A stretch of 64,000 nucleotides of DNA from Candidatus Saccharimonadota bacterium (GTDB lineage Bacteria > Patescibacteriota > Saccharimonadia > Saccharimonadales > UBA4665): NCBI GenBank assembly GCA_027459325.1, contig DAIDIO010000003.1, forward strand, positions 1-64,000. Reading direction: 5' to 3'. The position numbers were made by a program, and so were the translations under genes. Shown here piece after piece: positions 1 to 64,000 of this stretch (its first letter is position 1; every line of letters begins with the position of its first letter). Below the pieces are notes generated by a model, which was not told the DNA's origin, made no database searches, and saw nothing but the letters and a program-made list of their open reading frames with translations.

Positions 1-427
1 GGCCCCTAAGTAAACCCTTCTTTTTAGCCATAGCTGTAGTTCGCTGTTTCATGGCTCCCAGACTCATATGCCAGAGCTGTTCAGTAGTCTCCTCGGAGTA
101 ATCCCACATCTTATCTCTAACGAAAATCCTAATAGCTTCCGGGATCTCGTCATGCAGCCTTTCAGCACAGGGATAGTCGTATTGTTCCCATAACCAGGCT
201 AATGCTGCTTCTGTCTCAGTCGTGTAATATTTGGGCCTTCCAAACTTAGGCGGAGCTTTCCAGTTAGAACGTTTCTGTTCTCTGGCAAACGATCTAATGA
301 GCGACTTCCGAGGCATCCTGGTAACAGCCATAACGTTACCAAGTATTACGCCCTTTTCTTTCTTATCTGCCTTTAGGTAGGCTGGCAGTTGTTCCTTAAT
401 TATGGCATGTTTCATAGCTCTCTTCAT
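1..427 (-). CDS. Transposase/integrase-like protein, N-terminal part (runs off the window)
   Basis: An open frame of 142 codons starts at the ATG at 425-427 and stays open to the window edge, so its C-terminus lies outside. The N-terminal third is basic, with a MPRKSLIRSFAREQ helix. It continues into a segment (TEAALAWLWEQYDYPCAERL) and a second one (LWHMSLGAMKQRTTAMAKKKG) that resemble the helix-turn-helix region ahead of the DDE/rve core in a family of bacterial transposases, where a similar 'MSPATIDR' motif is followed by a KG-rich linker. That family match is from memory and not verified. No catalytic residues are inside the window. Repeated GGTAACACTA boxes lie just upstream of its start. 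Alternatives are a phage-type regulator or a dead transposase fragment. Confidence 0.5.
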   Translation of the reverse strand, partial: MKRAMKHAIIKEQLPAYLKADKKEKGVILGNVMAVTRMPRKSLIRSFAREQKRSNWKAPPKFGRPKYYTTETEAALAWLWEQYDYPCAERLHDEIPEAIRIFVRDKMWDYSEETTEQLWHMSLGAMKQRTTAMAKKKGLLRG

Positions 428-438
428 AGTGAGAATTA

Positions 439-483
439 CGGTAACACTATTAATATCTAACCGGTACTATTTCGGTAACACTA
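439..483. repeat. Short direct repeats (cggtaacacta) upstream of the transposase-like gene
   Basis: The 11-mer cggtaacacta occurs at 439-449 and again at 473-483 (34-base spacing). A shortened copy, cggtacta, lies between them at 462-469. They sit directly upstream of the minus-strand transposase-like gene. They could be transposase-binding repeats at an element end, or operators for autoregulation. Confidence 0.5.
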
Positions 484-570
484 CTTTTTATCTAATGCGA
501 CATATTTCTTTAAGATAAGCATTAGTGATATACTTGGAACTAGAATAGACTATGCTAGAACTAGGGTGGT

Positions 571-1650
571 ATGAAACTAATAAACAGTTTAAATAGATAT
601 TTCTTTGAAGACAAACCGCTATTCGGTCTTGACATAGGTCATGATACTATCAGGGTGGCGCAGCTCGAACCAGGCCACAAAGTGCCTAAGATCAAAGGCT
701 ACGGTTCGATACTATTTGATCCTACAGCTATCGAGGACGGGGTCATAACGCAGCCGGAGTTAATTGCAAAAGTCGCCGTGAAATTGTTTAGCAAGGAGTT
801 GATTGGTGATATTAGCACCAATCATGTGGCCGTATCACTACCTGCAGCTAGAGCCTTAACGCGTTCTGTGCGGCTACCTAAAATGAACCCAAAGGATATT
901 GATGACGCCGTAAAAACCGAAGCTGAACAATATTTGGCAACCAGTATCGACGATTTATATCTTGACTACACATTACTTACTAAAGATAAAACCGGCATGG
1001 AAGTGTTTGTCGTAGCTATGCCCCGTAAGATTGTCGATTCATATTTAGTGTTAACTAAGATGATGGGGCTGGAAGCAGTCTTATTCGACACGGCTATTGG
1101 CGCCAGTGCCCAAATATTTGCGCGCGATGACCGCAGCGACATACCGGCTGTGCTAATAGATTTTGGTGCTGAAAATGCTGATATTACTATTTATAACAAG
1201 GGCCTGGTGGTTACCGGCTCAGTGTCTTTTGGTGGGGATAATGTAACCAAGGTTATAGCCGAAAAACTTAATATTTCGCCAAAAGAAGCTATAGCAATCA
1301 AAAGCAAAAACGGATTATCTAAAAGCCCGATGCAAAAACAGGTCCTGGCAGCCACAGAGCCGTTGCTGGAGCAGCTCTTAAATGAAATTAGACGTACCAT
1401 CCGCTATTACGAGCAGAGATACACCGAGGAGCCGCCTATTGGTCAGATTATCACAATGGGTGGCGGGGCTAATATGCCTGGACTAGCTGATTACCTCACT
1501 GATCATTTACGTTTACCGGTTAGAACTTTCAATATCCGTGATCACGTTGACTTCGGCAATTTACATGAATTCTATGCTGCTGACCGGATGTCCTTCGTCA
1601 CTGCTATTGGACTGGCGATCGCTGAACCGAGCGAGGTTTTTAATGATTAA
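571..1650 (+). CDS. pilM: Type IV pilus inner-membrane platform protein PilM (actin-like ATPase)
   Basis: This 359-residue cytoplasmic protein has the PilM/actin-like fold signature. The first phosphate-binding loop is near residues 18-31 (LFGLDIGHDTIRVAQLE), a second ATP-binding strand lies near 200 (AVLIDFGAENADI), and the adenosine loop is near 300 (ITMGGGANMPGLADYL). PilM recruits the PilN-PilO membrane pair and links it to the assembly ATPases. The length is normal for the family. It is the first gene of an operon whose next genes fit pilN and pilO. The assembly and retraction ATPases, PilC and the pilins are not in this window. The start is supported by an AGGGTGGT-type ribosome site immediately upstream. 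Confidence 0.93.
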   Translation: MKLINSLNRYFFEDKPLFGLDIGHDTIRVAQLEPGHKVPKIKGYGSILFDPTAIEDGVITQPELIAKVAVKLFSKELIGDISTNHVAVSLPAARALTRSVRLPKMNPKDIDDAVKTEAEQYLATSIDDLYLDYTLLTKDKTGMEVFVVAMPRKIVDSYLVLTKMMGLEAVLFDTAIGASAQIFARDDRSDIPAVLIDFGAENADITIYNKGLVVTGSVSFGGDNVTKVIAEKLNISPKEAIAIKSKNGLSKSPMQKQVLAATEPLLEQLLNEIRRTIRYYEQRYTEEPPIGQIITMGGGANMPGLADYLTDHLRLPVRTFNIRDHVDFGNLHEFYAADRMSFVTAIGLAIAEPSEVFND

Positions 1651-2239
1651 TTTATTGCCACCGGACTTAAAAGAAGAATACCGCTATGCCAGGCGTAACC
1701 GCAGACTGCTTAATTGGCTGGCTGCTACCCTGGCGGCAGTTATTGGCGTTTTTATAATTACAGCAGGCGGCATGTTGCTTATGGATAAATCCATTAATAC
1801 CTACAAGACGCATATAGCAAGCGAGCAATCAGGACTGGTTAGTCAGAATCTGGCTGCCACTCAGAAGCAGGTGACTGATATTTCCAACAATCTTAGATTA
1901 ATGGTTCAGGTACTTTCTAAAGAGATACTGTTCTCTAAGTTATTAACACAGCTAGGCAGCATTACGCCGTCTAATGCCATATTAACTAATCTGGCAATTT
2001 CCCAAACCCAGAGCGCTATAGACATAACTGCTGAAACCAGTAACTATAATGCGGCAACTCAATTGCAGATTAATCTGGCAGCGCCGTCTAACCAGATCTT
2101 TTCAAAGGCAGACATTGAAAACATTACGTGTAATACAGGTAATCAGGTTTCAAACAGTAATTATCCGTGTACCGCCAGTATCAGGGCTGAATTTACTAAA
2201 AACAATCCATTCTTATTTATTAACTCTAAAAATACATAA
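1643..2239 (+). CDS. pilN: Type IV pilus assembly protein PilN
   Basis: This is a 198-residue bitopic membrane protein. It opens with MINLLPPDLKEEYRYARRNR, the classic PilN N-terminus: a short cytoplasmic motif that docks into PilM. A single transmembrane helix follows around residues 24-45 and then a periplasmic coiled-coil/ferredoxin-like part. The frame is open further upstream (to 1538), but the family N-terminus fixes the start at the ATG at 1643. That start overlaps the end of pilM by 8 bases and has a GAGG ribosome site inside pilM, suggesting translational coupling. Confidence 0.9.
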   Translation: MINLLPPDLKEEYRYARRNRRLLNWLAATLAAVIGVFIITAGGMLLMDKSINTYKTHIASEQSGLVSQNLAATQKQVTDISNNLRLMVQVLSKEILFSKLLTQLGSITPSNAILTNLAISQTQSAIDITAETSNYNAATQLQINLAAPSNQIFSKADIENITCNTGNQVSNSNYPCTASIRAEFTKNNPFLFINSKNT

Positions 2240-2242
2240 ATT

Positions 2243-2842
2243 ATGAATAGTAAAAAACTTTATTATGGACTGGTTGCACTTCTTATAATTCTTGGTGCAG
2301 GTTTATTTATCGGAGCTTATGAGGCGAATGGACTGCTTGAGCATAAATCAAACACTCTAGCTAAACTCAAGGCTAGCGATCAAACTACCATAGCCGAGAA
2401 AATACAGCTAGCTAAGAATAAACAGGATATTGCAAAATACTCAAGCCTCAATACGATCGCCAAGTCGGTAGTTCCGCAAGATAAAGATCAGGCTGAGGCG
2501 GTTAGGGAAATTGTTGCACTGGCCGGCCAGAGTGGAATTAATCAGCTATCATCAATTTCATTCCCGCCATCTACGCTTGGAGGTACGACTACCGTAAAAG
2601 CCGGCAACGGATTAACGCAGGTAACGCCAGTAAAAGGTATCGCTGGAGTATATAATCTGCAGATTACTATTACACAAACGCCATCGAACCCTGTTCCCTA
2701 CTCTAGTTTCATCGGTTTTCTTACTAAGCTTGAACAGAATAGGCGTACAGCACAGGTTGAGAGCATTAATGTTCAACCTGATCAAACCAACCCGAACCTA
2801 GTTGCCTTTACATTAATAATTAACGAGTTTATAAAGCCATGA
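2243..2842 (+). CDS. pilO: Type IV pilus assembly protein PilO-like
   Basis: This 199-residue protein has an N-terminal transmembrane helix (about residues 8-27), then a predicted coiled coil (LLEHKSNTLAKLKASDQ) and a C-terminal alpha/beta region. That is the layout of PilO, which heterodimerises with PilN through the coiled coil. It starts 3 bases after pilN and overlaps the next gene by 4 bases, so it lies in the same operon. Assignment rests on architecture and position more than on strong sequence motifs. Confidence 0.82.
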   Translation: MNSKKLYYGLVALLIILGAGLFIGAYEANGLLEHKSNTLAKLKASDQTTIAEKIQLAKNKQDIAKYSSLNTIAKSVVPQDKDQAEAVREIVALAGQSGINQLSSISFPPSTLGGTTTVKAGNGLTQVTPVKGIAGVYNLQITITQTPSNPVPYSSFIGFLTKLEQNRRTAQVESINVQPDQTNPNLVAFTLIINEFIKP

Positions 2843-3126
2843 ATTTAGATAGTCTTAAAAGCCAGTCGCAGGAATTATTTAATAAAGTCATTAAGCTAAG
2901 AGTATTTATTTTTGCGCTAATAGTCATAGTAATTTACGGTTATCTGTTACTCAGAATTAACACTCTCAAAAACCCTCAACCAGCTTTGGTAAGTCAGTCT
3001 AGTCAGAGCCAGGCAACTACACATATTGATCCGGCTTTAGTCAACAAAATAAACCAGTTACAGGATGACAGTGTCAGCGTCCAGGCTTTGTTTAACCAAG
3101 CCAGACAAAATCCATTTCAGGAATAG
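2839..3126 (+). CDS. Small bitopic membrane protein at the end of the pil operon (PilP-like by position)
   Basis: This is a 95-residue protein with one transmembrane helix (about residues 22-40) and a short Gln/Ser-rich extracytoplasmic tail ending in an NPFQE motif. It begins inside the last codons of pilO (ATGA overlap), so it is translated with the pilus genes. In other bacteria this slot holds the lipoprotein PilP. This protein has no lipobox, and a PilP beta domain is not evident. A role in the PilMNO inner-membrane complex is inferred from operon position only. Confidence 0.6.
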   Translation: MNLDSLKSQSQELFNKVIKLRVFIFALIVIVIYGYLLLRINTLKNPQPALVSQSSQSQATTHIDPALVNKINQLQDDSVSVQALFNQARQNPFQE

Positions 3127-3132
3127 CAACCA

Positions 3133-3870
3133 TTATATCTTGAGATCTTTTTCGGCTGCTTGAATCAGTCTGATACCACCGGCTTCATCCCGCCAGCGCA
3201 GGTAGGCCGGGCTTGAGCTGGCATGGCGCTCTCTCCAGAAATATAGAACGTTTCTTGAGTAAAGTACCGTCTGTTCATTGATCACTCCCCTGCCCGCCAG
3301 TAGATCGGCTGCCGCCCCTGGCCCACCGTTATAGGCGGTACCGACAGCCTCAGCCGTTAAATCATAAGTCGGGGCCTGTGTGTAGCTACCAAAAGTATTT
3401 CTTAACCAGTTTAAATAAGCTGCCCCAAATTCGATACTGGTGTCTGGATTAAAAAGATTATAATGCTTAACCGGAGTTTTTAAATACTTGCTGGCTATAT
3501 CTCTGGCGGTTAAGGGAGTGATCTGCATAAGTCCGTACGCTTCACCGCTATTAGCTTTAGGGTCGCCCCCCGATTCTATGGTCATAATTATTGCGAGGAA
3601 AGTCGGGTCGATATTATACCTTTTAGCCATTGCATCGATTTCCGGTTGCCAGTACTTGACGGTTTTTGGAATCCAGGGGCTATCGATAGTTGCGGTTTCT
3701 GGTCTCAGCGGCACTTCTGAGTGCACTATAAGTATATATATTGAAAAACCTATTAAAGCAATTACTACTCCAGACAATAGGAAGCCTAGGTCGCGTTTTT
3801 TAAAACCTAGCTTATGCCAACTTATAACTAAATGCTTTTTTTGCTCTTTAACGCTTTTAAACTTCTCCAC
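3133..3870 (-). CDS. Membrane-anchored lytic transglycosylase (SLT domain)
   Basis: This 245-residue protein has a basic cytoplasmic N-terminus, one transmembrane helix (about residues 29-50) and an extracytoplasmic goose-lysozyme-like SLT domain. The catalytic Glu is Glu99 in TIESGG. The following motifs AYGLMQITP and GTAYNGGPGA match soluble lytic transglycosylases, which cleave the MurNAc-GlcNAc bond to make anhydro-muropeptides. It converges on the pil operon with a gap of only 6 bases. A job in opening peptidoglycan for pilus passage or for host-cell contact is possible but inferred. Confidence 0.88.
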   Translation of the reverse strand: MEKFKSVKEQKKHLVISWHKLGFKKRDLGFLLSGVVIALIGFSIYILIVHSEVPLRPETATIDSPWIPKTVKYWQPEIDAMAKRYNIDPTFLAIIMTIESGGDPKANSGEAYGLMQITPLTARDIASKYLKTPVKHYNLFNPDTSIEFGAAYLNWLRNTFGSYTQAPTYDLTAEAVGTAYNGGPGAAADLLAGRGVINEQTVLYSRNVLYFWRERHASSSPAYLRWRDEAGGIRLIQAAEKDLKI

Positions 3871-3914
3871 AGGTTAATAATATCAGCTAAGTCGAGTATT
3901 TAGCGGCTCAATAT

Positions 3915-4775
3915 TTACTTATAAGTGTGAAATAAGGCGGCAGTACCTGCAAAAATACTGAACTTACTTACAGTTTCTAATTTATTGCGTTTACTTTTAG
4001 AAGACTCTTTAAACCTAGCATCATGGTTTTGATCAATACAGTATTTGGATAATTCTTCTTTCAAAAATGCATCTCGTCTTTGGGCAGTTGTAACCAAGTT
4101 TCCGCTTGTCAGCAAAGCGCTAATAAGTGTAGATGAAGATCGATTCTGGCTAAGGGCCGCTCCTGCTATGCCAAGAACGGCTCTCGATGTTCGAGTGCCC
4201 ATTCCGCCTTCTTTAACAATAATACCCTTGGATTCGGCCTTAGCTCTATACAAGGCAGGAAAAGGTGCGCTCATTGCAGCTACTGCGTAGTTATTAGCCG
4301 AAATATGGTCGCCATGTTTTCGAGCTTTATTTGATAAAGTCCAGGCTATAGATGTTTCTTGGAGTTTGTCGGATATAAGGTCTAACAGTTTGCCGAATTC
4401 CGAAGTCTGATCAGTTCCTCTCGCTAATGCTCCATCTATAAAATCAGCAGCGGAGCCAGTTGCAATTAATGCGGTAGCAATAACTGATTTTTTATTGCTA
4501 CTTTCGCTATTAAGTAAAACTATACAGCCGGCACCTACTAATGCATTACCTAAAAAACTAACGCGGTTAGGGGTGACACCAGGTATTTTACTTATTTTAT
4601 CTACAGCTAAGTCAGCCACTGGTTCAAATAATTGCCTAAGTTTACTATTCCTAGTAGCGGCATTAATATCTTGTTCGTCGACCTGGCTAACAGCATCAGT
4701 TGATTCAGTATCAATATAACCTACTAAATCTTCTTCAAGATTATTAAACACATTGTCTATTTCTTCTAACGCCAT
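3915..4775 (-). CDS. CDP-alcohol phosphatidyltransferase family protein
   Basis: This 286-residue protein carries a complete CDP-alcohol phosphotransferase signature at about residues 111-136: D-x2-D-G-x2-A-R-x8-G-x3-D-x3-D. The four metal-binding Asp residues are all present. These enzymes move an alcohol phosphate from CDP-linked donors (for example making phosphatidylglycerol phosphate or phosphatidylinositol phosphate) at the membrane. The acidic N-terminal extension of about 55 residues and a hydrophilic C-terminus are unusual. The substrate cannot be told from sequence. It lies alone between the lytic transglycosylase and the hydrolase. Confidence 0.85.
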   Translation of the reverse strand: MALEEIDNVFNNLEEDLVGYIDTESTDAVSQVDEQDINAATRNSKLRQLFEPVADLAVDKISKIPGVTPNRVSFLGNALVGAGCIVLLNSESSNKKSVIATALIATGSAADFIDGALARGTDQTSEFGKLLDLISDKLQETSIAWTLSNKARKHGDHISANNYAVAAMSAPFPALYRAKAESKGIIVKEGGMGTRTSRAVLGIAGAALSQNRSSSTLISALLTSGNLVTTAQRRDAFLKEELSKYCIDQNHDARFKESSKSKRNKLETVSKFSIFAGTAALFHTYK

Positions 4776-4825
4776 TGTTCTAAAAAGGATATCACATTTT
4801 TGTTTAATATGGATTGATCATTTGA

Positions 4826-5566
4826 TTAATTGGTCATTGTTTTGTGTAGTAAATCCAGTGATATTGCCCATGCGTCATTAGCGGCCGCTTTATTGTAGGC
4901 TAAAGTATTAGAATCGTTAAAGAAGGCATGACCGCAATCTGGATAAACCTTGGCATTAAAGTCAACTCCGGCTTGTTTCATTCTATTCTCAACCTCAGGC
5001 AACTGAGATATCAAACGTTCATCGTTTTGGCCAAAGAAGGCCTGAATCGGGCAGTTTATATTTTTAAGCACTTCTACAGATTGATCGCAGTGGCCATAGA
5101 ATGGCAATGCTAATACTAGCTTTGGTTCAACTGTTGCAAGAGAAAAGCTGTAGGAGCCGCCGAAACAAAATCCAGTCACGGCTACTTTTTTTCTGGATTC
5201 CGGAAGGTCATATAAATAATTAAAACAGTCTTTCAGGCGGCTAACGGTTATTTCGCCAAACCCTGGTTCTTGCATTGGCGCCATTAATTTACGTAATTCA
5301 GGCTGTACGGTGTTACGTTTAACGGGATCAAAAATTGCTTTTTGGAGTTCGGCAACCTTCTTTGAATCGAAAACTGAATTATTCAGTAGGCTTGGCGCTA
5401 AGGCAATATAACCTTCTTTGGCATATCGATCAGCAACCGACTTTATGTGATCAACTAGTCCCCAGACTTCGTGAATAACTATAATAGCTCCTTTGGCCTC
5501 TGAATCAGGCATTGCTAGGTAGGCAGCCACCTGGTTATCGGCTTGTATTTCAATCATTTTTCCCAT
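4826..5566 (-). CDS. Dienelactone hydrolase family protein
   Basis: This 246-residue cytoplasmic alpha/beta hydrolase has the dienelactone hydrolase triad: Cys134 in GFCFGG, an Asp in FFGQNDERL and a His in DCGHAFF, plus the family HE motif near residue 33. Members hydrolyse lactones or small esters. The natural substrate is unknown here, and a full chlorocatechol pathway is not expected in this type of genome. The first ATG has an AAGGGGG ribosome site 9 bases upstream. It diverges from the abrB-MFS operon across about 100 bases. Confidence 0.87.
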   Translation of the reverse strand: MGKMIEIQADNQVAAYLAMPDSEAKGAIIVIHEVWGLVDHIKSVADRYAKEGYIALAPSLLNNSVFDSKKVAELQKAIFDPVKRNTVQPELRKLMAPMQEPGFGEITVSRLKDCFNYLYDLPESRKKVAVTGFCFGGSYSFSLATVEPKLVLALPFYGHCDQSVEVLKNINCPIQAFFGQNDERLISQLPEVENRMKQAGVDFNAKVYPDCGHAFFNDSNTLAYNKAAANDAWAISLDLLHKTMTN

Positions 5567-5595
5567 TACAATAACCCCCTTTATTACAGCTTAAA

Positions 5596-5625
5596 TTGAC
5601 TGTATTATTACATGAATAGTATGAT
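5596..5625 (+). promoter_or_regulatory. Predicted sigma70-type promoter of the abrB-MFS operon
   Basis: TTGACT (5596-5601) and TATGAT (5620-5625) are separated by 18 bases. A tandem GTATGAT repeat overlaps the -10 region, which could be an autoregulatory site for the AbrB-like protein encoded next. Confidence 0.6.
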
Positions 5626-5666
5626 AAGTATGATTATAAAGTCAATAAAGCAAAAGGTTGTTTGTT

Positions 5667-5936
5667 ATGAAATTAACAGATGAAAACCGGCCTGATTTTT
5701 TCAGCATTACAACCATCGGCGAGCGAGGTCAGGTAGTAATACCTAAAGATGCCAGGCAGGCGCTTAAGCTATCGCCTGGCGATAAGCTTGTAGTACTGCC
5801 AAGTAAGCATGGTAATGGAATTCTGTTCATGAAAGAGGAGAACATTAAAAAGCTGGCTCAAGAAATGAGTGAGAGAGCCGAGCAGATAACGCAGAAATCC
5901 AAATTACTACAAGAAAAGCTCAATAAAGCGAACTAA
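5667..5936 (+). CDS. AbrB/MazE/SpoVT-type DNA-binding protein
   Basis: This 89-residue protein has the swapped-hairpin AbrB domain in its first half (ITTIGERGQVVIPKDAR, then LKLSPGDKLVVL). A charged helical tail follows that probably dimerises or forms a coiled coil. A TTG start 9 bases upstream is possible, but the ATG at 5667 has an AAAAGG site at the right distance. The MFS exporter follows 49 bases downstream on the same strand, so it is a candidate local regulator. No toxin partner is visible, so an antitoxin role is unlikely. Confidence 0.82.
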   Translation: MKLTDENRPDFFSITTIGERGQVVIPKDARQALKLSPGDKLVVLPSKHGNGILFMKEENIKKLAQEMSERAEQITQKSKLLQEKLNKAN

Positions 5937-5962
5937 ATTAAAATAAATTGAGGAAATACAAA

Positions 5963-5992
5963 ATGAACAAAGGACGTTGTAACCTATGTTGA
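5963..5992 (+). CDS. Possible 9-codon leader ORF overlapping the MFS start
   Basis: ATG at 5963 with an AGGA site 8 bases upstream opens a 9-residue frame (MNKGRCNLC). Its TGA stop lies within the first codons of the MFS gene. Such leader peptides can control translation of exporters by ribosome stalling or coupling. It may be chance. Confidence 0.3.
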
Positions 5993-7686
5993 GAAGACTA
6001 CGTCAACACAGCGATAAAGCTAGCCCTCGCTATAAGTGGATTGCGCTGTCGAACACCACCTTAGGTATGTTGATGGCATCGATAAACGGCACCAGTCTAA
6101 TTATCGCCCTACCGGTTATTTTTAGAGGCATTAGGATCAATCCTTTAGATCCGGGCAGTTTTACTTATCTACTTTGGATTCTGATGGGCTATATGCTCGT
6201 AACAGCTGTACTTGTGGTAGCCTTCGGCAGGTTAGGCGATATGCTTGGCCGCGTTAAAATGTACAACCTAGGGTTTCTAATATTCACTATCGGCGCGTTA
6301 TTAGCAGCCTTAACCTGGAGCCATGGAACTGCAGGAGCAGCTGAACTAATCATCTTTAGGGTGATACAGGCTATAGGAGGCGCTTTACTTATGGCCAACT
6401 CGGCAGCCATTATTACTGACGCTTTCCCTGCGGACAGGCGCGGCATGGCTCTCGGTATTAATCAAATAGCGGCCATGGGCGGGTCTTTTATCGGGATTTT
6501 GGTTGGTGGATTGCTATCACAGATATCATGGCGTTGGGTATTTTTATTCAATGTACCTATCGGCATTATTGGAATTATTTGGTCGTATATAGCCCTTAAA
6601 GAAATTGATGTCTTTCATCCTGCCAAAATGGATTGGTTCGGTAATATTTCGTTTGCCGCCGGACTGGCTATGTTATTAGTCGGAATAACATACGGCATCC
6701 AGCCTTACGGTCATTCTGCAATGGGATGGAGCAATCCACTGGTTATCGGGCTAATCGCTGGAGGTTTGTCGTTACTAGTTATCTTCGTACTTATTGAACG
6801 GCAGGTTAAAGAACCGATGTTTAACCTGGGTCTTTTTAAGATCCGGGCTTTTACGGCGGGCAATATAGCCGGCTTACTTTCAGCTGTCGGAAGAGGTGGA
6901 CTGCAATTCATGCTGATAATCTGGTTACAGGGTATCTGGTTGCCGCTGCATGGCTATGCTTTTACCCAGACACCATTATGGGCAGGTATATACATGCTAC
7001 CAACTACGGCCGGTTTCCTGCTTGCCGGTCCCCTGTCGGGTTATCTCTCAGATAAATACGGAGCGCGGCCATTTGCGACTGGTGGCATGATCCTGGCTGC
7101 CTTTAGTTTTGGCTTAATGCTGCTATTGCCTGTTAACTTTAACTATCTGCCATTTGCAGGAATATTATTGCTAAACGGCTTAGCATTCGGCATGTTTTCT
7201 TCCCCGAATACCGCTGGAATAATGAATTCCGTGCCGTCAAGGTTCCGGGGTGTAGCTTCTGGAATGAGAGCGACGTTCATAAACGTTGGCATGCCATTAT
7301 CTATCGGGATATTTTTTAGTCTTATGATAGCCGGCTTAACTGCCAGCGTACCTACTAGTATTTATCATGGTTTGACCAGCAATGGTGTATCAGCAGCTAT
7401 TGCTACCCATCTGGCACACTTACCGGCTATCAGCTATATCTTCGCTGCTTTCCTAGGCTATAATCCACTTAAGTCTTTGCTTAGTCCAGCGGTACTAAAC
7501 AAGCTTCCGGCCGGCAGCGCTGCCCATCTAACTTCAAAAGAATACTTTCCGCAGATCATTGGATCGCCATTTAAGCATGGTCTAGTAATAGTACTTACTT
7601 TTGCTATCATTACTTGTTTAATTTCAGCCGCCGCATCTTGGCTTAGAGGTGGAAAGTATGTTCACCTTGAAGAAGCAGCATCGTAG
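5986..7686 (+). CDS. MFS transporter, DHA2 (EmrB/QacA-like) family
   Basis: This 566-residue integral membrane protein has about 14 hydrophobic segments, the size and layout of 14-helix drug:H+ antiporters. The MFS motif A loop is clear after helix 2 ([13 protein letters not shown]), and a related cytoplasmic loop occurs in the second half ([16 protein letters not shown]). It most likely exports small hydrophobic compounds. The true substrate is not visible. It is downstream of an AbrB-like regulator. The AAGGA site is 11 bases from the ATG at 5986 and overlaps a tiny upstream ORF. Confidence 0.9.
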
Positions 7687-7695
7687 CAAAAACCA

Positions 7696-8318
7696 TCATA
7701 GAAAATCAAAGCTATCTTTTTTTTCTAAAATCTCAAGTTCTACATTAGGCTCGCCATCTGATTTATTTACCAGTCCATTAATATATGAAGTGAGAATACC
7801 GGCTCCATGATGTAACTGCAATCAACCGCCAACTCGCGGAAGAGATTTGAATTGGCGGATATTACCTTCAATAACAACTCCAGGTTTAATAGGCTTGAAC
7901 TTGGTTCTAATATCTAGGCCGTGGCCAGGCTCGACTAAGCCTGTCGAGCGCAGGACACCGTGTCCTATCACAAATATTCTAGCCTTGGTGCTCTGATCAT
8001 CAAGGTATATGCCTCGGCGGAGAGAATCAACCCTCCTGTAAACCACTCTTGCTAAAGCTGCTGCAACAATTAGATTTTTATCAGACTCTTCTAGCTCTGC
8101 CGCTAATTCATCCAGATCAATATAAGTCTTGCCATTAAGCCAGTTATAGGCATTTGCCAGAATGGGTTCCCGCGAGGAAAGAGACAGAGACTCAGACCTT
8201 TCTCTCAGCATAGGAAGCTCGTGTTTCCATCGGTTCCATATGTATACGTCTTCGCTTATGGTGGGTAAATGGTCTGCCCCCCCAAGCCTTCAATTATTCG
8301 CCATTCTAAGCTAGCCAT
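7696..8318 (-). pseudogene. Unrecognised gene broken by a G7-tract frameshift and an in-frame TGA
   Basis: A strong ribosome site (TAAGGAG, 8324-8330) precedes an ATG at 8316-8318 whose frame dies after 20 codons. If the seven-C run at 8277-8283 (G7 on the coding strand) gained one base, the frame would join a 129-codon open frame (7822-8211). After that frame's TGA at 7822-7824, the same frame continues for 41 more codons (GAGILTSYINGLVNKSDGEP...) to a TGA at 7696. Together this would encode about 206 residues. I do not recognise the family. The middle part is helical and charged, and the end is acidic. Alternatives are a real 129-residue gene with an internal start, a sequencing error in the homopolymer, or slippage-controlled expression. 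Confidence 0.55.
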
Positions 8319-8436
8319 ACTTTCTCCTTAATAACAAAGATAATACATGGAGAAACTATTGCAAGCTTAAGTGGTTATAGAGTGAGAGCGCCGATATAGC
8401 TAAATTTAAATACTCTAAGAATTTCGAATGATTCAA

Positions 8437-8724
8437 TTATAGCCCGGTCGTTTGGTGCTTAATAGTTTGATTGATTTCTCTGTAGCCAGGGCGAGACGTA
8501 TGCAGGTAGCTGTAGAGATCAGTTACGTAAACACCAGCAAGTCCAATAATTAACAAAGTAATGACCAGCCAGGTTAGGGTCCGATACCTAGTTTCTATTA
8601 GCTGTTTCTTTAACAGTATGCTGCGTGCAAGTATCAGAATTAGCACAATGATCGCTAAATATTGTAATCCTAAAAAGAAGTAATGTAGATCTAGGGCATG
8701 GAGGCTGTATGTAGTCTGATTCAT
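8437..8724 (-). CDS. Small membrane protein, unknown function
   Basis: This 95-residue protein has two predicted transmembrane helices (about residues 14-37 and 49-68) linked by a short basic loop (KKQLIETRYR), and a hydrophilic C-terminal tail. No family is recognised. It sits alone between the broken gene and the LCP protein, with no clear operon partner. Confidence 0.6.
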   Translation of the reverse strand: MNQTTYSLHALDLHYFFLGLQYLAIIVLILILARSILLKKQLIETRYRTLTWLVITLLIIGLAGVYVTDLYSYLHTSRPGYREINQTIKHQTTGL

Positions 8725-8838
8725 ATACCGTACTTTATCATAAAATATTATTTATTTTTGCATAATGTAGTCTGAATAAGCTAAGCGGTTTTTCTCTTTT
8801 ACGGATTTCATTGCCTAATGATAGAAGGTTGTATAAGT

Positions 8839-10020
8839 TTATTTATTTTTGGCACTAGCAATTAGAGATAAATAGTACGCTTGAATCTGACTATAGTTTT
8901 GAATACCGGCTTGTGGTATTAAGGATTCGCCGGCTGAGCGTGAATAGTAGGTAGTAAGTAAGCTATTTTTACCGCTATAACTTAAGCCGTATGATTTAAT
9001 ATTATTAACGTTTATATTTTTTACTAATTGGGCTAAACGCAAGGCGTCAGCCAGATTTAGGTTGGTCGATAAATTATTACTTAAAGCACTGAACAGGTTA
9101 GTGACGCTAATCGGATTACTAAGAACCCCAGCGCTTAAAGCTTTCTTTTCTAATGCAGCTAGCATCTGACGTTGGTGTTGCTCTCTATTGATGTCGCTCA
9201 GAGGAAAACCATAAGCGTACGGAGAGTCGCCCCTTGCTAGTGCTAAAGCTAATGCCTGATTTCCGTTTAAAGTAACTAGGCCGTTGGGTAGTCTGACCGG
9301 CCCTCCATGTGCCTTGTCTACGTTAGGATCATACAAGCCTCTAGGATCAGGACTTTGAATGTCAATTGTTATTCCGCCGACGGCATTAACGGCATCTTTA
9401 AAAGCTGTATAGTCTATTAGGCCGTAATAATCTATAGGTATATGGAAGTCTTGTTCAATAATCTTCTGTAGCTCACCCATTCCTCCTTTAAAATATCCTG
9501 GCTGGTTAAAGCTGCTCTCGGTATTTGCGTAATTAATTTTTTGGTACCCGGCGTTACTAAAGTGAACAAGAAGATCACGAGGTATGCTAAGCATGAAGGC
9601 AGTATTATTTTGAGTATTTATACTAACGACCATGATTGAATCGGTTAGGGCGCCTTCATCACTATTGTTTCCCTGGTATCCAGCCAGTAGGATATTTACT
9701 CTGCCCTGCGCTTCGCCGTTCAGCTGTGTAGTCGTAAATAAAGAATGAACATCACTAAAAATATTGCCATGAAAGACTTTGTTAATATCGCCGATTAGTT
9801 TAGAGCCGAACCATCCCGCTAAACCCAGAATAATAATTACCAAAACTAGAAACGTAGACAAAATTTTATGACGTTTAAACCATCGCTTTTTTGGCCTGCT
9901 TTCACTCACTGCTTGACCTGCCAATATAGCGTTAGGAGTGTAAGCGCTATTAGGTAAAGTAGTATTTAGCAGCGTCTTAGACTGGTATGGCGAATCGTTG
10001 TTTTTTATAATACAGGACAT
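8839..10020 (-). CDS. LytR-CpsA-Psr (LCP) family glycopolymer transferase
   Basis: This 393-residue protein has a cytoplasmic N-terminus of about 50 residues, one transmembrane helix (about 54-72) and an extracytoplasmic LCP domain. LCP hallmarks are visible: ALTDSIMVVSIN (metal/pyrophosphate Asp), SIPRDLLV (Arg contacting the lipid pyrophosphate) and DINREQHQRQM further on. These enzymes attach glycopolymers from undecaprenyl-pyrophosphate carriers to peptidoglycan. The glycosyltransferase operon just beyond tRNA-Gln could supply such a polymer, which is inference. Confidence 0.92.
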   Translation of the reverse strand: MSCIIKNNDSPYQSKTLLNTTLPNSAYTPNAILAGQAVSESRPKKRWFKRHKILSTFLVLVIIILGLAGWFGSKLIGDINKVFHGNIFSDVHSLFTTTQLNGEAQGRVNILLAGYQGNNSDEGALTDSIMVVSINTQNNTAFMLSIPRDLLVHFSNAGYQKINYANTESSFNQPGYFKGGMGELQKIIEQDFHIPIDYYGLIDYTAFKDAVNAVGGITIDIQSPDPRGLYDPNVDKAHGGPVRLPNGLVTLNGNQALALALARGDSPYAYGFPLSDINREQHQRQMLAALEKKALSAGVLSNPISVTNLFSALSNNLSTNLNLADALRLAQLVKNINVNNIKSYGLSYSGKNSLLTTYYSRSAGESLIPQAGIQNYSQIQAYYLSLIASAKNK

Positions 10021-10169
10021 ATTAACAGCGATTCTTGAAGATTGGCTGAGTTTTTACGTTGATTAGGTGTAAGCTACTAAGCGCCTGACTAGTCTCAAGC
10101 CCGCCAGTTTTTCAAACTCTGCTAACTTGCTAAATAGCCGGTTGAGCGAGATCAAAAGCTTATTCGTTT

Positions 10170-10206
10170 AAAAAAAGTACCCAATCCTACACAAGTGTAT
10201 TAGTAC
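10170..10206 (-). terminator. Predicted intrinsic terminator downstream of tRNA-Gln
   Basis: On the minus strand an imperfect hairpin, with GTAC arms at its base (10177-10206), is followed by a run of seven T (10170-10176). It lies 46 bases after the tRNA-Gln 3' end and before the LCP gene. Confidence 0.6.
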
Positions 10207-10251
10207 GAGCAGCCTCGATAATCTAGTTACGGCTAAGGGGGTTCAGAATAT

Positions 10252-10326
10252 TGGCTGGGACGGAGGGATTCGAACCCCCGAATGCCGGGACCAAAACCCG
10301 GTGCCTTACCACTTGGCCACGTCCCA
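10252..10326 (-). tRNA. tRNA-Gln (anticodon TTG)
   Basis: The cloverleaf folds with a 7-bp acceptor stem (TGGGACG/CGTCCCA), a D arm, an anticodon stem CCGGG/CCCGG with loop TTTTGGT giving anticodon TTG, and a T arm with GTTCGAAT. Discriminator G and an encoded CCA end the gene at 10252. Confidence 0.97.
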
Positions 10327-10419
10327 TTATTGGTGACTAAATTCTGCTTATACTAAGATACTAAACTATTTGTTATCTGTCGACAGTTATGATGTCATTT
10401 GTTAGAGTGGTTATAAATT

Positions 10420-11343
10420 ATGGCAGATAGATTCTCTAACAACCCTATTGATTATATTTTACCTCTCAATATAAATAAGCTTGAGGGGCGAATGATGTAT
10501 ATACCGGCAAGTAAAGATAAAAACCGTGAAATTCTATTAGTTCCGGGACAACATTCACTACTAGAACGTTGGTGGAATCTGGCGCTTAATTTTGCAGACT
10601 ACGGCAGCCTGACTATGCCTGATATGCCCGGCTTCGGCGGCATGGATAGTTTTGAAACTATCGGAATCAAACCTGATATCGATGCTTATGCCGATTACCT
10701 GGCAGCTTTCATAAAGTTACGATTCAACCGTAAACGCGTTAGCTTGGTTGGCTTAGGCTTCGGTTTTGCTGTGATAACAAGGATGCTGCAAAAATATCCG
10801 CAGCTTACTAAAAAAGTTGACATGTTGGTCTGCTTAGACGGCTATATGCACAAAGATGATTTTCGATTAAGTTTACTAAAGAGGCGGTTTTATTATACAG
10901 TCTCAAAATTGCTCGCAGCCAAGCCTGTCATGGCCATCAAGCCATTTTTCATTAACTATCCGATAGTTAAATATTTCTGCTCTAGATCAGCTAGTGTACA
11001 AAACTCAAAAATGACAAAGGCCGAATTTGATGCCTTAGTTCTATTTGAGACAAGGCTCTGGCAGGTTAACGACTTAAGAACTCACTGGCTGACAACTAGC
11101 GAGGTCCTGAATTTGGACAATTGTATAGGCAGGGTTAATCTGACCGTTACTCACATTATGTCGAAGGCCGATCAGTCTTTAAACAACGATTACGTTAGAG
11201 AACATATGAAAGTTGTCTTCACCGGCTATAAATGCTATTTAACGCGGGGCAAACCGGCAGGTTTAAGTTTACTGGCAGATAAAGAAGAGGCTGGAATGCT
11301 GCTGCCGACGGCCTTACGAAATCGTCTTTTAAAGAGTAAATGA
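10420..11343 (+). CDS. Alpha/beta-hydrolase-fold protein lacking the nucleophile serine
   Basis: This 307-residue protein matches the alpha/beta-hydrolase fold: ILLVPGQHSLLERW (oxyanion strand), MPDMPGFGGMDSF, then a nucleophile-elbow sequence. The elbow reads G-L-G-F-G (residues 111-115), with Gly113 where Ser, Cys or Asp should be, so classical ester hydrolysis looks impossible. It heads an operon with two glycosyltransferases (next start 20 bases on), suggesting a structural, binding or non-hydrolytic role in glycan or lipid work. A TATAAA box ends a few bases before the ATG, so the mRNA may be nearly leaderless. Confidence 0.7.
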   Translation: MADRFSNNPIDYILPLNINKLEGRMMYIPASKDKNREILLVPGQHSLLERWWNLALNFADYGSLTMPDMPGFGGMDSFETIGIKPDIDAYADYLAAFIKLRFNRKRVSLVGLGFGFAVITRMLQKYPQLTKKVDMLVCLDGYMHKDDFRLSLLKRRFYYTVSKLLAAKPVMAIKPFFINYPIVKYFCSRSASVQNSKMTKAEFDALVLFETRLWQVNDLRTHWLTTSEVLNLDNCIGRVNLTVTHIMSKADQSLNNDYVREHMKVVFTGYKCYLTRGKPAGLSLLADKEEAGMLLPTALRNRLLKSK

Positions 11344-11362
11344 TGTTATAATTAGTGAACTT

Positions 11363-12514
11363 ATGAAAATTGGTATTGTATGCCCATACTTCATTAACCG
11401 CCATGGCGGTGTGCTCGAGGTTATACTGGCTCTTAAAAAAGGCCTTAAAGATAGAGGCCATGAAGTCAAGATTATTACGCCGAAACCTAAAGGCGTAGAC
11501 ATGAGTTCTGATGACGACATTATTTTTCTTGGCACATCTATGGATTTTCATTCACTGGCAGCAACTACTACTCAGGTCTCCAGTTCTGATGATACAGATA
11601 AAATAGACGCAGTCTTAGAAGCCGAAAACTTTGATATTCTGCACTTTCATGAACCTTGGTCGCCGCTGCTAAGCCGTCAATTATTGCAGCGTTCGCAGTC
11701 CGTAAACATAGCGACTTTCCATTCAAAAGTACCGGAAGCTTTCATGACCAGAACCGTCATCAAGGCGGTTACGCCGTATCTAAAGTCGGTCATGAGCTAT
11801 TTGCATGAACTAACGGCCGTTTCACCCTCAGGAGCCGATTATGCTTCCACGCTAACTGATCAGCCAATTACAATTATCCCCAATGGTATCGATCTTGAAA
11901 AATATAAGCCTCGCTCAATAAAGCCGAAAGCGGCTGATGATGGAAAGACACTCCTTTACATTGGCCGTTTAGAAGGACGGAAGGGTGTGAAATATCTACT
12001 TCGTGCTTTCAAGCTTTATGCAGAAAAGCATCCCAAGGATAAGCTCATTATTGTTGGGGATGGTCCGGACCGGGAAAAATTAGAGCTCATGAGTGAAGAT
12101 CTTGAGCTTAGTCATGTTAGCTTTTTAGGTTTTGTCAGTGAAGAGCGGAAGCTTGAACTACTGTCAGAGGCGGATCTGTTTGTGTCACCTGCTCTGTTTG
12201 GCGAAAGTTTCGGCATAGTCTTATTGGAAGCAATGGCCATGAACTTGGTGGCAGTTGCTGGGGCCAATTCAGGCTATATTGATTTAATGCAGGGTACTGG
12301 CGCGGTGTCTATCGTCAATCCTGAAGATAGCGAAGAATTCGCCCGTAGGCTTGATTTACTCACATACGAAGAATCTATTCGTAAATTATGGCAGACCTGG
12401 GCTAAGGACTATGTTCAGCAGTTTGATTACCCTAAAATAATTGCCGAATATGAAGCTTTTTATGCTAAAGCTCTAAAAAAACACCATGGTGAAATTAAGC
12501 GGCCAGCCGCTTAA
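11363..12514 (+). CDS. Glycosyltransferase family 4
   Basis: This 383-residue GT-B enzyme has an N-terminal Gly-rich loop (YFINRHGGVLEVI), a central TVIPNGIDLEKY linker (ITIIPNGIDLEKY here), a C-terminal nucleotide-sugar domain starting LLYIGRLEGRKG, and the E-x7-E motif at GESFGIVLLEAMA. These are retaining glycosyltransferases of the kind that make PI-mannosides or glycolipids. The acceptor and donor cannot be named. It is second in the operon and overlaps the next gene by 29 bases. Confidence 0.92.
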   Translation: MKIGIVCPYFINRHGGVLEVILALKKGLKDRGHEVKIITPKPKGVDMSSDDDIIFLGTSMDFHSLAATTTQVSSSDDTDKIDAVLEAENFDILHFHEPWSPLLSRQLLQRSQSVNIATFHSKVPEAFMTRTVIKAVTPYLKSVMSYLHELTAVSPSGADYASTLTDQPITIIPNGIDLEKYKPRSIKPKAADDGKTLLYIGRLEGRKGVKYLLRAFKLYAEKHPKDKLIIVGDGPDREKLELMSEDLELSHVSFLGFVSEERKLELLSEADLFVSPALFGESFGIVLLEAMAMNLVAVAGANSGYIDLMQGTGAVSIVNPEDSEEFARRLDLLTYEESIRKLWQTWAKDYVQQFDYPKIIAEYEAFYAKALKKHHGEIKRPAA

Positions 12515-13640
12515 GATCGGTTTTGTATTAGACGGCGGCCTAGAAGAACCAGATGGCGTTCAGCAGTATATTTTAAATCTTGGCGAGTATTATCGTTCGC
12601 TAGGTCATAGTACATATTATTTGGTGGCTGGTAATCTGTCTTACGGACGTGAATTTGCTGTCTCGCTTTGCCGAAGTGTCAGCTTCCGATCAAATGGTAA
12701 CAACGTTAAATTACCGTTATTGCCAGCTAATCCTTATAAGATAAAGAAGTACCTTGACTCAGAAAACTTCGATGTTTTGCATGTTCAAGTGCCATACCTG
12801 CCTTTCTTAGGTGAACAACTAATAAACTTCAGCGGTAAAAAAACTGCCATAATTGGTACTTATCATGTGGTGCCTAGAAACTGGAAAGTAAGTACCGGAA
12901 ATTGGATTCTTGGTAAATTATCTTATTTGTCGGTGAGAAAAGTTGACCAGATGATCAGCGTCTCAGAAGTGGCTGAAAGAATTGCACTTAGGGACTACAA
13001 TAGCCGAAGCGTAGTTATTCCAAATCCTATAAATTTTGATCGCTTTAAAATGGCTAAGCCGCTAGATTTTCCTAAAAATGAATTACATATTCTATTTCTT
13101 GGCCGGCTGGTAGAGCGTAAAGGGGTCATGGACCTGCTAAAAGCTGTAGTCATTCTAAATAATAAGTCGGATTTACCTCGTTTTAAATTAGTGATATGCG
13201 GCAAGGGGCCCTATCTAAATAAGCTGCAAAGTTTTGCAAAGAAGAATAATATAAGCCAATTAATTGAGTTTACAGGATTTATCAGCGAAGAAATTAAACC
13301 TCGTTACTACGCTTCGGCTGATATCTCGGTCTTCCCCTCAACTGGCGGTGAAAGCTTCGGTATAGTCCTGCTTGAAGCGATGGCCTCCGGCAAATCCGCT
13401 GTACTGGCCGCTAACAATGATGGCTACAAAAGTTTATTGGCAGATTTTGATGATCAGTTATTTGAAGCAGGAAGTGCTTCAGATTTAGCTTCTAAACTAG
13501 AATTGCTGCTCAGAAACAAAGACAAGCGCATGCAGATTGCTGGACGTGGCTCAGGCTTCGCTGCGCAATTTGACTCAAAGATCGTTGGCGATCAAATTTT
13601 ACAGATTTATTATCAGGCGTTGATAAAAAAACGCGCTTAA
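12486..13640 (+). CDS. Glycosyltransferase family 4
   Basis: This 384-residue GT-B enzyme is related to its upstream neighbour: IGFVLDGGLEEPDGVQQYI at the N-terminus, VVIPNPINFDRF in the linker, LFLGRLVERKGV at the start of the C-terminal domain and GESFGIVLLEAMA near residue 300. The start lies inside the previous gene, pointing to coupled translation. The pair could add two successive sugars to one lipid or polymer. A gene duplication is plausible but the two are clearly diverged. Confidence 0.92.
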   Translation: MVKLSGQPLKIGFVLDGGLEEPDGVQQYILNLGEYYRSLGHSTYYLVAGNLSYGREFAVSLCRSVSFRSNGNNVKLPLLPANPYKIKKYLDSENFDVLHVQVPYLPFLGEQLINFSGKKTAIIGTYHVVPRNWKVSTGNWILGKLSYLSVRKVDQMISVSEVAERIALRDYNSRSVVIPNPINFDRFKMAKPLDFPKNELHILFLGRLVERKGVMDLLKAVVILNNKSDLPRFKLVICGKGPYLNKLQSFAKKNNISQLIEFTGFISEEIKPRYYASADISVFPSTGGESFGIVLLEAMASGKSAVLAANNDGYKSLLADFDDQLFEAGSASDLASKLELLLRNKDKRMQIAGRGSGFAAQFDSKIVGDQILQIYYQALIKKRA

Positions 13641-13660
13641 AGGATAATGTAGTAAATCCT

Positions 13661-14782
13661 ATGTTCAAATTAAAGAGAGAAGACACTAGAGAAGAAGTTG
13701 CAGTTACTATTACTACTGAGACTTTTATTCGTTTAGCTCTCCTAGTAGCTTTAAGCATATTTATCTTTTTCAGTGTTAAAAAGGCTGCTCATGCGGTAGT
13801 TCTAATTCTCATCGCCTTTTTCTTAAGCATTGCTCTTAACGGACCAGTTTACTGGCTCAGTAATCAGCTGCCCGGTCGTATTAAGGGTAGCCGTGCCTTT
13901 GCGACCAGCTTATCTTTTCTATTAGTCGTAATCGTACTAGGGGGCTTTTTAGCTAGTATCATTCCTCCGTTAGTAAAACAGACGGATAATTTCATTAAAG
14001 CCGCTCCTCATTTGGTAAGTGAGTTCAAAAACCAAAATAGTCCGATCGGTACATTTATTCGCCATAATCACCTACAAAAAGAAGTCAGTAGCATCTCTAA
14101 ACAGTTATCGAATAAGCTTGGCAATATCGGCGGCACTGCCTTTTCGGCAGCCAAAACTATTACCAGTAGCATTTTTTCGGTAGTTGTCATACTGGTTATG
14201 ACATTCATGATGCTAGTGGAAGGTCCGCGTTGGCTTAACTTCTTTAGAAGTACAATGCCGGACAAGCATCATCCGGTGGCTGACCGAATGCTTAAAGACA
14301 TGTATACGGTAATCCGAGGTTATGTAAACGGACAGGTTATCTTGGCTTTAATTGCCTCAGCCTTAATTATGCCGGCCGTATTACTCCTCCATATTGGTTA
14401 TCCTGCCGGCCTGGTAGTAGTTATATTTATCTGCGCGCTTATTCCATTGATTGGACATACTATTGGTGCTGTCATTGTAACCACTGTCGCCCTGTTTCAC
14501 TCTACCACCTCGGCAGCAGTAATTCTGGCCTACTATATCTTTTACATACAGCTGGAAAATTATATAATTCAACCAAGAATTCAATCAAATACTACCAATA
14601 TGTCACCACTGCTTGTGTTTATGTCAGTTACCGTCGGCGTTAACTATGGTGGCATACTCGGCGGCCTGCTGGCCATTCCGGTAGCCGGCTGTTTAAGGAT
14701 TATCTTCTTGGAATATTTAAGATCTAAAAAAGTTATAGATAACAGAGAATTCGAACAAGTTACTACGCTCGAAACCAAATAG
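13661..14782 (+). CDS. PerM/AI-2E family membrane protein
   Basis: This 373-residue polytopic protein has the AI-2E/PerM layout: two or three N-terminal helices, a soluble alpha-helical middle section (residues about 110-170), and 4-5 C-terminal helices with the conserved YILYIQLENYIIQP-like segment (YYIFYIQLENYIIQPRI) and GGLLAIPVAG. Family members export autoinducer-2 or act as cation antiporters. Here it may serve transport in the envelope-glycan operon. Its last 20 bases overlap the end of cysS on the opposite strand. Confidence 0.9.
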   Translation: MFKLKREDTREEVAVTITTETFIRLALLVALSIFIFFSVKKAAHAVVLILIAFFLSIALNGPVYWLSNQLPGRIKGSRAFATSLSFLLVVIVLGGFLASIIPPLVKQTDNFIKAAPHLVSEFKNQNSPIGTFIRHNHLQKEVSSISKQLSNKLGNIGGTAFSAAKTITSSIFSVVVILVMTFMMLVEGPRWLNFFRSTMPDKHHPVADRMLKDMYTVIRGYVNGQVILALIASALIMPAVLLLHIGYPAGLVVVIFICALIPLIGHTIGAVIVTTVALFHSTTSAAVILAYYIFYIQLENYIIQPRIQSNTTNMSPLLVFMSVTVGVNYGGILGGLLAIPVAGCLRIIFLEYLRSKKVIDNREFEQVTTLETK

Positions 14783-16172
14783 TTCCCGTAGGAGCGTCTT
14801 TGATTAGTATATTTTGTGACTTCAATTGATTCCGGATATTATCTGATTCTTCCCACCTCTCAGCCTCACGGGCAGCTTCTCGTTTGCTAATAAGGGATTT
14901 TTGTTCCGAAGTGATATCGGGTTGTGAGTATAGATCAAGCCCCAATAAGTTATCGATATCTTTAAGCATATTTTCGAAATGGTCAATCATATTGACTTCA
15001 AGATGTACGGTTTGCAGCTGGGTGCTTACATTACTTAACAAAGCTAGGGCCTGAGGCGAGCTAAGATTATCCGCTAGCCTGCTCGCTATATTTGCACCAA
15101 CATCTTCAAGTGCAAAAGTACCGGCGTCATAGGTCACATTACGGCCCTGCCAGCGGAGCACGGCCATGGCTCGGTAGTCTGCCAGCCGATTGGCGGCGGC
15201 CTCCAGGTTGTCCCATGAAAAATGAGCCTGAGAGCTAAAATGCGCTTGAAGCATAAGTAACCGAAATGCCAAGGGATCGTAACCTTTATTTTTAATGTCA
15301 TCGAGGGTAATGAAGTTATTTAGACTTTTGCTCATTTTTTGGGAATCTACTAGTAAGTGCTCGTTATGCAGGAAATAATTTGCTAAATGTTTAGGGCCAT
15401 TGGCAGTGCTTTGGGCAATTTCGTTTTCATGATGAGGAAAAATTAAATCTACTCCACCGGTATGTACGTCAAAAGGTTGATCAAGGCAGGCTTTACTCAT
15501 CGCTGAACACTCGATATGCCAGCCAGGCCTGCCAGTTAAATCATGTTCATCTAAGGTGAATTCCCAGCCAGGTTCATTATCTTTTTGCTTCTTCCATAGG
15601 GCAAAGTCGTGGATTGAATCCTTATCGTATTCGTCATTGTTAATACGAGACTCACTTGTGCTCTCTCTGGTAATCTGACTAAGCTGACCGTATTGTTTAC
15701 CGCTAGCTATATACTTATTAATTGAAAAGTATACTCCGTCATCGGCTATATAGGCATAACCATCCTTAACAAGATCTCTAATCATTCTTTTCATTTGATC
15801 AATATAATCTGTTGCTTTAATGAACTTATAGGCTGCTACGTCATTACCTACTGACTCCATGTCATCAAGGAATAACTGTGAATAGACCTCGGTTAACTGT
15901 GTAAGTGCCTGTTTAGGATCCAAGCTTGGGTATTTTTCCTGACTCGCCTTAATTGTCTTATCGTCAATGTCAGTGAAGTTCATTACGTGCTCTACTTTGA
16001 GGCCACTATGCTTTGCTATCCGTCTCAGTGTATCGGCATAGATAAATGAAGCTAGATTACCGATATGGACATGGCTATAGACTGTCGGGCCACAGCTATA
16101 TATGCTAAGGTTGTTACCATTAATAGGCTTAATGTCTTCTATTTGCTTCGTTAGAGTGTTATATATTTTCAT
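14763..16172 (-). CDS. cysS: Cysteine--tRNA ligase
   Basis: This 469-residue class I synthetase charges tRNA-Cys. It has the HIGH-like motif in SHVHIGNLA, KMSKS in DSQKMSKSLNN, and the zinc ligands of the family (Cys in SCGPTVY, Cys in WHIECSAMS, His/Glu in FPHHENE). A frame extension to 16202 exists, but the ATG at 16172 overlaps the stop of the upstream DHH gene (ATGA) and gives the normal N-terminus MKIYNTLT. Length is normal. Confidence 0.96.
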   Translation of the reverse strand: MKIYNTLTKQIEDIKPINGNNLSIYSCGPTVYSHVHIGNLASFIYADTLRRIAKHSGLKVEHVMNFTDIDDKTIKASQEKYPSLDPKQALTQLTEVYSQLFLDDMESVGNDVAAYKFIKATDYIDQMKRMIRDLVKDGYAYIADDGVYFSINKYIASGKQYGQLSQITRESTSESRINNDEYDKDSIHDFALWKKQKDNEPGWEFTLDEHDLTGRPGWHIECSAMSKACLDQPFDVHTGGVDLIFPHHENEIAQSTANGPKHLANYFLHNEHLLVDSQKMSKSLNNFITLDDIKNKGYDPLAFRLLMLQAHFSSQAHFSWDNLEAAANRLADYRAMAVLRWQGRNVTYDAGTFALEDVGANIASRLADNLSSPQALALLSNVSTQLQTVHLEVNMIDHFENMLKDIDNLLGLDLYSQPDITSEQKSLISKREAAREAERWEESDNIRNQLKSQNILIKDAPTGTIWFRA

Positions 16173-17176
16173 GATTTGAGTTCTTGTAATAGTCTCAGAC
16201 ATTCCGCTTCTAGCTCAACTATTACTTTTTCTAAGTTAGCGTTTGATTCTATCTTAAAACCACTGGCGTTTTTATGACCACCACCTCCGAAGTGCTCCGC
16301 GAGTTTAGCGGCAACCGGGCTATTGGGGTTAGTTCGGATTGCTCCGGTTAACTTACCATCATTATAACTTTTCAGTACAACGGCCACTTCCACGCCTTCT
16401 ACCTGCAGCATATCGGTTTGGACGAGCGGAGCGGGGTTGTATAGCGGGCTAAAGGCCTTAATCTCTTCATGCGGCACACTAACTATGGCCAGCTTTCCAG
16501 TTTTATCAAAAGTCGTACGCTTAATTAGGTCTGCCTTGTATTTATAAATTGATTGAGGCATCTTAGACAGTTCCCTTCGTAGCTCCTCTATTGACGGTCG
16601 GCTAACTCCCTGTTCGATCATTTCTGCCATTATGCGGTAAGTCTGAGCTGAAGCTAAAACATTAGTAAGGCCCTGAGTGTCACCTAAAATAGAGCTCATC
16701 ATGAATTCCAGCGCGGCTCTATTCATATTCCAGCCAAGTTGCTTCGACAAGCTATATATAAGTTCACCGGTTGAGGATAGATTGGCTTGGTTAATCGTAA
16801 CTGTTGAAAAGTAGACCGGGTTCTCAACAATTTCATGGTGATCCAGTACAATGCAAGGTTTTGTTTTGAGCCAGCTTACCTGACCATCTGTTTGTATCTT
16901 TTCCAGTAGTGTCATTGTTGAGGCGTCAACTAGAATACTTAAGTCAAAAGTTTTAGGCAGTTCTTTTGTAACCCTGTCCCAGCCCTTCATGTATTTGAGA
17001 TAGGCCGGCATATCGACGCCACAATATAAATGTATAGTTTTCCCAAGGTCTCCTAAAATCTGTTCTAAAGCCAGAGCACTGCCTAGACTGTCAGCATCTG
17101 GATTATCTGCTTGGAGCAAGACAATCGTAGAGGCATCGCTTACAAGGGATTTAATTTGATTTATTTGTTCGTGCAT
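16169..17176 (-). CDS. DHH/DHHA1 phosphoesterase (NrnA-like nanoRNase/pAp phosphatase)
   Basis: This 335-residue cytoplasmic protein has DHH motifs in order: QADNPDADSLGSALAL (motif I), an Asp in VDASTM, LDHHEI (DHH motif), SILGDTQGL, and the DHHA1 substrate loop GGGGHKNASGF near the C-terminus. NrnA-type enzymes finish RNA decay by degrading short oligonucleotides or dephosphorylate pAp. Some relatives cleave cyclic dinucleotides, but no PAS/GGDEF domain is present here. The stop overlaps the cysS start. Confidence 0.9.
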   Translation of the reverse strand: MHEQINQIKSLVSDASTIVLLQADNPDADSLGSALALEQILGDLGKTIHLYCGVDMPAYLKYMKGWDRVTKELPKTFDLSILVDASTMTLLEKIQTDGQVSWLKTKPCIVLDHHEIVENPVYFSTVTINQANLSSTGELIYSLSKQLGWNMNRAALEFMMSSILGDTQGLTNVLASAQTYRIMAEMIEQGVSRPSIEELRRELSKMPQSIYKYKADLIKRTTFDKTGKLAIVSVPHEEIKAFSPLYNPAPLVQTDMLQVEGVEVAVVLKSYNDGKLTGAIRTNPNSPVAAKLAEHFGGGGHKNASGFKIESNANLEKVIVELEAECLRLLQELKS

Positions 17177-17213
17177 TAGTTATATTGTAGTTTTTTAAGA
17201 TAGAAACCTCAAA

Positions 17214-17720
17214 TTAACTATCTATTTTTAAAAAGCGTTTTAACTTCATTTCAAGATCAGGGTAATAATCAACAAACTGACTAGTATTGATAAAATCAAT
17301 ATCTTTCATGACTAGTTCTTTGCTGTCGTCGGCTGGTATGTATTTACCCTGCCAGACGGTTATTACGAACATAATGTCTATAACTGATACACCAGCAATG
17401 TATTCGGCGTTATATGTTTCAAATAATTTGAGCTGTTTAGGGTTAACTTCGAGTCCGGTTTCCTCTTTAATTTCTCTTACGCACGCTTTGTATGGGTTTT
17501 CATTATATTCTATAAAGCCACCTGGAAAATCATACATACCTTTTCTAGGATCGATCGCCCGTTTAGAGAATAAAAGCTGACCGTTTTTTACTAAGATAGC
17601 TGTTACCGAAGCCTTAGGATTATTCCAAAATATAAAATTACAATTTGTACAAACATATTTAGTTTTATTTTCCGGTTTGAGTGATTTGCTGCCACAGTTG
17701 TTGCAATAGTTGAAAATCAT
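17214..17720 (-). CDS. Nudix hydrolase with N-terminal zinc ribbon
   Basis: This 168-residue protein begins with a four-Cys zinc ribbon (Cys6, Cys9, Cys24, Cys27) and then a Nudix domain whose box fits G-x5-E-x7-REUxEExGU at residues 68-90. The arrangement resembles NudC NAD pyrophosphatases, but the domain ahead of the ribbon found in NudC is absent. The substrate is unknown: NADH, nucleoside diphosphate derivatives and RNA caps are all possible. The start codon overlaps the recR stop by 4 bases, so it is coupled to recR. Confidence 0.88.
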   Translation of the reverse strand: MIFNYCNNCGSKSLKPENKTKYVCTNCNFIFWNNPKASVTAILVKNGQLLFSKRAIDPRKGMYDFPGGFIEYNENPYKACVREIKEETGLEVNPKQLKLFETYNAEYIAGVSVIDIMFVITVWQGKYIPADDSKELVMKDIDFINTSQFVDYYPDLEMKLKRFLKIDS

Positions 17721-18322
17721 AAAGTCTGTCGACCCTCCAAAGCTCTAGAGAGGGTTATCTGATCGGCATATTCCAAATCTACGCCTATTGGTAGCCCACG
17801 GGCCAGGCGTGTTATTTTTAGGCCACTGTCAGAGATCTGTTTTTGAATATATAAGGCCGTGGATTCCCCTTCGACGCTGGCGTTAAGTGCCAAGATAACT
17901 TCTGTAACTTTGTCATCGCTGATGCGCTCAAGCAGTTCTTTTATGTGCAGTTCGTCTGGAGAAATACCATCAATCGGGGATATCAAGCCACCTAGCACAT
18001 GGTAAGTACCGTTGAATAAGCCGGTCTTTTCAAGAGGTAGTATATCGAAGGGCTCGGCGACCACTGCCACTATAGTTTTATCCCGACGGGGATCGGTATA
18101 TAAACCTGACAGTTTCTGACCTTTTTGAACTAGGGCGAAGGTTTTTTCGCAATAATCTATGCTACCTTTGATACTACTGAGGGCTTGAGCTAGTTTTTCT
18201 GGATTTGCATACTGATTTCTGACAATATAATAAGCATAACGTTCGGCGCTTCTAGGCCCGACGCCCGGGAGCATACCAAAAGCTTCAATTAGTTCATTAA
18301 GAGCTGGCGGCAAAACTTGCAT
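17717..18322 (-). CDS. recR: Recombination mediator RecR
   Basis: This 201-residue protein has the helix-hairpin-helix region (FGMLPGVGPRSAERYAYYI) followed by a Toprim domain (TIVAVVAEPFDILPLEKT ... LALNASVEGESTALYI) and a C-terminal Walker-like end, matching RecR, which loads RecA with RecO/RecF. The usual four-Cys zinc finger between HhH and Toprim is degenerate: only one Cys remains (DYCEK) and the CxxC pair before TDPRRD is gone. It sits 3 bases after ybaB in the common dnaX-ybaB-recR arrangement. Confidence 0.93.
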   Translation of the reverse strand: MQVLPPALNELIEAFGMLPGVGPRSAERYAYYIVRNQYANPEKLAQALSSIKGSIDYCEKTFALVQKGQKLSGLYTDPRRDKTIVAVVAEPFDILPLEKTGLFNGTYHVLGGLISPIDGISPDELHIKELLERISDDKVTEVILALNASVEGESTALYIQKQISDSGLKITRLARGLPIGVDLEYADQITLSRALEGRQTL

Positions 18323-18325
18323 GTA

Positions 18326-18619
18326 TTAAAGCCCTAGGTTGCCTAATGCCCCCATCATTGGCTGCATCTTCTCGGCTGCAACTCGTTGACTTTCATTTAT
18401 TGCATCTTTTACTGCATCCTCAATCCATCTTTCCAGCTGGCCTATGTCATCTAGGTCGATGTAGGATGGGTCGATATGGATTTTTTTTAATTTCTGTTCG
18501 CCGGTCATTTCTACCTTAACAGCTCCATCACCTTTTTCAATGGTAATAATCATTTTTTGCAGTTCGCCTTGGATTTTCTTTACCCGCATCAGCATCTTTG
18601 CTTGGTCAAATTTACTCAC
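18326..18619 (-). CDS. YbaB/EbfC family nucleoid-associated protein
   Basis: This 97-residue protein has the YbaB fold: an N-terminal helix (KMLMRVKKIQGELQKM), a beta core with GDGAVKVEMTGEQKLKKI, a DPSYIDLDD loop, and a C-terminal helix. Members bind DNA as dimers. It lies directly upstream of recR, the usual pairing. Confidence 0.92.
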   Translation of the reverse strand: MSKFDQAKMLMRVKKIQGELQKMIITIEKGDGAVKVEMTGEQKLKKIHIDPSYIDLDDIGQLERWIEDAVKDAINESQRVAAEKMQPMMGALGNLGL

Positions 18620-18652
18620 ATTTTTCTCCTTATTACTCCTATTATATGACTA

Positions 18653-19834
18653 TTAGACGGTTCTATCAAAGGTGCTGTAGGTATTTGGATCATGCGGCCA
18701 CGCTATGAAATACGAACGTAAATTATATAGGCAGCTAAATAGTATCGCTACAATTATGATGCTGACGCTAAGCCATCTTGCTACCGGGTTAAGCGGAAAT
18801 ACCTTTTTCCAGCTGTGCATCAGGTAACTTAAGCCCATGGCAATTAAAAGATAGGCCAGGGGTATGATAAGGCTGAAACTAACGCTGCCATTTAATCCGA
18901 TTAGTATTATGCTCAATAAAAGGAGGGCAGCCAGCAAACGTGTCCGGCTATTATTACGATGTTTGACGTAAGTATAGGCACCTAAAATTAGCATTGCTAA
19001 AGCGAATGCGTCGAGCACTGCTGATCGGCCAAGCCATAGCTGCGGATAAGCCGGACCTCGGATGAGTAAATGCACGGGGACAGCAACAAAATTCTTAAAT
19101 ATGTGTATTAAGCTACCGAAATGATTCGGTAACCCGAGCCATATTTTAAAGGTATGGTTTACATGGTTTCTGTATATCGTGAGTGGTAACCATAGAAGCA
19201 GTAATATTATCGATAATAGCCTGCCCCATAAATTTAATTCATCTAATCGGTCTTTAAGCATTTTCCTCTCTATAAATAACATGAATAACGACAGCCATAC
19301 TAGCCCCGGAATAGTTATAAGGAGGCCGAGCAGAAAAAAGTTTAAAAACGCTACAGCTTTACTATGTTCAAATTCATCCAGACAGACATAACCTAACATA
19401 GCACTAACAATTGCCCAGAGATAAACCACGTCATTGGTGGCTAAACGGCTAACGTGTAGCAGCCATGCGCTACAGACAAACATTAAAGTGGAGAGATAAG
19501 CCACTTTTTTACCGTGCCATAGATAGACCAGACCACTAAAACTGGCAATTGATGCGATACCAAAAAGTACGCTTGGTAGTCTTAGTAAAAATACTGAGTG
19601 GTTGAAGAGTTTAAAAAATATGGATCTAAAAAGATTAATCGGCAAATAAAGTGGTTGACGAAAAAGGCCATGCCAACCTAAGGGTTGAATGTTAGTCGCA
19701 ATTTCACCGCTACTGACACCAGTAGTTAAGCTGCCTAGTTTGTAGAACATCAGAAAAACAATAACAACCGATAAGCCTATAGCTAAAATATATTTACGCC
19801 ATACAAAAGACTCGGGAATTTTAGGCCGTTTCAT
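18653..19834 (-). CDS. GT39-like (ArnT/PMT-type) polytopic membrane glycosyltransferase
   Basis: This 393-residue protein has about ten hydrophobic segments. The N-terminus (FYKLGSLTTGVSSGEIATN) and the segment LRLPSVLFGIASI ... LLHVSRLATNDV resemble the ArnT/PMT GT-C fold, in which a polyprenyl-phosphate sugar is the donor. The first loop normally carries a catalytic DE pair. Here it reads G-E, so activity is uncertain. It is shorter than most family members. It is embedded among replication genes with little spacing. Confidence 0.72.
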   Translation of the reverse strand: MKRPKIPESFVWRKYILAIGLSVVIVFLMFYKLGSLTTGVSSGEIATNIQPLGWHGLFRQPLYLPINLFRSIFFKLFNHSVFLLRLPSVLFGIASIASFSGLVYLWHGKKVAYLSTLMFVCSAWLLHVSRLATNDVVYLWAIVSAMLGYVCLDEFEHSKAVAFLNFFLLGLLITIPGLVWLSLFMLFIERKMLKDRLDELNLWGRLLSIILLLLWLPLTIYRNHVNHTFKIWLGLPNHFGSLIHIFKNFVAVPVHLLIRGPAYPQLWLGRSAVLDAFALAMLILGAYTYVKHRNNSRTRLLAALLLLSIILIGLNGSVSFSLIIPLAYLLIAMGLSYLMHSWKKVFPLNPVARWLSVSIIIVAILFSCLYNLRSYFIAWPHDPNTYSTFDRTV

Positions 19835-19868
19835 AGTGTTATGTCGCTATTATACATGCATACTCAAT

Positions 19869-21233
19869 CTAAGCGCTGAATGGGTCACTATGGCGCTTAT
19901 CGATAGAAATAAACCGCTGCTTTTCTCTATCAAATCTGAGTTCAACATTGTCTATCGGGCCATTACGGTGTTTTTTTATAAGGATGTCGGCAATCTCTTT
20001 TCGGTCGGTCTCCGGATGATAGTAATCCTCCCTATAAATAAAGGCTACAACATCAGCATCCTGCTCGATTGATCCAGATTCCCTTAAATCGGCCAGTTGA
20101 GGAACCTGTGGGCTACGGTTTTCGACGGATCGGCTAAGCTGAGAGAGAGCCAGCACTGGTACATTTAGTTCCCTGGCTAAGCCTTTGAGTCCTCTGGATA
20201 TTTCAGATATTTCTTGAACGCGGTTACCGTCGTTTGAGCGTGAACCGCCGCTCATAAGCTGTAAATAATCTACTACTATTAAACCTAGTTTATGTAAGTG
20301 GGCTTCACGGCGGGCTTTTGTTCGCATGTCTGAGACAGTAATACCGGGTGTATCGTCAATATATATTGGGGCTTCGCTCAGCGTGCCCATTGCCCGACCT
20401 ATTTTCTCAAAATCTGAATCATTTAGATTTCCTGTTCTAAGAGCCCAGGCATCAACACCGGATTCCATTGACAGTAACCTATCTACAAGCTGTTCCTTGC
20501 TCATTTCTAGACTAAAAACCAGAACTGGTTCGTTTGCTTTCAGAGCGACATTATGAGCAAAATTAAGTGCTAGAGCTGTTTTACCCATGCTAGGCCTGGC
20601 GGCTAGAATAATCAGGTCTGAACGTTGGAAACCGGCCAGGATATTATCTAAGTCAGTAAAGCCGGTGCTGATACCTCTGACTTTATGTTTGTCTTTATGC
20701 AGATCATCCAGCCGATCAAAGCTTTCCGCTAATAACGATTCCAGACTGACTACGTCTTGCCCGACATGTTCCTGGCTGACATTAAATAGCCTTGCCTCGG
20801 CTTCTTCAATTAGTTCAGTTAGGACTTTTGATTCATCATAGCTTATTTCAGTTATGCCTTTACTGGCGGCTATTAAACGGCGCCTCAGGGCTTTTTGGGA
20901 GACTATTTCAGCGTATTGTTCGACATGGGCAGCCGTTGGTACAAAATTTGTCAGTTCAGTTAGGTAGGCAGGACCGCCAATAACATCAAGGTAACCGCTG
21001 TTTTTTAGTTGGTCAGCCAGAGTTAGAACATCAACAGCCTTATGATGTTCGTATAGACTGGATATAGCTTCGTAAATACGTTCGTGCTTTTTATCAAAAA
21101 AATCAGTCGCTCGGATTTGATCGGCTATCTTAACAATCGCTTCTGGATCTATGAGTAATGCGCCGAGTAAACTGGCTTCGGCTTCTAAGCTTTGCGGCTG
21201 AGTATTAGTATTTATTTTAAGCGGTGGCTCCAT
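19869..21233 (-). CDS. dnaB: Replicative DNA helicase DnaB
   Basis: This 454-residue RecA-fold hexameric helicase has the N-terminal DnaB domain (PQSLEAEASLLGALLIDPEAI), Walker A at ARPSMGKTALA, Walker B at LIVVDYLQLM, and the motif IREDYYHPET-like FIYREDYYHPETD near the C-terminus. Length and all core motifs are normal. It unwinds DNA at the fork and recruits primase. It is 26 bases from dnaX, an unusual dnaX-dnaB pairing that makes sense functionally. Confidence 0.97.
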   Translation of the reverse strand: MEPPLKINTNTQPQSLEAEASLLGALLIDPEAIVKIADQIRATDFFDKKHERIYEAISSLYEHHKAVDVLTLADQLKNSGYLDVIGGPAYLTELTNFVPTAAHVEQYAEIVSQKALRRRLIAASKGITEISYDESKVLTELIEEAEARLFNVSQEHVGQDVVSLESLLAESFDRLDDLHKDKHKVRGISTGFTDLDNILAGFQRSDLIILAARPSMGKTALALNFAHNVALKANEPVLVFSLEMSKEQLVDRLLSMESGVDAWALRTGNLNDSDFEKIGRAMGTLSEAPIYIDDTPGITVSDMRTKARREAHLHKLGLIVVDYLQLMSGGSRSNDGNRVQEISEISRGLKGLARELNVPVLALSQLSRSVENRSPQVPQLADLRESGSIEQDADVVAFIYREDYYHPETDRKEIADILIKKHRNGPIDNVELRFDREKQRFISIDKRHSDPFSA

Positions 21234-21259
21234 ATGTCCTCTTTGTAAAGTAGATTATC

Positions 21260-22702
21260 TTATGATTCTAGCAGCTCGGCACCATTAAAAATACTGCTTA
21301 TAGTGGAAAGACTGTCGGTAACTTGACCAGGGGTGTGGGTATCCTGTGGTTTAGTAGCGATGGACTTGTCGACACGGCATTCCAAAACTAAGCGGCGGCC
21401 TGATAATTTACCAGCAAGTTCTTCTATGATTTTACGGTTAGCCGCTTCGCTGATCTTCTTTTCATGAAATGGAAAGGCAAATGTAAGCATTAATGACTCA
21501 TCGTTGAATTCAGCGTCTGCTAGCCTCAGTATGCCGTACAGTGTGTTATACCTGTCTTTAATTTCCGCTAAAAGAGTCTGCCATAATTCTTTGTTGCTAC
21601 CGGAAATGGGTTTGGGGTCGGTTGGAAGGTCTTTATCGTTAGTGTTTGCTTCTATTTTCTTAGATTTTACCTGCTTACCCGTGACTTTATTAGCTGCATC
21701 GGGAATAGAAATAGTTACTGCCGCAGTAGTAGTTTGTTGAGCCAACTGACTATTTTTAAGCAATACTATTTCTAGTAATCTTTCGGGCTCGCTAGATGCT
21801 GGAACTTCAATTAGTTCAGCCAGTAGTTCAAGAGTGGAACTGCTAGCACTCAGGCTGCCGTCTATTAGTGACTGCCGCAACTTTTGCGATATAAGATGAG
21901 CAAGCATTCCGGCCTGATAGCCAGCGCCGTATAATTGGTTTAAATGACTAATAAGGCTAGCAGGGCTCGTGTTTGAAGTCTGGAGCCCATCTATCAGCTG
22001 ATTGAGTTGATTATCCGGCGGTAGTCCTAGTATCTCTCTGACTGTGTCTTCATTGACGCTATCAGCATGATTCTTTACCTGGTCAAGCAGTCCTATGCTG
22101 TCTCGTAAACTTCCGTCGCCATGTTCAGCTAGTAGTTTTAAAGCGGCGTCAGAGATATTAATTTTTTCTTTCTTTGCTATCTCGGCTAGACGTTCCTTGG
22201 TTGATGAGGTCGATATGGGCTTAAAGCTATAATGCTGGGTACGGCTAATGATGGTTTCAGGTAGTTTGTGAGTGTCGGTAGTAGCTAGGATAAATATTAC
22301 ATGCTCCGGCGGCTCCTCAAGAGTCTTTAAAAGAGCATTAAAAGCTTCCCGGGTAAGCATATGGACTTCGTCAATTATATAAACCTTATACTTAAGCTGG
22401 GATGGTGTTACATATACTCTTTCCCGAAGTTCTCTAATTTCATCTATTCGGCGATTTGAAGCCGCATCAATTTCAATAATGTCCAAATGTGCCGAGTCGT
22501 CACTGTAGTCAAGTTTATTAACGGCATGAGCTAGTATCCGGGCTACCGTTGTTTTACCAACCCCTCGGGGCCCGGTCAGCAAGTAAGCATGGCTTAATTG
22601 ATTGCTTGTAATAGCTTTTTTTAGTGTTGCAGTAATATGTTCCTGACCCTTCACTTCATCCAGTGATTTAGGCCGGTACTGCCTGTACAGCGCCTGTCCC
22701 AT
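21260..22702 (-). CDS. dnaX: DNA polymerase III subunit gamma/tau
   Basis: This 480-residue clamp-loader ATPase has Walker A GPRGVGKTTVAR, DEVHMLTREAFNALLKTLEEPP (DEAD-type Walker B), and the sensor IFILATTDTHKLPETIISRTQHY. The small zinc module normally inserted after the Walker A helix (CX8CX2CX2C) is absent: only about 15 residues join VNKLDYSD to IIEIDAASNRR, with no Cys. The C-terminal third is a linker plus a tau-like domain. It opens the helicase/clamp-loader part of the minus-strand cluster. Confidence 0.95.
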   Translation of the reverse strand: MGQALYRQYRPKSLDEVKGQEHITATLKKAITSNQLSHAYLLTGPRGVGKTTVARILAHAVNKLDYSDDSAHLDIIEIDAASNRRIDEIRELRERVYVTPSQLKYKVYIIDEVHMLTREAFNALLKTLEEPPEHVIFILATTDTHKLPETIISRTQHYSFKPISTSSTKERLAEIAKKEKINISDAALKLLAEHGDGSLRDSIGLLDQVKNHADSVNEDTVREILGLPPDNQLNQLIDGLQTSNTSPASLISHLNQLYGAGYQAGMLAHLISQKLRQSLIDGSLSASSSTLELLAELIEVPASSEPERLLEIVLLKNSQLAQQTTTAAVTISIPDAANKVTGKQVKSKKIEANTNDKDLPTDPKPISGSNKELWQTLLAEIKDRYNTLYGILRLADAEFNDESLMLTFAFPFHEKKISEAANRKIIEELAGKLSGRRLVLECRVDKSIATKPQDTHTPGQVTDSLSTISSIFNGAELLES

Positions 22703-22758
22703 AGTACTAAATATTATACCCTGCTAGTTACTAGAGAGCTTGTTGTATTATTGCCGTA

Positions 22759-23268
22759 TTAGAGAGCAGCTTCTAGTGCTGCCCATTCGGCGTTTGAATC
22801 GTCCTCAGGGATATTCACGCTGACTTGATCACCAGGTTTGGCTTTGAAATAGGTAACGCTAGCCAGCAAAACTCTAAATCTTTTACCGTTAACGTCTACA
22901 AAATAATGTCCGTTCTCGAGAATTAGAGTTCCGACTACCTGCTTGCGAGGGATTGGGCCGATTTGTTTGTATAAGAATGCACCGTCATCAGCTATCGTTA
23001 GCTTTAATATATCGCCCTGTACGAGCTTTGACTTACTGGCGTAATTAGCTGGAACGGGATAAGTTTTGCTGTCTGAACCAACCATGTTTTGTCCGTCAAA
23101 AACACCCTCAATAACCTTACCCAGTGTCTCTTCCCTAGCAATGGGAGCAATCTTTTCATCATCGCCAACAATACTAATCAGCAGTTCTGTGGCTGCTGCA
23201 AGGTTGGTTTCGGCTTCTTGAATAAGGCTTTTTAGGCGCTTAATCTGCTTATCTGGTACATCTGGCAT
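22759..23268 (-). CDS. Conserved-looking protein of unknown function, first gene of the dnaX cluster
   Basis: This 169-residue soluble protein has an N-terminal coiled-coil helix (DKQIKRLKSLIQEAETNLAAATELL), then a beta-rich acidic domain (residues about 60-165) containing KAKPGDQVSVNIP near the end, suggestive of a small OB- or SH3-like barrel. I do not recognise the family. It lies 56 bases ahead of dnaX behind a good promoter, so it is probably cotranscribed with dnaX. Confidence 0.65.
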   Translation of the reverse strand: MPDVPDKQIKRLKSLIQEAETNLAAATELLISIVGDDEKIAPIAREETLGKVIEGVFDGQNMVGSDSKTYPVPANYASKSKLVQGDILKLTIADDGAFLYKQIGPIPRKQVVGTLILENGHYFVDVNGKRFRVLLASVTYFKAKPGDQVSVNIPEDDSNAEWAALEAAL

Positions 23269-23316
23269 TGTTGTATGTCTGTCTCTCTTACATAAGTGTT
23301 TATTAGCACACTATCT

Positions 23317-23345
23317 TCTAAAAAATACCATATACAGGCTGTCAA
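23317..23345 (-). promoter_or_regulatory. Predicted promoter for the dnaX cluster
   Basis: On the minus strand TTGACA (23340-23345) and TTTAGA (23317-23322) have 17-base spacing, about 45 bases upstream of the ATG at 23268. Confidence 0.5.
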
Positions 23346-23365
23346 GTCAAAGATTTTTGACTACC

Positions 23366-23374
23366 TGTGGATAA
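23366..23374. promoter_or_regulatory. Perfect single DnaA-box sequence and adjacent hairpin
   Basis: TGTGGATAA at 23366-23374 is the exact reverse complement of the consensus DnaA box TTATCCACA. A 6-bp perfect inverted repeat GTCCTG/CAGGAC follows at 23379-23396. Both lie in the divergent region between the dnaX cluster and the patatin gene. One box alone is not an origin, but DnaA could regulate the dnaX-dnaB promoter. Confidence 0.4.
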
Positions 23375-23485
23375 ATGAGTCCTGTCACTTCAGGACATTG
23401 GTAACTAAAATGAGATTTAGAAATTTAGGATTTCTTACTTCTAAAGCTTGCAAGACTAAGCTTTTCTTTAGTATTGTTGAGCAAT

Positions 23486-24532
23486 ATGAGTGAAACAATG
23501 CCATCACCTCTGGAGTTAGTTGCTGAAAGAATCAAACAGGAAAGCCAACCTTTTAAAAGAGACGACCCTTATAGGGTTGCTCTAATTTTACAAGGTGGAG
23601 CTATGCGTGGAGCTATTAGTTCGGGTGCTGGTGTAGGCTTGGAAGCTCTTATGGGTGATAATGAGCCATTTGACCAAAACTACTCTACGTCAGCTGGCAG
23701 TTTTTGTATAAGTGCATTAATGTCACGTAAGGCTGTAGAATGCGCAAGTGTGTATTATGAAGAGCTAAGAGAAAAATTTATAAGGCTCCGGCAATTCGGC
23801 CGAGGTAAGGTTGTTGATTTGTCGATTCTACTTAATGCTGTTACGGAAGGCGAAAAAGGATTTGATTTCACTCGTATACTGAACTCACCAGTTGATACGA
23901 ACATCTATGCGACTTCAGTTCACGATGCTAAGAAGGTAAGGTTTACAATGGGCCACAAAGCCCTTAAATCTGAGCCTACAGAAGATGAGATAGCACATGT
24001 AATACCTTGTAAGTCTAAAAATGACGCAGCTGTTGCTTTAGCAGCCACAGCGCATTTAACTTGGTATGCTGGTCCTCCTGTAGCGTTTAGAGAGATGCTG
24101 CTTATAGATGGTGGCGTAACTGCCGGACGATTGCCTATACAAGAAGCTGTAGCTGATAGATGTACGCATATAGTGGTTGTGTCCACTGATCGAGTAACTA
24201 ATCCTGAACTTTATAAACGTAAGTTCGAAGAAAAAATGGCTGTACGTGCAATAAGAAAGCAGCACCCATATTTAGCTTCAAAATATTGGGCCGGCATTGA
24301 TAGGCATGTTGAGGCCTTAAGCCTACTTCAAGAGTTGAGTGGAAATGAATCTGCAATTCCAAGAGTAGATTTAATAAAAGTAGCTTATCCTTTCATACCA
24401 AGATCCAAGGAGACCGATCCTCATAAGCTTTATGTGGCTGCTAAAGCTGGGGAAGAGGCGGTTCTTAGAGCTTTTAAACCATTCGGACTTAAAAGGTTAT
24501 TTGATAGTACTGTGCGCTTACCACGTTATTAA
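23486..24532 (+). CDS. Patatin-like phospholipase family protein
   Basis: This 348-residue protein has the patatin pattern: an oxyanion loop GGAMRG (residues 37-42), a nucleophile elbow S-T-S-A-G with Ser69, and the catalytic Asp in the DGG of LLIDGGVTAG. The elbow normally starts with Gly, and here it is Ser67. It resembles the YjjU/RssA-type bacterial patatins, which act on membrane lipids or esters. An upstream TTG could extend it by four codons, but the ATG at 23486 is preferred. It stands alone, and its base usage looks more AT-rich than the ribosomal genes next door. Confidence 0.88.
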   Translation: MSETMPSPLELVAERIKQESQPFKRDDPYRVALILQGGAMRGAISSGAGVGLEALMGDNEPFDQNYSTSAGSFCISALMSRKAVECASVYYEELREKFIRLRQFGRGKVVDLSILLNAVTEGEKGFDFTRILNSPVDTNIYATSVHDAKKVRFTMGHKALKSEPTEDEIAHVIPCKSKNDAAVALAATAHLTWYAGPPVAFREMLLIDGGVTAGRLPIQEAVADRCTHIVVVSTDRVTNPELYKRKFEEKMAVRAIRKQHPYLASKYWAGIDRHVEALSLLQELSGNESAIPRVDLIKVAYPFIPRSKETDPHKLYVAAKAGEEAVLRAFKPFGLKRLFDSTVRLPRY

Positions 24533-24568
24533 ATTACTGATGACAAGAGGCAGTCATTTAAATAAAAA

Positions 24569-24592
24569 ACTGCCCCAGATAATCAGGGCAGT
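24569..24592. terminator. Bidirectional intrinsic terminator between the patatin gene and rplL
   Basis: A perfect 7-bp stem ACTGCCC/GGGCAGT (24569-24575 and 24586-24592) is flanked by A-rich sequence on the left and AT-rich sequence on the right. It can serve the convergent patatin and rplJL transcripts. Confidence 0.8.
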
Positions 24593-24617
24593 AATTTATT
24601 TATAGACTAAAGCTTAC

Positions 24618-25001
24618 TTATGCAAGTTCTACTGTTGCGCCAGCTTCTTCTAGAGCTTTTTTAGCGTTTTCAGCATCTTCCTTCTTAGCTTTTTCTAGTA
24701 CTGGCTTTGGCGCACCGTCTACTAATGCTTTAGCTTCACCTAAACCAAGACCGGTTATATCCTTAACTGCCTTGATTACGGCTACTTTTTGAGCACCGGC
24801 GTCTTTTAGAACTACGTCGAATTCTGACTTTTCTTCAGCGGCAGGACCAGCATCAGCGCCTGCTGCGGGACCAGCGGCAACTGCAACTGCTGCAGCAGCA
24901 GGTTCAATGCCGTATTCGTCTTTTAATATGTTGCCTAATTCATTTACTTCTAGAACGGTGAGACCGACTAGTTGTTCTGCGATTTTCTTTAAATCTGCCA
25001 T
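24618..25001 (-). CDS. rplL: 50S ribosomal protein L7/L12
   Basis: This 127-residue stalk protein has an N-terminal dimerisation domain ([21 protein letters not shown]), an Ala-rich hinge, and the C-terminal domain ([21 protein letters not shown] and [15 protein letters not shown]) that recruits translation factors. A longer frame exists to 25061, but the ATG at 25001 has an AAGGAG site and the family N-terminus. Confidence 0.97.
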
Positions 25002-25023
25002 TGTATTCTCCTTAATAATTGAT

Positions 25024-25545
25024 TTATGAGGCCTTAGCTTCAAGGCCGGATAAGATACCACTCAGCCCGCCGCTTAACCCACCAGTGACATTTCTTATTG
25101 GTGAGTTCAATATGCCAACAAGACCAGCAATAAGCTGATTTTTGCCGGGTAGGCTTGCCAGTTCTTTAACATTGCTGCTGTCAAGGAAGTGGCCATCTTC
25201 AGTTATTGCGCCAACAAACTCTACGTTAGGGTTTTGCTTAATAAAGTTATTAAGCGCTTGTGCTGCTGCAACTTCATCTTCAGAGTTAAAAGCGTATAGT
25301 AACATGCCTTCTAAGGCGTCTGTCTCAACTTCTTTTAGCTTGTCTGTAGACTTTAATGCCTGCTTAACCAGACGATTCTTGATGACTTTGACTTTTGTGC
25401 CATTGTCTTTACTGTTTCGTCTTAGTTCCTGTAAGGCTTTTACGCTCGTACCTTGATATTTTGCAACTACAGTCATTTTTGAGGCGCTAAGTAGTTCAGC
25501 TACTTCATTTACGACTGACTCTTTTTGGCTTTTATTTAATGCCAT
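25024..25545 (-). CDS. rplJ: 50S ribosomal protein L10
   Basis: This 173-residue protein has [35 protein letters not shown], the typical L10 start, with [14 protein letters not shown] following and a C-terminal amphipathic helix for L7/L12 dimers. It is 22 bases upstream of rplL. The L10 leader precedes it. Confidence 0.97.
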
Positions 25546-25731
25546 ACTGACTTCTCCGTTATTTTGACTTTAGACCTAAGTTATCGACCATAGTATTAAC
25601 TTAAGTATCGTTGCCAAACAAAAACGCCTTTGCTTCCAAAGACGTTCAAACTATCTAGTTAATAAATAGGGATTGTTTGTACCTTGGCGACTTAATTAAG
25701 GCTTATGCCCGTCGCTGTCTCTGGCAACTTA
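25546..25731 (-). ncRNA. Ribosomal protein L10 leader (autoregulatory mRNA leader)
   Basis: Between the promoter and rplJ lies a long structured leader. Around 25680-25730 it holds the GCCAGAGACAGCGACGGGC-type and AATTAAGTCGCC segments, which look like the kink-turn site bound by L10(L12)4 in many bacteria. A terminator-like hairpin lies further downstream. Binding of excess L10 would lower rplJL expression. Recognition is from the known L10 leader pattern, not from a covariance search. Confidence 0.75.
25623..25646 (-). terminator. Attenuator hairpin inside the L10 leader
   Basis: On the minus strand AACGTCTTTG pairs with CAAAGGCGTT (10 bp with a G-U) and is followed by TTTTTGTTT. It lies about 80 bases before the rplJ start, so it can act as a conditional terminator of the operon. 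Confidence 0.75.
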
Positions 25732-25737
25732 CTCAAG

Positions 25738-25766
25738 ATTATAGCTTATTCTGATGAAACCTACAA
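25738..25766 (-). promoter_or_regulatory. Predicted rplJL promoter
   Basis: On the minus strand TTGTAG (25761-25766) and TATAAT (25738-25743) are 17 bases apart, just upstream of the L10 leader. Confidence 0.75.
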
Positions 25767-25818
25767 GATACCTCTTTAATAGCAATCTGAATATATCCTC
25801 CTATATCTGCTGTTAGCC

Positions 25819-26010
25819 TCATATATATTCTGGCTTTGGTAAAATCATTTCTGCCATATGCTGCACCTCTAGTTCGTGTGGCGCTCTTTTTTCTACACGG
25901 CTTTTTTCATCAATTTCGCCATTACTATAGACATACCTCAGCACTCCATCTGAATCGTTTCTTACGACAGCAAAGCCGTCTTGGTTTCGCTTAAGTTTCC
26001 TTTCGGTCAT
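25819..26010 (-). CDS. Small protein of unknown function
   Basis: This 63-residue hydrophilic protein (MTERKLKRNQDGFAVVRN...) has a predicted beta hairpin around GVLRYVYSNGEID and no Cys. No family is recognised. Its ATG is 2 bases after the stop of the 56-codon gene at 26013-26183, so the two form a coupled pair behind an attenuator-like leader. Confidence 0.6.
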   Translation of the reverse strand: MTERKLKRNQDGFAVVRNDSDGVLRYVYSNGEIDEKSRVEKRAPHELEVQHMAEMILPKPEYI

Positions 26011-26012
26011 CT

Positions 26013-26183
26013 CTAATCGCTTACCTCAGCAACGTTACGTGTTAAGGCCATTGCCCTAAAGCGCTCGATAAACCTTTCCGAAGCGTTGCTTTCTAAAATA
26101 TCTATAGTTTCATTAATATCATTAACTCTTTGTTGATCATTTTCTTCTTCGTTGGTTTGATGTGTTTGCTTCTCTGTACTCAT
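26013..26183 (-). CDS. Small acidic helical protein, unknown function
   Basis: A 56-codon frame begins at ATG 26183 (MSTEKQTHQTNEEENDQQRV...) with a GGAG ribosome site. It is rich in Glu, Gln and Asn, then has a basic amphipathic end (ASERFIERFRAMALTRNVAEV). It stops 2 bases before the next small gene. No known family. The SD sits immediately after a terminator-like hairpin, so its expression is probably leader-controlled. Confidence 0.6.
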   Translation of the reverse strand: MSTEKQTHQTNEEENDQQRVNDINETIDILESNASERFIERFRAMALTRNVAEVSD

Positions 26184-26205
26184 TCCATGCTCCTTCTACT
26201 AAAAA

Positions 26206-26260
26206 AGCCCCCTTGTTGAGTTCGGGAGCTTTAAATTTCTATTAAATGCAAAAGCTACCC
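26206..26260 (-). promoter_or_regulatory. Attenuator-like leader with competing hairpins ahead of two small genes
   Basis: On the minus strand AGCTCCC (26224-26230) pairs with GGGGGCT (26206-26212), followed by a T run: an intrinsic terminator. The same AAAGCTCCC segment (26224-26232) can instead pair with GGGTAGCTTT (26251-26260), an antiterminator. The two structures exclude each other. The terminator ends about 17 bases before the ATG of the 56-codon gene. Confidence 0.6.
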
Positions 26261-26406
26261 GCGTTGGAAAGCGAGAATTGAGACAATACAGTTCTTATTG
26301 TTTCTTTGCATAACAATATATTGGCACTCCTCATGGTTAAAGTCAACCTGTAATAAGCTATAAATTAATTAATCTCTTATTTTGAAACTGTACTATAATT
26401 TCTCAT

Positions 26407-26760
26407 ATGATACATCTGTACGATCAAGAACGGATTGGTACTTTCCAGCCAAACCCGCTCTATTCATACAACGTAACATTACACAGCCCGGGTTTTTATG
26501 TTCCGGACGATTATAATTCAGAAATAATTTATGATGGGGTCGTCTCATTTGAAATAAACTTAGTTCATGCGATAGATGGCCAACCGTTATTCTCAACGGA
26601 ATTAATAGCCAGTGTGATTTGCGGAAGAATGATTCAAATTGAAGAGCTGCCAACTGATCAAGAACACAGGGACAAGATTATAGAAAGATTTAAGCGACTG
26701 AATTTCCAGCATACCATAGACTATTACAAACTACGTGATCATCTGTTTACTTTACTGTGA
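26407..26760 (+). CDS. Small protein of unknown function, possibly leaderless
   Basis: This 117-residue soluble protein has aromatic-rich beta-like segments (LYSYNVTLHSPGFYVPDDYN) and a helical end (EHRDKIIERFKRLNFQHT). No family is recognised. TATAAT at 26394-26399 lies only 7 bases ahead of the ATG and no SD is seen, suggesting a leaderless mRNA. An opposite-strand frame over the same bases looks like a shadow. Confidence 0.6.
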   Translation: MIHLYDQERIGTFQPNPLYSYNVTLHSPGFYVPDDYNSEIIYDGVVSFEINLVHAIDGQPLFSTELIASVICGRMIQIEELPTDQEHRDKIIERFKRLNFQHTIDYYKLRDHLFTLL

Positions 26761-26781
26761 AGGCGATTTTACAATAAGTAC

Positions 26782-26809
26782 TTGACTATATGCATCAATT
26801 AAGTATAAT
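26782..26809 (+). promoter_or_regulatory. Strong predicted promoter of the structured leader RNA
   Basis: TTGACT (26782-26787) and a perfect TATAAT (26804-26809) with 16-base spacing. It predicts a start near 26816. Confidence 0.75.
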
Positions 26810-26815
26810 AGTAAA

Positions 26816-26985
26816 GTTTTATGAGTAAGGAAGTTCTCGGTCTCAATCTCGTAATGGTCACCAAGGCCATTATTTTTAATGATTAAGGTCTCTGAGAGCG
26901 CATTGTAAAACAGATTTAAACAGCAACAACGTAAAAAGCTCCGGAGGCCGATAAAAGGCCAAAGAAGGGGCTTTTTATATGCAGC
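26816..26985 (+). ncRNA. Structured leader or small RNA with terminator, unassigned
   Basis: Downstream of a strong promoter lie about 160 non-coding bases. A long-range stem joins GTTCTCGG (26833-26840) to CTGAGAGC (26892-26899). Inside it is a perfect TAATGG/CCATTA hairpin (26852-26857, 26867-26872). A terminator pairs AAAAAGCTCC (26933-26942) with GGGGCTTTTT (26967-26976) and contains a GGCC/GGCC inner stem. It could be an attenuated leader of the gene at 27005 or a free small RNA. It does not match tRNA, SRP RNA or a riboswitch I recognise. Confidence 0.55.
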
Positions 26986-27004
26986 AAGAGCTGGAAAGAA
27001 AATT

Positions 27005-27235
27005 ATGGAATCAAGAAAACGTAAAGTAGATCCAATAGATGCACCCGATGCAGTTGCATTAGAAGTAGCCGAGGAAGCAATTGCTCAGGCACTCGAGGCC
27101 TATCCTTGTATTAAGGGGCTTAGAGTACTGATTGATGAGCGTAATCTTAGTAACGGCTGCAAAAGTCTGGCTGAATTTTACAGCAGAATTATTCCTGCAC
27201 CCGAAATTATTCCAGCACCCAAAGTGTCTTCTTAA
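27005..27235 (+). CDS. Small protein of unknown function
   Basis: This 76-residue protein has a basic start (MESRKRK), an acidic Ala-rich helix (DAVALEVAEEAIAQALEAY), a middle section and a tail with a near repeat (IIPAPE, IIPAPK). No family is recognised. A GGAAAG site precedes the ATG. It lies behind a structured, terminator-containing leader. Its stop TAA is shared as a palindromic TTAA with the convergent tmk-thyX gene. Confidence 0.55.
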   Translation: MESRKRKVDPIDAPDAVALEVAEEAIAQALEAYPCIKGLRVLIDERNLSNGCKSLAEFYSRIIPAPEIIPAPKVSS

Positions 27236-29544
27236 TTCTTTTTTAACTGTTCTAGTTTAAATTCTGTATATCTCTCGGCGGCGAGTCTTGTGAGCTCAGG
27301 ATCTTCATCCTGATTAACAAACTTCATGGCTCCGCCAAGATTAGGATGCACTTCCGATAATTTTTCATGCATTTTATTGACAATCTTGCGGTAGCCGGGG
27401 TGACCTTGGGGACTGGTTCTCAGTTCGTGTAAATGAAAAGCTTCCCGAGCGTTGTATGTTACCTTCCAGCGCATGCGGTGTCCGAATAAACAGGCATACT
27501 GAGCTTCTAAGGTATAACCTTCACTGGTTAGCAGGCTATATAGTTCAAGTGAAACGTCGTAACAACGTTCGAATCTGTCTGTAAGATTGGCTTCTTCTAC
27601 CAATTTCGGTATATCGTATCCAAACCTCGGTGTAAGCTGTTGCCAGTTAAGATCATCTACCATTCTATGCCTCTGCAGGTCCCTGAAGCTGCCATAATCA
27701 CAAAGTACGTCCCAGCTATAGTGGGCTTTTTCTATCGCTCTACCTGGACGATGACGCCTATTTAGTCTTTCACCGATGAAAGAACTGAAGACTTTGGCTT
27801 TGTCGTCATATGACCAGCCGTTAACTATTGACTGCAGCTCCTCGAGTGGCAAATCGCTGTGTTCATATAACATGTCGGCTACTAGAGTCATTTCGTTTTT
27901 TGGCCAGTAGTCTACCAGGGTTACGTCTTCGTATGTAGCATCGGCGTGACGTTTGGGCAACTTTTCTTTCGCGATTTCTCTTACAGCCTTAGAAGTGTTA
28001 GCCCGGTAGGCTATGTAGGCTCCTCCTCTATCCGGTTTATCGGCTCGCTCTAAATACATAGGTATTACTTTGCGGGCTTCTTTAAGCAGGCTTTTGCCAA
28101 CATCCTTGGCCTCAGTAAGCTCATCGCTCATTAGATGCATTATTAGGCTTTCGACGGCTTGACCGGACGCAAATATACCGACCGTTGATTTAGTAGCTAC
28201 AGGTAATACGCTTCTTATAGCGTCACAGGCTTGAGCTCTGGTGGCAGCATTCCAGGCGCCGGTTCTGTCTTTTTCCGGAACTGATGAATTCTTCCTGATG
28301 TATTCCGTAAGTTCTCTTACCATTTCCGAGTATAGCGTGAAGATTTCGTCCATAGACTTTATATAGCTCGCCCTAATCTTACCCTTAAGGTTAGACGGAA
28401 TAAAGTACCTATAGTTGCCATTAATGTCTTTTTGATCGAAATAAATGTATCTAGTGGACTGTTCCAGATAGGCAGCCAATCGTCCCCATTCCAGTTTCTT
28501 GGTTAGCAGATTGGAAGCATTTTCTACCACCAAATGAATTCCTCCCAATTGCTGGACTGAATCGTCGCCATAAGCTGTAATTATGCGTTTAAGCAGGGCT
28601 GCGTCTTCATCAACTTTATTGGCAAACTCGTCTAAGATAGTTATGCGCATATCATCGCCGCGCCGGGATAATCTAGCCATGGCAGCGGCTATCGTAACCG
28701 GATCAAGCTTATTGGTAAAAGAATAAACGTTGCCTTCGGAATCAGTAACTGTTTCGGAAAGGTATTGTTTGCCTGCTTCGGTAGCAACAATTACCCCGTC
28801 GTCATTTAACTCAACTAACTCCGTATTAGAAGCCTCCCGGTCTGGTTTCGGCGTTTCCTTTTGCTCGAGCACTTCCCTTACCGAAATTGGCGGTTCGGTT
28901 TGGGTTGGTACAGATGTACGAACTGACAATTGGCCGGTAACTAAGCGCCATATCTGGTCGGCTATAGCTTCTTCGGTTTGAGTAGCATAAACTACCGGTA
29001 GGTTCCGTTGCCTGGCCTCCCATAGATAGCCTGCTCTAACTCTGTCTAAAAAGGCATCATCAAGGTTATCAAAACGTTCACCGCTGTAACGGCCGCTCAG
29101 TCTTTCCCGGAGAACATTAACTGGTGCATCCAGGATAATGCATAGATCTGGTTCCATCTCGCCAACGGCAAAGTTAATGATAGTGTTAATAATCTGGTAA
29201 TCTGGAACGTCGCCGCGGCCATAATACTGCAAAGCTAGCGTTGTCAGATAGTTCCGGTCAACAACACAGTTAACACCTTGCTCTAAACTTTCTTTAATAA
29301 CTTGAAGACTTTGTGATCGAGCGGCGTTATATAGCAGTACTTCAGTTTTGGTATTCATGGGATATCTAGGATCCTGGGTTAACTGCCTGATGGCTCTGGC
29401 GGTTAAATCGCTTTGGCTATCCGGCTCTCTTAGTCGTCTGACGGGTAAATTAGCCACTTGGAATCGGCGCACCAGTTCATTAACCTGGGTGCTTTTTCCG
29501 ACCCCCTCTGGCCCTTCTATAACTATGTACTTGCCTTTATTCAT
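27232..29544 (-). CDS. Fused thymidylate kinase and tandem ThyX-like (flavin-dependent thymidylate synthase) protein
   Basis: This is a 770-residue fusion. Residues about 1-205 are a dTMP kinase: Walker A EGPEGVGKST, the DR(N)Y motif at VVDRNYLTTLAL, and a LID-like SGRYSGERFD segment. A linker of about 75 residues follows. Two ThyX-like domains come next. The first (about 285-500) has a LEWGRLAAYLEQSTRY motif, where RHR is lost but EQSTRY is kept, and IRSVLPVATKS. The second (about 580-765) has DLQRHRMVDDLNW, where RHR is kept but the Ser and STRY are lost, and VTYNAREAFHLHELR. It would make dTMP from dUMP with folate and FAD, then phosphorylate it. The start at 29544 overlaps dcd by 8 bases; a frame extension to 29559 exists. 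Confidence 0.88.
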   Translation of the reverse strand: MNKGKYIVIEGPEGVGKSTQVNELVRRFQVANLPVRRLREPDSQSDLTARAIRQLTQDPRYPMNTKTEVLLYNAARSQSLQVIKESLEQGVNCVVDRNYLTTLALQYYGRGDVPDYQIINTIINFAVGEMEPDLCIILDAPVNVLRERLSGRYSGERFDNLDDAFLDRVRAGYLWEARQRNLPVVYATQTEEAIADQIWRLVTGQLSVRTSVPTQTEPPISVREVLEQKETPKPDREASNTELVELNDDGVIVATEAGKQYLSETVTDSEGNVYSFTNKLDPVTIAAAMARLSRRGDDMRITILDEFANKVDEDAALLKRIITAYGDDSVQQLGGIHLVVENASNLLTKKLEWGRLAAYLEQSTRYIYFDQKDINGNYRYFIPSNLKGKIRASYIKSMDEIFTLYSEMVRELTEYIRKNSSVPEKDRTGAWNAATRAQACDAIRSVLPVATKSTVGIFASGQAVESLIMHLMSDELTEAKDVGKSLLKEARKVIPMYLERADKPDRGGAYIAYRANTSKAVREIAKEKLPKRHADATYEDVTLVDYWPKNEMTLVADMLYEHSDLPLEELQSIVNGWSYDDKAKVFSSFIGERLNRRHRPGRAIEKAHYSWDVLCDYGSFRDLQRHRMVDDLNWQQLTPRFGYDIPKLVEEANLTDRFERCYDVSLELYSLLTSEGYTLEAQYACLFGHRMRWKVTYNAREAFHLHELRTSPQGHPGYRKIVNKMHEKLSEVHPNLGGAMKFVNQDEDPELTRLAAERYTEFKLEQLKKN

Positions 29545-30250
29545 AGGGCATGCCCTCAATCTTCTTAGGCATTTCCCTCTGGTCCTTATAGGCTTTAGGC
29601 AGCATCATGTCAGGCGACCAAGTCTTAATAATGGTATCCAAATCGTCACCTTGCTGATATTTTCCACTAAAGTTGTCGTGTCTGCCCGCACCATAGGTAC
29701 CTTCTACTTCACCAGTTTCCAGGAAAACCGCCTGAGCAATACGCTCACCAACCGGCAATAAAACAGTCTCACGCTCGTTTAAGTTATATATTTCTAAGGT
29801 TAAACGGTTAATGTAGCCTGGATCAACCCATCCAGCATCAAAACACACAGCCACACCGTTGCGGCCCCAACTTGACCGCGATTTTACCTCATAAGCGCCG
29901 GGCGGTTTAATGCCGAAAAATTCATGAGTATGGGCAAGTATGCGCTCTCTCGGCTTGAGGCTAATTACCGGATGCTCTAGTGGGATATTATTTAATGGCT
30001 TAAAGCCATTTAAAGCTGCCCATTCACCATGCGGCATTGCCTTATAGGGTCCGTCGAAGTATCTTTCTACGTCTTCGTGGTCAAACGGATTGTAGATTGT
30101 TCGTTCCTGCATTCTTTCAATTCTGTAGAAATAGAAGCCGAGCGTAACGTCTAAACTGGCGTGGGAGATATGCTTAGGATTAAAGGGATGGCAAAGAATG
30201 TGGCCTTCATCAATTGCGGCCTGGATTTGTTTGTTACTGTAAACAGCCAT
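29537..30250 (-). CDS. dcd: dCTP deaminase / dUTPase family protein
   Basis: This 237-residue protein has dCTP deaminase motifs: KPRERILAHTHEFFGI, VKSRSSWGRNGV (phosphate-binding Ser/Arg), DAGWVDPGYINRLTLEIYN (catalytic Glu), and an SGKYQQG end typical of the trimer family. It is longer than E. coli Dcd (193 residues). It could be a deaminase only or a bifunctional deaminase/dUTPase producing dUMP. It is translationally coupled to the Tmk-ThyX fusion, so this operon makes the thymidine pool from dCTP. Confidence 0.88.
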   Translation of the reverse strand: MAVYSNKQIQAAIDEGHILCHPFNPKHISHASLDVTLGFYFYRIERMQERTIYNPFDHEDVERYFDGPYKAMPHGEWAALNGFKPLNNIPLEHPVISLKPRERILAHTHEFFGIKPPGAYEVKSRSSWGRNGVAVCFDAGWVDPGYINRLTLEIYNLNERETVLLPVGERIAQAVFLETGEVEGTYGAGRHDNFSGKYQQGDDLDTIIKTWSPDMMLPKAYKDQREMPKKIEGMPYE

Positions 30251-30307
30251 AGTCTAGTTACTGAATATCTTTCCCTCAACCAGAGTTTAAAGCATTATCT
30301 AGGCAAT

Positions 30308-30337
30308 ATTGTACTGAACGGTATCGACTTAGTGCAA
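30308..30337 (-). promoter_or_regulatory. Predicted promoter of the dcd operon
   Basis: On the minus strand TTGCAC (30332-30337) and TACAAT (30308-30313) are 18 bases apart, about 60 bases upstream of the dcd ATG. Confidence 0.6.
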
Positions 30338-30443
30338 GCATAATAATAATGTGATTATTACGCAAATAAGTGATCTAAGCAGTCTTTAGGCTTATGTTTA
30401 TGTATAATGCTAAATATTGGTACAATATTAGTCAGTCAGACTT

Positions 30444-32168
30444 ATGGGAAAAAAGAGTAATAAAAACCAGAATATAGCTATCAGCACGATCAGTATTCTG
30501 GTCGCAGGATATGGCGTGTATGTATTGGCCGAAACTTTATTTGAGACGCTACTGCGTCATAACGGCCACTATAACCGCGGATTAATTGATCTTAAGTTAG
30601 ACATCTCTATACTGCTAGGCGTTAGTGTCATATATTTAAGTTCGCTGTTACGACGTCGAAAACGGACTGCCTGGCTTGTAACAATCATTGCCTCTATCGT
30701 CTATACAGCCCTTAGTGCCCTACAAGTAATTAGTGGTCATGAGAAGTTTATCCTAATGCGGCATCCGGTGTTGCCGCTACTCAGAATAGTTATATTTCCA
30801 GTGTCCATACTTAGTTTGCTTTACATTTATAGGCGGGAATTCGTAGTCAAAAGTGATTTAAAAAGTTTTAATACCTCAGTTCAGTTTGTGGTCATCATCA
30901 TATTCGTAACGTTGGTTTATGGCATTTCCGGTTTTTCACTGATGGATGTATCTGATTTCCATCAAGAAATAAACTTTGGGCAAGCTGTTCATTACACCAT
31001 AGATCAATTTGATATTACTACTACAAAACCTATTACACCCTACACCAGGAGAGCAAAAATATTCGTAGATTCACTATCTTTTGTCAGTATCATCAGCGTT
31101 ATCTATGCGGCACTTTCATTATTCCAACCGCTTAAGTTCAGATTTACTGATCAAGGCCAGGCCCGGGATCACGTCGAGGTATTACTTAATAGATATGGGG
31201 GAGAAGCTGAAGAGTTTTTTAAGTTATGGCCCAAGGATAAACAGTACTTTTTTGATCCGTCTAGGGAAAGTGCGATAGCCTTTCATGTTTACCGAGGAGT
31301 AGCTCTGTGCCTTGGCGACCCCATTGGTAATCCCCATAAGTTTAACGACTTATTAAGCGACTTCTTGGACCAGTGTTTTAGTAACGACTGGCTACCATCG
31401 TTTATTCACACTTCTGATACAAATCTAAAATTGTTTGAGAGACACGGATTCATGGTCCAAAAATTAGGTCAGGAGGCGGTAGTTCAACTTGACCATTTTG
31501 ACGCTGAACTAAAGGATGCTAAATATTTCAGACAAATACTGAATAAGTTTAATAAACAGGGATACACCTGCGAGCTATTATCGCCACCTCATCATCAAGC
31601 CGTATTAGCAAGGACGGCGACAATTTCCGCTGAGTGGTTAAGTAATGGTAATAAATCCGAGCGTGGCTTTAGTATGGGCTACTACACTGATGAATACATG
31701 CAGCTCTGCGATATTTTGGTTGCTAGAGATGCTGCCGGCACTATCCAGGCGTTCATCAACATAATTCCGGCCGAATGGAATACACAGGAAGCCACTTACG
31801 ATATGGTACGCCAGTCTAAAGACGCCCCGGGTAACGTTGTCGACTTTTTGCTTATAAACATTATGAGTATGTTTAAAGACAAAGGTTACAGCCGGTTTAA
31901 TTTAGGCCTCAGCCCCCTGTCTGGTTTAGAGGACGAAGGTAATGAAAAGAAAACATTAGTGGCTAATGTACTTAAATTTGCCTATGCTAACGGCGATCCA
32001 TTTTTCAGCTTTAGCGGACTTTATAAATTTAAATCCAAATATGAGCCTGACTGGCAAGATCGATTCGTGGCCTATAAAAATGGCCTGCCCGGCTTTTCCC
32101 GTACTATGACGGCCCTAACCCGTTGCATGTCTAAAACCGCCCATCCTAGTAAAAGTAAATCAAGCTAG
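30444..32168 (+). CDS. MprF-like membrane protein with DUF2156 (aminoacyl-phosphatidylglycerol synthase-type) domain
   Basis: This 574-residue protein has about six transmembrane segments in its first 240 residues and a C-terminal GNAT-like DUF2156 domain (from about residue 250: VEVLLNRYGGEAEEFFKLWPKDKQYFF, then GVALCLGDPIGN, RGFSMGYYTDEYM, FLLINIMSMFKDKGYSRFNLGLSPLSG). These motifs are those of MprF synthase domains, which add an amino acid from aminoacyl-tRNA to phosphatidylglycerol and lower surface charge. The flippase half of full-length MprF is short here. The lipid and amino acid are unknown. Confidence 0.85.
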   Translation: MGKKSNKNQNIAISTISILVAGYGVYVLAETLFETLLRHNGHYNRGLIDLKLDISILLGVSVIYLSSLLRRRKRTAWLVTIIASIVYTALSALQVISGHEKFILMRHPVLPLLRIVIFPVSILSLLYIYRREFVVKSDLKSFNTSVQFVVIIIFVTLVYGISGFSLMDVSDFHQEINFGQAVHYTIDQFDITTTKPITPYTRRAKIFVDSLSFVSIISVIYAALSLFQPLKFRFTDQGQARDHVEVLLNRYGGEAEEFFKLWPKDKQYFFDPSRESAIAFHVYRGVALCLGDPIGNPHKFNDLLSDFLDQCFSNDWLPSFIHTSDTNLKLFERHGFMVQKLGQEAVVQLDHFDAELKDAKYFRQILNKFNKQGYTCELLSPPHHQAVLARTATISAEWLSNGNKSERGFSMGYYTDEYMQLCDILVARDAAGTIQAFINIIPAEWNTQEATYDMVRQSKDAPGNVVDFLLINIMSMFKDKGYSRFNLGLSPLSGLEDEGNEKKTLVANVLKFAYANGDPFFSFSGLYKFKSKYEPDWQDRFVAYKNGLPGFSRTMTALTRCMSKTAHPSKSKSS

Positions 32169-32193
32169 TCTTTCGAACGTATTAAACTGTGTA

Positions 32194-33162
32194 TTAAGCT
32201 AAAGCGCTGAGTTCAATAGCGATTGATGGTCCCATAGTAGTGGACAAGTGAATGGCTTTAATATAGCTGCCCTTAACACTTGCTGGCTTATTGGATTTAA
32301 TACTATTAAAAACAGCTTCTATATTCTGGCCTAGCTTGGCAGCTTCAAAGCTGACTTTGCCGACTCCTAGGTGAACAATTCCGGTAGAATCAACACGGTA
32401 TTCAACTCGCCCCGCCTTAGCTTCACTAACTGCTTTATTAATGTCATTGCTAACAGTTCCGCTTTTAGGGTTAGGCATTAAGCCGCGTGGGCCTAGCGTG
32501 CGGGCATACTTGCCTAGTTTTGGCATCTGAGAAGGACTAGCTATTAGAATATCGAAGTTAATATTGCCCTTATCCAAAGCTGCAAATATTTCATCAGCTT
32601 TATATAAGTCGGCTCCCGCAGATTTGGCATCCGCTTCATCATCACTAAGGGCTGCAACTTTAACGGCCTTGCCTGTCCCATTAGGCAGTACTAGATTATC
32701 GCGTACATTCTGGTCGGCATGCCTAGGATCAACGGCTAAATTGACGTGTAATTCAATTGTGGCATCGAATTTGACATGAGAAGTTTCTTTAGCAAGCTGA
32801 ATGGCTTCACTAAGCGTATAGGTTTTAGCTGGGTCTACTTTCTCAAGACTTTTTTTATAAAGCTTGCCACGCCGTTCCGAGCGTGGTCTGGTCGGTTTCT
32901 GGGCGGAAGTCGGTTTTGATTCTGACGCTTCGCCAGATCTTTTTCGTTCTTCTTTTAGCTCCTTCTGTTTGGCTTCGGCCTGAGCTTTAGCGCTTCTTTT
33001 GCCGGCTTTAGCTTGATTTGCTTCTGATATGTCGCCAGGATTAGATTCTGGAGAGGTAGTTGCTTTAATTTGGTCTTCAATGACTTTTACAGTTGACTTG
33101 GGGTCAACTTCTAAGCCTAACTTACTTGCTTCTTCAATTAGTTCTGCCTTGGTCTTTGCCAT
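32194..33162 (-). CDS. rplA: 50S ribosomal protein L1 with N-terminal extension
   Basis: The L1 core occupies about residues 96-322 ([65 protein letters not shown]). The first 95 residues are extra. They open with a SAP/HeH-like helix pair ([20 protein letters not shown]) and continue as a Lys/Glu/Ala-rich, probably disordered linker. Typical L1 is about 230 residues. It is last in the nusG-rplK-rplA group, with an unknown gene between it and rplK. Confidence 0.95.
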
Positions 33163-33214
33163 TTTAACTCCTTTCGTGGTCGTAACGGTTATTTAAACCT
33201 GCCACAAATTATGA

Positions 33215-33637
33215 TTAATTAGTACTTTCGTAATTTAATATAAACTTAACAAGATTATTCTGATTCCGATTTGGGGTCATTTCCAGTGCCGATGCCTCTT
33301 GAAATACTGATTGAGCTAGAAAAATATAATCTGTCTGGTGCGCATTGCCTAAGTTTTCTAAATCTTCCATGACTTTACTTAGTGCAGGAAGAGTGATAGC
33401 GCCGGGCTCGTCTCTTCCTACATTAGCATACTCGTCTTTAGGAATTGCTTTGCTGGCACTGCTAAAAGCGTCTATTAAAAATCGACTTCCTTGCTGACGA
33501 AAACTTTTTCTTTCTGCCTCATCAATACCACAAAGCGTTAATGTATAAACGCTGCTAATAGTTACACTTAGCGCTCTGACTGGTAGGTGCTCAAGCTGCG
33601 TGCGCGTATCTGCAGATTGTAGTTGCTCAATTGCCAT
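33215..33637 (-). CDS. Unknown protein encoded between rplK and rplA
   Basis: This 140-residue soluble, mostly helical protein (MAIEQLQSADTRTQLEHLPV...) includes a Ser/Ala-rich helix and a Gln/Asn-rich C-terminus. No family is recognised. It begins 10 bases after rplK and ends 52 bases before rplA, so it splits a pair that is adjacent in almost all bacteria. It must be cotranscribed with ribosomal genes. Confidence 0.6.
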   Translation of the reverse strand: MAIEQLQSADTRTQLEHLPVRALSVTISSVYTLTLCGIDEAERKSFRQQGSRFLIDAFSSASKAIPKDEYANVGRDEPGAITLPALSKVMEDLENLGNAHQTDYIFLAQSVFQEASALEMTPNRNQNNLVKFILNYESTN

Positions 33638-33647
33638 AATCGGTAGC

Positions 33648-34076
33648 TTAGCTTTCTACTTCAACACCCATACTACGGGCAGTACCGGCAACCATTTTTT
33701 TAACAGCCTCAACATCTTGGGTATTCATGTCCATAGCCTTTTCTTCGGCTATTTTTGTAAGTTGAGCATCGCTAAGTTTCTTAGCTATTTTTTCGCTATT
33801 AGGTTTGCCGGAGCCTTTTTGGATACCTAGCTCTTTCCGGATTCGGTCATCAGTAGGAGTTCCTACAATACGGAAATTCATGCTTCGATCGTCAAATATT
33901 GTTATATGAACGGTCACATCCTGACCCTGTTGGTCTTTAGTTTGATCGTTAAACGGTTGGATAAAATCCATCATATTAACTCCGTATTGACCTAGAACGC
34001 TACCGACCGGCGGCGCGGCACTTGCTTGACCGCCTTTTAGTTTCATTTTCAAATTAGCTCGAACTGCTTTTGCCAT
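33648..34076 (-). CDS. rplK: 50S ribosomal protein L11
   Basis: This 142-residue protein has AKAVRANLKMKLKGGQASAAPPVGSVLGQYGVNMMDFI, the L11 signature, and the C-terminal rRNA-binding domain ending KKMVAGTARSMGVEVE. It binds the GTPase-associated region of 23S rRNA. The best SD (AAGGAG at 34112-34117) is far upstream and separated from the ATG by a hairpin. Confidence 0.97.
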   Translation of the reverse strand: MAKAVRANLKMKLKGGQASAAPPVGSVLGQYGVNMMDFIQPFNDQTKDQQGQDVTVHITIFDDRSMNFRIVGTPTDDRIRKELGIQKGSGKPNSEKIAKKLSDAQLTKIAEEKAMDMNTQDVEAVKKMVAGTARSMGVEVES

Positions 34077-34086
34077 AAGTTATATC

Positions 34087-34117
34087 GAGTGGAGCTTTAT
34101 AGCTCAACACTCTCCTT
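34087..34117 (-). promoter_or_regulatory. SD and hairpin in the rplK leader
   Basis: On the minus strand GAGTG (34108-34112) pairs with CACTC (34087-34091), with inner GAGCT/AGCTC pairing. AAGGAG abuts the stem, and the ATG follows 11 bases after it. Folding would bring the SD near the start codon. This is also where L1 autoregulates rplK-rplA in other bacteria. Confidence 0.5.
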
Positions 34118-34177
34118 CCCTTTCTTTTAATATTAATAAAGACAGAAGTGCGTAACAGGGGTTTAGTATATAACAGA

Positions 34178-34660
34178 TTAGTGTTTATGTCTAGGAACGA
34201 CACTCATTTTGTCGGTGCATTTATGTAAAGCACTGTAATGTACGACTGTTTGGCTTAGCCAAATTGACTCTGTAGATTTGTCTCGAGTAATGATCGCCGG
34301 CATTTCCGAACGGAACTGAATTGCTGCCATACCAGGCTGATCTCTTAAAGATTTAATTCTTTTTACGGAATGCGCAAAGAAACTTATCATTGTGCCGTCA
34401 TAGTTTAGCTCACACTCTACTAAAGCACTTCGGGCATTCATGCGAAACCTGTATTTATACGAATTAAGCATTTGATCAAACAATACCTTACCGTCAACTC
34501 CAGGATGATCCCCTATAACAGCAATTTCTTCTTCTACGGGTACTGCAGTACTGGCATCAACTGCTTCTAATTCTACTGATCCAGTTTTAATTAATTCTAG
34601 TGATGGGCGACGCTCTATTTCCTCGCTATAGTCCGGATAACTCACTTCTAATAAAGCCAT
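34178..34660 (-). CDS. Unknown protein encoded between nusG and rplK
   Basis: This 160-residue protein has an acidic N-terminal part (VELEAVDASTAVPVEEEIAVIGDHPG) and a more ordered middle with aromatic and basic residues (YKYRFRMNARSALVECELNYDGTMISFFAHSVKRIKSL). It ends in a His/Lys-rich tail. I do not recognise it. It lies 13 bases after nusG, so it is probably translated from the nusG-rplK transcript. Confidence 0.6.
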   Translation of the reverse strand: MALLEVSYPDYSEEIERRPSLELIKTGSVELEAVDASTAVPVEEEIAVIGDHPGVDGKVLFDQMLNSYKYRFRMNARSALVECELNYDGTMISFFAHSVKRIKSLRDQPGMAAIQFRSEMPAIITRDKSTESIWLSQTVVHYSALHKCTDKMSVVPRHKH

Positions 34661-34673
34661 ATAGCGGGCTCCT

Positions 34674-35231
34674 TTACACTCTTTTTACTTGAAGACCGTC
34701 AAGTTCAACAGGCGTTTCGCGGCCAAACATATTTACTAATACTTTAAGTTTACCTTTAGCAGGATCAATTTCATTTATACTGCCGTCAAAACCTTTGAAC
34801 GGACCGTCAATAATATTGACCACCTCGCCTATGGCAAAATCAATCTTATGCTTTGGCTGCTCTAAGCCCATTCGCTTCTGTATTTTTTCAATTTCATCCT
34901 CTTCGACCGGAGTTGGATCTATGCCGCTTCCTACAAAGCCAGTAACTGAAGGGGTGTTTCGGACTATATACCAGGCATCCTCTGAAAGCTTCATTTGAAC
35001 CAGCACGTATCCCTGAAAAATTCTTTTTTCTACAACACGGCGCTTACCATTCTTAATTTCGATCATCTTTTCTTTTGGTACCAAAACCTGAAAGATCTTG
35101 TCTTTCATATCAAGACTTTCCGCACGTTGACGGATACTTTCAGCGACTTTTTCTTCGTAGCCACTATAAGTATGAATTGCATACCACCTTTTTGATGTGT
35201 CGTATCTCTTCTTAGACATCGTCTCTTTCAT
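34674..35231 (-). CDS. nusG: Transcription termination/antitermination protein NusG
   Basis: This 185-residue protein has an NGN domain (KRWYAIHTYSGYEEKVAESIRQRAE, then RRVVEKRIFQGYVLVQM and RNTPSVTGFVG) and a C-terminal KOW domain (GEVVNIIDGPFKGFDGSINEID). NusG couples RNA polymerase to Rho or ribosomes. The ATG at 35231 has a GAGGA site 5 bases away; a start at 35216 is also possible. Confidence 0.96.
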   Translation of the reverse strand: MKETMSKKRYDTSKRWYAIHTYSGYEEKVAESIRQRAESLDMKDKIFQVLVPKEKMIEIKNGKRRVVEKRIFQGYVLVQMKLSEDAWYIVRNTPSVTGFVGSGIDPTPVEEDEIEKIQKRMGLEQPKHKIDFAIGEVVNIIDGPFKGFDGSINEIDPAKGKLKVLVNMFGRETPVELDGLQVKRV

Positions 35232-35253
35232 AACTTCCTCTACCTTAACACCG

Positions 35254-35664
35254 TTATTTAATTAATATCTGCTTAAAGATTTTCCCTAGAACCCAGTCTA
35301 GTCCAGCGATTGCCGTACCGAATACAATGGCAAAAGCTAAAACCGCATAGGTTAACTTACGACTCTGCTTCCAGCCTGGCCAGGTAACAAGTTTTAGTTC
35401 ATTAAAACTGCCTTTAAAGTAAGGTATTAGCAGAATCTTAGCTAGTATCCTGAGAGGTTTTCGCAGCAGTCTGCCAAATTTAGTCTTAGCGAACTTATGA
35501 AAAGGCTTAGAGATAATTGTCTTTATCTTATTAAACAGTTTAGTAAACCAGCTAAATCTATGCTTCTTTGGCTTAATCGTATTAGACTTAGCAGCTTTTT
35601 CTCTAAATGTTTCCGGGCTCTTTACTCGACGGACCCTTGCTTTGCTAGCTGGCTCTTTAGCCAT
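35254..35664 (-). CDS. secE: Preprotein translocase subunit SecE
   Basis: In this 136-residue protein the last 60 residues are the SecE core: an amphipathic helix (FKGSFNELKLVTWPGWKQSRK) and one transmembrane helix (LTYAVLAFAIVFGTAIAGLDWVL). The basic N-terminal extension of about 75 residues is longer than in most bacteria. It precedes nusG, the normal arrangement. Confidence 0.92.
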   Translation of the reverse strand: MAKEPASKARVRRVKSPETFREKAAKSNTIKPKKHRFSWFTKLFNKIKTIISKPFHKFAKTKFGRLLRKPLRILAKILLIPYFKGSFNELKLVTWPGWKQSRKLTYAVLAFAIVFGTAIAGLDWVLGKIFKQILIK

Positions 35665-35702
35665 GTATTGTCATCCTACCCTTGCCTTAATTCCGGCAAA
35701 TT

Positions 35703-35726
35703 AAAAAGCCTACGTGTATTGTAGGC
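35703..35726 (-). terminator. Terminator-like hairpin right after the secE promoter
   Basis: On the minus strand GCCTAC (35721-35726) pairs with GTAGGC (35708-35713), then five T. The predicted start is only about 5 bases upstream, so it may be a promoter-proximal attenuator of secE-nusG. Confidence 0.6.
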
Positions 35727-35737
35727 CAATATTGTCA

Positions 35738-35766
35738 ATTGTATCAGAGGCGAGCCTTGTGGTCAA
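35738..35766 (-). promoter_or_regulatory. Predicted promoter of the secE-nusG-rplK-rplA group
   Basis: On the minus strand TTGACC (35761-35766) and TACAAT (35738-35743) are 17 bases apart. Confidence 0.75.
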
Positions 35767-35793
35767 GGCAACTAGCCTATATAGTAGAGGCCA

Positions 35794-37305
35794 ATGAAGT
35801 GGGCCCTAATAATACTTGCTGCGCTCAGTCTTATTGAGTTATTCATTTGGGTCAAACTGGTATGGAAAGTAAGGAAATTTATTGCTGGCATTTTAATAAT
35901 ATCTCAGTCTGTGACTACCGGACTGCTTTTTGGTTTCTCGTCTAACCTGTGGTCTCTAACGATACTTGTGGCCGGTATATACCGGGTTATTAATCTTTTG
36001 CGTTTACTGGAGGGCCGCTCATCAGCGCAGGTTTTATATAAAGTAACCAGAATATCTAGCCTTAAATTACTTACCATACAGATATGTTTGGGTGTAGCCT
36101 GGTTTTTAGCGCAAAACGCCAAACTTAAGTCGATAACTTATTTATATATTTACAGTATTTTAGGATTACTGGTCTCACTTTCCCTGCTGATATCCCTATT
36201 TAGAAGCTTAAGAAAGACTAGACTTTTAAAACCAGATCAGAACTATGCAAGCAAGGATCTGCCATCAATATCGGTTTTAATTCCTGCCAGAAATGAAACA
36301 ATAGATCTTGAGCAATGCCTATCCGCGCTAGTTGCGTCAGCTTATCCAAAGCTTGAAATCCTTGTTTTAGATGATTGTTCTCAAAATAAACGGACACCGG
36401 AAATAATAAAAAGTTTTGCGCAGGCCGGCGTTAGATTTATAGCCGGTGAGACGCCACCTGGTTCATGGTTGGCTAAAAACTTCGCTTATGAGCAACTAGT
36501 CAGTCAGGCAACTGGAGAAATATTAGTATTTGCCGGCGTCGACACCCGATTTGCACCTTACACACTGACTAAAATGGTTGAAGATATGCTTAAACGTCGA
36601 AAATCTATGATGAGTTATATGCCGACCAATGCAATCCCCTCTAAATTAAATCTAGGCATTTATATATTTCAACCTGCCCGATATGCCTGGGAACTGGCTT
36701 TGCCCCGCCGTTTATTCAATAGGCCGCCGGTTCTAAGTACCTGCTGGCTGATATCTGAGTCAGCGCTTAAGAAATACGGTGGATTTAAAGCGGTAACTCA
36801 TACTGCAATCCCTGAACGGTTTTTTGCCAAGTTGGCAATTAGGGATAATGACGGCTACAGCTTTATTAGGGGTAACTCTGAATTAGGTTTAAGTAGCGAA
36901 AAGGCAGTTGAAGAACAGAAGGCAACCGCAATTCGCACTAGATATCCCGAGGCTCACCGGCATCTTGACATCCTACTGACTTACAGTGCAGTTGAAACAT
37001 TAGGCTTTTTAGTACCATTCCTAGCAGTACTCTACAGTCTGATCCAAAAGAGCTGGTTATGTTTAACTGCTAATATCTTAAGCATAGCGATTCTGTCGTT
37101 CTGCTATTACCAAATTTGCAGACTTACTTATTCCAAAAAACTGCCACTGGCGCTAATACTTTGGCCAGTAGCGGCTATCGCCGATATAGCCATACTAAAT
37201 TATTCAATGTGGCAGTATGAATTTAAAGAGGTTCTTTGGAAGGGGCGCAACGTCTGTCTGCCGGTTATGCACTCTTTAGATCCAGGTCCGGCACAACAAC
37301 GCTAA
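35794..37305 (+). CDS. Membrane-bound glycosyltransferase family 2
   Basis: This 503-residue protein has four N-terminal transmembrane helices, then a GT-A domain starting SISVLIPARNETIDLEQCL, with LEILVLDDCS (donor-binding Asp) and VFAGVDTRF (D-x-D-like). Three or four C-terminal helices follow. The layout resembles processive or polyprenyl-linked GT2 enzymes, though the QxxRW motif of synthases is not seen. Its last 41 bases overlap the 3' end of the histidine kinase on the other strand. Confidence 0.87.
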   Translation: MKWALIILAALSLIELFIWVKLVWKVRKFIAGILIISQSVTTGLLFGFSSNLWSLTILVAGIYRVINLLRLLEGRSSAQVLYKVTRISSLKLLTIQICLGVAWFLAQNAKLKSITYLYIYSILGLLVSLSLLISLFRSLRKTRLLKPDQNYASKDLPSISVLIPARNETIDLEQCLSALVASAYPKLEILVLDDCSQNKRTPEIIKSFAQAGVRFIAGETPPGSWLAKNFAYEQLVSQATGEILVFAGVDTRFAPYTLTKMVEDMLKRRKSMMSYMPTNAIPSKLNLGIYIFQPARYAWELALPRRLFNRPPVLSTCWLISESALKKYGGFKAVTHTAIPERFFAKLAIRDNDGYSFIRGNSELGLSSEKAVEEQKATAIRTRYPEAHRHLDILLTYSAVETLGFLVPFLAVLYSLIQKSWLCLTANILSIAILSFCYYQICRLTYSKKLPLALILWPVAAIADIAILNYSMWQYEFKEVLWKGRNVCLPVMHSLDPGPAQQR

Positions 37306-38377
37306 AGGTTGACCCGACATTAAGCTCACTTTCCAGACCGATTTCAGCATGAATCAGCCTGGCTAACTTCATAGTCACATATAGCCCAAGTCCTGTACCA
37401 TTGGCTTGACGGGTCCGGTAGTCTTCACTGCGGAAGAATTTATCGAAAACTCGTTCCTGATCAGCTTTACTTATCCCGATACCGCTGTCTTTAACCGACA
37501 GTTTTACTCCTTTATCGACTGTTACGGCTTTGATTAAAATTTCGCCTTCTGATGTATATTTAATGGCATTGGTTAGAAAGTTTTGGAGAATTTCTCTTAA
37601 ATAAAGGCGGCTTGATTTAACCTCAGTAACGTTATCGGCTATTTCCATCCTAATAGTCAGTTGCTTGTCATCAATTTGTTTCTTGTAGGCGGTAACTAGA
37701 TCTTGTAGCAAGTCCTTGATGTTAATCTGACTAACGTCTACTTCCAGAACATTTCGTTCGGCCCGAGATAACGTCGATAAGTCATTTATCATGTCGGACA
37801 AAAACAGCACTTGGTCATGGGCGCTTTTTAAAGAAGTCTTTATCACTTCTGGTACCTGCTCTTTACTAGCCAGAAAAATTGCATTACTCAGGTTGCCTTC
37901 GGCAATAGCAATCGGTGTTCGAAGTTCGTGACTAGTAACGCTAATAAATTCATCACGTTCCTCTTCAAGAGATTTTTCGCGGGTTATATCGCGCAGTAAC
38001 AAGACAAAGCCTTTTTGACCTCGAGCTCCGTAGCCTAGCCGCACCGGCGCTATGCTGACATAAAGGTTAATAATACTGTTATCCCAGTAACGAAGCCTTA
38101 GATCGCGATTAGTTTCAGGGATTTTAATATTAAGAATTAAGTCCTTGATGTTGACTTCTTTATTGTTTTTATCCATTGGTTTAAAAACCTCAGTCAGCGG
38201 AGTTTTGAGTTCTAATGTATTAAGATCGAGGATGCTAAGCGCCGCAGCATTAAATCTAACTATTTCAATATCTTCATTTAATGCTATAACGGCATCAGCC
38301 AAGCTGTTAATAAGCGTGGTCAGCTGTTCATGTTCAATATTGATCCGGCTTTTAGCTTTACGTTTCTTAAACGGCAT
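37265..38377 (-). CDS. Soluble PAS-domain sensor histidine kinase
   Basis: This 370-residue kinase has an N-terminal PAS domain (LINSLADAVIALNEDIEIVRFNAAALSIL), the H box with His150 (VTSHELRTPIAIAEG), and HATPase_c N (LQNFLTNAIKYTSEG), G1 (VKDSGIGIS) and G2 (NGTGLGLYV) boxes. No transmembrane segment is seen, so it senses a cytoplasmic signal. No response regulator gene lies in the window. Its start overlaps the end of the upstream metallopeptidase gene by 11 bases. Confidence 0.93.
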   Translation of the reverse strand: MPFKKRKAKSRINIEHEQLTTLINSLADAVIALNEDIEIVRFNAAALSILDLNTLELKTPLTEVFKPMDKNNKEVNIKDLILNIKIPETNRDLRLRYWDNSIINLYVSIAPVRLGYGARGQKGFVLLLRDITREKSLEEERDEFISVTSHELRTPIAIAEGNLSNAIFLASKEQVPEVIKTSLKSAHDQVLFLSDMINDLSTLSRAERNVLEVDVSQINIKDLLQDLVTAYKKQIDDKQLTIRMEIADNVTEVKSSRLYLREILQNFLTNAIKYTSEGEILIKAVTVDKGVKLSVKDSGIGISKADQERVFDKFFRSEDYRTRQANGTGLGLYVTMKLARLIHAEIGLESELNVGSTFSVVVPDLDLKSA

Positions 38378-39092
38378 AATTAGTATTATGCCACATCCCG
38401 CTAACGGTTGTTTTATAGCTTCTTAGTTCTTTGCGTAGTGACTTTGAATCTTTTACTACCAAATCCATAGCTTGCCAAAAATCCGAACCGTGTTTAAAAA
38501 CGACTGTATGAGTAAGTTCGTGCAAAAGCACGTAGTCTATGAGATGCCAAGGCAATTGCATTAGATAGAGGTTAAGTACAATGTTTTTTGATTGATCACA
38601 GCTGCCCCAGCGGCTGGTTAACCGCTTTATTTGGACTGAATTAAAGTTGAACTCATATTCCGCTGCCAGAGCCGCTAATCTCTTAGGCAGCAACGATTCA
38701 GCCTGAACTTTCAGGGCTCTGATTGCGGCAGCTTTAGCTTTTGCTTGAACCAGTTGGTTGTCGTAAGTAGTTTCGATCGGGTGATTAATAATAATCTCGT
38801 TCTGTTTAACCCTGGTGCTTATTTTGCTAACCGGTAATGCTCTAAAACGTATATGATGTGCCTTACCGATGGCCTGATTATCTGTTATGAGATCAAATGC
38901 CGGTTTATTTTTTTCTATCCAATGTAGTCTGGTTTCGGCAAATTCAAGCCCGGCTTTATAGGGAGCCCAAGTTGGAATACTAACCCTAACCTTACCGTTT
39001 GAGTTTATAGATAGTCTTAAGTTTCTGGCAGCCCGGCGTTTATACACCGTTATCTCCGTCCCCGAACCGATCACAAATTGTTTGAAAGCCAT
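38367..39092 (-). CDS. YgjP/SprT-like zinc metallopeptidase (DUF45)
   Basis: This 241-residue protein has RRAARNLRLSINSNGKVRVSIP at its start, LTSRWGSCDQSKNIVLNLYL and the zinc motif HELTH (near residue 195), followed by a distal zinc-ligand-like KHGSDFWQ. It matches the YgjP family often found next to type I restriction genes, though none are here. The biological substrate is unknown. It overlaps the kinase gene. Confidence 0.88.
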   Translation of the reverse strand: MAFKQFVIGSGTEITVYKRRAARNLRLSINSNGKVRVSIPTWAPYKAGLEFAETRLHWIEKNKPAFDLITDNQAIGKAHHIRFRALPVSKISTRVKQNEIIINHPIETTYDNQLVQAKAKAAAIRALKVQAESLLPKRLAALAAEYEFNFNSVQIKRLTSRWGSCDQSKNIVLNLYLMQLPWHLIDYVLLHELTHTVVFKHGSDFWQAMDLVVKDSKSLRKELRSYKTTVSGMWHNTNYAV

Positions 39093-39095
39093 AAT

Positions 39096-39758
39096 TTATT
39101 GGCGAATTGAAATATTTCGCCTTGTCATGTCCACCCGTCCACCTGAACTAGGTATGAGGTTAACCATACCCGGTTTAATAACCTTATCGCTGGCGTCATC
39201 GCCGCTCAGGACACCCATAGTGCGAAGTTTTGAGACTACTGCGCTAAGTTGCATATTAAACAAATGCTTGCCACTTACAACCAAATAGCCTTCTGCCATA
39301 GTAGGATTCTGCATTTGTGCAATAACCGCATCAAAGCTGGTACGATCCCAGCCTGGAGCATATTTATCGTCGGCGCGGCGTCTATCTCTTTTAATATTTC
39401 TATAAAAGGCTGTTTCGACGTCTAATTGGAACCATAAAATTAGTGGTGTGGCGTGATTTCTCCTAGCTACATCTAAGAGCTTGGCCCGCTGACCTTTTCG
39501 GAGCAGGTTCGCATCATATACAACACTGACGCCTGATCCCAGGAATTCTTCGGTCATATAATTCTGTAATTGGGCTACAAGAGCATTCTCCCGTTTGTCA
39601 TACTGAGGGGTTTCAAATAACTCACCACGGATGCGGTCGGCCTGCATATGAGCGGCCTGAACATTCTCGGTAAATTGTCGAGCGAAATATGATTTCCCTG
39701 ATCCCGGATATCCATAAAGTAAAAGCAAAAAAGGCTTTATCGGTTGAATTTTAGCCAT
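39096..39758 (-). CDS. P-loop kinase-like protein (AAA_33 family)
   Basis: This 220-residue protein starts MAKIQPIKPFLLLLYGYPGSGKSYFARQ, with a Walker A GYPGSGKS. Then VVYDANLLRKGQR and LILWFQLDVETAFYRNIKRDRRRADD (an R-rich LID) resemble polynucleotide-kinase or zeta-like ATPases. The phosphorylated substrate is unknown. A frame extension to 39875 crosses the promoter region and the tRNA-Trp end, so the start at 39758 is chosen. Confidence 0.83.
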   Translation of the reverse strand: MAKIQPIKPFLLLLYGYPGSGKSYFARQFTENVQAAHMQADRIRGELFETPQYDKRENALVAQLQNYMTEEFLGSGVSVVYDANLLRKGQRAKLLDVARRNHATPLILWFQLDVETAFYRNIKRDRRRADDKYAPGWDRTSFDAVIAQMQNPTMAEGYLVVSGKHLFNMQLSAVVSKLRTMGVLSGDDASDKVIKPGMVNLIPSSGGRVDMTRRNISIRQ

Positions 39759-39867
39759 AGTCCTATTATGTATAGCAGATTTTGGTAGACATGGGAAGTG
39801 TTTATATCCGTAGAACAAAAGGTGGTGACAATTGGAGCAAGTTGCCGTATTATAACCAACAGCATTT

Positions 39868-39942
39868 AGGGGCATAGTACAACGGCTAGTATAAGGGTCT
39901 CCAAAACCCTAGATCGTGGTTCGATTCCACGTGCCCCTGCCA
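39868..39942 (+). tRNA. tRNA-Trp (anticodon CCA)
   Basis: Acceptor AGGGGCA/TGCCCCT, anticodon stem AGGGT/ACCCT with loop CTCCAAA giving CCA, T arm with GGTTCGATTCC, discriminator G and encoded CCA. Confidence 0.97.
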
Positions 39943-40048
39943 GGTAACTAAAAAGATAGTTGTTAATTTGAGTACAATTAGTGTATAAAAATTAAGATTA
40001 TCTCTTGATCTGTTGCTAAGGTGTGTTAGAATTATTATTGTATTACGC

Positions 40049-40078
40049 TTGTGTTAATTGTAGGAAAACACCTATAAT
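40049..40078 (+). promoter_or_regulatory. Predicted promoter of the polyglucan operon
   Basis: TTGTGT (40049-40054) and TATAAT (40073-40078) are 18 bases apart. GTGTT/AACAC-type inverted sequences in the spacer could bind a regulator. Confidence 0.55.
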
Positions 40079-40122
40079 TAATCTGTAAAACAAATAAAAC
40101 TACAATTTAAAAAAAGAGGGTG

Positions 40123-41337
40123 ATGAAAATCTTGATGCTCGGCTGGGAATTGCCACCATACAACAGCGGTGGCTTAGGTACTGCTTGTTACCAGCTCTGC
40201 AAAGCCCTCTCAAAAAAAGACATCGATATAGAATTTATAGTGCCATATGAGGCGGATCATGGCATTAATTTTATGAAAGTAACAGCCGCCACCCAACAAG
40301 ATGTAGAAACTTTTCTTTTATCCGGAAACGCTTATGATAGCTCCTACTATGAATTATGGGAGAAAGTCAGTAAGAAAAACTTAACCGGGCTAAGCTTGCA
40401 GGACCAGGTACGGATGTATGAAGAAGCTGTGGCCAGTATGGTTGAGGATAAAGAGTATGATGTTGTTCACGCTCACGACTGGCTAACCTTTAAAGCTGCC
40501 CTGCGCCTTAAGGCTGCCAAAAACTGGCCAATTATTCTGCATGTACACTCTGTTGAATCAGATAGAGCAGGTTCCAAGAACGGCAATCCGCTAGTTATGG
40601 AACTAGAATCAATCAGCCTGCATATGGCCGACAGGGTTATCGCCGTCAGTGAACATACAAAACGCTGCATACATGAAGACTACGGCGTCCCACTGGATAA
40701 GATAGAGGTAGTTCATAATAGTATTGATCTGGCCGATATAGAGCCGTTAGACTCTGACAATTCATACAAGTATGTGGACTTCATGAAGAGCCTAGGCTAC
40801 CGGGTTGTCGTTAGTGTCGGCCGCCTAACAGTTCAAAAAGGATTACCTAACCTACTGCAAGCGGCGGCAAAAGTTATAGAACATGCACCGAAGACATTAT
40901 TTGTTATAGTTGGTAGCGGCGAGCAGTATTATGAGTTAATTGAACAAGCAGCGGGCTTAAATATCGGCCCTAATGTATTATTTACCGATTTCCAGCGAGG
41001 TAAAACATGGCGAGACGCCTTTGCCATAGGCGATCTTTTCGTTATGCCGTCGCTTTCAGAGCCGTTTGGCATTACACCTCTTGAGTCAATTTCTTATGGA
41101 ACTCCCGCTCTTATCTCTAAACAGTCCGGTGTTGGTGAAGTACTGAAGAACTGTCTGAAAGTAGACTATTGGGACATCGACGAAATGGCCAATCAGATCG
41201 CTAATGTTATGCAAAGCGACGCTCTCAGGGATACTCTGGAAACAAATGCGCTAGCTGAGCTAGATAATCTATCCTGGAGTAATTCAGGTGATAAGATCAT
41301 GAGTCTTTACCGAGCTCACGCAGGAGCTGCAGTATGA
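40123..41337 (+). CDS. Glycogen-synthase-like glycosyltransferase
   Basis: This 404-residue GT-B enzyme has the synthase-type start MKILMLGWELPPYNSGGLGTACYQL (an analogue of the KxGGL donor loop), DVVHAHDWLTFKAAL, HNSIDLADIEP, VVVSVGRLTVQKGLPNLLQAA and SLSEPFGITPLESISYGTPALI with the E-x7-E pair. It is shorter than GlgA and sits between GT4 and GT5 in appearance. With the two downstream hydrolases it likely builds an alpha-1,4-glucan. The start may be 40123 or 40135. Confidence 0.87.
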   Translation: MKILMLGWELPPYNSGGLGTACYQLCKALSKKDIDIEFIVPYEADHGINFMKVTAATQQDVETFLLSGNAYDSSYYELWEKVSKKNLTGLSLQDQVRMYEEAVASMVEDKEYDVVHAHDWLTFKAALRLKAAKNWPIILHVHSVESDRAGSKNGNPLVMELESISLHMADRVIAVSEHTKRCIHEDYGVPLDKIEVVHNSIDLADIEPLDSDNSYKYVDFMKSLGYRVVVSVGRLTVQKGLPNLLQAAAKVIEHAPKTLFVIVGSGEQYYELIEQAAGLNIGPNVLFTDFQRGKTWRDAFAIGDLFVMPSLSEPFGITPLESISYGTPALISKQSGVGEVLKNCLKVDYWDIDEMANQIANVMQSDALRDTLETNALAELDNLSWSNSGDKIMSLYRAHAGAAV

Positions 41338-42548
41338 GCAATAAAAAAGCCATCGTACTCTACTTGCACGTCCACCAGCCATTCAGGATCCGCCATTATA
41401 CGGTTTTCGATACCGGCACAACGCATGATTATTTTGATGCTAATTACGACCATGACGCATCTAATGAGCGAATACTTAGAAAAGTTGCCGAGAAATCCTA
41501 CATACCAACTAACGCTAAACTACTGGAGCTTCTGCAAGCTTATCCTAATTTTAAGCTTAGTATGAGTATTACCGGTACAGTTATAGAACAGCTGGAAAAG
41601 TGGGCACCGGAAGCTTTAGCGTCCTTCAAAGCGCTGACTGATACTGGTAGAGTCGAGTTAGTCGGTGAAACTTATCATCATAGTTTAGCCTTCTTCTACT
41701 CAAGAGCTGAGTTTGAAATGCAAGTCAATATGCATAAACATAAGATATTTGAACATTTCGGACAAACCCCTAACGTTTTCAGAAATACAGAGCTTGCCTA
41801 CAATAATGATCTGGCTATTTGGGCTGACCAGGCAGGCTACAAAGGTGTACTGGCCGAAGGCTGGGATCCAGTACTGGGTTGGCGCAGCCCTAACTACGTC
41901 TATAAACCGGTTGGCGCCGACAATACCCGGTTACTCATGAAAAACTATAAGCTGTCAGATGACATTGCCTTTAGGTTTGGCGATAGTAATTGGTCTGAGT
42001 ACCCCTTAACTGCTGATAAATTCGCGCATTGGCTCAGTGAAGACCAGGACGCTACTAATTTTAACTTGTTTATGGATTATGAAACCTTCGGTGAACACCA
42101 ATGGCATGAATCCGGTATCTTCAACTTCCTGCACCACTTGCCTGAACAATGGTTAAAAAATGATGGTCACAGCTTTATGACAGTCAGTGAAGTCATTGAT
42201 AATTTTGAAACAGTTGGTGAGATTGATATGCCGGATACGGTAACCTGGGCCGATACCGAGCGCGATCTGTCTGCCTGGCTTGGCAACCCGATGCAGTCAT
42301 CCTCAATCTATGACCTCTATAATCTTGAGAATGATATTTTAGCTACTAACGATCTTGTCTTAATTGAAGATTGGCGAAAACTTCAAACCTCAGATCATTT
42401 CTACTATATGTGCACAAAGTACTTTAACGATGGCGATATACATGCATACTTCAGTCCCTATAAAACACCTTATGAAGCTTATATAAACTTCATGAATGCT
42501 TTCAGGGATATAAAATACCGTTTAGCCAAAAGCAATATTAATATATGA
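41334..42548 (+). CDS. GH57 family glycoside hydrolase (alpha-amylase-like)
   Basis: This 404-residue protein shows GH57 conserved regions: LYLHVHQPFRI (region 1), GRVELVGETYHHSLAFF (region 2), VFRNTELAYNN (region 3, nucleophile Glu), and FMDYETFGEHQW (region 4, acid Asp). GH57 includes alpha-amylases, 4-alpha-glucanotransferases and branching enzymes. This short form fits an amylase or transferase. It overlaps the synthase-like gene by 4 bases, so synthesis and remodelling are coupled. Confidence 0.9.
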   Translation: MSNKKAIVLYLHVHQPFRIRHYTVFDTGTTHDYFDANYDHDASNERILRKVAEKSYIPTNAKLLELLQAYPNFKLSMSITGTVIEQLEKWAPEALASFKALTDTGRVELVGETYHHSLAFFYSRAEFEMQVNMHKHKIFEHFGQTPNVFRNTELAYNNDLAIWADQAGYKGVLAEGWDPVLGWRSPNYVYKPVGADNTRLLMKNYKLSDDIAFRFGDSNWSEYPLTADKFAHWLSEDQDATNFNLFMDYETFGEHQWHESGIFNFLHHLPEQWLKNDGHSFMTVSEVIDNFETVGEIDMPDTVTWADTERDLSAWLGNPMQSSSIYDLYNLENDILATNDLVLIEDWRKLQTSDHFYYMCTKYFNDGDIHAYFSPYKTPYEAYINFMNAFRDIKYRLAKSNINI

Positions 42549-42572
42549 TTAATTTCATAAGGGGGTGGGAAC

Positions 42573-44495
42573 ATGGGAAGACCAGTAGTCTTAAGTAATA
42601 ACCAGCTATTCGTTGGTTTAGACGAAAGTGGCCTCGTCCATGACTTCTATTATCCTTATGTGGGTCTTGAAAACTTAACTAACGCCCGAAGCTCTCAACA
42701 TAAGATTGGCGTATGGGTTGATGGCACATTTAAGTGGACCGATGATGGCTCTTGGGAAATTAAGGTCGACTTCGAGGAAGAGGCTTTAATTAGCCGGATT
42801 ACAATGTCATCCTATGAACTGCATATTGAGCTTACCCTCCAGGATTATGTCGATAAGTTTTCTAATTCTTTGATACGTCATATAACCATAACCAATCAAT
42901 CTGACCACGAGCGCAACATAAGGCTTTTCATGCACCAAGTTTTTCAGATTAGCCGTGCCGGCCGGGCCGATACGGCCATATATGTGCCCGACGGCAACTA
43001 TATCCTCGACTATAAAGGCCGCTATTGTCTGCTGATAGGCGGTAAATTTGACGATGGCGAACTGTTTGATCAGTATGCAGTCGGTAATTACGGAATCGAA
43101 GGTAAAGCAGGCACCTATTTAGACGCTGAAGACGGAGAATTATCCGGTAACGCTGTTGAACATGGCGGTGTAGATAGCGTAATCAGGTTTAATAAATCAA
43201 TTCGGGCAGAATCGGCTGCTTCGCTAGACTATTGGATAGTTGCAGCCAGTAGTCAGATTGACGCCCAGAACATCCATCTTCAGTTTAACGGCATGAACAT
43301 GGAAGAGCACATGAACGAAACAAGAACTGAATGGCACAAATGGATCAATGATACTGGTGTAAACATACCCGATTTTAACAAATCCGAGCTTGAGAAAAGT
43401 CTACTGATAATTAAAGCTCACTGTGATGAACGGGGTTCAGTGCTGGCTAGCGGTGATTCAAGTATCTTTAATTACGGCCGCGACTATTACTGTTATTGCT
43501 GGCCTAGAGATGCTTCCTACGCTCTATGGCCGCTAATCCGGCTTGGTCACTATGACGAAGCCAAGCTGTTCTTTGATTTTGCTAAAGATACTATGCATAA
43601 GGATGGTTATCTAATGCATAAGTACCAGCCTGATAGGGCTATTGGCAGCACCTGGCACCCTCTAATCCATGGCCGCAGCAAGGAACTGGCCATCCAAGAA
43701 GATGAAACTGCTTCCGTTGTCTTTATAATGGGTGAATTTTACGAGGCGACCAAGGACCCTATCTTTGTAGAGAATGTCTATCATTCTTTTGTAGTGCCGG
43801 CAGCTAACTTTATGTGTTCTTTTATTGACGAAGAGACGGGCTTACCGCACGCTAGCTATGATTTATGGGAAGAAAAGTTCCTTACCACTACTTATACTGT
43901 TTGCACGGTTATAGCCGCCCTGGAAGCCGCTGCTAAACTTGCAGCGGCTGCAGATCAACCGGCCGATGCCGTTAAATGGCAAAAGTCTGCGGAAGCAATC
44001 CGTGGAAACCTGGACAAGCTATACAAAAATGGCTATTTCATTAAAGGATTTTTGCTTAAAGAGGACGGCACGATAGACTACGACGAGACGCTGGATATCT
44101 CCAGTCTGTATGGCCCATACATGTATGCTAATTTGGACCTTGATGATCCAAGGCTTAAATCTACCGCTGAAGCAATAGAGCAAAGGATTACAAATGTTAC
44201 TCCAAGTGGAGGGGTTTTAAGGTATGAAAAGGACAACTACTTCCTTTCTAAGCAGCAATACCTCGGCAATCCTTGGATTGTAGCCACCTTATGGCTGGCA
44301 CAGTATTACGCCACAACTAACCAAATCGATAAAGCCAAGCAAATGCTTGATTGGTCACTATCCCGTCAGCTGACCAGCGGCGCGTTAAGCGAGCAGTACG
44401 ACCCGGAAAACGGATCCAATTTAGGGGTAACTCCCTTAGTATGGAGTCATTCTGAAATGGTTAATACTATACTGGATCTAAGTAGACTGGTTTAA
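42573..44495 (+). CDS. GH15 glucoamylase/glucodextranase-like protein
   Basis: This 640-residue protein has an N-terminal beta-sandwich (residues about 1-270) and an (alpha/alpha)6 catalytic barrel ([20 protein letters not shown] substrate loop; acid Glu in YDLWEEKF; base Glu in [11 protein letters not shown]). It would release glucose from polyglucan ends. No signal peptide, so it acts inside the cell on storage glucan. An SD GGGGGTGG precedes the ATG. Its stop is shared as TTAA with rpmG. Confidence 0.92.
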
Positions 44496-44692
44496 CGTTT
44501 AGGCGCTTCGTTTCGGCCTAAGTTTTTCTTAGTCTCGGTGAAAACAACATGTCTTCGTAATTTAGGGCTATACTTTCTAAGACTAAGCTTGTCTGGTGTA
44601 TTCATAGTATTCTTGGTAGTGTAATAAATACGTTCTCCGCTTTCTTCAGATATAAGACCAATAATTTTACGCTTGTCGCCACGTTTAGCCAT
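44492..44692 (-). CDS. rpmG: 50S ribosomal protein L33 (zinc-free form)
   Basis: In this 66-residue basic protein the first half ([23 protein letters not shown]) and the end ([16 protein letters not shown]) are L33. The four zinc Cys of the C+ form are missing (SP in KYSPKL, no CxxC). Slightly longer than usual (about 50-55). It converges on the GH15 gene. Confidence 0.92.
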
Positions 44693-44765
44693 GTTGTAGT
44701 TTCCTTAAAGTAATTATATTAAGATTTATAGATATATTAACAGATGACGGCGTCTCTGTAAACTA

Positions 44766-44798
44766 AAAGCACCCCCGAGTATATATTGGGGGTGCTTT
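44766..44798 (-). terminator. Strong intrinsic terminator between tRNA-Thr and rpmG
   Basis: An 11-bp perfect stem AAAGCACCCCC/GGGGGTGCTTT (44766-44776, 44788-44798), followed on the minus strand by TTTTAGTTT, ends the tRNA-Thr transcript. Confidence 0.85.
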
Positions 44799-44911
44799 GA
44801 GTGCTCGCTTTATGGAACTCTTCTTCAATTTCCATTCTGCTGGTCAGCACTGTACATTCTTATGCTAATTCTTTGATATTCAACCAACAGTGAAAATATT
44901 AACAGCAAATA

Positions 44912-44987
44912 TGGAGCCACCTGTCGGATTCGAACCGACGACCTTCACTTTACAAAAGTGTTGCTCTAGCCACTGAGCTAAGGTGGC
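44912..44987 (-). tRNA. tRNA-Thr (anticodon TGT)
   Basis: Acceptor GCCACCT/AGGTGGC, D arm GCTCAGTGGCTAGAGC, anticodon loop TTTGTAA giving TGT, T arm GTCGG/CCGAC, discriminator T and encoded CCA. The outer anticodon-stem pair is A-A. Confidence 0.95.
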
Positions 44988-44991
44988 ATTT

Positions 44992-45399
44992 CTAGTTTTT
45001 AATGTATTTATTTCTTCGCCACTCCCTACCTTTACCTTTATTAAAATTCCTAAAGCTCATTGTAAGCGAATGACAATTTGGGCATACCATTCTAAGGTTA
45101 GAGAGGTTGTTGTTTTCTGAATTGCCATCGATATGATCTATTTCGAGGGGTACTTTACCAGTTAATGGGTGAATTTTATTCCACCCGCATAATGTACAAC
45201 TTTTACCATAATTCTCAATCATATATCTATGGACATGCCCGGAAACGTTTTTAGCTTTTATACCCCGACCGCCGCCTACCTTTCCAGCTTTCCAGAGTAA
45301 TACGTAGCTACGGTATTCGTAGTTATTTTGACATTTGTTTGAACAATACTTGCTATTTCTTCTATTCAACAAATTACCGCAAAATAGACAATGAGTCAT
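44992..45399 (-). CDS. HNH endonuclease with zinc-binding cysteines
   Basis: This 135-residue protein has two Cys pairs at the N-terminus (CLFCGN, YCSNKC), another CTLCGW, then the HNH core LEIDHIDGNSENNNLSNLRMVCPNCHSLT. It ends in a basic tail. It resembles free-standing HNH (homing or phage-type) nucleases. It starts just upstream of tRNA-Thr(TGT) and is flanked by perfect palindromes, and there is no SD, with TATAAT very near the ATG. Mobile origin is likely. Confidence 0.87.
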   Translation of the reverse strand: MTHCLFCGNLLNRRNSKYCSNKCQNNYEYRSYVLLWKAGKVGGGRGIKAKNVSGHVHRYMIENYGKSCTLCGWNKIHPLTGKVPLEIDHIDGNSENNNLSNLRMVCPNCHSLTMSFRNFNKGKGREWRRNKYIKN

Positions 45400-45428
45400 A
45401 ATTATATTGTCGCATTGTTAATGTGCTT

Positions 45429-45484
45429 ATGCAAGTTTTGCATCAACAGATATAAAGTGTAGCAAAAATCATACATTTTTGCTA
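45429..45484. repeat. Two perfect palindromes upstream of the HNH gene
   Basis: ATGCAA-gtt-TTGCAT at 45429-45443 and TAGCAAAAAT-catac-ATTTTTGCTA at 45460-45484 (10-bp arms). They lie between the HNH gene and tRNA-Thr(GGT). Possible operators, nuclease sites or element ends. Confidence 0.6.
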
Positions 45485-45503
45485 ATATTGTTTAGTTGTT
45501 ACC

Positions 45504-45579
45504 GCCGCGATAGCTCAGTTGGTAGAGCGCATCTATGGTAAAGATGAGGTCCCGAGTTCAACTCTCGGTCGTGGCTCCA
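45504..45579 (+). tRNA. tRNA-Thr (anticodon GGT)
   Basis: Acceptor GCCGCGA/TCGTGGC, anticodon stem CATCT/AGATG with loop ATGGTAA giving GGT, T arm CCGAG/CTCGG, discriminator T, encoded CCA. Confidence 0.96.
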
Positions 45580-45587
45580 ATTAATAA

Positions 45588-45672
45588 GCAGGGATAGTGA
45601 AGCGGTCAAACACGGCAGACTGTAAATTTGCTGGCTCAGCCTTCGGGGGTTCGAATCCCTCTCCCTGCACCA
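45588..45672 (+). tRNA. tRNA-Tyr (anticodon GTA)
   Basis: An 85-base class II tRNA with a long variable arm. Acceptor GCAGGGA/TCCCTGC, anticodon stem GCAGA/TTTGC with loop CTGTAAA giving GTA, discriminator A, encoded CCA. It is 8 bases after tRNA-Thr(GGT). Confidence 0.96.
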
Positions 45673-45935
45673 CGAATACAACAGATTGAATTAGATTTTA
45701 GTTAATTCTCAGATTTGGTGTACGCCTCCTTTGAAAAAGGTTCGTATCCAGTACCGATTTACATTGAGATTAATAAAGACCTCCTAAATATTATTTTGCT
45801 ATTTGACTATTCATTAATACCGAATCAGTAGCTGCATATGAGCCAAGAGTCTTTTAGCGCTAGATGAGGTTCAGGCGGCTGCCGGCACTCTGATATTTTA
45901 AAATAGGCTATAAATAGAGCTATAAGAACGTGATC
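45673..45935. other. Intergenic stretch with no clear gene
   Basis: About 260 bases between tRNA-Tyr and rdgB. A segment near 45719-45757 contains a CCTTTGAAAAAGG loop and GGTTCGTATCC, which resemble tRNA arms but do not fold into a full cloverleaf. No ORF or strong promoter is evident. Confidence 0.5.
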
Positions 45936-46481
45936 ATGAAAATAACTATAGTTACCGGTAACCCAGGAAAAGTTAAAGAACTTGAAGCAATGGCTATGGG
46001 AAAGCTAGACTTTGTTATGCATGATTTAGATATCGACGAAATTCAAAGTCTCGACCTAGAAGTAATCGTTAAAGACAAGGCCACTAAAGCTTTCCAGGTA
46101 ATTAATAAACCAGTGATTGTTGAAGACGTATCGGCAGGTCTAGACGTTCTCAATGGTCTTCCCGGACCATTTATTAAATTCTTTAATAAGCAGATGGGTA
46201 ATGATGCGCTTTATGTTCTGGCAGGTAAAAAGCCGGCTATAGTTACAATTAGCTGTATTGCCTGTTATTATGACGGTCGTCAGTTCCTTTTAGGCCACGG
46301 GACAATTGAAGGCCGAGTTGTTGTACCAAGAGGAGTAAACGGCTTTGGCTTCGATGTTGTAGTGATACCTGATGGGGAGAATAGAACTATGGCCGAAATG
46401 ACTGAAGAAGAAAAAATGCTAGTGAGTCACCGTGGAAAGGCATTCAGGTCATTATTAGAAAAGTTAGAGAGAATTAGTTAA
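45936..46481 (+). CDS. RdgB/HAM1 family non-canonical purine NTP pyrophosphatase
   Basis: This 181-residue protein begins MKITIVTGNPGKVKELEAM, the nucleotide-binding motif of the family. It has VIVEDVSAGLDVLNGLPGPFIKFF (an altered EDSGL..APG loop), GTIEGRVVVPRGVNGFGFDVVVIPDG and MLVSHRGKAFRSLL (SHR-x-A motif). It cleans ITP/XTP/dITP from the pool. A GTG 6 bases upstream is possible. Confidence 0.92.
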   Translation: MKITIVTGNPGKVKELEAMAMGKLDFVMHDLDIDEIQSLDLEVIVKDKATKAFQVINKPVIVEDVSAGLDVLNGLPGPFIKFFNKQMGNDALYVLAGKKPAIVTISCIACYYDGRQFLLGHGTIEGRVVVPRGVNGFGFDVVVIPDGENRTMAEMTEEEKMLVSHRGKAFRSLLEKLERIS

Positions 46482-47131
46482 ATTACTACTCGGCGAGATC
46501 TTAGAATACGTTTGGGTTTACCTTGAGGAATTTTTAGTTTCTTTAATTTATCTGCTATAAGGTCAGCATCTTCTGCTCGGCCATGGGTTTCATAAGCCCG
46601 GTGCAAGAGAGTAAAGGTTTCTTTATTTGGTTCAAGTTCAGCCGCTTTTTCCAGTTCGTGAAACATCAGCTTGTCGTTGCCAAGCTTCTCCTGCACTTTA
46701 GCGTACGCTACGTGCCTGGCGGCCAGATTATCCTCTAGCTTTAGAGCTTGTTCGAAAGCTACTGCCGCCTTCTCATAGTTTTCTGTTTCATAATAAATAA
46801 GTCCTAGATTATGAAGACTCGAGGCAGTCGCTTCAATGCTGGACGCAATTTCAAAGCAGTCTATAGCGTCACGGTACTCTTTTTGCTTGGCGTATAGGAT
46901 ACCAAGACGGTTATAAGCGGCTGCGTTTTTCTCATCTATTTTAAGTATCGTGAGTAAGGCTTTTTCTGCCCTTAGAAATCGGTTCTCACGCATACCCTGG
47001 TGGGCTATATCCCAAAGTTTACCTAAACGGTCACCCATTTTTCGGGAAACATTAGCGAATTCATCATCATGTATTTCAGCGTTTCTAAAAGCTAGATAAC
47101 CGAATACTGCAACTATTAGTAATTCGTACAT
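46478..47131 (-). CDS. TPR-repeat protein with N-terminal membrane anchor
   Basis: This 217-residue protein has a short hydrophobic start (MYELLIVAVFGYLAFRNAE), then four to five tetratricopeptide repeats (AAYNRLGILYAKQKEYRDAIDCFEIA, SSLHNLGLIYYETENYEKAAVAFEQA and others) and a basic end. It is an adaptor for protein-protein contact; the partner is unknown. It converges on rdgB through a shared TTAA. Confidence 0.87.
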   Translation of the reverse strand: MYELLIVAVFGYLAFRNAEIHDDEFANVSRKMGDRLGKLWDIAHQGMRENRFLRAEKALLTILKIDEKNAAAYNRLGILYAKQKEYRDAIDCFEIASSIEATASSLHNLGLIYYETENYEKAAVAFEQALKLEDNLAARHVAYAKVQEKLGNDKLMFHELEKAAELEPNKETFTLLHRAYETHGRAEDADLIADKLKKLKIPQGKPKRILRSRRVVI

Positions 47132-47156
47132 AAATACTAAGCTAATTATACCATTT

Positions 47157-47993
47157 TTATAGGCTAAGCATTAACTTTAGCAGTACCAACTTTGCCTGGG
47201 CGTTATTATCTAGTTCGGTTCTTGCTTCATAAGCCGACGTTAAAACCCTACGCCATCTGATAGTATCAGAACCTCTTCTGAGGCTAACTTCTGCCATTTG
47301 TTCGAGAATTTGGATTATGTCCTTAAGTTTATTGGTATCTTTGGCTAAATTGTTAACCAGCAGGTTTCTTTCGTAGATATTTTTGCTCAGTATAGATCGT
47401 GCGTCAGTGGTAGCTCTGACTAATGGATGATCAGTGTCTTCTACTATAGCCGAGAATAGTCCCGGTAACCCGCCACTCATCAGATAGGCTGAATTAAACC
47501 GCTGGTCATCAATATTACTAAAAAAGTCTCTGAGTGATTGCTCGTCCGGAGGAATAATATGAAGCTTCTGAGCTCTAGACCTTATAGTTGGCAGTACCGA
47601 GTTTAAATTGCTGCATAAAAGCATAATAACCGTATCAGCAGGTGGCTCCTCGAGAGTTTTTAAAAGGGCATTTTGGGCTTCCAGGGTTAACTTTTCGGCT
47701 TCTTCGATTATAACTATCCGGTTTGGCCTTTTATCGGTTGGTACTTTAAGGTTTAAAAAGTGGTCCATCTGCCTAACGCTTTCAATGCTGATACTTTTTC
47801 CATCGGGTCTGATAGATAGTGCGTAAGGGTAAGAATCAGTATCTTCTATTTCTAGCAGTTTCCCGGATATATATTTGCTTAATGTAGTCTTACCGATTGC
47901 TGTCTGGCCAATAATAAGTAAGGCATGGGGTGGAGTTCGGCACAATCTTTCTATGTCTTCACGGGTTTTATTACTTAAACATAAATCTTTCAC
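47157..47993 (-). CDS. holB: DNA polymerase III subunit delta' (HolB-like)
   Basis: This 278-residue clamp-loader protein has a P-loop-like IGQTAIGKTTLSKYI, IVIIEEAEKLTLEAQNALLKTLEEPPADTVIMLLCSNLNSVLPTIRSRAQ, as in DnaX/HolB. It lacks a DnaX-type tail and sits with rluD and trpS (4-base overlap with rluD). The delta subunit is not visible in this window. Confidence 0.85.
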   Translation of the reverse strand: MKDLCLSNKTREDIERLCRTPPHALLIIGQTAIGKTTLSKYISGKLLEIEDTDSYPYALSIRPDGKSISIESVRQMDHFLNLKVPTDKRPNRIVIIEEAEKLTLEAQNALLKTLEEPPADTVIMLLCSNLNSVLPTIRSRAQKLHIIPPDEQSLRDFFSNIDDQRFNSAYLMSGGLPGLFSAIVEDTDHPLVRATTDARSILSKNIYERNLLVNNLAKDTNKLKDIIQILEQMAEVSLRRGSDTIRWRRVLTSAYEARTELDNNAQAKLVLLKLMLSL

Positions 47994-48841
47994 TTCATAA
48001 ATTCCTTAAATTCTTTAGGCGTGTCGGCTCTGAATATCTGCCGGTTACCACCTGGCAAAGTTATTTCCAAACTCTCAGCATGTAAATACAGGCGATCTGC
48101 TTGTTTGCCACCGTATAAGTTGTCACCAACAATCGGGTGCCCAATTTGTCTCATATGGACTCTCAGCTGGTGGGTGCGGCCCGTCACCGGTTTAAGCTCA
48201 ACTAGACTATAGCCGGCTTTTTGTTCTATAACCTTATACTGCGTGGTAGCTGACTTACCATTAACGCCTACCCTGAAAGTTTGAGGACGTTTAGGGTTAC
48301 GTTCGATCGGCATATCTATTATTGCCTCAGTTTGGCTTAATTCGCCCTCGACAATTGCCTTATAAGATTTTTTCGTCCGCCGCTGCGAAAACTGTTTTTG
48401 CAAAAAGCTAAGTGTATCCGGGTTTTTAGCAAGTATCATGACACCGCTTGTGGCCCTGTCAAGCCGATGGACAATGCCTGCTCTATTGCCTTTCATTACC
48501 GGCGCTTTGGTTTCTAACCAAGTTGCTACTGTTGGTTCGTTATTATATGCGCCCTTAGAATGGGTTAGAACACCAATCGGTTTGTTTATGACCACCACAT
48601 TATCGTCCTCGTAGATAACCGGAAGATCAATTTCAATTATCTCTGGTAATTCTATAGCACTTTTACTTATAGCCAACTTGTCTGTTAGCCTTACTTTTAT
48701 ACTGGGCTTGGTTATAACTTTCTTATTTACTCTAACCTGACCGGCCTTAATAAGGTCATTGCTGGTTTTACGACTTACACTAAGCTGCCTGGCTACAATT
48801 TGATCAATGCGCTCTTTATTGTTAGTATCGTCCACTTTCAA
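47990..48841 (-). CDS. RluA/RluD family 23S rRNA pseudouridine synthase
   Basis: This 283-residue enzyme has an N-terminal S4 RNA-binding domain (RIDQIVARQLSVSRKTSNDLIKAGQVRVN), the catalytic region HRLDRATSGVMILAKN (catalytic Asp) and the end motif VTGRTHQLRVHMRQIGHPIVGD. RluD-type enzymes modify helix 69 of 23S rRNA. It overlaps trpS and holB by 4 bases each. Confidence 0.95.
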   Translation of the reverse strand: MKVDDTNNKERIDQIVARQLSVSRKTSNDLIKAGQVRVNKKVITKPSIKVRLTDKLAISKSAIELPEIIEIDLPVIYEDDNVVVINKPIGVLTHSKGAYNNEPTVATWLETKAPVMKGNRAGIVHRLDRATSGVMILAKNPDTLSFLQKQFSQRRTKKSYKAIVEGELSQTEAIIDMPIERNPKRPQTFRVGVNGKSATTQYKVIEQKAGYSLVELKPVTGRTHQLRVHMRQIGHPIVGDNLYGGKQADRLYLHAESLEITLPGGNRQIFRADTPKEFKEFMK

Positions 48842-49869
48842 CTTCTTAGCCCTACGGCTTTTTGAACACGTAACAGGGTTTGTCCGGCTTGGACACTCAT
48901 TTCGTGCTCATCAGCCTGTAGTTTGCGCATCAGAAGCTCATCATCTACTTCCTGATAAGCAGCCTGGAAACTGCCCAACAGTTCGGATATCTTTTGAGAC
49001 AGTTCGGTTTTTAACGGACCATAACTGGCTTGCCCTTTATACCTCGATAAAACATCTTCTAAGCTTTCATTGCTTACTAGGGCTAAGAGTTCCAAAAGAT
49101 TAGATACGCCCGGCTGGTTGTCCTTATCGTAGTTGATTACACCAATGCTATCTGTGGTAGCGCTCATAATTTTCTTTGTAGCCGTATCACTTGAATCACT
49201 CATAAATACCACGCCTTTGCCAGTTTCGTCGCTTTTACTCATTTTCTTCAGCGGGTCACTTAAGTCTTTTATCCGGAGGCCTTGGTCTTTTCCAAAAAAG
49301 GAGTGCTGTTGTTTAACTGGTTTAGGTACTATAAACAATTCGCCAAACCGATTATTCAGTCGTTCAGCAATATCTCTTGCAAATTCTAAATGTTGGGTTT
49401 GATCTTCGCCTACCGGAACATACTGCGCCCCATACAGCAATATATCGGCTGCCATCAGTACTGGATAATTAAACAAGCCAACACTAATTCGCTCGTCGTT
49501 AAGTCCGGCGGATTTGTCTTTAAACTGGGTCATTCGGCTCATTTCTCCCATGCCGGTAAAAGAATCAAGGATTACCGTCAGTTCAGAATGAGCAGGAATA
49601 TAGCTTTGACGGTAAATATAGACGCTAGGATTATCCAGCGGCAGTCCAGCAGCGACATAAGTCTTTAGGTTGTTCATAATACTGGCTTGAAGTGCCGTAT
49701 GGTCAATCGGCGTGGTAAAGCTATGCAAATCCGGTACAAACAAGTTAACTTGAAACTCAGCCGACCTATTTTTGGCTAAATCAATAATTGGCAGCAGCGC
49801 ACCAAAATAGTTACCAATATGTAGGTCGTTGTTAGCTCGAAGGCCGGTCAGGATGACAGGTTTATTCAT
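48838..49869 (-). CDS. trpS: Tryptophan--tRNA ligase
   Basis: This 343-residue class I synthetase has TGLRANNDLHIGNYFGALLP (HIGH), PVGEDQTQHLEFARDIAERLN, and KKMSKSDETGKG (KMSKS). Normal length. tRNA-Trp(CCA) is in the same window. Confidence 0.97.
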   Translation of the reverse strand: MNKPVILTGLRANNDLHIGNYFGALLPIIDLAKNRSAEFQVNLFVPDLHSFTTPIDHTALQASIMNNLKTYVAAGLPLDNPSVYIYRQSYIPAHSELTVILDSFTGMGEMSRMTQFKDKSAGLNDERISVGLFNYPVLMAADILLYGAQYVPVGEDQTQHLEFARDIAERLNNRFGELFIVPKPVKQQHSFFGKDQGLRIKDLSDPLKKMSKSDETGKGVVFMSDSSDTATKKIMSATTDSIGVINYDKDNQPGVSNLLELLALVSNESLEDVLSRYKGQASYGPLKTELSQKISELLGSFQAAYQEVDDELLMRKLQADEHEMSVQAGQTLLRVQKAVGLRS

Positions 49870-49888
49870 AATCTTTCCTTATTATATC

Positions 49889-50122
49889 TTATTGTCCATT
49901 GCTTACGTGGCTTTGATCGTTAAGTGCAAGATTGCCAATATGTTGAGCAATCTGGCTGTGCTCACAAATCAACCTATTAGGGTCTACTCCTGACGCAAAA
50001 CGCCTGAGTGAACCCTCTAGTGCTGCTGTCTGTCTCGACTCAATACTTTGGCGGATTCTTGCTTCTCGGTACTCTAGGTCCATAACATTTTTTAAATGAC
50101 CGACTTCCATTGCTTTCTCCAA
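49889..50122 (-). CDS. Small helical protein of unknown function
   Basis: This 77-residue protein has an Arg/Glu-rich helix (LKNVMDLEYREARIRQSIESRQTAALEGSLRRF) and a Gln/Asn-rich end, possibly a coiled coil. No family is recognised. It starts near a TATATAAT box and GGAG site and lies 19 bases ahead of trpS, so probably cotranscribed. Confidence 0.55.
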   Translation of the reverse strand: MEKAMEVGHLKNVMDLEYREARIRQSIESRQTAALEGSLRRFASGVDPNRLICEHSQIAQHIGNLALNDQSHVSNGQ

Positions 50123-50150
50123 TTATATAGTTTGCTTTTATTAAATAAAA

Positions 50151-50170
50151 AACCGCCTAGGTTGGCGGTT
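50151..50170 (-). terminator. Intrinsic terminator of the ribosomal/rpoA operon
   Basis: On the minus strand AACCGCC/GGCGGTT (7 bp) is followed by TTTTTTATTT. It lies about 130 bases after rpsI and ends the long cluster. Confidence 0.85.
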
Positions 50171-50303
50171 GCAGTTTAGTTTCTTAGTTTTTAAAGCAAT
50201 TTAAAGCATTCCGCCTTCCAAGGAATCGGTAAAATAAAACCATTGCCATGTATTAGATTTAACCATGCCTGAGAATATACCATTTTAATAAATGGCAGTC
50301 AAA

Positions 50304-50702
50304 CTAACGCTTGGTAAACTGGCGCTGTTTTCGGGCGCCCTTAAGTCCAAACTTCTTGCGCTCTTTCTCTCGTGGGTCTCTGGAAAGTAGGTTTGCTCTT
50401 TTTAGAGTACTCTTGAAGTCTTTATTAAGTTCAACTAGGGCTTTAGCTGTCCCTAACCTAATCGCCTCAATTTGGCCTTCGTGACCTCCGCCGGAAACCC
50501 TGGCAGATATGTCGAATTTATTTACGTTATCGAGAACTACAAACGGTTCTTGAAGCTTAGCTAGCAGATACTTGCTGCCAGCAAAATACTCTTCGGCCGG
50601 TTTGTCGTTTACGAGTACAGCCCCTTTTCCAGATGTTAACCTTACTCTGGCAGTAGAGCTCTTGCGCCGTCCGAGTGCATAGAAATATGAGTCTTTAGCC
50701 AT
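50304..50702 (-). CDS. rpsI: 30S ribosomal protein S9
   Basis: This 132-residue protein has YALGRRKSSTARVRL at its start and RDPREKERKKFGLKGARKQRQFTKR at its end, whose basic C-terminal tail reaches the P site. It follows rplM directly with stop/start contact and ends the long cluster. Confidence 0.97.
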   Translation of the reverse strand: MAKDSYFYALGRRKSSTARVRLTSGKGAVLVNDKPAEEYFAGSKYLLAKLQEPFVVLDNVNKFDISARVSGGGHEGQIEAIRLGTAKALVELNKDFKSTLKRANLLSRDPREKERKKFGLKGARKQRQFTKR

Positions 50703-51143
50703 TTATTTACCTTCCTTTAGCGAAATAACTTCAGGTTTTTGCGGGTCGTGCGTGTGCTCGCTACCTGCATAAACTTTAAGTCTTTTAAGTCTTTCGTCCC
50801 GCAACTTATTGACAGGCAACATACCTCTTATTGAGTGGATAATAACTGATTCTGGGTTGTTTTCAAGCTTATCTTTAAGAGGAGTTTCCGTTAAACCGCC
50901 TGGGTAATTACTGTGTTTATAGTAAATCTTCTTATTAAGCTTATCGCCGGTGACCTTAAGGTTTTTAGCATTTATAACAATAACGTAGTCGCCCGTATCT
51001 ATGTGCGATGTGAATTGCGGCTTATTCTTACCTAGCAGCAGTGTTGCAGCGACAGTTGATAATCTGCCTAATGAAACTTCGCTGGCGTCGAGTACATACC
51101 ATTTTCGCGTTACGTCGCTGGGCTTGGCGCTATAAGTCTTCAT
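50703..51143 (-). CDS. rplM: 50S ribosomal protein L13
   Basis: This 146-residue protein has RKWYVLDASEVSLGRLSTVAATLLLGK and HSIRGMLPVNKLRDERLKRLKVYAGSEHTH, both L13 signatures. It overlaps the rplQ end by 4 bases. Confidence 0.97.
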   Translation of the reverse strand: MKTYSAKPSDVTRKWYVLDASEVSLGRLSTVAATLLLGKNKPQFTSHIDTGDYVIVINAKNLKVTGDKLNKKIYYKHSNYPGGLTETPLKDKLENNPESVIIHSIRGMLPVNKLRDERLKRLKVYAGSEHTHDPQKPEVISLKEGK

Positions 51144-51643
51144 GCCTTAGCCTCCTCTTTCTTAGCTGGTTTGTTGGTGGCTGCGGTTTTTGTAGCAGTT
51201 TTAGCCGTAGCTGGTTTTACTTTAGCTTCAGTCTTCTCGGACTTAGGAACCTCGGCGGTTTTTACAGCTTGAGCCGGCTTAGTTAAGTTGTCTACGAAAC
51301 TTATTCGGGCCATTTGGGTATTATCTCCTCGCCTGGCTGTTGTCTTTTCTATCCTTAAATGGCCACTGGTTCGGGCACCGAGTTTAGGTGCAATCTCATC
51401 CACCAGTTTATGAGCGCTGGACAGTGTTTGAAGACCGGCTATCACTTGCCGTCGATTGTGTAAGTCACCCTTTTTAGCTTTGGTAATTAGTTTTTCTACA
51501 TAAGAGGATACCTCTTTAGCTTTCACTAAAGTAGTTTCAATACTTTCATACTTGATCAGCGAATCGGCTAAGCCTTTAATGAGGGCTTCGCGCTGATCGC
51601 GTTCGCGGTGAAACTTCTTACCTTTATATCCGTGGCGATGCAT
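51140..51643 (-). CDS. rplQ: 50S ribosomal protein L17 with Ala/Lys-rich tail
   Basis: In this 167-residue protein, residues 1-115 are L17 (MHRHGYKGKKFHRERDQREALIKGLADSLI). The last 50 residues are a low-complexity Lys/Ala/Thr tail, probably disordered. It follows rpoA in the alpha operon. Confidence 0.96.
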   Translation of the reverse strand: MHRHGYKGKKFHRERDQREALIKGLADSLIKYESIETTLVKAKEVSSYVEKLITKAKKGDLHNRRQVIAGLQTLSSAHKLVDEIAPKLGARTSGHLRIEKTTARRGDNTQMARISFVDNLTKPAQAVKTAEVPKSEKTEAKVKPATAKTATKTAATNKPAKKEEAKA

Positions 51644-51645
51644 TA

Positions 51646-52602
51646 TTAAAGCTCCAACTCCGCTAGCTTTTCTTTGACCTCATCTAAAGCTTTGCTGCCA
51701 AAACCTTTTAGGTCTTTGAGTTCGGCGTCGTTTAGTGCGAATAGGTCGCGGATTGTGTGAATATCGTTATTAATTAAAGCGTTAGTAGTCCTGGCGGTTA
51801 GGTTTAAATCTTCAATTGAAGTATCGAGCGCTGTCGGCTCGTCGCCGCCAACTTCCATACCAAACTCGTCACTACCATCATTATCGCTGCCGCTAGATAA
51901 TTCACTACTAGCAACCCGGGTTTTACCGGCTAGCGCCGTGTACTGATTAACAAGAATAGCAGCCGCCTCTTCAAAGGCCTCCTGAGGTGTAATTGAACCG
52001 TCAGTATCTACGGTCAAAAGTAGTTTATCTAGGTCGGTTACTTGGCCAACACGAGTGTTTTCCACTTTGTAGCGAACTCTTAGTACTGGGCTAAAGATGG
52101 CGTCCAGGGCAATTGTATCACTAGGCTTTTTAGCGGTGCCTTCCTCTATTGTTCGGTAACCGCGGCCGATCTCAACATTAAGATCCATAGTCAGTTTGCC
52201 CTTTGGATCATCGATATTAGCAATAACGTGATCAGGGTTGACTATTTCTACATCAGCATTAGTTTGGATGTCCTTAGCGGTAACCACACCTTTACCGCTT
52301 TTAACGATTCGAAGAGTTTGGACATCTTGTCCGTAGACGCGGAAACGCACACCTTTGAGATTGCTCATGATCTCAACAACATCTTCCTTAAGCCCAGGTA
52401 CATCTGTAAATTCATGAGTTACGCCCTCTATCTTAAAGGATGTAACAGCCGCCCCGGCAATGCTCGATAGTAATACTCGCCTAAGAGAGTTTCCAAGAGT
52501 CATGCCATAACCACTGTGTAGCGGTTCAATTGTAAATGAAGCGCTGGTGCTGGTGTGCTCGTCTACTTTGACGAGACTTGGTGTGTGAATAGTATTTGCC
52601 AT
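51646..52602 (-). CDS. rpoA: RNA polymerase subunit alpha
   Basis: In this 318-residue protein the N-terminal domain (SFTIEPLHSGYGMTLGNSLRRVLLSSI) assembles beta and beta', and the C-terminal domain (DLNLTARTTNALINNDIHTIRDL, then LKGFGSKALDEVKEKL) contacts UP elements and activators. An acidic linker with DNDGSDEFG separates them. Normal length. Confidence 0.97.
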   Translation of the reverse strand: MANTIHTPSLVKVDEHTSTSASFTIEPLHSGYGMTLGNSLRRVLLSSIAGAAVTSFKIEGVTHEFTDVPGLKEDVVEIMSNLKGVRFRVYGQDVQTLRIVKSGKGVVTAKDIQTNADVEIVNPDHVIANIDDPKGKLTMDLNVEIGRGYRTIEEGTAKKPSDTIALDAIFSPVLRVRYKVENTRVGQVTDLDKLLLTVDTDGSITPQEAFEEAAAILVNQYTALAGKTRVASSELSSGSDNDGSDEFGMEVGGDEPTALDTSIEDLNLTARTTNALINNDIHTIRDLFALNDAELKDLKGFGSKALDEVKEKLAELEL

Positions 52603-52616
52603 TTGCTCTCTCCTTA

Positions 52617-53234
52617 TTATCGTGAGTAATACTCAACAATTAGTTGCTCGTTAATATCTGGTTCAGCGTCTTCTCTGGTTGGCAGGCCAGTTACGCTTAA
52701 CTCAATCTTCTTCCGATTAACTTTCAGCCAGCTTGGTATAGCACTAGGTGCCGGGCTTACGTCATCCAATCGCTTAAAATAATCAGTCTTGAGGCTATGA
52801 TCGCGTACCTTTAGTACATCACCGGGCTTTAGTCTTATTGATGGTATATCAACCCGAACATCATTCAGCGTAAAGTGGCCGTGTGTAACCAGTTGTCTGG
52901 CTGCTCGTCGACTTGGCGCATAACCGGCTCTATAGATAGCGTTATCTGCTCGTCGTTCAAGTAGCTGAAGTAATACTTGACCGGCTTCGCCCTTTTGCCT
53001 GGTTGCTTCATTCATAAGATTGGCAAATTGACGCTCTAGTAGTCCGTAAAGCCTTTTAACTTTCTGCTTCTCTCTAAGTTGCAGTGCGTATTGACTGGTT
53101 TTAGCTCTTGGGTTATAACCTTGGCCCTGGCCAGGTTTATTTGTCCTTCGAACCAGGATTTTGTGGGCTTTAGGATGCAGGGCATAACCTTCCCTGCGGC
53201 TCATTTTAACAATACTTTGTCGGTCACGGGCCAT
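52617..53234 (-). CDS. rpsD: 30S ribosomal protein S4
   Basis: This 205-residue protein has RVKRLYGLLERQF-like QKVKRLYGLLERQFANL and the S4 domain RRADNAIYRAGYAPSRRAARQLVTHGH. The N-terminal zinc Cys set of some S4 proteins is absent. It lies 14 bases from rpoA and 2 from rpsK. Confidence 0.97.
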   Translation of the reverse strand: MARDRQSIVKMSRREGYALHPKAHKILVRRTNKPGQGQGYNPRAKTSQYALQLREKQKVKRLYGLLERQFANLMNEATRQKGEAGQVLLQLLERRADNAIYRAGYAPSRRAARQLVTHGHFTLNDVRVDIPSIRLKPGDVLKVRDHSLKTDYFKRLDDVSPAPSAIPSWLKVNRKKIELSVTGLPTREDAEPDINEQLIVEYYSR

Positions 53235-53236
53235 GC

Positions 53237-53677
53237 CTATATTCTCCTTGCCTTCTTAGGTCGAACGCCACCATGGGCTACGCCCGTAACGTCTTTAATG
53301 CTCTCGACATTGATGTCCTGTGTCCCTAATACGCGCACTGCGGCATCACGGCCCAACCCGATACCTTTAATATATACGTCGGCTTTAGAAAGACCGTATT
53401 GTTGTTTAGCGGCAGTAATTGCTTGTTCACCTGCTACCTGAGCGGCATAGGCAGTACCCTTTTTACTACCTCGGAAACCGCAGGCACCGGCACTGGATTT
53501 AGTAAGAACGTTACCCTTCGGATCCGTCACGGTAATAATGGTGTTATTAAAAGTTGCTTGAACATGGACTTGGCCTAAACTTACGGTTCGCTTTACTTTA
53601 CGCTTTTTAGGTGCGGTTTTAGCTTCCGAATTATCGCTTATTACTTCTTCTACCGGTGCTTTCGTTTCTTCTGCCAT
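53237..53677 (-). CDS. rpsK: 30S ribosomal protein S11
   Basis: This 146-residue protein has an acidic/Lys-rich start of about 25 residues (longer than usual), then GQVHVQATFNNTIITVTDPKGNVL and the end GVAHGGVRPKKARRI, all S11. Confidence 0.97.
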   Translation of the reverse strand: MAEETKAPVEEVISDNSEAKTAPKKRKVKRTVSLGQVHVQATFNNTIITVTDPKGNVLTKSSAGACGFRGSKKGTAYAAQVAGEQAITAAKQQYGLSKADVYIKGIGLGRDAAVRVLGTQDINVESIKDVTGVAHGGVRPKKARRI

Positions 53678-53680
53678 AGT

Positions 53681-54067
53681 TTAAGTCTTACTTGCTACTT
53701 TCTTTGCTGTGCCACCGACGGTTACTTTCTTACCGCGCTTAGTTCGGGCGTTGGTCTTTGTTCGCTGACCGCGTACCGGTAAGTTAGCGGCGTGACGTAC
53801 GCCTCTATAAGCTTTAATGTCCTTAAGTCGTTTAATATTACCGCTGACAACGCGTTGCAATTCACCTTCTACTAGATAGTCGGCATTAATGATGTCCTGG
53901 ATACGGCCAATTTCAGCGTCGTTTAAGTCTTTTACTCTGACGGTTTCATCAATCTTAGCTTTAGCTAGTATATCTTTAGCTGTTTTAGAGCCGATACCGT
54001 GAACATAAGTCAGTGAAACCCAAACTTGCTTCTGGTCGGGGATAGTTACACCGGAAATTCTTGCCAT
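53681..54067 (-). CDS. rpsM: 30S ribosomal protein S13
   Basis: This 128-residue protein has MARISGVTIPDQKQVWVSLTYVHGIGSKTA and AYRGVRHAANLPVRGQRTKTNARTKRG. Family length and motifs are normal. 3 bases from rpmJ. Confidence 0.97.
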   Translation of the reverse strand: MARISGVTIPDQKQVWVSLTYVHGIGSKTAKDILAKAKIDETVRVKDLNDAEIGRIQDIINADYLVEGELQRVVSGNIKRLKDIKAYRGVRHAANLPVRGQRTKTNARTKRGKKVTVGGTAKKVASKT

Positions 54068-54070
54068 ATT

Positions 54071-54187
54071 CTAACCCTGCCTCTGCTTATGCTTAGGTTT
54101 ATTCTTATTGATAACATAAAGACGTCCCTTGCGGCGGACTATCTTATCATCTGGACTTATTTTTTTGATGCTGGCACGCACTTTCAT
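54071..54187 (-). CDS. rpmJ: 50S ribosomal protein L36 (zinc-free form)
   Basis: This 38-codon gene begins at ATG 54187 and ends 3 bases before rps[19 protein letters not shown] and [18 protein letters not shown] match L36, but the Cys-x2-Cys and following Cys/His ligands are replaced (SPDD, INKN). Confidence 0.93.
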
Positions 54188-54241
54188 GCGGATCATGCTC
54201 CTTATTTAAAATAGCAATGACACACTGCTTCTAATTAATAA

Positions 54242-54463
54242 TTACCCTTTGCGGTAGGTGATTCTGCCCTTCGTAAGATCGTAAGGGGTCAACTCGACCG
54301 TAACGCTGTCTCCGGGGACGATTCTGATGAAATGTTTCCTCATTCGTCCGGCGACGTGAGCTATAATTTGATGACCGTTCTCAAGTTCTACTTTAAATTG
54401 GGTACCTGGCAACGTTTCAACGATTGTTCCAGATAATTCAATTACTTCCTTGTTTGCAGCCAT
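54242..54463 (-). CDS. infA: Translation initiation factor IF-1
   Basis: This 73-residue OB-fold protein has [49 protein letters not shown] and the end RITYRKG. It opens the alpha-type operon behind its own promoter, with a 5' UTR of about 12 bases. Confidence 0.97.
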
Positions 54464-54481
54464 AAATATAACTAAGGCTCA

Positions 54482-54510
54482 ATTATATCAGTCGCTACAC
54501 CATGTGTAAA
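54482..54510 (-). promoter_or_regulatory. Predicted infA-alpha operon promoter
   Basis: On the minus strand TTTACA (54505-54510) and TATAAT (54482-54487) are 17 bases apart, just upstream of infA. Confidence 0.75.
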
Positions 54511-54571
54511 GAGTTTTTTCTCTATAACACGAGAAAAGTGCAGTTCAATGTAACTAAAAGTATACGCTCTC

Positions 54572-55129
54572 TCAAGTATTCATGTCAATAATCTGCTCAA
54601 CGCCTACTCTCATCAGATTAGACTGAAACGCCTGAAGGCTATCTGGTTTACCGGGCAATAGTGGCAGGAAATCATCCATCTCTTCATTCCTCCATCCATC
54701 AGTGAAAGCTAAATTGCCGAGTGAATTAACCATATGATCTGTCAATGTGCGCTGCTTAAGTATTTCTTTTTTACTGTTAAACACAGGTATGCCTGAGTTT
54801 AAAAAGCCCGTTACAAATCTAGTCTTATCTTGAACAGGTAAGAATGGTTTGAACTCTTGAGTCGATAAGCGACCCCCCAGGGATATATCAAGATCCGGAT
54901 TTAAATTTAAGCCTGAGACCTCTTTCGGATGACGAATCTTAATAACCGCTACGTTATACAGTCTGGATAGAGCTAAGCTATGATCAAACAAGTACCCGCT
55001 TAACAATCGGCGTTCCATCTGATCCGGATCAAAAGTGTCTGTGTGCACTTTATTGTTACGAACTGACACAAGTCCGGCTCTCTCGACATATCCATTACTT
55101 AATATTTCTGCTTTGAAACTTTTCTTCAT
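54572..55129 (-). CDS. Unknown protein encoded between secY and infA
   Basis: This 185-residue soluble protein has mixed alpha/beta character (FKAEILSNGYVERAGLVSVRNN; FTDGWRNEEMDDFLPLLPG). No family is recognised. In most bacteria adk and map fill this slot, and neither is in the window. A GATACTTGC sequence appears twice (28 bases apart) before its start. It lies 39 bases after secY. Confidence 0.6.
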   Translation of the reverse strand: MKKSFKAEILSNGYVERAGLVSVRNNKVHTDTFDPDQMERRLLSGYLFDHSLALSRLYNVAVIKIRHPKEVSGLNLNPDLDISLGGRLSTQEFKPFLPVQDKTRFVTGFLNSGIPVFNSKKEILKQRTLTDHMVNSLGNLAFTDGWRNEEMDDFLPLLPGKPDSLQAFQSNLMRVGVEQIIDMNT

Positions 55130-55168
55130 AAAAGCAAGTATCCCTTAAGTACTATGCAATTGCAAGTA

Positions 55169-56683
55169 TCAGCTTTTTGACGCTTTCTTAGCTCTTTTTG
55201 GGACTTTAGAAGTGAACCTTCTAATGAATCTAGGTTTTGGATTAAGCGTATCATTTAGCTCGTTATCGGAGAAAAACTCTGGCTGAGAATATTGATCATA
55301 GGTTACCATCAGAGCTCTTGACTCGACTGCCCGTAAGGTTTGTAGGGCTACAGAAACCAAGATTAACACGCTGGTGCCACCGATCGTTATGCTGACGTTA
55401 ACAAATATCTGGGCAATGATTGGAATTATTGCAAGTATGCCAAGACTAAAAGCCCCGAACAAAGTCAGCCGATTAATTATGCGAGATAAATACTTCTCGG
55501 TCTGCTCACCACCTCTTACTCCTTCAATGAAGCCACCTTGTTTATGAAGGTTTTCGGCTATTTCTTTGGAGTTGAAGGTGACGCCGGTATAAAAGAAGGT
55601 GAAGACAAATACCAGTAGGAAATAAACTACCGGATAGATGTAGGCTTTAATGCCTTCGGTTGCGAAAGTTGTAGCTGAGGGGTTTTGGAACCAGCTTACT
55701 AGCGTAGTCCCGATGCTGGCTATACTGTGATTATGACTGCCTTGCATGAGCTGACCGGCAAAAGACGGCACACTTAAAAATGCCACGGCAAAGATTATCG
55801 GGATAACGCCAGCCGCTATCAGCTTGACCGGCAGTGTCGTAGTGATACCGCCGTACGTACGGTTTCCCTGCACTCTCTTAGCATAATTTATAGTTAGGTT
55901 CCTGGCAGCCTCGTTAAGCATGACCACCACCCACGTAATACCAATACCGACAAACAATGTTACTAGACCAAATATCAGCTGCTGATGATTGATAGGCAAC
56001 TTAACGCCGAACCACTTCATGTGATGACCCTTAGGAACCAGGGCTTTATATATTTGTCCAATATTAGATGGCAGACGGCTGACAATACCAACAGTAATAA
56101 GTAGCGAAATACCATTGCCTATACCTTGTTCTGTTGCTAGTTCTCCTAGCCACATTAGTAACATCGATCCACCAGTTAAAGCCGAGACCATAACTACCCA
56201 TTGCATGAGAGATGCGTGAGCGGTAATATCGCCGACCCCGCCAATACTTTGTGCAGCTGTACGGATTAAATAAATTGATCCAATTGATTGAATAATAGCC
56301 AATGGGAAAGTTAGCATGCGGGTGTATTGGTTGATCTTCTTCTGACCGAATTCACCTTCTTTATGCAGAGCCTCAAGTTGCGGTATGGCTTTAGTTAACA
56401 GCTGCATAATAATAGAGGCGTTTATATACGGCCCCATACCAGCTATTAGAATTGAGAAGTTCGCAAGTGCGCCACCGGAGAGAACGTTAATGTAGCTCAG
56501 TAACTGCGGTGAGGAACTGGAATTAAAAAGATTAGTAAGAACTTGTCTAAGGGTTTGAGAATCACCTAATGGTACTGGTAATTGAGCAAGAACACGAAAA
56601 ACAATTAATATACCGATAACCGCAAAGATGCGCTTGCGCATATCGGCGTGGCCTATTGATCGTCCAATTATTTTCCAGTTCAT
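55169..56683 (-). CDS. secY: Preprotein translocase subunit SecY
   Basis: This 504-residue polytopic protein has about ten transmembrane helices. It has the SecY signatures LNVLSGGALANFSILIAGMGPYINASIIMQLL and TPFGISNGISLLI-like EQGIGNGISLLITVGI, plus YTGVTFNSKEIAENLHKQGGFI. It forms the protein-conducting channel with SecE. It follows rplO in the spc operon. Confidence 0.97.
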   Translation of the reverse strand: MNWKIIGRSIGHADMRKRIFAVIGILIVFRVLAQLPVPLGDSQTLRQVLTNLFNSSSSPQLLSYINVLSGGALANFSILIAGMGPYINASIIMQLLTKAIPQLEALHKEGEFGQKKINQYTRMLTFPLAIIQSIGSIYLIRTAAQSIGGVGDITAHASLMQWVVMVSALTGGSMLLMWLGELATEQGIGNGISLLITVGIVSRLPSNIGQIYKALVPKGHHMKWFGVKLPINHQQLIFGLVTLFVGIGITWVVVMLNEAARNLTINYAKRVQGNRTYGGITTTLPVKLIAAGVIPIIFAVAFLSVPSFAGQLMQGSHNHSIASIGTTLVSWFQNPSATTFATEGIKAYIYPVVYFLLVFVFTFFYTGVTFNSKEIAENLHKQGGFIEGVRGGEQTEKYLSRIINRLTLFGAFSLGILAIIPIIAQIFVNVSITIGGTSVLILVSVALQTLRAVESRALMVTYDQYSQPEFFSDNELNDTLNPKPRFIRRFTSKVPKRAKKASKS

Positions 56684-56714
56684 CTGCTAGATTTGTCTCT
56701 TTAGCTTATTGTTC

Positions 56715-56752
56715 AGTGTCTATTAAACCATAAACGCTGGTTATAAGACACT
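56715..56752 (-). promoter_or_regulatory. Stable hairpin in the rplO-secY interval
   Basis: On the minus strand AGTGTCT/AGACACT (56746-56752 and 56715-56721) closes an element with an inner AACCA/TGGTT stem. No T run follows, so it is more likely an mRNA stability or processing element than a terminator. Confidence 0.5.
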
Positions 56753-56782
56753 ACCCTCTTAAGTTTTTAAATATGCCTATTC

Positions 56783-57253
56783 TTAGGCTGAAGCTTTTTG
56801 CTTTTTGCTAGCCTCACGTTGCAGACGTGCAACCTTCGTGAAACTACCGCCTTTTTCTTCCAAAAGCGCGACAGCCGATTGACTAGCCGCCGGTAAACTA
56901 ACATCTACTTTTGCGGTCAGCTCACCTTTTACAAGCAATTTGATACTGTCGTACTTACTTGAAACTAGACCTGCCTTTTCTAGTGTAGTGGCATCGACTT
57001 TGGAAAAATCGTTAAGCTGCCCAGTGAAAACATTAACATGTTTTGGCTTGTGTCTTTTAAAACCAGGCAGTTTGGGGAGTTTTTGCATCAGCGGGTTAGA
57101 GCCACCAGCAAATCCCGGCTTTTTTGATGATCCGGTTCTAGCTCCTTGCCCTTTAGTTCCGCGTCCCGCTGTCTTACCTTGGCCGGCAGCTATTCCGCGT
57201 CCGACCCGAGTAGTCTTTCTTGTTGATTTAACCTTTAGTTCGTTATACTTCAT
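56783..57253 (-). CDS. rplO: 50S ribosomal protein L15
   Basis: This 156-residue protein has KSTRKTTRVGRGIAAGQGKTAGRGTKGQG and PGFAGGSNPLMQKLPKLPGFK. It follows rpsE directly: rpmD (L30), usually between them, is missing, as in CPR genomes. Confidence 0.97.
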   Translation of the reverse strand: MKYNELKVKSTRKTTRVGRGIAAGQGKTAGRGTKGQGARTGSSKKPGFAGGSNPLMQKLPKLPGFKRHKPKHVNVFTGQLNDFSKVDATTLEKAGLVSSKYDSIKLLVKGELTAKVDVSLPAASQSAVALLEEKGGSFTKVARLQREASKKQKASA

Positions 57254-57262
57254 ATTTCTTCC

Positions 57263-57814
57263 TTACTTTGCCACTTTCTTGGTAGATTTGGCAGCGGCTT
57301 TGGGCTTAGCTGTGACCCAGTTTTTAGCCGGCACTAAGCTGTCTAAGGCCTTAATAGTGGCATAAGATGTGTTAGTCTTATTGCTTGAACCTAGAGATTT
57401 ACTTAGAGCATTGCTGACACCGGCAATTTCTAAGATGGTTCTCACCACACCGCCGGCTATTAGTCCGGTACCGGAACTAGCCGGTTTGATTAATATGTGA
57501 GCGCCAGCAACTTTAGCTTCAGCCTCATGAGGCAAGGTTCCCTTATACAAAGAGACATTTATCATATTCTTTTTAGCTACATCAACGGCCTTAGTAACGG
57601 CAGCGGTAACATCTGAACCTTTGGCGGAGCCGATACCTACCTTACCCTTACGGTCACCAACTACGACAAGAGCGCGGAACCTAAAACGTCGTCCACCTTT
57701 AACAACACGGGCAACACGGTCAATGTGCAGAGTCTGTTCTTCAAACTGCTTTTCTTCATTTAGACCAATGTCTTGCCGCTTCGAGGAACGACTAGCTGTG
57801 TTAGTGTCTGCCAT
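57263..57814 (-). CDS. rpsE: 30S ribosomal protein S5
   Basis: This 183-residue protein has the S5 dsRBD (HIDRVARVVKGGRRFRFRALVVVGD) and GTGLIAGGVVRTILEIAGV. The C-terminus has a Lys/Ala-rich tail. It lies 9 bases before rplO. Confidence 0.97.
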   Translation of the reverse strand: MADTNTASRSSKRQDIGLNEEKQFEEQTLHIDRVARVVKGGRRFRFRALVVVGDRKGKVGIGSAKGSDVTAAVTKAVDVAKKNMINVSLYKGTLPHEAEAKVAGAHILIKPASSGTGLIAGGVVRTILEIAGVSNALSKSLGSSNKTNTSYATIKALDSLVPAKNWVTAKPKAAAKSTKKVAK

Positions 57815-57816
57815 AG

Positions 57817-58176
57817 TTAAAACTCCAATCCTTCTTTTCTAGCCGCATCTGCTAAGGCTGCAACGCGTCCGTGATATAACTTACCGTTCCTGTCAAATAC
57901 AACGCTTTTAATTTTCTTAGCCTTGGCTGCCTTGGCAATTTCGCTGCCGACCCAGGTGGCCTTGTCGGTTAGACTGCCACTAACAGTCTTTTTGCCAACA
58001 CTTGTTACATACGCAATTGTGGTTTGTTTGCTATCGTCAATCAGCTGCGCTGATACATGCTGCAGACTAATTGATACGCTCAGTCTGGGTCGCACGCTAG
58101 TACCCGTTATCCGGCTTCTGATACGCTTTTTGCGCTGAGTGCGCATTGATGCTTTCTTGATTAGATCCTTACTCAT
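57817..58176 (-). CDS. rplR: 50S ribosomal protein L18
   Basis: This 119-residue protein has RIRSRITGTSVRPRLSVSISLQHVSAQLIDD and VVFDRNGKLYHGRVAALADAARKEGL. It binds 5S rRNA. Confidence 0.97.
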   Translation of the reverse strand: MSKDLIKKASMRTQRKKRIRSRITGTSVRPRLSVSISLQHVSAQLIDDSKQTTIAYVTSVGKKTVSGSLTDKATWVGSEIAKAAKAKKIKSVVFDRNGKLYHGRVAALADAARKEGLEF

Positions 58177-58178
58177 GA

Positions 58179-58718
58179 TTATTTATCCTTCCCGCTCTTA
58201 CCGCTCTTACGCAGGATTCGTTCACCTTCGTATTTAATACCCTTACCCTTATATGGTTCGGGCTTCTTAAGCGCTCTGATTTCTGCAGCTACCTGTCCTA
58301 CCTGCTGCTTGTCAATGCCAGAAACAGTAATATTATTTTGCTCTACCGATACGGTTATGCCTTGCGGTACCTTATATACGACCGGGTGAGAAAAACCTAA
58401 GTTCATCTGGAGATCTGTTCCGGCCATAGCTACGCGGTAACCAACGCCGTTTACTTCCAGCTTCTTAGAAAAGCCAGTACTTACACCTACCACCATGTTA
58501 TTAACGAGTGCTCTTGTCAGGCCATGTTTAGCCCGTTGCTCAGCCTCATCATTAGCTCTTTTAATAAGTAGCTGATTTTCTTGTTGCTCGACGCTAATAC
58601 CAGTTAGTATAGGTGTCTTTAGTGACCCTTTGGAACCGGCAACGGTAACAAAAGAATCGTCGACAGTGATTGTCACACCGCTAGGTATATCGATCGGTAG
58701 TTTTCCTATTCGACTCAT
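58179..58718 (-). CDS. rplF: 50S ribosomal protein L6
   Basis: This 179-residue protein has MSRIGKLPIDIPSGVTITVDDSFVTVAGSKG and KPEPYKGKGIKYEGERILRK, the L6 signature near the C-terminus. It starts 15 bases after the unknown gene at 58733. Confidence 0.97.
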   Translation of the reverse strand: MSRIGKLPIDIPSGVTITVDDSFVTVAGSKGSLKTPILTGISVEQQENQLLIKRANDEAEQRAKHGLTRALVNNMVVGVSTGFSKKLEVNGVGYRVAMAGTDLQMNLGFSHPVVYKVPQGITVSVEQNNITVSGIDKQQVGQVAAEIRALKKPEPYKGKGIKYEGERILRKSGKSGKDK

Positions 58719-58732
58719 ATCTTATTCCTTTC

Positions 58733-59053
58733 TTAATAATCCTCTGAATTTAAGTTCTCTAAATCTTGGCGAACAAAATCTCGACCTCTTTGAAATCCAG
58801 TTTCAAAAGGTCCTACTATATCTGGGTGCATATTGGATGTTAAACTTGCGAGAGCTTTGGCAGCGCCTGCGTCACCATATGCACTTTGAGCTTCTATACC
58901 ACACGAGCATGCTTTAGCAAGAACGTTTAATACAAAAGAACTAGTTGTACTTTCGCTATTTTCGAAGTCGTTCATAGAAGCTTCGATACTTAACCTAGCG
59001 TATTCCGACAATTTTACTGTAGCTGCCTCGCCTGGTATCTCTGCAATAATCAT
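58733..59053 (-). CDS. Unknown protein encoded between rpsH and rplF
   Basis: This 106-residue protein is acidic and helical (LSIEASMNDFENSESTTSSF; CGIEAQSAYGDAGAAKALASL; TGFQRGRDFVRQDL), with two Cys in AKACSCG. No family is recognised. It lies 12 bases after rpsH and 15 before rplF, splitting a near-universal pair. An AAGG site precedes the start. Confidence 0.65.
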   Translation of the reverse strand: MIIAEIPGEAATVKLSEYARLSIEASMNDFENSESTTSSFVLNVLAKACSCGIEAQSAYGDAGAAKALASLTSNMHPDIVGPFETGFQRGRDFVRQDLENLNSEDY

Positions 59054-59065
59054 CCTTAGCCTGCC

Positions 59066-59467
59066 TTAATAAACCTTACAAATTAATTCACCGCCAACGT
59101 GCTCGCTCTTGGCTTTATCACCGGTCATGAGACCTTTGGATGTAGACAGAATTACTAAACCACGGCCTCGCTTAACGGTTGGGATTTCCTGAGAGCTTAC
59201 ATAGTAACGCCTGCCAGGTTTGCTAACACGAACTATTTCAGTGATTCGCGGATTACTGTTCTCGTCATTAATCTTAACCGTCAGCAACTTACCAATCTGA
59301 GCATCTGATACAGATACATCATCAATAAAATTACTGTCTTTCAGTAAATTAGCAACTGATTCCTTGATATTGCTGTGCGGTAAAACTACCTCGCTCTTCC
59401 GTACGTTTATGGCGTTACGAATACGAGTTAGCATATCGGCGATGGGGTCTGTTGAAGTTGTACTCAT
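59066..59467 (-). CDS. rpsH: 30S ribosomal protein S8
   Basis: This 133-residue protein has DPIADMLTRIRNAINVRKSEVVLPHSNIKESVANLL and RGRGLVILSTSKGLMTGDKAKSEHVGGELICKVY. It follows rpsN. Confidence 0.97.
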   Translation of the reverse strand: MSTTSTDPIADMLTRIRNAINVRKSEVVLPHSNIKESVANLLKDSNFIDDVSVSDAQIGKLLTVKINDENSNPRITEIVRVSKPGRRYYVSSQEIPTVKRGRGLVILSTSKGLMTGDKAKSEHVGGELICKVY

Positions 59468-59480
59468 AGATATATCCTTT

Positions 59481-59750
59481 CTACCAACTCGATTTGGTTA
59501 CGCCTGGGATTTCTCCCTTAGATGCATGCTCACGGAAACTAATACGGGACAGCCCAAACTGCCGCATATAGCCACGTGGACGGCCGGTTTCAATACAACG
59601 GTTAGTTCGCCTTGTTGGGCTGGAATTCCGGGGAAGTTTAGCTAAACCTTCCTGGTCACCGAGACGTTTAAGCTCAGCCCGCTTATCTGCGTAGCGGTCA
59701 ATCATCTTAATCCGTTTGCTGTCTCTAGCGATAATTGATTTCTTAGCCAT
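59481..59750 (-). CDS. rpsN: 30S ribosomal protein S14 (zinc-free form)
   Basis: This 89-residue protein has [19 protein letters not shown] and [32 protein letters not shown]. This is the longer, zinc-independent version with a single Cys. It overlaps rplE by one base. Confidence 0.96.
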
Positions 59751-60343
59751 TATTTAGTCTCCTTTACAAATGGAATGCCAAACTTCTCAAGTAATGCTCT
59801 GGCATGATCCTTATCTTTTGCTCGAATTACAAATATTACCTGCAAGCCGTGCGCCAAGCTAGTTTCTTCAAATGACAGTTCAGGGAAAACTGACTGATCA
59901 GTAAAGCCAATGGCATAATTGCCCTGGCGGTCAAACGCCTTAGCGCTAACTCCATGAAAGTCGCGTAGCCGAGGAATAACCAGATTGATTAATCTATCGG
60001 CAAATTCATACATGCGTTCGTCGCGTAAGGTTACCTTTAATCCGATCTTGTTACCTTCCCGAAGTTTAAAGGAGGCGATTGAGTTCCTGGCGGTAGTCTG
60101 AATTGGTTGCTGGCCGGTTATCTTTCTAAGGGTATTAGTAGCGACTTCCATCAATCGTTTGTCGTCCTTACCTCTTCCAAGACCGCTATTTACGACAATT
60201 TTTTGTAGTCGTGGCACGTCGTGGGGATTAGTAAGGTTGAGCTCGCTCATCAGCTCCTTAACGATCACGTCGTTATACTGTGCCTTCAAACGAGGCAAAA
60301 CTTTTGCTGTTTTTGCTTTTTTAGTTGCAGTTGCTTCAGCCAT
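59750..60343 (-). CDS. rplE: 50S ribosomal protein L5
   Basis: This 197-residue protein has [28 protein letters not shown] and [36 protein letters not shown]. It binds 5S rRNA. It has a short basic N-terminal extension. Confidence 0.97.
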
Positions 60344-60693
60344 TATTTGCCTCCTTTATCGGTGCTTACTTCTTTAACAGCTTTACCGCTGGATTTATAG
60401 ACACGGCTCTTCTTGCCGTCTTTGTCGATTGAATAACCAATTCTGGTAGGATTCTTAGTGACAGGCTCTACTAGACCGACTTTGCTAACCCAGATCGGCT
60501 TGGTAATCTCTACGATGCCTCCTTGAGGTTTTATCTCAGTTGGTTTGATATGCTTTTTAACGACGTTAATGCCTTCTACGGTAACTTTATTGTCTTTAGG
60601 GTGAGTAGCAGTGACTTTTCCAGTCTTACCCTTATATTTGCCTGATCGGACAACTACTAAATCGCCTTTCTTAAGCTTGATCTTGTAAGTCAT
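60343..60693 (-). CDS. rplX: 50S ribosomal protein L24
   Basis: This 116-residue protein has the KOW motif KLKKGDLVVVRSGKYKGKTGKVTA and VVKKHIKPTEIKPQGGIVEI. Starts and stops overlap its neighbours by one base each. Confidence 0.97.
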   Translation of the reverse strand: MTYKIKLKKGDLVVVRSGKYKGKTGKVTATHPKDNKVTVEGINVVKKHIKPTEIKPQGGIVEITKPIWVSKVGLVEPVTKNPTRIGYSIDKDGKKSRVYKSSGKAVKEVSTDKGGK

Positions 60694-61061
60694 TAGAGTA
60701 CCTCCGGCGCTAGTGAGATAATCGAAGAATATCCGTACTCTCTTAATTCCCTGGGCACTGGACCGAAAATACGAGTTCCCCTAGGCTGCTTGTTATCATC
60801 AATGATTACGGCTGCATTATCGTCAAACTTGATGGTCGATCCGTCTTTTCGCCTAATTTGATTACGCGTTCTAACTACCACTGCCTTAACTACAGTCTTC
60901 TTCTTAACCGTGCCATTAGGAGCGGCTTCTTTAACAGTGGCTACAATAATATCTCCAACATTAGCGTAACGTCGCCGAGTACCACCTAGTACACGGATGC
61001 AAAGTATTTCTTTTGCTCCGCTATTATCGGTTACGTTCAGTCGCGTTTCTTGCTGTATCAT
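60693..61061 (-). CDS. rplN: 50S ribosomal protein L14
   Basis: This 122-residue protein has [27 protein letters not shown] and [31 protein letters not shown]-like [17 protein letters not shown]. One of the best conserved ribosomal proteins, normal here. Confidence 0.97.
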
Positions 61062-61402
61062 TTGGCAGCCTCCTTGGGGGCTACTTTCTCGTCATCTTTC
61101 TTTCTTGAAGCAGCCTTACCTGTATCTTCGCTTTTACTGACGGCCAGTGAATCCTCTCGAAGCGATGGCTTCTCAATTATTTTGGTCAGAGTGAAATGCT
61201 TGCGCCTACTTAAGGGGCGGCATTCAGTAATTTCTACTTTATCTCCAACTTCAGCCTCATTCTTTTCGTCATGAGCCATAAACTTAGTAGTGACCGTATA
61301 TTGCTTACGGTACAATGGGTGGGTTTTGCGGGTTTGGGTGGTAATAACAATTGTCTTATCGGCTTTAGCTGACGAGACAACACCAATTATATTCTTAGCC
61401 AT
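61058..61402 (-). CDS. rpsQ: 30S ribosomal protein S17 with C-terminal extension
   Basis: In this 114-residue protein the core ([65 protein letters not shown]) is S17. About 30 extra charged residues follow (typical length is 80-90). It overlaps rplN by 4 bases. Confidence 0.96.
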
Positions 61403-61403
61403 A

Positions 61404-61604
61404 TTATTTGGCCTCCTTTACTAAAGCCTCTGAAAGCACTGTGTTCATTCTGGCGAGATCCTTACGCTTGTTGCGAATGACCCTAACGTTATCTAATTCG
61501 CCTAAAGTCAGTCGTCTCTTTAGCTCGGCGATTTCTTCACGAAGCTTAACGGTTTCACTGGTTAACTGTTTGGTGTCTAGTTTTCGGATTTCAGCTATTT
61601 TCAT
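61404..61604 (-). CDS. rpmC: 50S ribosomal protein L29
   Basis: This 66-residue helical hairpin has MKIAEIRKLDTKQLTSETVKLREEIAELKRRLTLGEL and RNKRKDLARMNTVLSE. It sits beside the tunnel exit in the ribosome. 1 base from rplP. Confidence 0.96.
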   Translation of the reverse strand: MKIAEIRKLDTKQLTSETVKLREEIAELKRRLTLGELDNVRVIRNKRKDLARMNTVLSEALVKEAK

Positions 61605-61605
61605 C

Positions 61606-62019
61606 TTAGCCCTCCTCTTTCACTAGAAATTTAGTCTTGATAGGTAGCTTGTTAGCGGCTAAACGCATAGCCTCACGGGCGGTTTCTTCACTAACACCTT
61701 GCATTTCGAAAAGTATGGTGCCGGGTTTGACTTTAGCAACATAGAATTCCGGGCTGCCTTTACCGCTACCCATCTTAACGTCTTGTGGTTTGCGGGTAAC
61801 TGGAGTGTGAGGGAATATGCGAATCCAGATTTTACCACCACGCTTAATATAACGAGTCATAGCCTGACGGGCGGCTTCTATCTGACGAGCAGTGATACGC
61901 TCATGGTCTTGAGCCTGCAGCGCGTAGTCGCCATACGCAATATAGTTGCCGCTTGTAGCTACGCCACGAATCCGTCCCTTTCTAACCTTGCGGTGTTTTT
62001 GCCTCTTAGGAAGTAACAT
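61606..62019 (-). CDS. rplP: 50S ribosomal protein L16
   Basis: This 137-residue protein starts [19 protein letters not shown] (start at 62019, not the upstream in-frame ATG at 62058). It has [37 protein letters not shown] and [18 protein letters not shown]. Confidence 0.97.
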
Positions 62020-62023
62020 GACT

Positions 62024-62650
62024 TTACGCCTCCCCCTTATAGATCCAAACTTTAACACCTATGATACCGGCTACAGTCTTGGCATGTATTTGCGCATAAT
62101 CTATATCAGCCCGGATGGTATGAAGCGGGACTGATCCAGCCACTTCTTTTTCGCGGCGACTCATTTCAGCACCATTAAGTCTTCCTGATACTTCGATTCT
62201 GACTCCCTTGGCACCGGCCCGCATAGTACTGGCTGCAGCCGATTTAATAGCTCGTCGGAAACTAATTCGGCGCTCTAGCTGATGGGCGATATTCTCGGCA
62301 ACTAACTTAGCATAAAGGTCGGGCTTTTTAACTTCTTCAATGTTAACACGGACGGGCACGCCGTAAATTTTTTCAATCTGATCTTTAATTTCAGTTGCAC
62401 CGGTTCCGCCTCGGCCAATTACCACACCGGCTTTCGCAGTGGCAATCGTAACAGTGACCAGATTAGCTGTCCGGGCTATTTCCACCCGATTAACAGCAGC
62501 TCTAGAACCTAGCTTCTTGTCCAGGTATCGTCTAGTCTCCAGATCTTCTTTAAGTGACTTAGCATAATCTCGTTTTGCAACAAACCATTTACTGCGCCAA
62601 TCTTTATTGACCTGGAGGCGCATGCTGACTGGACTTACTTTTTGACCCAT
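62024..62650 (-). CDS. rpsC: 30S ribosomal protein S3
   Basis: In this 208-residue protein the start [12 protein letters not shown] at 62650 has an AAGGAGG site. Then the KH domain ([17 protein letters not shown]) and [32 protein letters not shown] frame extension upstream overlaps rplV and is rejected. Confidence 0.97.
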
Positions 62651-62651
62651 A

Positions 62652-63050
62652 TTATTTAGCCTCCTTCTTTTCAGTCTTAGCTTTAGCGGCCGTCTTAACT
62701 GGCTTCTTAGGCTCACGCTTCTCACCATCGACTATTACCCGGATGTGCGATGACTTCTTCTGGAAAGGTAAAGCTCGGCCTCTAGCGGCGGGGCGGTAAC
62801 GTTTTAGTCGCGGTCCCGGACTAACCGAAATTTCAGTTATAACTAATGTATTGGGCTTATAATCGTGATTATGTTCGGCGTTAGCTCTGGCACTCTTTAT
62901 AACTTTAGCCACGGCAATGGCGCTTCCCCTAGGGGTGTGATCAAGAATGGTTAGGGCATCGGCTACGGTACGGCCACGAACTAAACCAGCTACCACTTGT
63001 ACTTTTCGTGGGCTGATCCTAACTCCTTTGGCGACGGCTTTTACTGACAT
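62652..63050 (-). CDS. rplV: 50S ribosomal protein L22 with C-terminal tail
   Basis: In this 132-residue protein the core is VRISPRKVQVVAGLVRGRTVADALTIL and HNHDYKPNTLVITEISVSPGPRLKRYRPAARGRAL. It ends in a Lys/Ala-rich tail of about 20 residues. Confidence 0.97.
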   Translation of the reverse strand: MSVKAVAKGVRISPRKVQVVAGLVRGRTVADALTILDHTPRGSAIAVAKVIKSARANAEHNHDYKPNTLVITEISVSPGPRLKRYRPAARGRALPFQKKSSHIRVIVDGEKREPKKPVKTAAKAKTEKKEAK

Positions 63051-63070
63051 AATATTATTCCTTTAATCCT

Positions 63071-63340
63071 TTATCCTTTAGCAAGCTTTCCACCGTGACT
63101 GCGGAACTTGCGGGTTGGCGCAAATTCACCTAACTTGTGACCGACCATGTTTTCAGTAATAAATACCGGTACGTGTACCTTGCCATTATGTACAGCAATG
63201 GTTTTACCAACAAATTCCGGGGAAATAGTACTGGCACGAGCCCATGTTTTAACGATAGTACGGTCATTATCACCAAGAGCGGCAACTTTCTTAGATAATT
63301 TAAAATCTACAAATGGTCCTTTTTTTAACGATCGACTCAT
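63071..63340 (-). CDS. rpsS: 30S ribosomal protein S19
   Basis: This 89-residue protein has [19 protein letters not shown] and [19 protein letters not shown]. Its ATG overlaps the stop of the unknown gene upstream (ATGA). Confidence 0.97.
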
Positions 63341-63591
63341 ATACTTACCTCTCCCAATTCTTCTCTAGTAACGTGACCTGTAAACAGAGCATTGAATGAC
63401 TTATAACTCTCTTTAAATCCGCGTCTAAAATCTTCTCTCTCAAGCAGGACAGGGTTAACGAAGTCAGTATAACCTCTGATGCGCGCAAACCTTTCGGCAT
63501 ATTCTTGGCCTAACTGATAAGGTGAAACTGGACGCGTACCGTCAGGGTATTGGTTTGCATTTACAACATATTGCCTGTAATCAGATTCCAT
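63337..63591 (-). CDS. Unknown protein encoded between rplB and rpsS
   Basis: In this 84-residue protein from ATG 63591 ([18 protein letters not shown]...), the SD AAGAGGAGA lies inside the rplB end and the ATG comes 1 base after its stop. Its own stop overlaps the rpsS ATG. It is Tyr/Arg-rich and helical ([29 protein letters not shown]). No family is recognised. A frame extension to 63612 also exists. Confidence 0.7.
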
Positions 63592-63592
63592 A

Positions 63593-64000
63593 CTATCTCC
63601 TCTTGCTTTCATGTCGGCTTCTTACAATAAACTTAGTAGTACTCTTGCGACGCCTGGTCTTATAGCCAAGGGTTTTCTGGCCCCATGGTGTTTTGGGTGC
63701 GGCACCATGGTTTTTACCACCACCAACACCGTGCCTACCACCGTCTCCACCACCGTGAGGGTGATCTACTGCGTTCATGACCACGCCACGAACACTCGGT
63801 CTTTTACCTTTGTGCCGGTTACGGCCGGCTTTACCGATTTTAACGTTTTGGTGCTGAACGTTACCGATAACACCTAGACTGGCCGTACAATTCTCATTGA
63901 TAAGACGGACTTCGCCGCTTGGCAAACGCACCTGCGCATAGCCATTATCTATACCCATAAGCTGAGCGCTATTACCGGCGCTTCTAACTAATTGGGCGCC
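63593..64000 (-). CDS. rplB: 50S ribosomal protein L2, C-terminal part (runs off the window)
   Basis: At least 135 codons. The frame is open to the window edge, where [15 protein letters not shown], the L2 signature, is read. Then [13 protein letters not shown] and the conserved end [17 protein letters not shown], which reaches the peptidyl transferase centre, are present. The N-terminal half is outside the window. Confidence 0.97.

Follow-up and report, generated by a model that had tools for sequence, protein, structure and literature searches.

The window, the 64,000-nucleotide stretch of DNA analysed here, carries on its minus strand an open reading frame (27232-29544) for a 770-amino-acid protein with an ATG start, in which a dTMP kinase (Tmk) domain is followed by two ThyX-like domains, D1 and D2 (Table 1). 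The Tmk domain lies above the curated TIGR00041 equivalog cut-off (111.3 bits vs 83.25). Pfam finds two Thy1 stretches with a joint E-value of 4.5e-34 (118 bits vs a gathering cut-off of 24.8), and in the genome search the two copies also match singly, each over the cut-off (2e-17 and 3e-16). Compared as profiles with canonical ThyX, D1 is matched at 99.7% probability and D2 at 99.2%. The fusion protein falls short of the NCBIfam thyX equivalog cut-off, TIGR02170 (48.3 bits vs 87.9), as do three of the four other tandem proteins tried. Upstream, dcd overlaps the start of the fusion gene by 8 bases; it may be a bifunctional dCTP deaminase/dUTPase, and the two neighbouring genes could span the route from dCTP to dTDP.

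Table 1. Features of the fusion gene and its neighbour, in window positions; percentages refer to 117 tandem ThyX clusters, and subunit roles are putative assignments.
Feature	Position	Strand	Details
dcd, dCTP deaminase/dUTPase family	29537..30250	-	Pfam DCD, E 1e-31; upstream of the fusion
dTMP kinase (Tmk) domain	28930..29544	-	Residues 1-205; Pfam Thymidylate_kin at residues 9-198, E 2e-28
Tmk-D1 linker	28750..28929	-	Residues 206-265; pLDDT <50 at 206-235 (full-length model)
ThyX-like D1	28000..28749	-	Residues 266-515; Thy1 match 28060-28704; subunit B and C role
D1 Ser329 (= Mtb ThyX Ser71)	28558..28560	-	FAD phosphate, subunit B role; S in 97% of D1, 2% of D2
D1 motif WGRLAAYLEQSTRY	28447..28488	-	Residues 353-366; RHR lost; catalytic S363, R365, Y366 retained (subunit C role)
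D1 Arg444 (= Mtb R172/Tm R147)	28213..28215	-	R in 98% of D1, 3% of D2; D2 usually Gln
ThyX-like D2	27235..27999	-	Residues 516-770; Thy1 match 27340-27921; subunit A role, FAD holder
D2 RHR	27664..27672	-	Residues 625-627; Q directly before
D2 stretch MVDDLNWQQLTPRFG	27619..27663	-	After RHR, at the site of the canonical S-x-R-Y; no S-x-R-Y
D2 Arg709 (= Mtb R199/Tm R174)	27418..27420	-	dUMP N3 activation, subunit A role; R in 99% of D2 (rest an X), 15% of D1

A first-pass annotation, made from the sequence, had read this gene as a dTMP kinase followed by two ThyX-like domains, the first with WGR in place of RHR and EQSTRY retained, the second with Q-RHR retained and S-x-R-Y gone. The Pfam matches (Thymidylate_kin and the two Thy1 stretches) and a check of the coordinates bear this out, with the refinement that the third residue of RHR is still present in D1 (R355). 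Neither domain singly holds the full RHR-x7-S-x-R-Y signature, which D1 and D2 jointly complete, and the split extends to two arginines absent from that annotation, R709 in D2 and R444 in D1. Other positions of the site are less regular. The equivalent of R190 in Mycobacterium tuberculosis (Mtb) ThyX, the second subunit B residue, is Gln in the window D1, and its retention among relatives is mixed. The folate-stacking His of the Thermotoga maritima (Tm) enzyme, H53, has become Asp in the window D1 (28561-28566, residues 327-328, context AYGDDSVQQ), as it has in 61% of D1 domains sampled from the window's phylum.

Division of active-site residues between the two domains

A 2004 PNAS paper reportedly placed the ThyX site between three monomers. 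In the Mtb enzyme, subunit A contributes RHR and Arg199, subunit B contributes Ser71 and Arg190, and subunit C contributes Ser105, Arg107 and Tyr108 (PMC6514825); in PBCV-1 ThyX, one monomer provides Gln75 and Arg182 and its partner Ser88 and Gln89 (PMC3498832). These crystal structures match the premise of the first-pass annotation that different subunits contribute residues to shared sites. We placed Arg172 (Tm R147) in the C set, as it goes with D1. Because the residue groups retained by the two domains come from separate subunits in the crystal structures, D2 can be likened to subunit A and D1 to subunit C (and B).

We mapped D1 and D2 to Mtb and Tm positions by profile-profile alignment, at about 20% identity, and counted retention over 117 non-redundant tandem ThyX clusters (60% identity). 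In 114 of the 115 clusters that have all columns, R95, R97 and R199 (the core A set) lie in D2, and S105 and R107 (the core C set) in D1; none of the 115 shows the reverse. Within the A set, retention in D1 and D2, respectively, is 2 and 100% for R95, 9 and 97% for H96, and 61 and 100% for R97; within the C set it is 100 and 4% for S105, 100 and 6% for R107, and 94 and 2% for Y108, with R199, R172 and the B-set Ser71 given in Table 1. The D2 positions aligned to S-x-R-Y have high entropy, such that lost positions vary freely while retained ones barely vary. In one viral protein, L209, D1 too carries an Arg at the R95 position, with no His behind it.

The search pattern of the genome scan included the D2 RHR, and that of the viral scan was the RH of the RHR motif or E[KQ]S[TS]RY; rates for these residues are therefore conditioned in both scans, as loci were picked partly by the motifs themselves. 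The sample from the window's phylum was gathered by the Pfam profile alone, free of any pattern. Its members share a median pairwise identity of 24%. All eight residues stand at exactly the expected positions in 69 of the 77 proteins, and the others are cut or masked sequences, proteins with RGR, RNR or RQR in D2, or two distant outliers. The few relatives with RGR, RNR or RQR count against a split-site reading. Two tandem proteins with RGR for RHR in D2 (L036, L042) come from genomes without a ThyA match; either RGR is functional or thymidine is salvaged there.

That each domain supplies half of an active site, as the first-pass annotation proposed, is strongly supported: published subunit roles predict which residues are retained, 114 of 115 clusters obey, and the domain-by-domain profile alignment to ThyX that it called for places the residue sets on opposite domains. 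The homologues are not the plain degraded copies that would have spoken against the proposal, as both domains keep their own subsets. Decay or chance as the source of the split was rejected, given its conservation in these clusters and in the 69 phylum-sample proteins. It is conceivable that one domain performs the whole reaction in an altered way and the other is a structural scaffold only, since each retains part of the signature, including the third Arg of RHR in D1 in 61% of clusters. We regard this as improbable: R95 and H96 are gone from D1 and the Ser, Arg and Tyr from D2, and both domains hold their own subsets nearly without exception, in a manner that fits the published subunit roles.

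Origin, spread and kinase fusion of tandem ThyX

D1 and D2 can be traced by phylogeny to one old duplication: in a tree built without the motif columns, all D1s form one clade (98/95) and all D2s another (97/95), beside canonical ThyX. With two Thy1 domains per chain, one falling in the D1 clade and the other in the D2 clade, the window protein belongs to tandem ThyX. We rejected the idea that the split arose more than once or in the opposite direction, as no case is reversed and each domain forms a single clade; three proteins (L047, L104, L105) sit on long branches.

The genome scan returned at least 579 related stretches, of which 80 were retained, all tandem. Tandem ThyX spans, among the matches listed, some 20 named phylum-level groups, including Patescibacteria, Chloroflexota, Cyanobacteria, Myxococcota, Actinomycetota, Armatimonadota and Methylomirabilota, as well as several archaea. 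It also occurs in phages and on viral contigs, with 77 viral loci found when the diverse alignment A1 served as query; the window protein alone as query gave no viral relative in one search and one phage in another. The closest relatives outside the window's phylum, among the matches listed, are Actinomycetota, and seven proteins from Nitriliruptoria/Acidimicrobia-type members (L168, L175, L179, L181, L183, L185, L187) have the same WGR...EQSTRY as the window. Gene transfer between Actinomycetota and the window's phylum is possible on these sequences.

A search for the Tmk-ThyX-ThyX architecture, also suggested in the first-pass annotation, found it and, within the sample, confined it to the window's order. 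All 31 Tmk-fused frames among 262 tandem open reading frames come from that order, some being repeat fetches of one gene, and frames of fused length occur in at least 91 of its 247 sampled genomes. In relatives outside the order, Tmk often adjoins tandem thyX, and fusion of neighbours is therefore a plain origin. One genome with a full copy also holds a second, cut fusion copy at a contig end (L034, G149:C4).

Thymidylate supply in the genome and across the phylum

Thymidylate synthesis is essential. The genome of the window (0.82 Mb, 91.5% complete) has the fusion gene as its only ThyX and only Tmk, and a profile search of this 91.5% complete sequence gave no match for ThyA or DHFR and nothing over the cut-off for thymidine kinase. 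SHMT is present, and dcd is the sole dUTPase-family match, under the cut-off. Genome size and relatives suggest a Patescibacterium, probably a member of the Saccharimonadales. Judged by gene content, this is the make-up of a ThyX-dependent organism, with ThyA replaced and DHFR unneeded. Across 380 genomes of the phylum, a ThyA match occurs in 4 of 76 with tandem ThyX versus 203 of 304 without it (Fisher p 2.5e-24, a value that is overstated because the genomes are related and so not independent). Three of the matches in the four genomes with both (G150, G161, G328, G370) are weak. The direction of this near-exclusion is clear, and it indicates that tandem ThyX takes the place of ThyA.

A protein of ThyX fold might have another job, such as methylation of UMP or another nucleotide, or the making of a modified base. 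The UMP/dUMP methylase PolB has this fold (PMC5003785), the fusion protein is under the thyX equivalog cut-off (48 vs 88), and in D1 the folate-stacking His is replaced by Asp. Such a role is nonetheless highly improbable for a protein whose genome has neither another thymidylate synthase nor DHFR, whose class excludes ThyA over the phylum, and whose gene neighbours dcd and is fused to tmk. That this is a decaying, inactive ThyX retained through its fusion to a useful Tmk has the slightest chance of all: each domain read singly lacks part of the signature, but the genome would be left without a thymidylate synthase, and the same split is found in 114 of 115 clusters, including organisms and phages without a fused Tmk.

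Proposed assembly and relation to known enzymes

We consider it very probable that the gene encodes an active, asymmetric ThyX that works as a dimer of tandem chains with two real and two dead sites. An ancestral thyX would have duplicated within one gene, and the copies would then have lost opposite halves of the shared site. D2, in the role of subunit A, would hold FAD and contact dUMP through RHR and Arg709. D1 would act as subunit C through the dUMP loop and catalytic E361, S363, R365, Y366 and R444, and as subunit B through S329, the serine at the FAD phosphate. Because the B and C roles both fall to D1, each site would need one D2 and two D1s; in a 222 tetramer, this need for both D1s would make dimerisation of the chains obligatory. 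We infer a pseudo-tetramer, as the first-pass annotation had proposed, in which two tandem chains pair and two ancestral sites out of four stay active, which leads to the prediction of one FAD bound per tandem chain. The dcd product would supply dUTP or dUMP, and the dTMP made by tandem ThyX would be phosphorylated by the fused Tmk. The D2 position aligned to Mtb Ser71 (window context HRPGRAIEK) is often Arg (75 of 117 clusters), perhaps with a role in a dead site.

Because the single-chain model of D1-D2 is confident (pLDDT 94.5, pTM 0.92), the two domains are predicted to be rigid together. The model has the ThyX fold, and the PDB matches listed for it are all single-domain ThyX-fold enzymes (TMt 0.63-0.76); no solved tandem ThyX structure was found in the PDB, by sequence or by fold. 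A viral protein of tandem length, predicted independently, matches the D1-D2 model over its full length (TM 0.72/0.80). The linker to Tmk is predicted to be disordered in a full-length model of which it alone is informative, the Tmk half being unreliable with a shallow alignment. Disorder favours tethering over a fixed tunnel, and simple tethering of Tmk appears likelier than the direct passage of dTMP that the first-pass annotation had proposed.

A bolder reading, which we hold to be doubtful, is that tandem ThyX forms a separate, widespread and obligately asymmetric class whose dead sites have been re-tasked, for regulation, substrate entry or partner holding, and which in one order passes dTMP to a built-in kinase. 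An enzyme with one active site divided over two fused copies, retained in so many groups and in phages, offers a natural experiment in how oligomeric enzymes turn asymmetric, and its evolution reveals to which subunit each residue belongs. The absence of ThyX from humans makes it a drug target, and motif-based annotation can label many working thymidylate synthases degenerate. In a lineage of reduced genomes, the Tmk fusion would make a two-step, possibly coupled enzyme.

Our literature search, with most subscription journals outside its scope, found no account of the divided site, of how widely it occurs or of a fusion to Tmk. The division of labour within the site and the kinase fusion thus seem not to have been described before, whereas the duplication has been known since 2009, when Valas and Bourne reported a Chloroflexi ThyX with an uncharacterised domain duplication (PMC3224940). 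These proteins belong to the same tandem family, and those of Chloroflexus and Chloroploca show the same split; the paper notes the duplication without describing a split, and Tmk is absent from them, unlike in the window protein. With the classical homotetrameric ThyX/FDTS enzymes (T. maritima 1O26, M. tuberculosis 3GWC), tandem ThyX shares the fold, the active-site residues and sites that span three subunits. It differs in having two domains per chain with half of the residues each, so that two real sites are expected rather than four, and in the window protein Tmk is fused as the N-terminal domain, whereas dTMP kinase (TIGR00041) is normally a separate gene. The nearest parallel, as a duplicated enzyme with inter-subunit sites, is the monomeric herpesvirus dUTPase of EBV, in which gene duplication was reportedly accompanied by rearrangement of the motifs of an inter-subunit site along one longer chain (PMC8961515). 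Its fold is unrelated, and there a trimer gave way to a monomer with one site, whereas tandem ThyX is still expected to act as a dimer of chains.
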